Source: a virus. Taken from it: a stretch of 25,104 nt of DNA. The number at the start of each line of letters is the position of its first letter. The first letter of the stretch is position 1. A program made the position numbers and the translations under genes. The notes below the pieces were generated by a model, which had not been told where the DNA came from, searched no databases, and worked only from the letters and a program-made list of their open reading frames with translations. The stretch spans positions 1-25,104 of the IMG/VR virus record IMGVR_UViG_3300046007_001750; one strand, 5' to 3'. This document shows positions 1 to 25,104 of this stretch, one piece after another.

Positions 1-232
1 TCGGCGTTGGACTAATAGAAATACTCGGCGTAACTGATGGCGTTTGCGTCCGTGTCGGTGTAATAGAAACGGATGGAGTAATACTAACCGATGGAGTGAT
101 ACTAATAGACGGTGTAACCGAAGGGGTTGGTGTCACCGAAGGGGTTCTTGTAACCGTTGGAGTTACTGTTACTGATGGAGTGACACTGATGGATGGAGTT
201 GGAGTTGGACTCGGCGTGACACTTGGGATTGG
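1..232 (-). repeat. Degenerate Thr-Pro-Ser coding repeat
   Basis: Short, imperfect DNA repeats (variants of actgatggagtgac read on the plus strand) encode the TPSVTP/SISITP tract of the leftmost gene. Most differences between units fall at third codon positions, so selection appears to act on the protein repeat and not on a DNA element. The tract continues past the left edge. Confidence 0.8.
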
Positions 233-475
233 ATAACACAAAAAGTAATTTCGCGCAGTAGGCGTTACCGGAGGAAATATGTCATATGCAGATTCTGCAC
301 TCGTGTATCCGCTTGGACAACCCGGAGCAGGAGTTCCCGCTGGTCCTCGTTGACCATAACGTCCAATCAATGCATATGGAACCGATACTGACGGTGCTAG
401 AACGTGTCGAGCTATACTCGCAGTTTCTGCATATGAACTTGTTGACGGAATACCAAAAGGAAATACTATAGTCAT
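1..475 (-). CDS. Mucin-like Thr/Pro/Ser-repeat virion protein, partial (3' end beyond window)
   Basis: The ORF is open to the left edge, with 158 codons visible. The ATG at 475 overlaps the stop of the preceding gene as ATGA, which implies translational coupling. Residues 1-35 resemble the starts of the two preceding small genes (PFGIPSTSSYAETAS). Residues 38-50 hold a short collagen-like stretch (GRYGQRGPAGTPAPG). From about residue 82 the protein becomes almost purely Thr, Pro, Ser, Val and Ile (for example PSVTPTPSVTPSISITP) with no sign of ending. Such tracts are known as extended stalks and as O-glycan acceptors in surface proteins. Because several glycosyltransferase genes lie a short distance upstream in the same direction, it is a candidate substrate; that link is inference. 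No enzymatic motif is visible. The function as a tail or baseplate appendage is inferred from neighbours and composition. Confidence 0.75.
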   Translation of the reverse strand, partial: MTIVFPFGIPSTSSYAETASIARHVLAPSVSVPYALIGRYGQRGPAGTPAPGCPSGYTSAESAYDIFPPVTPTARNYFLCYPIPSVTPSPTPTPSISVTPSVTVTPTVTRTPSVTPTPSVTPSISITPSVSITPSVSITPTRTQTPSVTPSISISPTP

Positions 476-657
476 AATAATCGTGTAACGTTAACTGTTT
501 GAAATGCTGATCCCGTGGGTCCAATATAAGTAGTTACGTATTCCGCAATAGACGCTGAATTCGGTAGACCGCTTGTTGGTATCCGCGTTACTAAACTTGA
601 ACTAACGGCAAATGAACTACTAAATGGTATTCCGAGCGGATAAAATGAAATTGACAT
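472..657 (-). CDS. Small structural protein, paralogue of its two neighbours
   Basis: This ORF encodes 61 residues. The start at 657 has a good ribosome binding site (GAGG six bases upstream), and its stop overlaps the next gene's ATG by four bases. The N-terminus (MSISFYPLGIPFSSSFA) matches the following gene (MTIVFPFGIPSTSSYA) and more loosely the preceding one (MLSVYPYGTGSAYRASYA). The rest is rich in Ser, Ala and Thr and contains NSASIAEYVTTYIGPTGSAF, the alanine/serine-spaced style of the fibre N-termini elsewhere in this window. There is no membrane segment or catalytic motif. It is probably a short tail-fibre or baseplate appendage subunit; the exact role is unknown. Confidence 0.65.
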   Translation of the reverse strand: MSISFYPLGIPFSSSFAVSSSLVTRIPTSGLPNSASIAEYVTTYIGPTGSAFQTVNVTRLL

Positions 658-668
658 GTCTTACCTCA

Positions 669-902
669 CTATGAAAAAATACATAGTTCCATTTTACCCG
701 TTACTATCATTTCTTCATATTGTTCCTTTGTCAATAAACAAATACTTTTTCCTCTTGAACCGGACTCGGGAAATAATACAGTTTCTGCTTTTGACGCAGA
801 CAGCACATATCCAATAAAACTTGCACTAGATGCCACAGATGATGTTATTGCATAAGATGCACGGTAGGCGGACCCTGTTCCATATGGATATACACTTAAC
901 AT
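669..902 (-). CDS. Small Ala/Ser-rich structural protein
   Basis: I place the start at the ATG at 902 (77 residues), one base after the stop of the preceding gene and behind a GGAAG. An upstream in-frame start would overlap that gene by 53 bases. The N-terminal half has the SAYRASYAITSSVASSASF pattern seen in the fibre genes of this window. The C-terminal half is different (CLLTKEQYEEMIVTGKMELCIFS) and amphipathic. It begins the three-gene run of short paralogues at the left end. The role is inferred only from position and similarity; I do not recognise a named family. Confidence 0.6.
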   Translation of the reverse strand: MLSVYPYGTGSAYRASYAITSSVASSASFIGYVLSASKAETVLFPESGSRGKSICLLTKEQYEEMIVTGKMELCIFS

Positions 903-903
903 A

Positions 904-1770
904 TTAATCTTCCATAGAAAATACGTGTAAATAGACGTTAGTTGTTTTTGAACCACCGGAAGTATCTAGATTTTGTAATATATAATATAATTCATTTTCA
1001 CCCATGATCAATGACTTATTAAATCTAATATCATTCAAATCGGTTGTCATGTAACGAAGATTTGCTCCAATTATTTTTGGTACAAAATAGGTGGTTTGAC
1101 TGCCCGATAAAATAGCGTCTACTATCAAATTCGTATTATCAGCTGATTCGGTGGCAAAAGACCGAGATATTTCGGTTGGGTTGGATAATGATTGTGAAGT
1201 GGAATATAATCTAATTCGTGAAACATTATTCGTACCCACCATTGATGCACTTACCAATAAGTACGTCCTAGGAATACTAGTAGCTGTAATTGATCCCGTA
1301 ATAGTCTGCGGTGAATTTAACGTTGCCGTTATAGTTGGCATCTGCATTCTATTAGTAGTACTTATTGTAGAATCTTCTAATAAATATTTATTAAATATTA
1401 TTGTAGGAAATACTCCCGGTGAGGCGTTATCTATACGGTAATACGAAAGTTTACTAGTGGGAGAGTCTACAACGCCAAACATTGCCGGATCTATTGTATA
1501 GGTGTCTGCCGCACTCATACTAAAATCTCCCACTAACGCAATCGAATTTGAAACAAATGTATTACCAAATGATCTACTAACCTCACCTACCACATCTCTA
1601 CTAGATTGGTTATCATATAATCTAAATCGGCACGGTGCATTCGTCGTTATAGATAATAACATATAGGCTGAACCTAAATCAACTGAACCAGATCGTGTAT
1701 TATTTGTTGCTAACGTGATTTCTTCACGTTTAAATACCGCTCCTGCTTTAATATATTCTGCTAATCCCAT
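904..1770 (-). CDS. Virion structural protein with an internal domain duplication
   Basis: This ORF encodes 288 residues and is beta-rich in composition, with no catalytic motif. Two halves appear related. Around residues 34-120 the pattern is AYMLLS, then RFRLYD, then EVSRSF. Around residues 165-255 it is TYLLVS, then RIRLYS, then EISRSF. Each half is then followed by a hydrophobic strand and an aromatic-rich segment (LSYYRIDN; LNDIRFNK). The start at 1770 has no clear Shine-Dalgarno sequence, but no better start is visible. It lies between the sugar-modification cassette and the short paralogous proteins, in the same direction. It is likely a tail or baseplate-associated beta-sandwich protein. 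I do not recognise the family. Confidence 0.65.
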   Translation of the reverse strand: MGLAEYIKAGAVFKREEITLATNNTRSGSVDLGSAYMLLSITTNAPCRFRLYDNQSSRDVVGEVSRSFGNTFVSNSIALVGDFSMSAADTYTIDPAMFGVVDSPTSKLSYYRIDNASPGVFPTIIFNKYLLEDSTISTTNRMQMPTITATLNSPQTITGSITATSIPRTYLLVSASMVGTNNVSRIRLYSTSQSLSNPTEISRSFATESADNTNLIVDAILSGSQTTYFVPKIIGANLRYMTTDLNDIRFNKSLIMGENELYYILQNLDTSGGSKTTNVYLHVFSMED

Positions 1771-1812
1771 AGAAATAAAAAATAAATGTACTATTATAAA
1801 TAGATTGTAAAA

Positions 1813-3642
1813 TTAGTTTTCTCTACGAACGGTTGATTCATAATGAAATATTCTATTGTGCGTGATTGGGCTTGCTAATAATACCGCCGGTTTAATGTTA
1901 CCCTTTATAGTTTCTTGGAACATATAACTCATCCATGTTTGTTCAAAAGGATGTTCCCACTGCGTTTCTATAAACATTTTATAATTACCTTCACGACTGA
2001 CTATCATGGGCCAATTAGCATAATAAACTTCACCCACCGCATAAGAAACTCCACGGTGCATATCAATTCGTGAAAACTTTGTTCGGGGGGCATATGGGTC
2101 TAATCCCGATATAGGTAACTTATCGTAGTCGGGCCATAGTTCGGATCTAATATGTTGTGGAACGTTATACCATGACACTTGGATATTATTATCCATGTAT
2201 ACTTCCGTATATGACAGTTTTAAGAAATCAAATTCTTCCTTTGCCATTATTTCATGAAGTGTCTTATATAAATCTGGAACGTATTTCCTAAATCCATTTC
2301 TGCATACTCCAGTAGAACTACTTCCATTGATATGCATATCATCTTCAAAAAAGAAATAATATTTACTGTCACTCTCGTGAAAATGTTTTGCCGCTAACAA
2401 TCTACCTCTATTGATTCCCAAATTTTCTCCTGCGACAATGTGCTCAAAATCATACTGTTTACATAAGTCGTCGTATTTGGAAATAATGGCGGAATCTGTA
2501 GAATTATTGATTAATATTTTACGTGGCCCCGTCTTCCAACTATCTTGATCATGAATACTTTTTGCAATACTTTCAAACTGTTCTGGGAAGTTGAAACTTA
2601 ACACATATAATGAAGTTTTATCTGTACTTGGTACATAAGTTCCTTTTGGGAAGTTACTTGTTTTTGGTACTTCTACTAAATGTGCGGAATCTTTTAATAA
2701 ATTTTCAATAAATGTTACAATCATTCCATCTGAATTAATCTCTGACCGTCTGTAGATGTGCGGTTCTAAATACGACATGATAGTAAACAAACTTTCTTCT
2801 GTCCCCATCAAGCCCTCGTTCAATGTATTTTGTAACAAAGAATAATATGTTGCATTTGCCTGACTAATGAAATCTTTGTGACCGCCAAACAGGCCTCCAC
2901 GGCAGACGTATGAAACATCTCGTCCCACATATCTATTCATTTTCTTGAAATCAAATCCATGAATTTCGTTTACAGCTTGATACGGATAACTCAAGAACAA
3001 AAACGTCTTTAATAGAGGAAGAATCTTATCAAATGATCTATCTTCAATAAGATAATGACTAAGAACTGTACTCGTTATACCTGCATCTAACCACAAGAAG
3101 TATTCCGAATTAAATACGTCCATGATTTTAGCATCATGAAGCATGAACATTTTTGATTGAACAATTGGGTTATACCATTCTAACGATGCTTGTGGACTTG
3201 ATCTTAACCATCCCTGTTCACCGGTTTGATTATACCATTGCGGATTAGTTCTGAGTTCTTGTGTGGTTTTCCAAAACGGGCTATATAAATTATCTCTAAT
3301 ATCGTTAAGTTCAAATGTTCTAACGTGCGTATTTGATTTGGTTCGGTTGGGATTTTTCCAAACTAAATGTTCTAATGTCTTTGGAATATAAATAAAAAGA
3401 TTAACAGGTATGTCTAAAACTCGTTTAAAGTTTTCTATGTAATGTGAAAAATCTCTTCCCGGGCGATTAATATTCCATAGTCCCGTTACTACGGTTAAAT
3501 TCTGTGTTACTTCAAATTTTTTTACGGTATTAATTTGCGTGTCATTTATCTGAAGTTCAAACAATTCCGCCATGTGTTTGACAAATTCCCGAAATTTATC
3601 GTCTTTACCGTATTTACTAATAAATTCTTGTAAATCAACCAT
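1813..3642 (-). CDS. Two-domain glycosyltransferase: HtrL/YibB-like plus GT-A domain
   Basis: This ORF encodes 609 residues, with AGGA seven bases before the ATG. Residues about 48-320 resemble the HtrL/YibB family: [19 protein letters not shown] near the start, a WLDAG motif at 184-188, GGLFGG at 249-254 and GTEES at 280-284. Residues about 343-609 look like a second, GT-A-type domain: an initial beta strand ([12 protein letters not shown]), [16 protein letters not shown] at 406-421, and an acidic EDDM at 433-436 suited to metal and sugar-nucleotide binding. A protein with both would be a bifunctional transferase, probably soluble, since no membrane segment or signal peptide is seen. It follows the carbamoyltransferase by only four bases. 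Donor and acceptor cannot be read from sequence. Confidence 0.75.
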
Positions 3643-3646
3643 ATCG

Positions 3647-5293
3647 TTATCCTTGTTTTGTTATATACGAATTTTCAATTACTAATCCATCCATATCAGA
3701 AGTAGTATATATTTGAAATGCATCTTTCACACTTGATAATATAGGTTTGCCATTAACATTGAACGAAGTATTTAATAAAACACCAACGCCGGTTAAATTG
3801 TCTACCTCTGTTAACAAATCATACAACCATTCGTTTTGTTCACGGGTTACAGTTTGAACACGTGCAGTATTATCTACATGTGTGACGGCGGGAATGATGT
3901 TTCTCCATTCTTCTCGTACTATCGGGCAAAAACTCATCCACCGAGATTCACCATTCCATTCAAAATATTTATTAACATCTTCTAATCGCACCACCGGTGC
4001 AAATGGTCTATACCACTCACGGTGTTTTACTTTTTGATTAAGAATGTCTTTCATTTCTTTGATTGCAGGATTACACAAAATACTTCTATTTCCCAAGGCA
4101 CGTGGGCCATGTTCAGAACGTCCTCTAGCAACGCCAATAATTTTTCCGTTGACCAATTCTTTTGCTATATGAGAAGTCGTTGCGTCATATAGTTTATGAT
4201 GATCAATAGATTCTAAGTAATGTAAAAACATATCAGTATCCAACAACGGTAGTCCTGAATACGTCAAGTCTACTGGATTTGTGGGTTTTAATACATTCAA
4301 CATCATTCCTGCTGCAATGCCACAATCATTCGGATTTGGTCCAACAAAAACTTCACGTTTAAATTCATTAACCAACCGTGTATTTAGAATAATATTTAAT
4401 CCACAACCACCTGCAATACATACTGGTAGATCTGGATATTTTTCAAAATATGGCTTTGCCACTTCCAAAAAACATTCCTCAAATGCTCGTTGTGATGTTG
4501 CCGCAATATCATATGCAATTTGTTCGTTAAACCGATTCTTGATGTCAAACTCAAAGTTAATTGGATTAGACATATTAGAGATAGAAATATTTTTTGCAAT
4601 TAATTTTACTACCTCATTGTAATTGTTTCCGTTTGGATCCAGTTTGTAGTATTGCATAAAATATGGCAACCATTCGTATCTAACATTTCCATATGAGGCA
4701 AGACCCATTAATTTACCCGGATACACTAAGTTTCCATGCCCCAACGATTCAAATTTTATATCATTTAGATAATGTCCAAATAACATATACGGAAATCCTA
4801 AGTCATAATCCATAAACCGAGTGTTATATATTGGATTCAATGTTTTTTCCAATAATTGGACTCCCGTCTCTCTATTTGCTAAATATACATTAAATTTTCC
4901 GTCATTGCCGCCGCCATCAAAAGAAAAGATTAATGCGTTTTCATATGGTGATTGATAAAAACATCCAGCTGCATGAGATTCATGATGTTTCATGGGAATA
5001 TAATTATCTGCCGGTATATATCGTTCTAAAGTATACCGAACTTCATCCATAATAACATCAGTGTTTGTATAATAACAATTTTCAAACTTATGAATGTTAA
5101 ACATCTTCATCAAAAGTTTTGGTATATATTGCGCATAATATAGAATGTTTTCTGCATTGGGCACTAAGTATTGTGCAATGCCATAATTTTTACGATTCAA
5201 TAATCGTTCTATTTCAACCACAGCCAATATTTCTCCGCCGTTTTCTATGACATACGCACCATTGTGAGAACCATAAAATGCTATTTGCGCCAT
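3647..5293 (-). CDS. O-carbamoyltransferase (NodU/CmcH/TobZ family)
   Basis: This ORF encodes 548 residues, near full length for the family, with GGAG seven bases before the ATG; that site overlaps the end of the preceding gene. The N-terminal Kae1-like domain carries HHESHAAG at 103-110, [10 protein letters not shown] at 123-132 and GGCGLN at 295-300. The C-terminal YrdC-like part has [16 protein letters not shown] at 391-406, WYRPFAPVV at 427-435, [12 protein letters not shown] at 471-482 and [13 protein letters not shown] at 506-518. All the hallmark motifs are intact, so the enzyme is probably active. Family members use carbamoyl phosphate and ATP to carbamoylate hydroxyl groups of sugars or natural products. 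Placement among four glycosyltransferase-like genes suggests a carbamoylated glycan as product (inference). Confidence 0.95.
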
Positions 5294-5294
5294 A

Positions 5295-6269
5295 TTACAT
5301 CTCCAATAAATTTAAAATGTGTGCTAATCTATTATGCGGAGAACAATAATCTAAGTAATATTGTCTGGCATTACACGTAATAAAATCTAAGAACGACCGG
5401 TCGTCTTTGACCTCCATGAATCGTTTAATATATGCGTCAACATATTGAGTGCCCCCTTTTCTATTTAGCCACATATCCTTTGGAAAGTCTGTGTTATCTA
5501 CTGCAATATAGTGATAGTCGGGTATTAGTGGTGGGTTCAATTCTGTCATATACGTTAAGTGCATATTTGGTATACCCAACGCCATATATTCAAATTCTCT
5601 ATGACAAATTTCTGCACTGCCTGCAATAGATAATCCAATTTTATATTTTAATAATTCTGATAAATAATTTGCGTAAGTAAACCCATGTCCATAATCTAAT
5701 ACTCCCAGTTCATGTAGTCTAACAAGATCAAATCGTTGAGTTCCGGGAGTGGTCAGACACACCATTTTGTCTATTAATTGATCCGTCGTCTTGTATTGTC
5801 GTTGGTTATAAAAGTACTCAACATTAACTGTTGGATCAAATGTATAAAAAGGTGTTCCTTTTACTTTAAACTTAAACGGCAGCGTATCTTTTGTTAACCC
5901 AAGTTGAAATTCGTTAAAAAAAATATTATGTTGCTGTGTTATTAATAACACATCGGCTGGGTTTTGTCTTTCTATAAAAAAATCTAACAGACGAGAACGT
6001 GACTCTCCGAAGGAGATGGCTCGTAGTATATCAGAAGATTCGTCATATATAATAATTTCACAATCAGGCATGTGATAATTAAACATATCAACGTATAGTT
6101 TAGGGACTGCTTTTAGTTTATCAGGAACCCCCGGATTAGGTATCCACTCATGACCTTTATCCGCGACGATTGTAGCATTATGATATTTTTTAAGATGTAG
6201 TGTTAGTTCTAAATATAAGTCATGCCACGTCCAATAACGATAACCACATTCGTGAAAATATACTTTCAT
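5295..6269 (-). CDS. Putative GT-B-type glycosyltransferase
   Basis: From the ATG at 6269 this ORF encodes 324 residues; a TTG at 6281 would add four residues and overlap the previous stop. Neither start has a clear Shine-Dalgarno sequence. The most telling segment is at about 212-234, beginning GLSIAGSAEICHREFEY and ending in ALGIP. It resembles the acceptor/donor-site stretch of GT-B transferases, in which a Glu in an R-E-F-E context sits before a hydrophobic-Gly-Pro turn. PPLIPDYHYIAVD follows, as in several such families. The N-terminal half (VYFHECGYRYWTWHDL, IADKGHEW, CEIIIYDESSD) fits an alpha/beta nucleotide-sugar fold. Neighbours on both sides are sugar-modifying enzymes. Specificity is unknown and the assignment rests on pattern only. 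Confidence 0.6.
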   Translation of the reverse strand: MKVYFHECGYRYWTWHDLYLELTLHLKKYHNATIVADKGHEWIPNPGVPDKLKAVPKLYVDMFNYHMPDCEIIIYDESSDILRAISFGESRSRLLDFFIERQNPADVLLITQQHNIFFNEFQLGLTKDTLPFKFKVKGTPFYTFDPTVNVEYFYNQRQYKTTDQLIDKMVCLTTPGTQRFDLVRLHELGVLDYGHGFTYANYLSELLKYKIGLSIAGSAEICHREFEYMALGIPNMHLTYMTELNPPLIPDYHYIAVDNTDFPKDMWLNRKGGTQYVDAYIKRFMEVKDDRSFLDFITCNARQYYLDYCSPHNRLAHILNLLEM

Positions 6270-6277
6270 ATATAATT

Positions 6278-7528
6278 TCAAATTTTTTGTTCAATACGTT
6301 CACACCACCCACGTTCGTTACTATAAGCCCAGAAAACGACTTTTGCAGGCCATTTATCGGTAAGGAACATTTCTTCATAATGAATTGGTACGCCAGTCGT
6401 CATAAAATTTTTTAATCGTGCACCGTCAATATATACATGCTTAATTCCAATATTATTTTCGTCATCATAGGCAACTAAGATGTGTTGATAATCTTCAGCA
6501 GAAAACTGGGCACGTGTAATTGTCACAAGATGATAAAACGACTTGAGAAATGACTGTTCCCATTCCATATCCGATACTGGTGGGTTTGGCGGAAATTTAT
6601 TTTCCATAGTATATTTTTGAACCGAGCGTTTTTTAAAATGTATACCCGCATACTTTTCATAATCACGTAAAGTACGAACGGTTCCCAAATCATATCCGGT
6701 TAAGTTAAATCCATTGTCTTCGGTGCGTAATAATTGACGAATTTTTGCTCTAGCCCTATCTTGCGCAGTCCACCAATTTTCACCACGTTTACTCTGATCA
6801 TCCCATACGAGTTTTCCATTACGTTCCTCTCGCATGGTTGCATGCCAAATAACAAGTTTGTGGGGATGAAATAAATCATATCCGTGAGTAAATGAACGGA
6901 CGGTGAGATTTAATTCCTCTCCGCTAAAATAGATATCAGGATCATGTTTAATTTCTCGTGCCCAGGCGGTCCGAGCAAATGCAAAGTGCCCCGATATAAA
7001 CCGTGAGTGAAATGGTTCTTTCATATCTTTCCAATTTTTAATTCCACCGGGTCGGATAAATATCGTTCCGTGTGGGTAGAAAGACGCAAATTGCTGTTGC
7101 CACGGTTCCATGGTACGTTCTACAGGATCATTAAACGGATTGTAATAAGGTAAGTATCCCGTAAGAATTGGTTTAAATTTTTTCTTTTCTAACTGGTTGT
7201 GCATGGAAATTAATTCAATGTCCCAGTGCTTAATAAACCGATGATGTGAGTCTAATTGTAGGATGTAATCTTCATCCGTGATTAATTCATTAATACGGGC
7301 ACGAGCGTATGGTAATCCTTTTGCTTGTTCATAAGGAATGTCTACAATTTTAAATCGTGAATCAGTTCTATACTCATCTATATTATCAAAGTCGTCTTTT
7401 AAATTAAATTGTCGGCAAATTCCAAATCGTAAATTTTTTGGATATTTTGCTTGGGCAATTGCATCTTTTATAGTCGGAATAAGTTCTGGTTCTCTATATG
7501 CGGGCAAATGTATAAATATGGTACTCAT
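6278..7528 (-). CDS. GT60-like GlcNAc transferase (Skp1 GnT1 family)
   Basis: This ORF encodes 416 residues, and its ATG overlaps the stop of its paralogue by four bases (ATGA). Family features of the GlcNAc domain are clear: IFIHLPAYREPELIPTI at 4-20, FGICRQ at 35-40, a metal-binding-type DSHHRF at 93-98, SGHFAFA at 179-185, SGEELNLTVRSFTHGYDLF at 202-220 and IWHA at 227-230. The founding enzyme, from Dictyostelium, transfers GlcNAc to hydroxyproline on a protein; bacterial and phage members are largely uncharacterised. The last 100 or so residues form a distinct beta-rich tail (YQHILVAYDDENNIG) also present in the upstream paralogue. It is probably cytoplasmic and acts during virion assembly. 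The acceptor is unknown. Confidence 0.85.
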   Translation of the reverse strand: MSTIFIHLPAYREPELIPTIKDAIAQAKYPKNLRFGICRQFNLKDDFDNIDEYRTDSRFKIVDIPYEQAKGLPYARARINELITDEDYILQLDSHHRFIKHWDIELISMHNQLEKKKFKPILTGYLPYYNPFNDPVERTMEPWQQQFASFYPHGTIFIRPGGIKNWKDMKEPFHSRFISGHFAFARTAWAREIKHDPDIYFSGEELNLTVRSFTHGYDLFHPHKLVIWHATMREERNGKLVWDDQSKRGENWWTAQDRARAKIRQLLRTEDNGFNLTGYDLGTVRTLRDYEKYAGIHFKKRSVQKYTMENKFPPNPPVSDMEWEQSFLKSFYHLVTITRAQFSAEDYQHILVAYDDENNIGIKHVYIDGARLKNFMTTGVPIHYEEMFLTDKWPAKVVFWAYSNERGWCERIEQKI

Positions 7529-8790
7529 TTTTTAAATTCCCCCGTTAATCTATTCATAAATCCTTTTGATTCACTTTCCGGCCACACCACCCAACGAACG
7601 GGCGTTCTATCTGAATAAAATTCTCTCCAAATATGTATAAACTTGTCTTGTTCTAAAGGAACACTTAATAATCTTTGTGATTCTTCCCGAGTCACATCTT
7701 TTCTAATTATTTCGTTACCATGTTCATCTTCAAATGCCACCGCCCAAAAAATATAATCATCTTCAGTAAATAGTGGTCGGTATAAATCAACACACACTTT
7801 ATGATAATTAACTAATTGAGAACTGTGTTCACTTTCGGTGATTGAAACTGGTGGGAATTTTTTAATTAAAGTTTGTTTATGTACTCGTCTGGTAGCAAAC
7901 TCTATTCCTGCGTATCGTTCATATTCTTTTAAAGTACGACGGTGTTTCTGTAATGTCTTATCTGATGTAGTATCTATGCCCAATAACTCACGGTTATGTT
8001 TGTGCGATTCTTTTTCTAACTCCACCCATTTACTATGGTCGTCCCAATGTTTACTTTTTCCCTCACGAGTATATTCGTGCCACATAAAAACTTTATGTGG
8101 GGCAAACAAATCATATCCGGCCATATACGAACGAACAGATAAATTAATTTCTTCGCCATGAAAATAGTACGTGGGGTCGTAAGGAACATCTCTGACAAAA
8201 GTTCCATCGGCAAAGATAAAATGCCCAGAGGCAAATCTGGCTGGAACTGGTGAACTTAGTTCTTTATAGTTATCTATTGATCGTGGCATAAAATGTACTG
8301 CGCCCTCTGGGGCAAACCGATCAAATTCCATAATCCACGGAGATTGTAATCGTGCTTCCGGGTCATTTTTGGGATTAAAACTTGGTAAATACGATGTCAA
8401 CATAGGTCTAGGACACTCCGCCGACCGAAGTGATTCTAGCATATTTATGAGAGTTACATCCCAATCTGTTGCAAATCTATGGTGGGAATCTATCTGTAAC
8501 GTGTATTGTTGATTGTTGTATAAATTGTTAATTTGATGACGAATCCAACATGGACCACGAGCATCTCTATAATCAACATCTAAAATAGTAAATTGTGGAT
8601 TATTTTTGTACTCGTCTAATGTATCCCATTCTTCATAGGGGGAGTGTTGCCATCCTATACCAAACTGTAATTTTTGGGGATACTTTGCCTTATCCAAGCA
8701 GTCTTTAATAGTATTTAAAAGTTCTGGATCTCGGTATGCTGCAATCTGTACGAATATTGTTTTATTTTTTACGGTTTGTTTTACTGCCAT
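7525..8790 (-). CDS. GT60-like GlcNAc transferase, paralogue of the next gene
   Basis: I place the start at the ATG at 8790 (421 residues) because GAGG lies six bases upstream; a GTG at 8802 would place that site inside the gene. It parallels its downstream neighbour along its whole length: TIFVQIAAYRDPELLNTI at 11-28, FGIGWQHSPYEEW at 43-55, DSHHRF at 101-106, SGHFIFA at 188-194, HGEEINLSVRSYMAGYDLF at 211-229 and MWHE at 236-239. The pair therefore arose by duplication and both keep the acidic and histidine residues expected for activity, so they may add successive sugars or act on different acceptors. It is the first gene of the modification cassette, preceded by a 58-base gap. Confidence 0.85.
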   Translation of the reverse strand: MAVKQTVKNKTIFVQIAAYRDPELLNTIKDCLDKAKYPQKLQFGIGWQHSPYEEWDTLDEYKNNPQFTILDVDYRDARGPCWIRHQINNLYNNQQYTLQIDSHHRFATDWDVTLINMLESLRSAECPRPMLTSYLPSFNPKNDPEARLQSPWIMEFDRFAPEGAVHFMPRSIDNYKELSSPVPARFASGHFIFADGTFVRDVPYDPTYYFHGEEINLSVRSYMAGYDLFAPHKVFMWHEYTREGKSKHWDDHSKWVELEKESHKHNRELLGIDTTSDKTLQKHRRTLKEYERYAGIEFATRRVHKQTLIKKFPPVSITESEHSSQLVNYHKVCVDLYRPLFTEDDYIFWAVAFEDEHGNEIIRKDVTREESQRLLSVPLEQDKFIHIWREFYSDRTPVRWVVWPESESKGFMNRLTGEFKK

Positions 8791-8848
8791 ACATAACCTC
8801 ACATTTCATAGACATTTTGTATTAATATATAGTAAACCACTAAGTAAT

Positions 8849-9115
8849 CTAATTGTTTTTCGGTGTATAGTCAAGTTCAAACGTTGTATTTAACACACTA
8901 GATTCACCGGATGTATTATCAATAAAATTGTCAGTTTCACTTGGTATATTAAAAAACTCATGTGCATCTTCCTTAGAATCAAACCAATACCACCCGTCCA
9001 CTGGATAACTGTATGTGTGATGATCTACCCGAGATAATCTATAATGTAAATTATGTACCTCAGTTGGTGCGTATAATAATGGAGTATCTAATTTATAAAA
9101 TCCACTGGTATCCAT
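8849..9115 (-). CDS. Small protein following the LRR fibre, unknown function
   Basis: I choose the ATG at 9115 (88 residues): GGAG sits eight bases upstream and this start avoids overlapping the preceding gene, while upstream in-frame ATGs lie deep inside it. The product is aromatic-rich (GFYKLDTPLLYAP, NLHYRLSRV, YPVDGWYWFDSKEDAHEFF) and ends in a hydrophilic tail (FELDYTPKNN). The WYWFDSKEDAHEFF part looks like a small folded domain. Placed 16 bases after a large adhesin gene, it could be a chaperone or a tip partner for that protein, which is a common arrangement in phages; no known chaperone family is recognised here. Confidence 0.65.
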   Translation of the reverse strand: MDTSGFYKLDTPLLYAPTEVHNLHYRLSRVDHHTYSYPVDGWYWFDSKEDAHEFFNIPSETDNFIDNTSGESSVLNTTFELDYTPKNN

Positions 9116-9131
9116 GATATCTTCTCCGTAA

Positions 9132-11417
9132 TTAAGGTACCACTGTCCAACCTTTTGCAACCACGCTACCGGTGTTATGAGTTGCGGTACCAAAATTACC
9201 AGTGACCGTAATAGTTTGTCCAGACGCCGATGGAAGTGCATCATAGATTCTATTCAAGGTTTCTCCTGATAATTGACAATTTGCCAGACTCAAACTAAAA
9301 CGTGATCCGGATGGGACTATATCTTGTAGTGATGGACAACTTGCTACCATATTGGCAAAATTTCCCGATGACCCGGAACTCATATCCAATACTGGTACTT
9401 TTGTTAAGTTTGTGCAACCACTAAACATGCTTTGAAAATTTGTCACATTTCTGGTATCATATTGCGGCACCGTTGATAATGCTGTACATCCTTGAAACAT
9501 ACTACTCATGTTTGATGCTGATACCGTATTCAATGTTGGTGCAGTTTTCAACGAGAAGCAATTTAAAAACATACTATTCATCGTTGTCATTTTACCTGTG
9601 TTTGATAAATTAACATCTGTTAAATAATTACAATTTTGAAACATTTGACTTCCCGTTGTAGCATTATCTAATCCCGAAATAGTTACGGTTTTTAATGTAT
9701 TACACCCATCAAACATAAGCGCAGTGCTTCCTGTAAAAGCAGTTGGTGAAAATTGAATATTAATAGATTCCAATGCAGTGCACGACTGAAACATTGCCGG
9801 AGATGTTGATGATGACGGCGCTGCAACACTTATACTTTTTAATGAAAAATTACTATTAAACATAAAATTTGTATCACGGGCAGGTATAACAAAATACGGT
9901 AAATATTCTAACGACCAACAACGAAAAAACATACTTTCGGTAGTACGACATGAATTCGTTAAACTGTTTAATAGTCCAAGTGGAACCGTTTTCAACGAAT
10001 AACATTCAAAAAACATACCAATTGTTGTGGTTACCGACGAAAGATTATAGGCGGGTACATTTTGTAAATTCCAACACTGCCGAAACATATTAGTAGCATT
10101 TTGAATTTTACTTGTATCCATCATTGGAGCATTTATCAAGTTATTACAAGTACCAAACATAATGTCTGCCACTACAATATTTCCAGTATTATATATTGGA
10201 ACCGTTGTTAAATTACGACATGTAGTAAACATATTAGAAGCAGTTACACAACCGGTTAAATCCAAGGCCGGTGCTGTCACCATTGCTTGGCAATTTGCAA
10301 ACATGTTCGTTGCATTGATTACATTTCGTGTATTCAATGTTGGTGCGTCCATTAAATTACGACAACCACCAAACATAAAACTAGCATCTGTTACGTTACT
10401 CATGTCCAATGATGCAAATTTCAAATTTACACAGCTATTATATAAATTATTTGCTACCACTAAATTAGTAGTGTTCGTTAAGAGTACACTAATAAGATTC
10501 GGAGAAGACGTAAACATGAAACTTCCCGTTACTACATTTGGTAAACTCGCACTTACTGACGCCAAATTAGGTGTGGCGGCAAACATTCTTGCCGTAGATT
10601 GTAGTAACCCAGAATGTACGATATTACATTGTTCTAACATATTCATTCTAGGATCAATCGTACTACCCGTCAACATTCCTATAAATAAACTATTTGATAT
10701 ACTTGCACTTGGTACACTAACCGTTAAATCCAACCATTGATTGGTGTAATTATTTTGTAGATTTGATTGATTGTGTTTAACATTTAAGTTAACGTATGTT
10801 AAATTTTGCCCAGACTGCGGAGTAATACTAACCGTTGCCACACGATACGGTAACAAAGAACCAGATCCATTGTTTATAAATTGAATTACAGATGATGTTG
10901 CTGGCGTAGTTAACTGAAAACTATTTGTGCTTGAACTTATCACGTAATATGTCTGCCCTTCAATCACACCCGGATTTCCAGTTATGTTATATATTTGTAC
11001 GGCGTCACCATTTAGATACCCGTGATTATTTCGTCTGACTAAGTTTGACGAGGATTCAAGAGTAACCGGTGCTTCTGTACCAATTAACGCAGATGCGGAA
11101 TAAGAAAACTGTTTGTATAAAGTTCCCCCCGATCCCGTTGTGGCAGTGGTACCATCTCCATAATCTACTTGCCAGTCACCAGAACATGATGCTGCCCAGA
11201 AATTTCCTCCTCCAGAAATTACGGCAAATAATCCCACTACACGTTGATTTGCCGTGGTAACAGCGGGCAACGTGGGCCACGATAAATTTCGTTTCCATGT
11301 TTGCCCTAATGAAGTATTTCTGAGTATCGTTGGTATTACGTTTAACGACGGTCTGCCACCGCCGTTTGCAATTACCGTTGAGTTAAGTAATCGTTGTTCT
11401 GGATTTCTGGCACTCAT
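9132..11417 (-). CDS. BspA-type leucine-rich-repeat tail adhesin
   Basis: This ORF encodes 761 residues. The ATG shares one base with the preceding stop (TAATG) and has GGAG eight bases upstream. From about residue 255 to 690 there are roughly 18 units of about 23 residues on the pattern MFxxCxNLxxxPxxNTxNVxxA, typical of BspA/DUF285 surface proteins. The N-terminal part has a PKD-like opening (GDWQVDYGDGTTATTG) whose expected closing strand (YRVATVSITPQSG) appears only about 75 residues later. Between them lies a segment with NHGYLNGDAVQIYN and TYYVISSSTNSFQL, which looks like an inserted beta domain. The C-terminus ends GNFGTATHNTGSVVAKGWT, a capping region usual for phage LRR proteins. It is probably a receptor-binding or surface-adhesion fibre. 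The receptor is unknown. Confidence 0.88.
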   Translation of the reverse strand: MSARNPEQRLLNSTVIANGGGRPSLNVIPTILRNTSLGQTWKRNLSWPTLPAVTTANQRVVGLFAVISGGGNFWAASCSGDWQVDYGDGTTATTGSGGTLYKQFSYSASALIGTEAPVTLESSSNLVRRNNHGYLNGDAVQIYNITGNPGVIEGQTYYVISSSTNSFQLTTPATSSVIQFINNGSGSLLPYRVATVSITPQSGQNLTYVNLNVKHNQSNLQNNYTNQWLDLTVSVPSASISNSLFIGMLTGSTIDPRMNMLEQCNIVHSGLLQSTARMFAATPNLASVSASLPNVVTGSFMFTSSPNLISVLLTNTTNLVVANNLYNSCVNLKFASLDMSNVTDASFMFGGCRNLMDAPTLNTRNVINATNMFANCQAMVTAPALDLTGCVTASNMFTTCRNLTTVPIYNTGNIVVADIMFGTCNNLINAPMMDTSKIQNATNMFRQCWNLQNVPAYNLSSVTTTIGMFFECYSLKTVPLGLLNSLTNSCRTTESMFFRCWSLEYLPYFVIPARDTNFMFNSNFSLKSISVAAPSSSTSPAMFQSCTALESINIQFSPTAFTGSTALMFDGCNTLKTVTISGLDNATTGSQMFQNCNYLTDVNLSNTGKMTTMNSMFLNCFSLKTAPTLNTVSASNMSSMFQGCTALSTVPQYDTRNVTNFQSMFSGCTNLTKVPVLDMSSGSSGNFANMVASCPSLQDIVPSGSRFSLSLANCQLSGETLNRIYDALPSASGQTITVTGNFGTATHNTGSVVAKGWTVVP

Positions 11418-11743
11418 TACGTATTCTCCGATCCAAACAATCCAAATGACAGATCCGATGTATTTGCCCGAACCGTTACTACGTCCGTACTATTTAACGT
11501 AATACCTAATGTTAATAACACCGACGAATATTGATCCACTATCCCATCAAATACAATATAGTGTCTATCTGCTAAAGCCGACCCCGTAGGTCTAACTGCT
11601 ATTCTATAAAATGTACTTAGTCCGCGATTTGCCACGGTTAAGGTTGAACATATCGCAGAACTTCCAGTTGGTACTGCATATAAATCTGTAAAAGAACCTG
11701 ATGTTGGGGCACTTTGTCCCAATACTTTGTATACTATAGGCAT
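11417..11743 (-). CDS. Small beta-sandwich virion protein
   Basis: This ORF encodes 108 residues, preceded by a G-run (GGGGG) near the ATG at 11743, and its stop overlaps the next start by one base. The sequence reads as alternating strands: VYKVLGQSAPTSGSFTDLYAVP, STLTVANRGLSTFYRIAVRP, ADRHYIVFDGIV, SSVLLTLGITLNSTDVVTV and DLSFGLFGSE. Small proteins with this pattern (Tyr-Lys-Val-Leu-Gly-Gln start, a nearby TDLYxVP, then NRG and RIAVRP) are, from general knowledge, frequent among phage structural genes near tail fibres. I would describe it as a fibre-associated or linker protein. No enzyme motif is visible. Confidence 0.7.
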   Translation of the reverse strand: MPIVYKVLGQSAPTSGSFTDLYAVPTGSSAICSTLTVANRGLSTFYRIAVRPTGSALADRHYIVFDGIVDQYSSVLLTLGITLNSTDVVTVRANTSDLSFGLFGSENT

Positions 11744-11746
11744 ATA

Positions 11747-12967
11747 TTACGCCCCCATAAGAAGAAAAGGTGAAACAACTCCTTCGGCAAACACCGCATA
11801 TGACGCTGAGGTTGCCGTACCACGTAATGACCCGGTGATGGAACCCGATATGTTTAAACTTCCGGTTACTTGATGAACATCGGTTCCTATAGTTCCCCAT
11901 TTAATTCCGCCGTTAGAAATGTCACCCACCACATATTTTATAGTAGGCGCAGATATTCCTAAATCTGCGGTGGTGTTTCGTATATTATTGTAGTAATATA
12001 CTTGATCACCGGCAATAAGATTACTAAATAATACCGAGCCCGTATTATTATTAATTAGTTTACAATTTTGTACGTTAATTATTTGAGGAGAGCCACCATC
12101 ATTATGTAAAAATGTTCCTGTAAAGGTTATTTCGGAATTATTAATAAAATAACGTGGGGATCCTCTGGACGAGAGAAAACTGCCTGAAACATCAATTTTA
12201 CACGTCTCAAACCTAATCGTCGGAGTGCCGCCTGACGACCCGCCTCCTATAATGGGTACGAATCCGCCACCTGTGTTTGTTATCGTACAATTATAAAATT
12301 CAACCCCAGATCCTATCTGATAGGTATCATAACTCGTTGATCTGCTTTGTGAGATTATACAATCATAAAAAGATCCACCCCACAACGAAGATGTTGTAGT
12401 TATAGAAACATTTCTAAACGTTGATCCCGCACCAACTTGAGCACTCGTAAGATAAATATTACTTGCTTGTACGACCAACATATCTCCCCCCGCACCTTGG
12501 AATAAAGTATCTATTCCTGTTATAGACGGATTACCATATCCATTAATATGCATCCGCATGCTGTTTTGCGTGGAAGTAAAGGTTTGTATGGACGAATTGT
12601 GTAATTCAAGGGTTCTAAACTCTGTTGGAAACGAACCTGAAACGTTTTCAGTGTATGTACCCCCAAATACTCGTATTATGTCATTTTGAGATGCTGTATT
12701 AAATGCCGCCTGAACTGTTTGGAACGGTCTATTCACAGAATACTTGGACAATCCTGTTCTGTTGTCTGTAGCGTTTGGATTTGTCTTATCTACATGTATT
12801 ACTGTAGACGTATTTACATTAACTGCCGACGCGGTCGCAGCAAAAGAGGCGGAGGTTGCAAATGAAGCAGTGGTCGCTGTTCCCGCTAATGACCCGGTAA
12901 ATCCGCCAGTAGAAATTGTTGAACCGCTAACTATCAGGCCGCGGCGAGCTATAAATTCATTTGCCAT
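11747..12967 (-). CDS. Tail fibre/spike with right-handed beta-helix
   Basis: This ORF encodes 406 residues. It starts MANEFIARRGLIV, identical in protein to the next fibre upstream but with different codons, which points to a conserved docking peptide. Residues 15-55 are an Ala/Ser/Thr linker (ATTASFATSASFAATAS). From about 57 (VIHVDKTNPNATDNRTG, then RPFQTVQAAFNTASQNDIIRV) to about 345 the pattern is that of pectate-lyase-like beta-helices, with repeated short strands such as FRNVSI, FYDCII, FYNCTI, FETCKI and NVQNCKL. The C-terminus carries a DVHQVTGSLNISGSITGSL module and ends SASYAVFAEGVVSPFLLMGA. A polysaccharide-binding or -degrading spike is plausible, but I cannot assign catalytic residues. 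Confidence 0.85.
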   Translation of the reverse strand: MANEFIARRGLIVSGSTISTGGFTGSLAGTATTASFATSASFAATASAVNVNTSTVIHVDKTNPNATDNRTGLSKYSVNRPFQTVQAAFNTASQNDIIRVFGGTYTENVSGSFPTEFRTLELHNSSIQTFTSTQNSMRMHINGYGNPSITGIDTLFQGAGGDMLVVQASNIYLTSAQVGAGSTFRNVSITTTSSLWGGSFYDCIISQSRSTSYDTYQIGSGVEFYNCTITNTGGGFVPIIGGGSSGGTPTIRFETCKIDVSGSFLSSRGSPRYFINNSEITFTGTFLHNDGGSPQIINVQNCKLINNNTGSVLFSNLIAGDQVYYYNNIRNTTADLGISAPTIKYVVGDISNGGIKWGTIGTDVHQVTGSLNISGSITGSLRGTATSASYAVFAEGVVSPFLLMGA

Positions 12968-13103
12968 GATATACTCAAAATAAAAATGTCCAATGAAGAA
13001 AATTCACTGGACATTTTGGGATGTACGTATCTATTAATATGTGTCTCGTAGATATCAATACATCTCCTTCACTGTCCAGAGAAGTATACTACTATATAGT
13101 TTA
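12968..13103. other. Non-coding gap of 136 bases with several inverted repeats
   Basis: This is the longest gap between minus-strand genes in the window. It holds the 12983-13017 hairpin. It also holds an alternative pairing of CTGGACA (13007-13013) with TGTCCAG (13073-13079), and a further imperfect stem inside that loop (GATGTA and TATCTA with TAGATA and TACATC). No ORF with protein-like content was seen, and no clear promoter. Confidence 0.5.
12983..13017 (-). terminator. Hairpin in the gap between two fibre genes, minus-strand terminator candidate
   Basis: A 10-bp perfect stem (AAAATGTCCA with TGGACATTTT) is extended by a mismatch and four more pairs (TGAA with TTCA) around a five-base loop. 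Read on the minus strand, the stem is followed by ATTTTGAG after a run of T, so a Rho-independent terminator or a processing site after the 528-residue fibre gene is plausible. The right arm can also pair with TGTCCAG at 13073-13079. Confidence 0.5.
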
Positions 13104-14690
13104 TTAGAATGCGTTAACTATTGTTTTTACCGTCCATGTACCAGATGTAACATTGAACTTTAATCTTGCCAGACCAGCAGTCGTGGTATCTACATCAAAT
13201 GTTGCTTGTGCCGTATTACCAATATCGTTGGTAGATGTATCGGTATACTCAATTGCGCCTCCACGCCATACTGCCATAACAGTACCGGTTCTGAAGTTGG
13301 TTCCGTCTTTTACGACATATTCATATCGTGCCGCATCATAACTTCCAGTAGTAATTGAGGCAATAACTTGGTTGGTAACCGGTCCTACGATATTTGAAAC
13401 TGTTGCAGACGAATGTAATACATTTGAAATAATTGCCCCGCCACTTAATGTTACTTGATCACTAGTAGATGCCCCATATGGCGTAATGTTTTGTAAACCA
13501 AATGCGTGAGTACCACCAAGATTGATATTTGACCCGTTAAAATTAATTGGATTGGAACTTACAATTCCACCATTTACAGTAAAGTTTGATCCCGTGAATG
13601 CTGCAACACCATGGGTAGTTGTTGTTGCATTACTACCACTGATAGTGATGGTCTGTCCCGTTGCAGTAACGGCAATACCATTTGTACCAGACACAATTAA
13701 TGCTTGTGTTCTAAGTGCAACTGTACTTGTTCCGCCCTGTGATCCCGTTACATTTAAGTTTGCTGCAATGTTGGTTAGTCCACTGCCGTCACCGGCAAAC
13801 CCCACTGATGACGTAATTGCCCCGGTGACATATAAGCCTGCTTCAATATGAGTTAAACGTGATGGGAACTCTACCCGAATAGAACTAGACGCAAGACGAT
13901 TATCAATATGATCATTACCCGTACCAACTGGAACTCGTCCAAAGACCATTCCCTCTTCATTACCAAGAGCATCCGTATTTCGTGGACCGGCAATAAACAT
14001 ACCGCCTGTATATGAATCTATACCTTCATTTTGATAAATAAAGTGATGATTTTGACTATCCCAGAAAATAGATGCGGTAGCGTTAGTGGAACCGGAATCA
14101 TATATGGAAATGCCAGCAAATCTTACATTATCATCATCATTAAGAATAATTTTACTAACACCTACACTATATTGAGATGATGTAACATATTGAGTTGACA
14201 TGGACGCAGCGGTCAATAATCCAGTAACCCGAAGACTTCCAGAAATATTGACATCACGGGCTATACCAACCCCACCCTGTACAATTAATGCGCCATTGTT
14301 GAACGTTGTACTATTCGTGGTACTACTAATTCCAACACTACCGCCTGGTGTAGTCAGTGTAAGATCGCCGCTTGGGGCAGACACCGTAATTGGTCCAGTA
14401 CCAGTAATATTACCAACATTATCAAGATTACCAGATACACTTGTTGTACCATTAAATGATTGACCCCACAAAGTTCTAGTAGTTTGAAGTGCCGTGGCTG
14501 TAGAAGCATTTCCTGTTAAAGAACCCACGACAGACGCTGAAATTGATCCTGTGAACGATCCTGTAAACGCCGACGCGGTTACTGAAAAGTTACCTGCGTT
14601 TATATTACCTTGAGTCGTTAAAGATCCGGTTACCGTGGCACCGTTACTTAGTACTATCAGACCTCTACGTGCTATGAATTCATTTGCCAT
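13104..14690 (-). CDS. Long modular tail fibre
   Basis: This ORF encodes 528 residues, with GGAG seven bases before the ATG. It opens with MANEFIARRGLIV, shared with the beta-helix fibre. Residues 15-170 are Gly/Ser/Thr/Asn repeats (TGSFTGSISASVVGSLTGN and NVGNITGTGPITV) typical of fibre shafts. Around residues 165-260 is a domain also found in the 879-residue fibre of this window, with matching landmarks YVTSSQYSVG, VRFAGISIYDSGS and SIFWDSQNHHFIYQN. GFAGDGSGLTNI follows. The last 85 or so residues (YEYVVKDGTNFRTGTVMAVW to SGTWTVKTIVNAF) match the C-terminus of the next downstream gene. It is a structural adhesin; the receptor is unknown. Confidence 0.85.
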   Translation of the reverse strand: MANEFIARRGLIVLSNGATVTGSLTTQGNINAGNFSVTASAFTGSFTGSISASVVGSLTGNASTATALQTTRTLWGQSFNGTTSVSGNLDNVGNITGTGPITVSAPSGDLTLTTPGGSVGISSTTNSTTFNNGALIVQGGVGIARDVNISGSLRVTGLLTAASMSTQYVTSSQYSVGVSKIILNDDDNVRFAGISIYDSGSTNATASIFWDSQNHHFIYQNEGIDSYTGGMFIAGPRNTDALGNEEGMVFGRVPVGTGNDHIDNRLASSSIRVEFPSRLTHIEAGLYVTGAITSSVGFAGDGSGLTNIAANLNVTGSQGGTSTVALRTQALIVSGTNGIAVTATGQTITISGSNATTTTHGVAAFTGSNFTVNGGIVSSNPINFNGSNINLGGTHAFGLQNITPYGASTSDQVTLSGGAIISNVLHSSATVSNIVGPVTNQVIASITTGSYDAARYEYVVKDGTNFRTGTVMAVWRGGAIEYTDTSTNDIGNTAQATFDVDTTTAGLARLKFNVTSGTWTVKTIVNAF

Positions 14691-14722
14691 GAACTATCTC
14701 CAAAATAGTATATACATAAATA

Positions 14723-15295
14723 TTACAGTAAATTAGGAAACAGTTTAAATAGGAAATGTATAGTCCACTCCCCAGACCCTAATCCTTGACTATATGCACG
14801 TAACTGAATTTCGTCATTAAACCGTACTAAGTTAAATGAAAGATCATTAGTATCTCCCACATCTCCGTTTGAAATATCAGTATAAGAAATATTATTTCCA
14901 CTCCAAGAAGTCATAATCGTTCCAGTACGAACTGCATCCGTTCTTTGTGCCGTATAATCAATATTTGCACCAGAATATAGAACAGTTGATAGCGTAGGAT
15001 GTACTAATTCAGTCGCATTGAATACCCCGCTAACCAGCGAACTGGTAAATTCTATATTACCAGACCCTAAATTTAAAGAGCCGGAGATTTTTTGATTACC
15101 GTTCAATAAGACGTTTCCTGAGTTTGGCACGTCTAATGTTAATGACGATCTAATTACTTCACCGGTTCCATCATTTTGTTTTATGTAAATTTTTGCATCT
15201 GCGGTATTGATAGCTAATTCACCAAGTTCTAGTAAACTAGTAGACGGAATACTCCCCGACGTTGTACTTCTTTTGTGTAATATCTTCGTATCCAT
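14723..15295 (-). CDS. Short tail fibre with Mtd-like N-terminal domain
   Basis: This ORF encodes 190 residues. The N-terminus (ILHKRSTTSGSIPSTSLLEL, then GELAINTADAKIYIKQNDGT) matches the well-known fibre N-terminal domain of the major tropism determinant type, in which a short strand, a Gly-Glu-Leu-Ala-Ile-Asn-Thr turn and a K-IYIK strand recur. The middle is NVLLNGNQKISGSLNLGSGN. The C-terminal domain (about 105-190: IDYTAQRTDAVRTGTIMTSW, ISYTDISNGDVGDTNDLSF, SGEWTIHFLF) matches the end of the 528-residue fibre. No Shine-Dalgarno sequence is obvious at the ATG. It may form trimers alongside the longer fibre. No diversity-generating retroelement is present in the window. Confidence 0.8.
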   Translation of the reverse strand: MDTKILHKRSTTSGSIPSTSLLELGELAINTADAKIYIKQNDGTGEVIRSSLTLDVPNSGNVLLNGNQKISGSLNLGSGNIEFTSSLVSGVFNATELVHPTLSTVLYSGANIDYTAQRTDAVRTGTIMTSWSGNNISYTDISNGDVGDTNDLSFNLVRFNDEIQLRAYSQGLGSGEWTIHFLFKLFPNLL

Positions 15296-15315
15296 AAAAT
15301 TCAGATTTAAGTGTT

Positions 15316-15882
15316 TTAGTAAAACCCACCATCTATATAACTCACATATTCTGCATAAGATGCAGTAGTTATGCTTCCACTAAAAGAACCCGTATTTATC
15401 TGAACTGAACTACTAACCGTTCCGGTCGGTAATACTAAATTCCCACTGATGTTCCCCTTTACCGAAAGAGATCCCGTGAACTGATGTACATCATCTATAC
15501 TATCCCCAAACTTAGTTGACCCTGATGAATAGATAACCGAAGATGACGCAATAATTTGACCTACCGTTAACGATCCGACAATAGTTAAATTTTGAGGAAA
15601 CGTATAATTACGAAGAGCAAAAACCGATCCACTAATTTCATCTAATTTTATGTTAGTAGAGTTTATACTTAACGCATGTGATGCTGTTATAGCATAACTT
15701 GCCGATGCTGCGAATAAGGCACTTTCTGCAACATCTGGAATTGGTATTTGTCCATAATTAATAAGCACCGCAGGTTGCCGTAAAATTACCCGTGTTTGAC
15801 ACGTTGGATCACTTGGATCCGTGCACACTCTTATTGACGCACCAAATTCATCATTTACATTAAAGTTTGGATCATCTTGCAT
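15316..15882 (-). CDS. Short modular tail fibre
   Basis: This ORF encodes 188 residues. Residues 1-45 include TRVILRQPAVLINYGQIPIP, closely similar to the start of the 123-residue gene near 22756 (TRVVVRQPSVIVDRSKLPIQ). Next comes an Ala/Ser/Tyr spacer (AESALFAASASYAITASHAL). The module SGSTKFGDSIDDVHQFTGSL at about 118-137 is shared with the C-terminus of the beta-helix protein. Then LPTGTVSSSVQINTGSFSGS repeats a unit that is abundant in the 879-residue fibre. The protein is therefore a mosaic of pieces found in at least three other genes here. It follows the 54-residue gene closely, without a clear ribosome binding site. Confidence 0.8.
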   Translation of the reverse strand: MQDDPNFNVNDEFGASIRVCTDPSDPTCQTRVILRQPAVLINYGQIPIPDVAESALFAASASYAITASHALSINSTNIKLDEISGSVFALRNYTFPQNLTIVGSLTVGQIIASSSVIYSSGSTKFGDSIDDVHQFTGSLSVKGNISGNLVLPTGTVSSSVQINTGSFSGSITTASYAEYVSYIDGGFY

Positions 15883-15890
15883 TGTTTAAT

Positions 15891-16055
15891 TTACATTAGT
15901 AATTTTAATTTTTCTATAGTTTGTTCGGTGTCTTCCAGTTCTTTCGTGATACGTTCCATGGAAGAAACATCTCCTATTGCCGTGACGGATTCTAGTTGAG
16001 TGGATAAATACATGCGACGAGCTTGTGCTAATTGTATTAATTGTTCTATTGTCAT
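15891..16055 (-). CDS. 54-residue coiled-coil-like protein
   Basis: Reading this frame gives a natural-looking protein: MTIEQLIQLAQARRMYLSTQ, then LESVTAIGDVSSMERITKEL, then EDTEQTIEKLKLLM. It is acidic to neutral, helix-rich and probably forms a coiled coil. A GGGG run lies a few bases before the ATG. A longer overlapping frame (to 16083) is full of His and Arg and is rejected. The ATG overlaps by four bases the stop of a 15-codon open stretch that looks like the end of a gene. It is the first intact gene of the leftward run that includes the fibres. Function unknown; it may be a small tail-assembly or chaperone protein. Confidence 0.6.
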   Translation of the reverse strand: MTIEQLIQLAQARRMYLSTQLESVTAIGDVSSMERITKELEDTEQTIEKLKLLM

Positions 16056-16099
16056 GTCGTGCCCCACGATGGTAAATCATCAAAGTTGATCGGTTTAAT
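16052..16099 (-). pseudogene. Possible remnant C-terminus of a lost gene
   Basis: After an in-frame TAA, this frame reads IKPINFDDLPSWGTT and stops at a TGA that overlaps the next ATG by four bases. The composition is protein-like and the ATGA coupling is the same as at other real junctions in the window. However, there is no ATG, GTG or TTG start; only ATT or ATC codons are available. It may be a gene end left after a deletion, or chance. Confidence 0.3.
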
Positions 16100-16102
16100 T
16101 AC

Positions 16103-16110
16103 TACTTATA
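16103..16110 (-). promoter_or_regulatory. T4-late-promoter-like box, tentative
   Basis: Reading leftward, TATAAGTA differs by one base from the T4 late promoter consensus TATAAATA and lies about 48 bases before the ATG at 16055, inside the only divergent gap of the window. The sequence is A/T-rich, so chance matches are likely. The gap 16100-16147 must also hold any promoter for the plus-strand gene; TATACT at 16115-16120 is a possible -10 element with no matching -35. Confidence 0.25.
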
Positions 16111-16147
16111 GACATATACTATACAAAATTTTTTAGGAGAACCTTAT

Positions 16148-16387
16148 ATGAGTAAAATTGAAACTACCGCAGCAGATCTTACTGGATTAATTAACAACGC
16201 AATTGATTTGTATGTAGACGCCTTGCGACGACGGCAAGTAATTAACGATGCTCAGTTTGAAGAAACAAAAAAATACAGAGTAATATTTGCACAACGAGGA
16301 TTTTTTGGGAAAATTTGGGAAAAGGTACTAGGAAAGAATGAACTTACTCTAGCAGTTACCGAAATAATTCCATTACCAGACGAATAA
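16148..16387 (+). CDS. Lone plus-strand small protein, unknown function
   Basis: This ORF encodes 79 residues, with a strong ribosome binding site (AGGAG eight bases before the ATG). The N-terminal 50 residues look helical and charged (AADLTGLINNAIDLYVDALR, RRQVINDAQFEETKKY). The C-terminal part is more hydrophobic (IFAQRGFFGKIWEKVLGKNE, then LTLAVTEIIPLPDE). No family is recognised and there is no signal peptide or clear membrane helix. It is the only gene on this strand, flanked by a divergent gap and by a long palindrome that covers its stop codon. This could be an independently expressed moron-like gene or a small regulator. Real coding status is supported by the ribosome binding site and natural composition. 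Confidence 0.7.
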   Translation: MSKIETTAADLTGLINNAIDLYVDALRRRQVINDAQFEETKKYRVIFAQRGFFGKIWEKVLGKNELTLAVTEIIPLPDE

Positions 16388-16416
16388 AGTATTCGTCATT
16401 TTATTCGTCTGGTAAT
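16372..16416. terminator. 17-bp perfect inverted repeat between convergent genes
   Basis: ATTACCAGACGAATAAA (16372-16388) is perfectly repeated inverted at 16400-16416 around an 11-base loop, and it overlaps the last codons and stop of the plus-strand gene. The loop side also allows a competing 8-bp hairpin (GACGAATA with TATTCGTC, 16379-16397). It sits between convergent genes, so a bidirectional terminator is likely, although no strong T-run follows on either strand. Confidence 0.55.
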
Positions 16417-16428
16417 TAGCAACACAAC

Positions 16429-19332
16429 TTAAAAACTAATTAATCCTCTAGTAAACTGAGTTCCTGTGTTTTGCATAACGTATAAATACTTCAATCCATC
16501 TGGGGTTTCAATTACTTCCATAACGTTTCCAATTGTTGGTGTACCTTGTAAGATCGTTGAAGTCATAACACCTCGAATTGTATTTGCATTAATATCATAT
16601 GCAAAAATACGAATGGGTGAGCTAGCAGTAATTCCCTTTGCTATATAAATGGTATCGTTTCCATCATACGTGTACGAGGTTCCAGTAGTAAACGTTTCTG
16701 TTTGTGGATCATAGAAATTACCAAATATCCATGTGCCCCGTGAAATATCGTAAATATCAAACGCAGAAGAGCCGCCTCCACGGAATAGATACATATATCT
16801 ACCACGTATTGTAGGATTGGTATTATTATACGCCCATAGTAAGTTTGCCGCCGCATTGCGTGGCGGAACCGATATAATTGAAAACGTAGCGTCAGCCGAT
16901 ACTGCCGTGATAGTTGCGGTAGTTAATGCATTTGCAGTATTTGATGTGATAGCTGCCTCTTGACCAAGACCGGTTGTTCCACCAGTAACACGAAAACGCT
17001 TACCAGCAAAATAATTAGTCACCCAGTTGGGAGAATATCCGGATGCGCTTGTTATAGTAGTAGTTCCAGCTATACCGGTTAACCCCCACGTATCTGCAAT
17101 TTCATATTTTGTACTAGGATCTGGTGTAAATGACTGTGTAGCATAAAATAATGTATTTGAGTTGTTATTAATAATCGCCAGACGACCTGACCCATATCCA
17201 GTTCCCGCTTCAACTTTAAACAGCGAACCAGACCATTGCCCCGGAATCCAACTTTTTGTAACGTCAACTAGTCTGTTTGTCGCTTGATCCGATCCAGTTG
17301 CCCATCCATATGCGTCTCTACCAGTCATTCTACTAACAGTGTCATATCCATACGCCTTTGCATCATAAATGATGTACTTAGACGTACCGTTACTTGCTGC
17401 CGTAATAGTGTTAAATGTTAACGTGGTTTGCGTATTTGCTGTGATCCAACGTATTTGAGAAGTCGGAGCATTACCCGCGACCATTATGTGTACCAAACGA
17501 CCCACATGTTCGTTTGGAATCCAGTTTGCCGTCGGATCCACAAGCGTAGTAGTACCCTGAGACGCCGTGGCCGCTATTGCACTATTTGCGGTAGTTTGTA
17601 CAGAAAACACGCAAGAGGTTGTGGTTACCGTTGATACCCCTAAAATTGTATACGTAGTATTCCACGCTGCTTCGGAACAACCGGAAATGGTAATCTGATC
17701 ACCTGTTTTAAACCATGTAGCAGTTGATGTGGTGATGTTTGCAGTTTTACCCACCGATGTGATTTCAACCGTACATCCTGTACCCACACCACCGGTTGTT
17801 GCTCTACCAGTCCCTACAGTATATCCAGTAGCAGTTCCAGAGTTAACTAATTGTAACCCAGTAACGGTTCCCCCAAGACCAATAGATGTTACGATTACTT
17901 GTGCGCCAGTACCACCTGTAGTAACTGTTAGAATGTCACCAATCGTATAATTTGTTCCAGCAGCAGTTGGCGTAGAATTAATAGCCGTAATACCGGATGC
18001 AATCGGCGTGATGCTGGATGCAACTCCAATTGGCTGCCACCCGTCCATAGTTACCGCTACGTTTGTAGTAATTCCAGAATCAAATCTATACCCCTGCGAC
18101 CACACATCATAATCAGGATGATATGCCAACATAGAAGAGTTGCCACCAATAGGCACATATGCAATATCATTGTCTGGCCAGATTTCGTATTTACTAGTTG
18201 AATCCGGGACTTGCGTGAATGTTGGGGAAACCCAAAATGACGCTGAGTTGTGTCCGGTTATTCTTCTGTCTTGACCGGTGCCTGACCCACTTGTAATATA
18301 AATTCTATGGTTTGCGTAGCGATCTGGTTCAAGATTTAATGTAGTATCTGACAGAGAACGAGTTGTTGCCGATATAGAAGAACCAGAAAATGGGCCGACT
18401 AACGGGGAAGTCCCAAGTTTTAATGTATTTTCAAAAGAAGCGTCAGTACCCAATGCAGCAAGTAAAAGAGATTGAGGAACAGTTTTAGTTTGCCACAAAT
18501 CATTCGCGATGTCATAATATTGTAATGACATAAATGGCGTGAGCGCGGCCGATGATAATAAATAAATTCCACCAGTTAATGTAGTAAAATATGATCTATA
18601 ATCGGGTATTACATTCCACGGAGTATTTACCGTAAACGTGCTTGCCATTATTTGATAATGTGCTTGAGAACCAGCCGTTGTGACGGGTAAAGCATACGGC
18701 GCGGTTGCCACGAAGACCTGATTGTTCCACGGGTCATGTGGTAATAAGTTATTATCTTGAAAATACAATGTTGTGGCATCATTATATAATACCTTCTTGT
18801 AAGTTGGTGCGGTAGCACCACCTGTACCAAAGGTAACCGCAACTACATACCCAGACCATTGATTAATTCTCCACTTCTTGGTGGAATCTGCCAACGTCGA
18901 AGTGGTAGTACCTGTAATAACACCCGCGTCTAATATACTTTCACTAACAAATGTTAGTGTTCGTTCCTGGCCAGCTCCCGGTCCTCGTTCAATTATCAAC
19001 GAAGATCCACTTAGAGCTGGACCACGAAGACCGGGTATCGTGATCGTTGTAGATGATGCGGCCAATACTCGACCGTGATATCCCCGACGAGATGTAGTTC
19101 GTAAGCTAGCCAACGTCGCGGTGGCTGTGGGTGGGGTTGCAAGTTGTTGCCATGTGTCAGCAACTACATCATATCTGTAAAACAAAGGTCCGGGTGCCAT
19201 ATAGTAAAAATATTCACCACCCGTTCTTGGATATGTCACCGCGGCCAATGCAGATGTTGCAGTTGGCGCTTGGTTTAACAATTCCATGAACGGTAAATCT
19301 ACCATTCTTTTATTATTGTTTGTTACTGACAT
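16429..19332 (-). CDS. Large repeat-containing virion protein with kelch-like segments
   Basis: This ORF encodes 967 residues, with AGGGG upstream of the ATG. Kelch-like blades with aromatic-Asp-x-x-x-x-x-W signatures occur near the start (FYRYDVVADTWQQL, about 50-65), near 270 (QYYDIANDLWQTKT), near 410 (LAYHPDYDVWSQGY) and near the end (AFDIYDISRGTWIFG). Between them are about five copies of a 65-residue unit starting near 146, 327, 594, 686 and 759, with the pattern D-x-T-x-x-W, then an aromatic-x-G, then G-x-x-R-x-I, then TKYEI. A glycine-rich insert (about 440-530) holds TNYTIGDILTVTTGGTGAQV. It is probably a baseplate or tail-surface protein with propeller and beta-repeat folds. No catalytic motif is seen. 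Confidence 0.75.
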   Translation of the reverse strand: MSVTNNNKRMVDLPFMELLNQAPTATSALAAVTYPRTGGEYFYYMAPGPLFYRYDVVADTWQQLATPPTATATLASLRTTSRRGYHGRVLAASSTTITIPGLRGPALSGSSLIIERGPGAGQERTLTFVSESILDAGVITGTTTSTLADSTKKWRINQWSGYVVAVTFGTGGATAPTYKKVLYNDATTLYFQDNNLLPHDPWNNQVFVATAPYALPVTTAGSQAHYQIMASTFTVNTPWNVIPDYRSYFTTLTGGIYLLSSAALTPFMSLQYYDIANDLWQTKTVPQSLLLAALGTDASFENTLKLGTSPLVGPFSGSSISATTRSLSDTTLNLEPDRYANHRIYITSGSGTGQDRRITGHNSASFWVSPTFTQVPDSTSKYEIWPDNDIAYVPIGGNSSMLAYHPDYDVWSQGYRFDSGITTNVAVTMDGWQPIGVASSITPIASGITAINSTPTAAGTNYTIGDILTVTTGGTGAQVIVTSIGLGGTVTGLQLVNSGTATGYTVGTGRATTGGVGTGCTVEITSVGKTANITTSTATWFKTGDQITISGCSEAAWNTTYTILGVSTVTTTSCVFSVQTTANSAIAATASQGTTTLVDPTANWIPNEHVGRLVHIMVAGNAPTSQIRWITANTQTTLTFNTITAASNGTSKYIIYDAKAYGYDTVSRMTGRDAYGWATGSDQATNRLVDVTKSWIPGQWSGSLFKVEAGTGYGSGRLAIINNNSNTLFYATQSFTPDPSTKYEIADTWGLTGIAGTTTITSASGYSPNWVTNYFAGKRFRVTGGTTGLGQEAAITSNTANALTTATITAVSADATFSIISVPPRNAAANLLWAYNNTNPTIRGRYMYLFRGGGSSAFDIYDISRGTWIFGNFYDPQTETFTTGTSYTYDGNDTIYIAKGITASSPIRIFAYDINANTIRGVMTSTILQGTPTIGNVMEVIETPDGLKYLYVMQNTGTQFTRGLISF

Positions 19333-19352
19333 ATAGTGTTACCCCTAAAAAA

Positions 19353-19703
19353 TTAAGTAAATAATAAATTTTGTCTAATTGCACGTGCATATGTGGCACG
19401 AGATGTTGCTTTCATCAAATCAAACGCAGAAATTGCGCCAAGTTGAGCAATGTTTGTAACCGTAGAAACAGTGGTGACGGTGGTCACTGTACTTACGGTG
19501 GTGACGGTGGTTACTGTAGTTACGGTCGTCACACCAGTTACGGTGCTAACGTCTATGTTTAATCGCGATGAATTTGCGCTAACGATCCCCAACGGCTTCA
19601 GTAAATTGAGAATACGACGAAGTAGCATTAAACTATCGTCAGATGCAGGATTTATTTGTTGATTGTCAGTGTTTTTTAATGCAATTCTTTCAAAATATGC
19701 CAT
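19353..19703 (-). CDS. Small virion protein with Val-Thr-Thr repeat
   Basis: This ORF encodes 116 residues, with a strong AGGAG six bases before the ATG. The N-terminal 50 residues are ordinary (MAYFERIALKNTDNQQINPA, then a helical SLMLLRRILNLLKPLG). Residues 52-84 are a near-pure VTT/STV repeat. The C-terminus (SAFDLMKATSRATYARAIRQ) looks helical. Similar small proteins with TTVTTV repeats occur among phage structural genes. The repeat may form a stacked beta fibre linking the two helical ends, which is a structural guess. Located between the 879-residue fibre and the 967-residue protein, it may connect them or bridge to the baseplate. Confidence 0.7.
   Translation of the reverse strand: MAYFERIALKNTDNQQINPASDDSLMLLRRILNLLKPLGIVSANSSRLNIDVSTVTGVTTVTTVTTVTTVSTVTTVTTVSTVTNIAQLGAISAFDLMKATSRATYARAIRQNLLFT
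19452..19550 (-). repeat. 9-base coding repeat for Val-Thr-Thr units
   Basis: About 33 codons of near-identical 9-base units (variants of gtaactaca and gtgacggtg read on either strand) encode VTTVTTVTTVSTVTTVTTV. Variation is mostly at third positions. Slippage here could change the repeat length between related phages. Confidence 0.8.
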
Positions 19704-19712
19704 ACTACTCTC

Positions 19713-22352
19713 CTAGAAGATTGCCCAATTTGTTCCGTTAGAAATCAATCCCAACGATGTGTTTTGTTCGGTTATTGTAATATCCGAATATGTGTCTATG
19801 GACTGTGACCCTGTAATAAGTATCGTACCCGCACTAATATTTTTAATTTGATATTGTCGACCGGCAATTCCAATAGCAGTTGGTAATGTTACAGTGAAAC
19901 TTCCGCTTGTAAATATAAATTCTGCAAACGATGGAAACACATAACTTGCACTAACAAGTTTTATTGCTGTATCTCCCCCTGCACCACCGGGGATGGTTAT
20001 ACTTGCCGTGTTAGAGGTATTTGTAACCGTTACACCATTTCCAATAAAGTTCAATGCAACCGGCGTACTCACTATTTCCGTTCCCTCATCCTGAACCGGA
20101 ACCATCGTACTTGGTGTCATTGTATTTGGAGCCCAACTTGCACTTACTGCAACGCTTGCACTTGCCACGGACCATGTACTTGCTTGGGTCGAAGAGGATA
20201 CTAAGCCAGTTGGAACATTAATTAAATCATTCCAATTGTTACTTCCACCACCGGATACAGTTAATGCATATGACGCAGTAAGCGCATATGATGCGGACAC
20301 ATTACTTAAATTGTTAATTTGCGTAGAACTTGAAAGAATTCCCGTTGGAATATTACTGAGTCCCGTGTAATTTACTTGGTTCGATGAAGATACAATTCCA
20401 CTTGGTACCTCCGTCAATCCGGTATATGGAAGTGGACCCGTGAGCGATCCTGAAAATGCACTTGCGGAAACGTTACCTTGAACGTGAAGTTTTTCACCGG
20501 GAGTATTTGTACCAACTCCAACATTCGTACCATCATCCGTGATTTGAGAATCAACAACGTGTTCAAATCCACCGCCTTTCAATACTCTGTTTTGTGTTAA
20601 TAATGTTTCATTACCAACATTGTTAAACGTCGGTGGACCCATGATTAACGCAGATGAGGTTATACCTCCTGCAACATTTTGATGAACGAAGATCCATTGG
20701 TCATTCACTGAATCAAAGAATAGTGATCCACTAAGTTGTGGAGACGATCCGGAATCAATAACGGCCAATCCACCAAAACGTACTGATGGATTTTGTACGT
20801 TGACGGTGATTAAATTAGTGCCAATGTCTAAGGTGCTTTGGGTGACATAACTAATAGAAGATGAGCCCAGTACCGTTAGATTTTGAGCAATAATCACAGA
20901 CCCGGTAATTGTTTGATTGCCGTTGAATATATTTGATCCAGTTGTTGCTATAGTCTGAATTCCTGTCGTGTTCCTAACATCAATTTGTACGGACGAAGAT
21001 ACTAGACCCGGAGGCAATTGTGCAGACAATTGGAGCGACGATGAAATAAGTCCCGATGGTAACTGTGTTGAACTTGAAACTACACCAACGGGAAGTAATC
21101 CAATAACTTGGGTTGAACTTGATACTATATTAACTGGAATGTTTGATAATCCACTATAAGACACTTGTTGAGAACTTGATACTATACCAGTTGGGATATT
21201 AGTTAAATCATTCCAGTTGTTACTTCCACCACCGGATACAGTTAATGCGTATGACGCAGTAAGTGCATATGATGCGGATATATTACTCAAATTATTAATT
21301 TGATTTGAACTGGATATAATCCCAACTGGAATGTCGTTAAGTCCTGTGTACGATACTTGCGAGGATGCAGATACCAACATTGGTAAGTTAAATATATTTA
21401 CATAATCAACCGTCAATGCTAATAACGATGTTTGTGCTAGACTTGCAGAGGTTGCAAATGATGCCGATACGTCACTTAAAGTATTAATTTGCGTAGAACT
21501 TGAAAGAATTCCCGTTGGAATATTAGTTAAATTATTATATATTGCCGTGGTTGCAAAAGATGCAGTTTCTGGAATAAACGTGATACTAGTTGCAGTCGAT
21601 GCGGTTGTGGCAAATGAACTGGATGTACTATTATTTGCCCAACTACTCGTGCCAATGAATTGTCCAGTAAACGAACCCGTATTGATTTGGGTAGAACTTG
21701 ATACGATGCCCGCAGGTATGTTTAGTAACGTATTCCAGTCTGCTACGCCAGCACCGCCTGGCGCCCAACTAGCGCTCAATGCTTGAAGGGCATAGCTTCC
21801 GGTGCCGAACATTGACCCCGTTAAAGTACCGACGAACGATCCAGTGAATGAACCGGTGTTGATTTGAACGGATGAAGAAACAGTTCCCGCTGGTAATTGA
21901 GCAGAACTGGATATAATTCCTGTTGGAATATTACTGAGTTCTGTGTAGGAAACTTGTCCAGACGAAGAAACTGTTCCTACGGGTAATCCAGTAGGTAACA
22001 CATACGATGCAGTTGTAGCAAATGATGCAGTGTTCGGAACAAACGTAATACTTGTTGCCGCTGATGCTGTGTTGCTAAAACTTGCTGTACCTAGTAATGA
22101 CCCTACAAATGAACCACTAAATGAGCCGGTGTTGATTTGGGTAGAGCTGGATACTAGTCCGTTTGGAACTCCTATCAATGAAGTCCATCGTGTACTACTA
22201 TACGGTAATGAATTCCAATTAAGTGACCCGCTACCAATTTTAAATAACCCAGTATCAAGTTCTACACCAATTTCAGCATTAGCTAATACTGGATTTGCCG
22301 TGGTCCATTCAGTTGCAGTTCCTTTTCTAAGTTGTAGCTGAATAAAGCTCAT
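19713..22352 (-). CDS. Very long modular tail fibre with Mtd-like N-terminus
   Basis: This ORF encodes 879 residues. Residues 1-55 (FIQLQLRKGTATEWTTANPV, NAEIGVELDTGLFKIGSGSL) are the Mtd-type N-terminal domain. Residues about 55-490 are many copies of two linkers, one like GLSNIPTGIVSSSTQIN and one like TGSFTGSFVGTL, with SASYALTASYAL spacers. Residues about 505-600 are a domain shared with the 528-residue fibre (VRFGGLAVIDSGS, LFFDSVNDQWIFVHQN). GVGTNTPGEKLHVQGNVSAS near 615 is common in phage spikes before a receptor-binding head. A second linker block follows, and the C-terminal 85 or so residues (YQIKNISAGTILITGSQSID to SNGTNWAIF) look like a trimeric tip. No obvious ribosome binding site precedes the ATG. 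It is probably the main long fibre. Confidence 0.88.
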   Translation of the reverse strand: MSFIQLQLRKGTATEWTTANPVLANAEIGVELDTGLFKIGSGSLNWNSLPYSSTRWTSLIGVPNGLVSSSTQINTGSFSGSFVGSLLGTASFSNTASAATSITFVPNTASFATTASYVLPTGLPVGTVSSSGQVSYTELSNIPTGIISSSAQLPAGTVSSSVQINTGSFTGSFVGTLTGSMFGTGSYALQALSASWAPGGAGVADWNTLLNIPAGIVSSSTQINTGSFTGQFIGTSSWANNSTSSSFATTASTATSITFIPETASFATTAIYNNLTNIPTGILSSSTQINTLSDVSASFATSASLAQTSLLALTVDYVNIFNLPMLVSASSQVSYTGLNDIPVGIISSSNQINNLSNISASYALTASYALTVSGGGSNNWNDLTNIPTGIVSSSQQVSYSGLSNIPVNIVSSSTQVIGLLPVGVVSSSTQLPSGLISSSLQLSAQLPPGLVSSSVQIDVRNTTGIQTIATTGSNIFNGNQTITGSVIIAQNLTVLGSSSISYVTQSTLDIGTNLITVNVQNPSVRFGGLAVIDSGSSPQLSGSLFFDSVNDQWIFVHQNVAGGITSSALIMGPPTFNNVGNETLLTQNRVLKGGGFEHVVDSQITDDGTNVGVGTNTPGEKLHVQGNVSASAFSGSLTGPLPYTGLTEVPSGIVSSSNQVNYTGLSNIPTGILSSSTQINNLSNVSASYALTASYALTVSGGGSNNWNDLINVPTGLVSSSTQASTWSVASASVAVSASWAPNTMTPSTMVPVQDEGTEIVSTPVALNFIGNGVTVTNTSNTASITIPGGAGGDTAIKLVSASYVFPSFAEFIFTSGSFTVTLPTAIGIAGRQYQIKNISAGTILITGSQSIDTYSDITITEQNTSLGLISNGTNWAIF
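20222..20321 (-). repeat. 100-bp direct repeat, copy A, in the long fibre gene
   Basis: This copy matches 21203-21302 with about seven differences, mostly synonymous. It encodes SASYALTASYALTVSGGG and SNNWNDL. The offset is 981 bases, a multiple of three, so recombination between copies would keep the frame. An exact 42-bp repeat immediately adjoins it (20314-20355, matching 21484-21525, offset 1170). Confidence 0.85.
21203..21302 (-). repeat. 100-bp direct repeat, copy B, in the long fibre gene
   Basis: This is the partner of 20222-20321. It lies in the first linker block of the fibre (about residues 350-383), while copy A lies in the second block (about 677-710), so the domain between them is flanked by in-frame direct repeats. 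Confidence 0.85.
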
Positions 22353-22384
22353 GTTTTAAACTTTGTAATAGTATTGATTACCAT

Positions 22385-22756
22385 TTATGTTACTCCGCCC
22401 AAATTAAAACTTGGACCGCCTATAAAATTTGTGAATGGAGTTCCACCATCAAATGCAAAGCCCGTAGTAGTTCCTCCTAATAAATATGATGCTGTAACGG
22501 AATAGTTAGAATAACTTGAAGTTTCTGAATAACTTGAACTTACACTCGATCCCCCGGAACCATTTAATGCATATGACGCCGTGACCGCAAAACTGGCCGT
22601 TTGTATAGTATCAATTGTTTTTGCATATTGAGCATACGAGGCAGTTAATGCAAATTCTGCTACCGATTGTATCGGAAGTTTACTTCTATCAACAATTACT
22701 GACGGTTGCCGTACAACTACCCGTGTATCCGGAACATCTAATTCAATATTTGCCAT
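22385..22756 (-). CDS. Short tail-fibre protein
   Basis: This ORF encodes 123 residues. The N-terminus TRVVVRQPSVIVDRSKLPIQ closely matches the 188-residue fibre near 15882, so the two probably dock to the same site. The rest is an Ala/Ser/Tyr-spaced linker (AEFALTASYAQYAKT, TASFAVTASYALN, SYSETSSYSNYSVTASY) and a glycine-rich tail (FDGGTPFTNFIGGPSFNLGG). It starts five bases after the stop of the preceding gene and has no separate ribosome binding site, suggesting coupling. No receptor-binding domain is visible; it may be a connector to which the following 879-residue fibre attaches. Confidence 0.75.
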   Translation of the reverse strand: MANIELDVPDTRVVVRQPSVIVDRSKLPIQSVAEFALTASYAQYAKTIDTIQTASFAVTASYALNGSGGSSVSSSYSETSSYSNYSVTASYLLGGTTTGFAFDGGTPFTNFIGGPSFNLGGVT

Positions 22757-22761
22757 TTAAG

Positions 22762-23115
22762 TTATCGTGTTACAGACGGTCGTATAGTAAATGCCCCCTC
22801 CAATAACCGACGAACTGTCGGAGGAGTTTTTCCGGTATTAGTCATGATGACATCGTACACATAACTTCGTTGAGTCAGTTGAGACGTAACTTCTGGATAC
22901 AGGTATATAAACACGCTACCCGATGAATAGGGTTCTAATTTTGAAATAGTAAATTGTGCGGCAACCTCATCCGTTGTATAATTCTCTCGGAGGTATCCAG
23001 CAAACGAACAGCTAGTAATATCCAGCGGTATACTACTTGTAGTTTCTGTGTAGATGTGGGCTAAAATCTTAAACGTTTCCCCTTGACCTATATTAAAGTC
23101 TGTAATATCAGGCAT
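22762..23115 (-). CDS. Small beta-rich baseplate/fibre-associated protein
   Basis: This ORF encodes 117 residues. The pattern (FNIGQGETFKILAHIYTETT, then PLDITSCSFAGYLRENYTTD) resembles the immunoglobulin-like N-terminal domain of phage upper-baseplate proteins (BppU-like), in which a Gly-x-Thr-Phe strand, a Pro-hydrophobic-Asp-hydrophobic-Thr turn and an R-containing strand recur. A later segment (YVYDVIMTNTGKTPPTVRRL, then LEGAFTIRPSVTR) completes the expected sandwich. The assignment is by pattern only. It follows the homing endonuclease gene and starts the fibre run, consistent with a protein that anchors appendages to the baseplate. Confidence 0.65.
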   Translation of the reverse strand: MPDITDFNIGQGETFKILAHIYTETTSSIPLDITSCSFAGYLRENYTTDEVAAQFTISKLEPYSSGSVFIYLYPEVTSQLTQRSYVYDVIMTNTGKTPPTVRRLLEGAFTIRPSVTR

Positions 23116-23186
23116 ACAATTCTCAGTATAAAGAATACTCTGATATAAATATCATCAAATAAAAGTAAACTCCCGTTACTATAACC

Positions 23187-24059
23187 TCACTGCGGTTGGA
23201 TGTGAGATAATAGTTGTTGAATGACCCAGAAGGGGCGTTCCTTTATATCACTACCCCAAAAACGTAATACTGTATAACCATGTTGCTGGGCAATCTCAGT
23301 TTTTAATTTATCTTTGTGTTGTGTCTCATGTAAAAACGGTGAATGTGTTTTTATACTAGGGCCACCATGCCAATAATCTCCATCTACTTCAATTAAAATA
23401 GGTAAGTTTTTTAATTTAAAATCATACGCAAAAGTTTCATCGTTTTCTGTAATAAAAAACTGATGATGGTACGGTGTATTGGTTTGCTCTAGCATCTTCA
23501 TGAACAATTTTTCAATATCGGTCAAACTACGTTTAGCAAAAATCTTTTTTACCATTTCAGGACTTTTCATCAATTTACTATGCTCAGGACGTTTTTTTCC
23601 ATAAAATGGATTATTTTGCCCAGACATTTTTTTAGATAATTTTTGTCTCCATCCCTTATTTTCACGGGCAGCTTTCATTTTTTCTTTATACCCATCTTGT
23701 TGCCAAACTTTTTTCTGAGCTTCACTCCAATTCACCGAGTTAATAAAATCATATTCCCCGTTAGCAAACTTTTCCTTACGTTTCTGAGAGATATTTTCAC
23801 GAGCTTCTTTAGTGTGAGATTTTCCGTACATGGGGTTATTTTCACCTTTATTATTATGACCGTTTGCATATTCACCATATCCACGATCACTGCGCCATTT
23901 GGTAGGTGTTCCGCAACCACACTTACAAGTTGGAACTTCTTTTATACCATGATATTCACGGTATAATGATTCCCCAACGAGTTTATATTTGGTTCTTGTG
24001 TGTTTTGCTAATGCATTATAAGATGAATATTCTTGGTTACATCTTGGACATTTAAACAT
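23187..24059 (-). CDS. Free-standing homing endonuclease, NUMOD3 plus Vsr-like nuclease
   Basis: I choose the ATG at 24059 (290 residues) because AAGGAG lies five bases upstream; an in-frame start at 24110 would place that site within the gene. The N-terminus is zinc-finger-like (FKCPRCNQEYSSYNALAKH, with C4, C7 and H20) and is followed by CKCGC at 45-49. Two NUMOD3-like DNA-binding motifs follow (NNPMYGKSH near 74 and NNPFYGKKRPEH near 149). The C-terminal 110 residues match a Vsr-like (EDxHD) nuclease: E183, D213 (YDFKL), IEVDGDYWH at 223-231, D250, and GYTVLRFWGSDI at 261-272. All candidate catalytic residues are present. It lies between the tail tube and the next structural gene, not inside an intron as far as can be seen. 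Confidence 0.9.
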   Translation of the reverse strand: MFKCPRCNQEYSSYNALAKHTRTKYKLVGESLYREYHGIKEVPTCKCGCGTPTKWRSDRGYGEYANGHNNKGENNPMYGKSHTKEARENISQKRKEKFANGEYDFINSVNWSEAQKKVWQQDGYKEKMKAARENKGWRQKLSKKMSGQNNPFYGKKRPEHSKLMKSPEMVKKIFAKRSLTDIEKLFMKMLEQTNTPYHHQFFITENDETFAYDFKLKNLPILIEVDGDYWHGGPSIKTHSPFLHETQHKDKLKTEIAQQHGYTVLRFWGSDIKERPFWVIQQLLSHIQPQ

Positions 24060-24062
24060 AAA

Positions 24063-24107
24063 AACTCCTTCGTGATAGTGTACATATATACATATCACGA
24101 AGGAGTT
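24063..24107 (-). promoter_or_regulatory. RNA hairpin sequestering the homing endonuclease ribosome binding site
   Basis: On the minus strand a 15-bp perfect stem (AACTCCTTCGTGATA with TATCACGAAGGAGTT), plus a one-base bulge and four more pairs, closes on a six-base loop. The 3' arm contains the AAGGAG that serves the ATG at 24059, and the stem ends in a T-run just before that ATG. Translation from read-through messages would be blocked, as known for T4 homing endonuclease genes. The stem with its T-run could also terminate transcription after the tail tube gene. Confidence 0.75.
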
Positions 24108-24160
24108 CAAAACATCAACCGGATTAGATTATTTTGAATATTGTAATAAATACAGTATAA

Positions 24161-24649
24161 TTACCAGTTCAACACACAATAATCGGGTTGGATGGTAACA
24201 GTAAACTCTACTTGTTCATCTGCACCCCAATCCATGTCACCAAAGTTTACTTCCGTAATTTGTGCACCCTTGATGATCCATTCTTCTACCTTGTCGCCGA
24301 CCGGTCCAAGCACATTCAGCGTCAAGTCCTTTTTGTAAAATTCAAGGTACCCGTCACGACCGGTTACAGATTCGTGGTGAAGACGAACCCATTCCATGAC
24401 TGCTTGCGCACCGGATGGAACAATTGGATCGTATAGGGTCATTTGCATGTTACCCCACTTACTCTTACCCTTAACATATCGTTGTACGTTGATATGGTCA
24501 AGAGCCTTTGCTTCTTGTGAAAAAGTCGGTCGTGCAACCTTTTTTACGATGTATGAAGGAATTCCATCCATGTAGAGGATGAAACGATTCTTCATCTTTG
24601 GTTCAAATGCTGTGAAGAATAATTCTTGTTCAGTTACTAGATTAGCCAT
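24161..24649 (-). CDS. Tail tube protein, T4 gp19 family
   Basis: This ORF encodes 162 residues, essentially the length of T4 gp19, with GGAG eight bases before the ATG. The family pattern is clear: PKMKNRFILYMDGIPSYIVK near the start (the first tube strand), VARPTFSQEAKALDHINVQR, a KGKSKWGNMQMTLYDPIVPS segment, and a closing ITEVNFGDMDWGADEQVEFT with VTIQPDYC. The protein forms the hexameric rings of the inner tail tube through which DNA passes. It follows the sheath gene in the order found in T4-like phages. Here it is followed by a homing endonuclease and then fibre genes, not by a portal gene. Confidence 0.95.
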   Translation of the reverse strand: MANLVTEQELFFTAFEPKMKNRFILYMDGIPSYIVKKVARPTFSQEAKALDHINVQRYVKGKSKWGNMQMTLYDPIVPSGAQAVMEWVRLHHESVTGRDGYLEFYKKDLTLNVLGPVGDKVEEWIIKGAQITEVNFGDMDWGADEQVEFTVTIQPDYCVLNW

Positions 24650-24700
24650 GTAATTTCTCCGAAAGGATTTCTAACTATAAATATATGATAATTTGAAATT

Positions 24701-24728
24701 GTGGAGGGAGGTTTTATACTCCCCCCAC
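24701..24728 (-). terminator. Hairpin between sheath and tube genes
   Basis: On the minus strand GTGGGGGGAG pairs with CTCCCTCCAC over 10 bp, including one G-U wobble, around an eight-base loop. The same position is an A-C mismatch on the plus strand, so the structure favours minus-strand RNA. No T-run follows. It may be a weak terminator or a processing or stability element that helps set the ratio of sheath to tube. Confidence 0.5.
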
Positions 24729-24737
24729 GTTTTCAAT

Positions 24738-25104
24738 TTAGGCCGTGGGGAAAATTGCCCCTGTCGGCAATACGTTGAAGTCGAGGATAATATACTCGGC
24801 AGTTTTCGTAGGTTGTAGGTAGAGTTGTCCATACAGGATGTTTCTATCAATGATATCAGGCGTGTTATTTGTTTCGTCCATCACTACACGGAATGCAAAC
24901 AATCCAGAACGTTCTTGGACACTTGCCAAATATGGATTGACAATGTTTAAGAATCTATTACGAGTTGCTTCCACGTTTTGTTCAAACACAAGATAACGAG
25001 AAACACTTGCAATATATTTCTTCACCGCAATTAACAATCTGCGAACATTGACACGATCCAATGCCGATGGTCGGCGTTGTAGAGTCTTTTGACCCCATAC
25101 GCAA
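24738..25104 (-). CDS. Tail sheath protein, T4 gp18 family, C-terminal part (5' end beyond window)
   Basis: The reading frame is open to the right edge, with 122 codons visible. The first visible residues (VWGQKTLQRRPSALDRVNVR) and RLLIAVKKYIASVSRYLVFE are characteristic of the C-terminal domain of contractile sheath subunits, as are FLNIVNPYLASVQERSGLFA and LYGQLYLQPTKTAEYIILDF. The TTG inside this region is not a start, because the conserved WGQ motif lies upstream of it. This domain forms the inter-subunit beta-sheet that holds the sheath mesh together during contraction. It ends 88 bases before the tube gene. Confidence 0.95.
   Translation of the reverse strand, partial: CVWGQKTLQRRPSALDRVNVRRLLIAVKKYIASVSRYLVFEQNVEATRNRFLNIVNPYLASVQERSGLFAFRVVMDETNNTPDIIDRNILYGQLYLQPTKTAEYIILDFNVLPTGAIFPTA

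Follow-up and report, generated by a model that had tools for sequence, protein, structure and literature searches.

The window analysed here, a stretch of viral DNA of 25,104 nucleotides (positions 1 to 25,104 of IMG/VR record IMGVR_UViG_3300046007_001750), carries five open reading frames on its minus strand between positions 1813 and 8790, which abut or overlap at the coordinates given beforehand by the initial annotation, and the tight run that it had described, with gaps of 1-8 bases or short overlaps, was confirmed. The first gene, GT60a (7525..8790, 421 aa), encodes a glycosyltransferase of family GT60 (PF11397) that is putatively the initiating polypeptide alpha-HexNAc transferase, and the second, GT60b (6278..7528, 416 aa), encodes another GT60 transferase with 39% identity to GT60a. 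They are followed by GTX (5295..6281, 328 aa), a glycosyltransferase of GT-B fold, by a NodU/CmcH-type O-carbamoyltransferase (3647..5293, 548 aa) that may add a carbamoyl cap, and by a 609-aa protein (1813..3642) in which an HtrL/YibB domain is fused to a second GT-A domain. GT60a and GT60b share a 4-base overlap (7525-7528), GT60b and GTX overlap by 4 bases if GTX starts with the TTG at 6281 or are separated by 8 bases if the next ATG is used, and the carbamoyltransferase gene is separated by 1 base from GTX and by 4 bases from the HtrL gene. None of the five enzymes contains a membrane segment, with a maximum 19-residue hydropathy of 1.32.

The surroundings of the cassette in the window include a tail tube gene (24161-24649) and several open reading frames matching tail-fibre PHROGs, so that the cassette indeed lies among tail-fibre genes, as annotated. 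Directly upstream, on the same strand, a 761-aa leucine-rich-repeat protein of the BspA/DUF285 type is encoded (9132..11417; PF03382 1.1e-22, PF13306 4.4e-16), which is a putative virion adhesin or alternative acceptor. Directly downstream of the HtrL gene, and likewise on the minus strand, follow a 288-aa protein (c37, 904..1770) without any match in family searches, which is found at the same position in L004, L006, L013 and L017, and a small protein with a fibre-like N-terminal SAYRASYA motif (c52, 669..902), whose start at an internal ATG is a judgement call and which stands in the same order in L006, L013 and L017. Conservation of the 288-aa protein was seen in the close lineage of the window. 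The last open reading frame on this side (2..475, minus strand) is cut by the window edge and encodes the start of a mucin-like protein, the proposed acceptor, with a fibre-like N-terminus followed by a (TPSx)n tract; the 158 aa that the window covers include 15 TP[ST]x units. L006, L013 and L017 have full-length counterparts of 419-450 aa in the corresponding position and with the same N-terminus. The initial annotation had noted neither this mucin-like reading frame nor that the 761-aa protein is of the leucine-rich-repeat/DUF285 type. Promoter and terminator scans of the window gave signals at shuffle level, and the window had no Rfam match and no tRNA.

The enzyme families proposed in the initial annotation proved correct, as the GT60 pair, the carbamoyltransferase and the HtrL domain all matched their Pfam families above the curated cut-offs. 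The GT60 enzymes scored 187.5 and 248.3 bits against PF11397 (cut-off 21; E-values of 6.2e-55 for GT60b and 2.1e-73 for GT60a), and both have the DxH motif (D101-S-H103), the GEE motif (G212-E213-E214) and the C-terminal histidine (H238, all in GT60a numbering) that are invariant in 21 homologues. GT60a relatives in IMG/VR are 57-67% identical. The DxH variant is shared by GT27 and GT60, which have been grouped as polypeptide Ser/Thr O-glycosyltransferases (PMC7185993), and the GT60 enzyme of Trypanosoma cruzi starts GlcNAc-alpha-Thr on mucins (PMC9472816). GTX matched nothing in Pfam, PHROG or NCBIfam and had no relative among 50,697 phage records; its homologues were found at 33 loci. As its AlphaFold model (mean pLDDT 90.9) resembles GT-B enzymes in a Foldseek comparison with the PDB, with POGLUT1 as best match (5l0t, E 2.9e-6), the designation as GT-B-like can be retained. 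The carbamoyltransferase matched PF16861 (2e-64) and PF02543 (2e-27) and aligned with the novobiocin carbamoyltransferase (9s2t, 2e-53) and GdmN, with the motifs HHxx[16 protein letters not shown] and NTSFN intact in this alignment, and TobZ was matched as well. In the last protein, PF09612 (HtrL_YibB) covers residues 45-298 only (1.1e-12, 48.5 bits, cut-off 24.1), and since the score of 39.7 bits against the YibB equivalog TIGR02192 stays below the cut-off of 264.9, this domain is a relative of YibB and not YibB itself. The second GT-A domain that had been proposed lies in the C-terminal half and contains the FEDDM motif, which is invariant, as is a WLDAG motif, and the whole model matched proteins with two glycosyltransferase domains, such as LH3, chondroitin polymerase and LARGE1. 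The protein has at least 216 relatives in IMG/VR. Searches of PDB sequences with the GT60 and HtrL proteins gave nothing useful (none, and chance matches to MAD2B).

A survey of 60 non-redundant loci from IMG/VR and the jumbo phages XacN1 and RAS14 showed that the frame of the cassette is conserved, usually with one or more GT60 genes first and the HtrL gene last, and that 34 different modules are found between them. These modules contain other glycosyltransferases, GDP-fucose pathway enzymes, a GT10 fucosyltransferase, O-methyltransferases or the carbamoyltransferase; in the window, GTX and the carbamoyltransferase are the variable genes. Carbamoylation is one among many alternative caps and not a hallmark of the cassette. 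The exchange can be followed at the DNA level in L021 and L023, which have 99.65% identical DNA polymerases and 97.7% identical HtrL proteins with unrelated middles: identity is 95% up to the end of GT60b, absent over the 2.6-kb middle, and 96.9% from the HtrL start onward, and the swap thus runs exactly from where GT60b ends to where HtrL begins. As relatives of the carbamoyltransferase serve antibiotic biosynthesis (novobiocin, GdmN, TobZ), the cassette might be thought to make a small diffusible or cytoplasmic glycoside with no role at surfaces, but no aglycone-making gene was recognised in the modules surveyed and the genes that stay constant encode GT60 and HtrL-type transferases, and we regard this as extremely unlikely.

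The modular exchange resembles that of O-antigen loci, carbamoyltransferases are frequent in cyanophages, and polymorphic cyanophage sugar gene clusters have been interpreted as systems that remodel the host surface against superinfection (PMC7824862). The enzymes could accordingly be thought to act on LPS, capsule or a different glycan of the host surface and to block superinfection. However, no membrane protein, such as a membrane glucosyltransferase or flippase, and no lipid-linked initiator is found in the window cassette, judged by the hydropathy of its five proteins, the cassette sits here in a block of structural genes, and both the co-occurrence with mucin genes described below and the glycoproteins reported for XacN1 (PMC5852040) speak against such a role, which we consider quite improbable. 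The initial annotation had left the choice between the virion and the host surface undecided; the evidence is better for a carbamoylated O-glycan on virion proteins, and the superinfection branch loses ground with the lack of a membrane or flippase component in the window cassette.

A universal tight link of the cassette to tail genes, tried as a generalisation, had to be rejected: the association holds in this window, but in other lineages the cassette is located next to DNA polymerase and chaperonin genes, ribonucleotide reductase genes or the tail sheath gene. In these lineages the mucin genes may be in trans. The neighbouring DNA polymerase in one lineage, together with the well-known DNA-modifying glycosyltransferases of phages, could suggest that the transferases and the carbamoyltransferase decorate hydroxymethylated bases of phage DNA. 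Yet the neighbours vary by lineage, the GT60 precedent is transfer to polypeptide, mucin genes co-occur, and a Tet/JBP base oxygenase was found above the cut-off in 0/50 cassette contigs, with one weak sub-threshold match, and a role in DNA modification is very unlikely. A consistent location in DNA-modification clusters, which the initial annotation had named as evidence against its proposal, was thus not seen by this Tet/JBP criterion.

Cassette phages often encode long (TPSx)n mucin-like proteins, in many cases just upstream of the first GT60 gene. Mucin tracts were present in 32/50 cassette contigs versus 2/39 random contigs, and GT60 in 18/50 mucin contigs versus 0/39 random contigs; the random contigs were shorter in total (1.8 versus 4.0-4.8 Mb), and the deficits persisted after adjustment for length (Poisson 0.001 and 6e-5). 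In two lineages, the co-occurrence also held in comparison with relatives. Among contigs of at least 100 kb from one DNA-polymerase lineage, all six with GT60 had mucin tracts, versus one of 13 without, a comparison that represents few independent events because the GT60-positive contigs form one clade. Among jumbo genomes, XacN1 and RAS14, both with GT60, had 29 and 25 mucin-repeat matches, and eight others had neither such matches nor GT60. A mucin gene was found within three genes upstream of GT60a at 16 of 46 loci, and mucin genes were enriched upstream of GT60a (18/83 versus 12/337 genes, Fisher 5e-7). A first local test of mucin loci gave only 3/79, largely because the stretches were short, as whole contigs gave 18/50. 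Serine codons at the repeat positions are of both the TCN and the AGY type, and selection therefore acts on the protein. The phage XacN1 is a cassette phage for which at least two glycoproteins were detected (PMC5852040), but the text does not name them and the phage also carries a GT9-annotated gene.

That a mucin tract always means GT60 was rejected, since 32/50 mucin contigs had no GT60, and tracts therefore need no such system or use others; TPTPTP linkers without GT60 occur in G157 and G056. By exact pattern, which misses real tracts such as those of G102 and G108, no (TPSx)n tract was found in G129 (114 kb) or in the ribonucleotide-reductase lineage L069/L081/L083. Some cassette contigs thus have no mucin tracts, many mucin contigs have no GT60, and the nearest large gene upstream of the cassette in the window encodes the leucine-rich-repeat/DUF285 protein and not the mucin-like protein. 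The main acceptors could hence be other Ser/Thr-rich fibre or leucine-rich-repeat proteins, or the termini of capsid or tail tube proteins, with the mucin tracts as passive spacers. We judge this unlikely, as the mucin tracts are the gene type that repeatedly co-occurs with and adjoins the cassette, and the precedent of the GT60 family includes mucin-like acceptors. Compared with the fibres suggested by the initial annotation, the likely acceptors are a smaller set, the long (TPSx)n mucin-like proteins that co-occur with, and often adjoin, GT60.

The enzyme families with their motifs, the conserved architecture, the module swapping and the co-occurrence with mucin-like genes, all directly observed, lead us to propose, with a probability of roughly 70%, that the phage uses these five genes to decorate its own particle by mucin-type O-glycosylation in the cytoplasm. 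The chain would begin with a HexNAc, probably alpha-GlcNAc taken from the UDP-GlcNAc of the host, which GT60a, GT60b or both would place on Thr/Ser residues in the (TPSx)n tracts of virion proteins, and the acceptors may include the mucin-like protein that starts at position 475. The second GT60 and GTX would extend the chain, the carbamoyltransferase would cap it by carbamoylation at a hydroxyl group of a sugar, and the HtrL protein with its two domains would form a linkage that all variants share, late in the chain or at its end. Which glycan "serotype" results would depend on the middle genes, which phages would exchange by recombination. The product would be a rod-like spacer with a sugar coat on tail or head fibres, and its outer chemistry could change quickly, perhaps so as to alter adsorption or to escape sugar-binding or proteolytic attack. 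For a wider proposal we consider the odds even. Under it, true viral mucins, particle proteins that offer hundreds of Thr/Ser acceptors, would be made by many large aquatic phages through cytoplasmic O-glycosylation by GT60 enzymes, and the exchange of modules between the constant GT60 and HtrL genes would switch the glycan "serotype" among carbamoylated, fucosylated and methylated forms.

To our knowledge, long (TPSx)n acceptors that receive mucin-type O-glycans are seen as a feature of eukaryotes, and only few cases of phage virion glycosylation are known. In the literature searched, subscription papers and preprints aside, no description of phage mucins or of the glycosylation of proline-rich repeats was found. 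If the proposal is true, the surface glycans of phages could be predicted from sequence, given a defined initiating enzyme, a recognisable acceptor and a decoration module that can be exchanged, and such predictions could be tested genetically. The system would also be a source of soluble prokaryotic mucin-building enzymes, and one would have to ask which selective pressures favour serotype-like variation on phage particles. Roles for HtrL/YibB domains, phage carbamoyltransferases and the (TPSx)n proteins found in aquatic viromes can be suggested on this basis as well. On the chromosome of Jiulongibacter sediminis, GT60, an exported mucin-like protein, a further GT60, a carbamoyltransferase and the HtrL fusion are encoded together.

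Among known systems, the TcOGNT system of T. cruzi is similar in its initiating GT60 with DxH motif, its Thr/Ser/Pro-rich acceptors and the addition of sugars onto the first HexNAc, and the Skp1 GnT1 of Dictyostelium and Toxoplasma is another eukaryotic GT60 O-glycosylation that is likewise extended beyond the first HexNAc. Unlike these eukaryotic systems, the cassette is phage-encoded, with putative enzymes that are soluble and independent of a secretory pathway, and it has a swappable gene module with predicted carbamoyl, methyl or fucose decoration. Phage-encoded glycosyltransferases that act on the virion, as proposed here, are shared with XacN1 and with the mycobacteriophages, for which capsid and tail-tube glycans have been reported (Freeman et al. 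2023, as cited in PMC12619734); in the accessible parts of the sources (PMC12619734, PMC5852040), no GT60-HtrL frame, mucin acceptors, module swapping or carbamoyltransferase are described for these cases. Polysaccharide clusters of cyanophages and jumbo phages likewise consist of polymorphic sets of glycosyltransferases and carbamoyltransferases in large phages, but they were read as host-surface or secondary-metabolite systems, with no GT60-HtrL frame or mucin link in the accessible part of the description (PMC7824862). Bacterial O-antigen and serotype loci also have constant flanks and an exchangeable middle in near-identical genomes, whereas the window cassette has no lipid carrier, flippase or polymerase. 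Finally, the glycosylation of serine-rich repeat adhesins by GtfA/B is cytoplasmic and acts on surface proteins with Ser/Thr-rich repeats, as is proposed here, and GtfA is among the fold neighbours of GTX found by Foldseek. In contrast to that system, the cassette would use GT60 as the initiator, and its proposed acceptors would be built into virions, whereas the GtfA/B acceptors are secreted by bacteria.

From right to left, the window, a linear fragment of an IMG/VR virus of 25.1 kb in which nearly all genes point leftward, encodes a tail tube protein, structural and fibre ORFs, several of which match tail-fibre PHROGs, a leucine-rich-repeat protein and the five-gene run, with an HNH homing endonuclease ORF (23187-24110, minus strand) between the tail tube and the structural genes. 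The leucine-rich-repeat protein (DUF285/BspA, 761 aa; 9132-11417, minus strand) stands in this structural block directly before the cassette, and the 3' end of its ORF overlaps a 131-aa ORF (8849-9244) in a different frame. The order and tight spacing of the five cassette ORFs (8790-1813, minus strand), as described in the initial annotation, were borne out by our ORF check. Downstream of them, the same strand carries a gene for a 288-aa protein, then two small ORFs, and lastly a mucin-like ORF cut by the window edge, of which only the start (475-2, minus strand) falls within the window.

Both GT60 proteins match PF11397 far over the cut-off, and the DxH and GEE motifs and a downstream His were invariant in GT60 among the 21 homologues compared. 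A GT-A fold study describes DxH as the variant common to GT27 and GT60, and polypeptide Ser/Thr O-glycosylation as the activity common to both families (PMC7185993). The carbamoyltransferase has both domains with intact motifs and aligns with novobiocin carbamoyltransferase and GdmN, the HtrL/YibB protein is a single chain with two GT-A domains, and GTX, for which no sequence family was found, gave a confident GT-B structural model.

At least 216 relatives of the HtrL fusion are present in IMG/VR, and 78 of the 94 fetched loci, redundant ones counted, have GT60 genes alongside it. The cassettes start with GT60, mostly in two copies, and end with HtrL, and the non-redundant loci hold 34 different modules in between. 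These comprise GTX, the carbamoyltransferase, GT2-, GT8- and GT10-type transferases, GDP-mannose dehydratase, an epimerase, FkbM- and CmcI-type O-methyltransferases and families without assignment, several of the assignments being weak profile matches. The exchange is clearest in two loci, L021 and L023, whose DNA polymerases are 99.65% identical; their DNA is 95% identical as far as the end of GT60b, lacks similarity over a 2.6-kb middle, and is 96.9% identical from the first HtrL bases to the locus end. Serotype switching leaves a pattern of this kind. Variants of the frame proteins also occur: two GT60 domains are fused in one 871-aa protein (L047:4819-7434), and three HtrL ORFs (L028, L072, L087) carry about 400 additional N-terminal residues, totalling about 1,030 aa.

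The likely acceptors of cassette glycosylation are mucin-like (TPSx)n proteins. In many cassette loci, the ORF directly before GT60a encodes 250-1,550 aa that are mostly TP[ST]x repeats (228 units in the 1,542-aa ORF of L006). Of the 83 genes in the three positions immediately upstream of the first GT60, 18 are mucin-like, versus 12 of the 337 remaining non-cassette genes (Fisher 5e-7). Serine at the repeat position uses both codon families, so selection acts on the protein and not the DNA. The truncated ORF of the window resembles its fibre-like neighbours and has the N-terminus of complete counterparts at the matching position in L006, L013 and L017.

The mucin pattern was found in 32 of 50 cassette contigs versus 2 of 39 random contigs (Fisher 3e-9), the deficit in the random contigs persisting after contig-length correction, and GT60 in 18 of 50 contigs chosen solely for mucin repeats versus none of the 39. 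Within one DNA-polymerase lineage, the pattern occurs in 6/6 GT60-positive versus 1/13 GT60-negative contigs of at least 100 kb, the lone exception having only TPTPTP linkers; the GT60-positive contigs belong to a single clade, and the comparison therefore represents few events. A 939-aa mucin ORF is present in a shorter GT60-positive contig that the exact pattern overlooked. A (TPSx)n tract is absent from at least one large cassette contig (G129). The converse, that a mucin tract implies GT60, was rejected, as the majority of mucin contigs lack GT60. Viral contigs very commonly encode mucin-like (TPSx)n proteins (at least 120 matches in our IMG/VR scan, most without GT60; L094-L172), and two large phage contigs (G117 and G118, loci L059 and L060) have about 300 pattern matches each and an HtrL cassette, with no GT60 in the stretch fetched.

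Among complete jumbo genomes, XacN1 and RAS14 combine GT60 with 29 and 25 mucin matches, respectively, and neither was found in RaK2, GAP32, 121Q, CBB, Atu_ph07, SCTP-2, K64-1 and BF. XacN1 was reported to have at least two glycoproteins, which the text does not name (PMC5852040). In this phage, ORF334 encodes the GT60 of the cassette. Two further XacN1 proteins are candidates for the glycosylated ones: ORF350, encoded among the structural genes, in which long TPSx tracts flank a globular domain, and ORF325, which has another such tract at its C-terminus. The acceptor assignment is also supported by a cell, because in the cultured bacterium Jiulongibacter sediminis (L423:4961-15163, on a 1.3-Mb contig) the same enzyme set adjoins a mucin-like protein. 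There, two genes, one GT60-like and one for a mucin-like protein whose N-terminus is of the export type, diverge from those for GT60, a carbamoyltransferase and an FkbM-HtrL-GT-A fusion; UDP-glucose dehydrogenase and decarboxylase-like genes adjoin the locus. Burkholderiales GT60 genes (L440:16643-19003, L446:15108-17603) occur close to genes for VgrG-like type VI secretion proteins that terminate in long (TP)n tails, and may serve glycosylation of secretion spike proteins.

From the families, motifs, folds, constant frame, swapping and co-occurrence found here, we infer the enzymatic steps. GT60 would start a glycan on TPSx tracts from host UDP-GlcNAc, GT60b and GTX would extend it, the carbamoyltransferase would carbamoylate a sugar hydroxyl, and the HtrL protein would form a late linkage. 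As the five enzymes have no membrane segments and the phage mucins described here no obvious export signals, glycosylation would take place in the host cytoplasm, before assembly. The glycan coat may serve as spacer, shield or adsorption variant. Our literature search, which covered few subscription papers, returned no account of phage mucins, the GT60-HtrL frame or module switching. Glycosylation of phage virions and glycosylation of mucins by GT60 are both known on their own.

Follow-up and report, generated by a model that had tools for sequence, protein, structure and literature searches.

A hairpin that may serve a mobile phage endonuclease gene as captured tail-tube terminator, translational lock and promoter carrier

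Hairpins that hide the Shine–Dalgarno (SD) sequence of a homing endonuclease gene (HEG) have been described for I-TevI, I-TevII, I-TevIII and segB of phage T4 and for mobE of phage Aeh1, together with promoters placed so that transcripts bypass the hairpins (PMC2988022). For I-TevI, the transcripts silenced by the hairpin are early and middle ones; a promoter inside it yields late transcripts that escape (PMC2988022). Terminators are also on record at such genes: those of T4 mobE and segF lie inside coding regions, and seg43(25) of Aeromonas phage 25 has a terminator-like 5′ hairpin that does not hide the ribosome-binding site (RBS) (PMC2988022). The HEG analyzed here shares with the first group a stable hairpin over its SD and, in place of the late promoter by which late I-TevI RNA avoids the hairpin, has a candidate promoter in the loop; like mobE, segF and seg43(25), it is a free-standing endonuclease gene whose 5′ end has a hairpin of terminator type. 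Unlike the T4 and Aeh1 leaders, its hairpin occupies the terminator position of the upstream gene, places a U-tract at the ATG and appears to have replaced a resident terminator, and both nuclease type and promoter motif are different. The hairpin's position immediately ahead of the ATG separates it from the mobE and segF terminators, which are within the coding region, and its cover over the SD separates it from that of seg43(25), which leaves the RBS free. The preliminary description of this DNA had invoked T4 hairpins that silence late read-through; SD-hiding hairpins do exist there, but that of I-TevI acts on early and middle rather than late transcripts (PMC2988022). In the open-license literature, covered mostly as titles and abstracts, we found no single hairpin described as upstream terminator, SD lock and promoter carrier at once, and no endonuclease family tied to gp19 that has a leader of this type.

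The window, by which we mean the whole stretch of DNA analyzed, is an entire IMG/VR record of 25,104 bases and represents the tail region of a T4-like myovirus. At its end the − strand encodes, in order, tail sheath, tail tube (gp19), endonuclease and the next tail gene (Table 1). The HEG protein combines a C2H2 finger, NUMOD3 repeats and a DUF559/Vsr-like domain (DUF559 E value 1.2e-5), and its C-terminal domain gives weak profile matches to PDB 3r3p ('Mobile intron protein', E 0.006), which we take to be I-Bth0305I, and to Vsr (1cw0, E 0.044). This weak similarity links it to the EDxHD/Vsr-like homing endonucleases, from which it differs in being free-standing, in its N-terminal zinc finger and NUMOD3 repeats and in its tie to the gp19 3′ flank. 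Residues D213, E224, D226, H231 and D250 are invariant. Close relatives (58–76% identity) occupy the corresponding position after gp19 in other phages; no cultured HEG-bearing relative was found, and matches in the phage collection were weak and partial. One related endonuclease (L106:4067–4831) keeps the N-terminal half of the window's family and has a diverged C-terminal nuclease half, resembling a domain swap. At another locus (L145), a GIY-YIG-like gene (MSIGIYFIRNITNGYFYVGSARNCKKRW) directly follows the tube gene, and this site 3′ of gp19 may serve nucleases of a second type as well.

Table 1. Features around the tube–endonuclease junction, in window coordinates.
Feature	Position	Strand	Remarks
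Promoter-like motif GATATTTATA of next gene, downstream of HEG	23144..23153	−	exact match
Putative remnant of resident tube terminator: unpaired 3′ arm GTAACGGGAGTTT and T-rich tail	23160..23183	−	matches intact terminator of L092 (HEG-less)
Free-standing homing endonuclease gene (HEG), 290 aa	23187..24059	−	zf-C2H2, NUMOD3, DUF559/Vsr-like nuclease
T-run (U-tract) TTTTT	24060..24064	−	directly 5′ of start codon; doubles as SD-to-ATG spacer
Hairpin	24063..24107	−	5′ arm 24107–24093, loop 24092–24078, 3′ arm 24077–24063; covariation
Shine–Dalgarno (SD) GAAGGAG	24065..24071	−	all within 3′ arm of hairpin
Promoter-like motif GATATGTATATATG	24083..24096	−	top of 5′ arm and loop
Spacer, tube stop to hairpin	24108..24160	−	similar in L086 and L109–L111
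Tail tube gene gp19, upstream of HEG; hairpin occupies its terminator position	24161..24649	−	

The inverted repeat AACTCCTTCGTGATA/TATCACGAAGGAGTT pairs over 15 bp without a mismatch around a loop of 15 nt, and one outer G–U pair extends the stem to 16 bp (24062–24108). As first described, the SD is wholly inside the perfect 15-bp stem. The T-run said to stand right before the ATG does consist of five T followed at once by the start codon (24059–24057), but it overlaps the base of the stem by 2–3 bases, with two of the five T inside the perfect stem. Simulated windows of the same dinucleotide content (n = 20) had longest repeats of usually 9–10 bp and at most 13 bp, and the fold energy has a z of −4.9, with none of 200 shuffles equally stable; on these comparisons, together with covariation, we rejected a chance origin. 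An in-frame TTG at 24110 would permit a longer ORF through the hairpin, a coding extension that we rejected because relatives all start at the ATG and because length differences among the hairpins are not multiples of 3. A search for known RNA families gave a sub-threshold miRNA match alone, which we disregarded. A generic scan lists no sigma-70 promoter at the hairpin on the − strand, and the hairpin itself is absent from it because the scan accepts only loops of 3–8. Within the window it is the second-longest short-range inverted repeat; the longest (17 bp, ATTACCAGACGAATAAA...TTTATTCGTCTGGTAAT, 16372–16416) falls between the convergent ORFs 16148–16387 (+) and 16429–19332 (−) and is probably a two-way terminator.

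Five distinct, diverged near versions of the HEG (those of the window, L002, L005, L006 and L106) all place a hairpin immediately 5′ of the ATG and the SD within its 3′ arm, although they share common ancestry and are not five independent cases. In their alignment, 98.7% of pair cells hold standard pairs and compensatory changes occur at 6 of 16 pairs, with a covariation score of 0.406 against a shuffled mean of 0.188 and values of at most 0.187 with slid partners; the inner six pairs, GTGATA/TATCAC, are invariant. Conserved pairing in related phages, which the preliminary description had named as a check on its proposal, was thus found across all five versions, and its claim that the hairpin sequesters the SD gains strong comparative backing. 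A folding model predicts that the SD is unpaired with probability 0.0005 on read-through RNA versus 0.56 on RNA initiated in the loop. We consider sequestration very probable. Because pairing is needed for both functions, compensatory changes cannot separate sequestration from termination.

The same arrangement extends to a wider family. In 30 of 41 thinned, distinct HEG leaders, a stem of 10 bp or more ends within 14 nt of the ATG, as it does in 32 of 563 other genes, some of which are themselves endonuclease-like; stem and T-run together occur at the start of 9 of the 563. The 30 of 41 is a conservative count, since a group recognized by eye (the 'ATGGGAATT' group) also has a hairpin and T-run but places its start codon at the 3′ arm, outside this definition. 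Distant HEG groups have stems of unrelated sequence, often of A and T alone; most carry TATTTAT close to the apex and T5–T8 ahead of the ATG. Members with such a leader lie almost all directly behind gp19, and a few relatives located elsewhere (L046, L026 and L021) have none. In a sub-group (L199, L203, L213, L220, L188 and others), the endonuclease ATG is at the start of the 3′ arm (AATTCCC..TATTTATATATATGGGAATTTTT) and the hairpin runs into the first codons, which suggests a nearly leaderless mRNA made from a motif just upstream.

To ask what the tube gene has behind it when no endonuclease is present, we fetched relatives of the tube gene and counted distinct loci. Near tube genes without the HEG have a stem at the hairpin's place in 37 of 39 distinct loci, 28 of them with a T-run of at least 4, and in two more distant tube lineages a stem follows gp19 in 39 of 51 and 48 of 54 distinct loci; terminator-like hairpins also follow the tube gene of the cultured Microcystis phage Mel-JY01 and Flavobacterium phage immuto, neither of which has this HEG behind gp19. 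Several HEG-less terminators have nearly the window's stem, for example that of L086 (AAACTCCTTCGTGATATCACAAACGGTATCACGGAGGAGTTTTTATAAC), which keeps stem and T5 with no following ORF and no loop motif, and the CTCC...GGAG stem itself recurs at L086, L129 and L137 with no gene attached. The window hairpin thus has position, stem type and T-run in common with the ordinary intrinsic terminators after gp19. In those, however, no gene begins at the U-tract, and a promoter-like motif is usually missing from the hairpin. The window hairpin scores 20.7 on a d'Aubenton-Carafa-type terminator scale (ΔG −23.7, tail 4.5), within the HEG-less range, with a loop of 15 that is longer than usual for an intrinsic terminator; the L006 hairpin scores −0.9, just under zero, and the AT-rich stems of distant members −6 to 24.

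What lies behind the HEG bears on the same question. In four of the five near versions, an orphan 3′ arm stands just past the HEG stop, and the corresponding terminator is intact in a HEG-less locus for the window (GTAACGGGAGTTTACTTTT, intact in L092), L106 (CCTGCGGGAGTTTTT, L107) and L005 (GTGTGGAGATTTTG, L122); L006 has a similar orphan (ACGTGGGGGTTTTG), for which no intact counterpart was found among the relatives. The site is represented by occupied and empty alleles (5 HEG+ versions and 39 HEG− distinct near loci), and the orphan arms indicate that a unit of spacer, hairpin and HEG replaced the 5′ part of the resident terminator. L002 joins the same flank as L110 immediately after the terminator, their right flanks being 98% identical. 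Three loci (L109–L111) lack the endonuclease but have its spacer and 5′ arm, followed by a complete resident terminator, an arrangement that looks like a recombination scar. We infer from these junctions that the HEG unit arose beside an L086-like terminator and later spread by homing. Termination of the tube message, suggested in the preliminary description, agrees with the HEG-less relatives, which have their tube terminator in exactly that place, and with the broken resident terminator at the HEG, and we regard it as likely. Its wider suggestion that one element could both end the tube message and silence translation holds in part: comparison argues for both halves, and strongly for sequestration.

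A third role, absent from that earlier reading, is probable on comparative grounds. With a motif matrix learned from non-endonuclease genes, in which the motif lies a median of 40 nt before the ATG, the loop sequence GATATGTATA, 37 nt before the HEG ATG, scores 12.0 bits, a value that 0.5% of shuffles attain. In the phage group, 65 of 191 genes have TATTTATA upstream, versus 5.1 expected, and one has its reverse complement there, so the signal is strand-specific; the T4-type promoter TATAAATA occurs once in the 191 upstream regions and was rejected as this phage's motif. Hairpin motifs above 5 bits were found in all five near HEG+ hairpins and in 4 of 39 HEG− tube hairpins (p = 1e-4), with L106 reaching only 5.6 bits. 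The loop motif has one mismatch to the family consensus GATATTTATA, and because it is one base off in all near members its strength as a promoter is uncertain. T4 late promoters start transcription about 6 nt downstream of their motif; by analogy, RNA would begin near 24081, before the 3′ arm, and such RNA, having no 5′ arm, would leave the SD exposed. A promoter function for the loop motif is plausible, and 'late promoter' is a label that we infer for it.

The reading that we favor, with reasonable confidence, is that a mobile HEG, its start codon at the end of the U-tract, has captured this hairpin, a tail-tube terminator; the stem, the T-run, the ATG and the SD placed in the 3′ arm are conserved as one unit. 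Polymerase that has transcribed the tube gene would mostly halt at the U-tract, and any read-through RNA would fold the hairpin with its SD hidden. The loop promoter, read by the phage late transcription machinery, would give short RNAs without the 5′ arm, and the endonuclease would be translated mainly from these. Homing would break the recipient's terminator but supply a replacement, so harm to the tail operon would be limited. We give an even chance to the fuller proposal of a gp19-linked HEG family with a three-in-one leader (terminator, loop promoter and SD in the 3′ arm), in which homing installs a working replacement terminator and the parasite both repairs the unit that it damaged and gates its own translation. 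If true, this would offer a mobile gene a route into an essential, highly expressed structural operon at little cost, would draw ribosome site and off-switch from the same hairpin that supplies the terminator and would join two modes of control known separately from T4 endonucleases. Its predictions, concerning RNA 3′ ends, 5′ ends and compensatory changes, are testable on about 100 bp of DNA.

The hairpin could instead act in sequestration only, as an I-TevI-type SD-hiding hairpin with a loop promoter, its T-run a mere spacer and the tube message not terminated. I-TevI, segB and mobE are precedents (PMC2988022), the T-run of just five is also the SD-to-ATG spacer and so need not exist for termination, and L006 and some distant members have poor terminator scores. 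We nevertheless judge this unlikely, since the hairpin is positioned where the tube terminator would be and, with the resident terminator broken behind it, tube and HEG have no other candidate between them; moreover, T-runs of 5–8 are kept in distant members with unrelated stems, and stem plus T-run is as rare among other genes as noted above. Improbable in our view is the converse, termination only, in which GGAG would be incidental, present because terminators here start with CTCC, SD placement and loop motif would be by-products and the HEG would be expressed by read-through or never. The gene-free CTCC...GGAG stems of the three HEG-less loci fit such an account, but every near member has its ATG right at the hairpin, at a distance suited to an SD, the promoter-like motif marks HEG+ hairpins and is rare in HEG− loci, and sequestration physically follows from an SD in so stable a stem.

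Least credible, and in our estimate very improbable, is that the hairpin is an RNase processing stem, or a DNA palindrome bound by protein and serving the endonuclease or a phage regulator as operator, with incidental RNA pairing. I-TevI represses itself via an operator over its late promoter (PMC2988022), and the invariance of the inner pairs in the near family would suit a binding site, but overlap with the promoter-like motif explains that invariance. The outer pairs vary by compensation, distant HEGs have unrelated, often AT-only stems at the same position, and the layout is asymmetric, with SD and T-run on one side only.

Terminators, promoters and gene starts also lie close together elsewhere. 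Between the sheath and tube genes of the window, a hairpin at 24690–24735 (GTGGGGGGAG...CTCCCTCCAC), probably the sheath terminator, is followed at 24676–24685 by the promoter-like TATATTTATA, probably the tube promoter. In Mel-JY01 (L404:3700–3763) and at L154:3987–4076 and L159:3987–4077, terminator-like hairpins with a TATTTAT or ACTTATA loop motif precede ordinary genes and appear to fuse terminator and promoter outside endonuclease genes; among 162 terminator-like hairpins, a promoter-like octamer was present in 11 at endonuclease genes and 6 elsewhere. At six further loci (L328, L330, L353, L364, L388 and L400), the gene that starts right at the U-tract of the tube terminator is a different one; it has a zinc-finger-like motif (GYTCNxCGKVF) at its N-terminus and perhaps represents another endonuclease family of the same habit.
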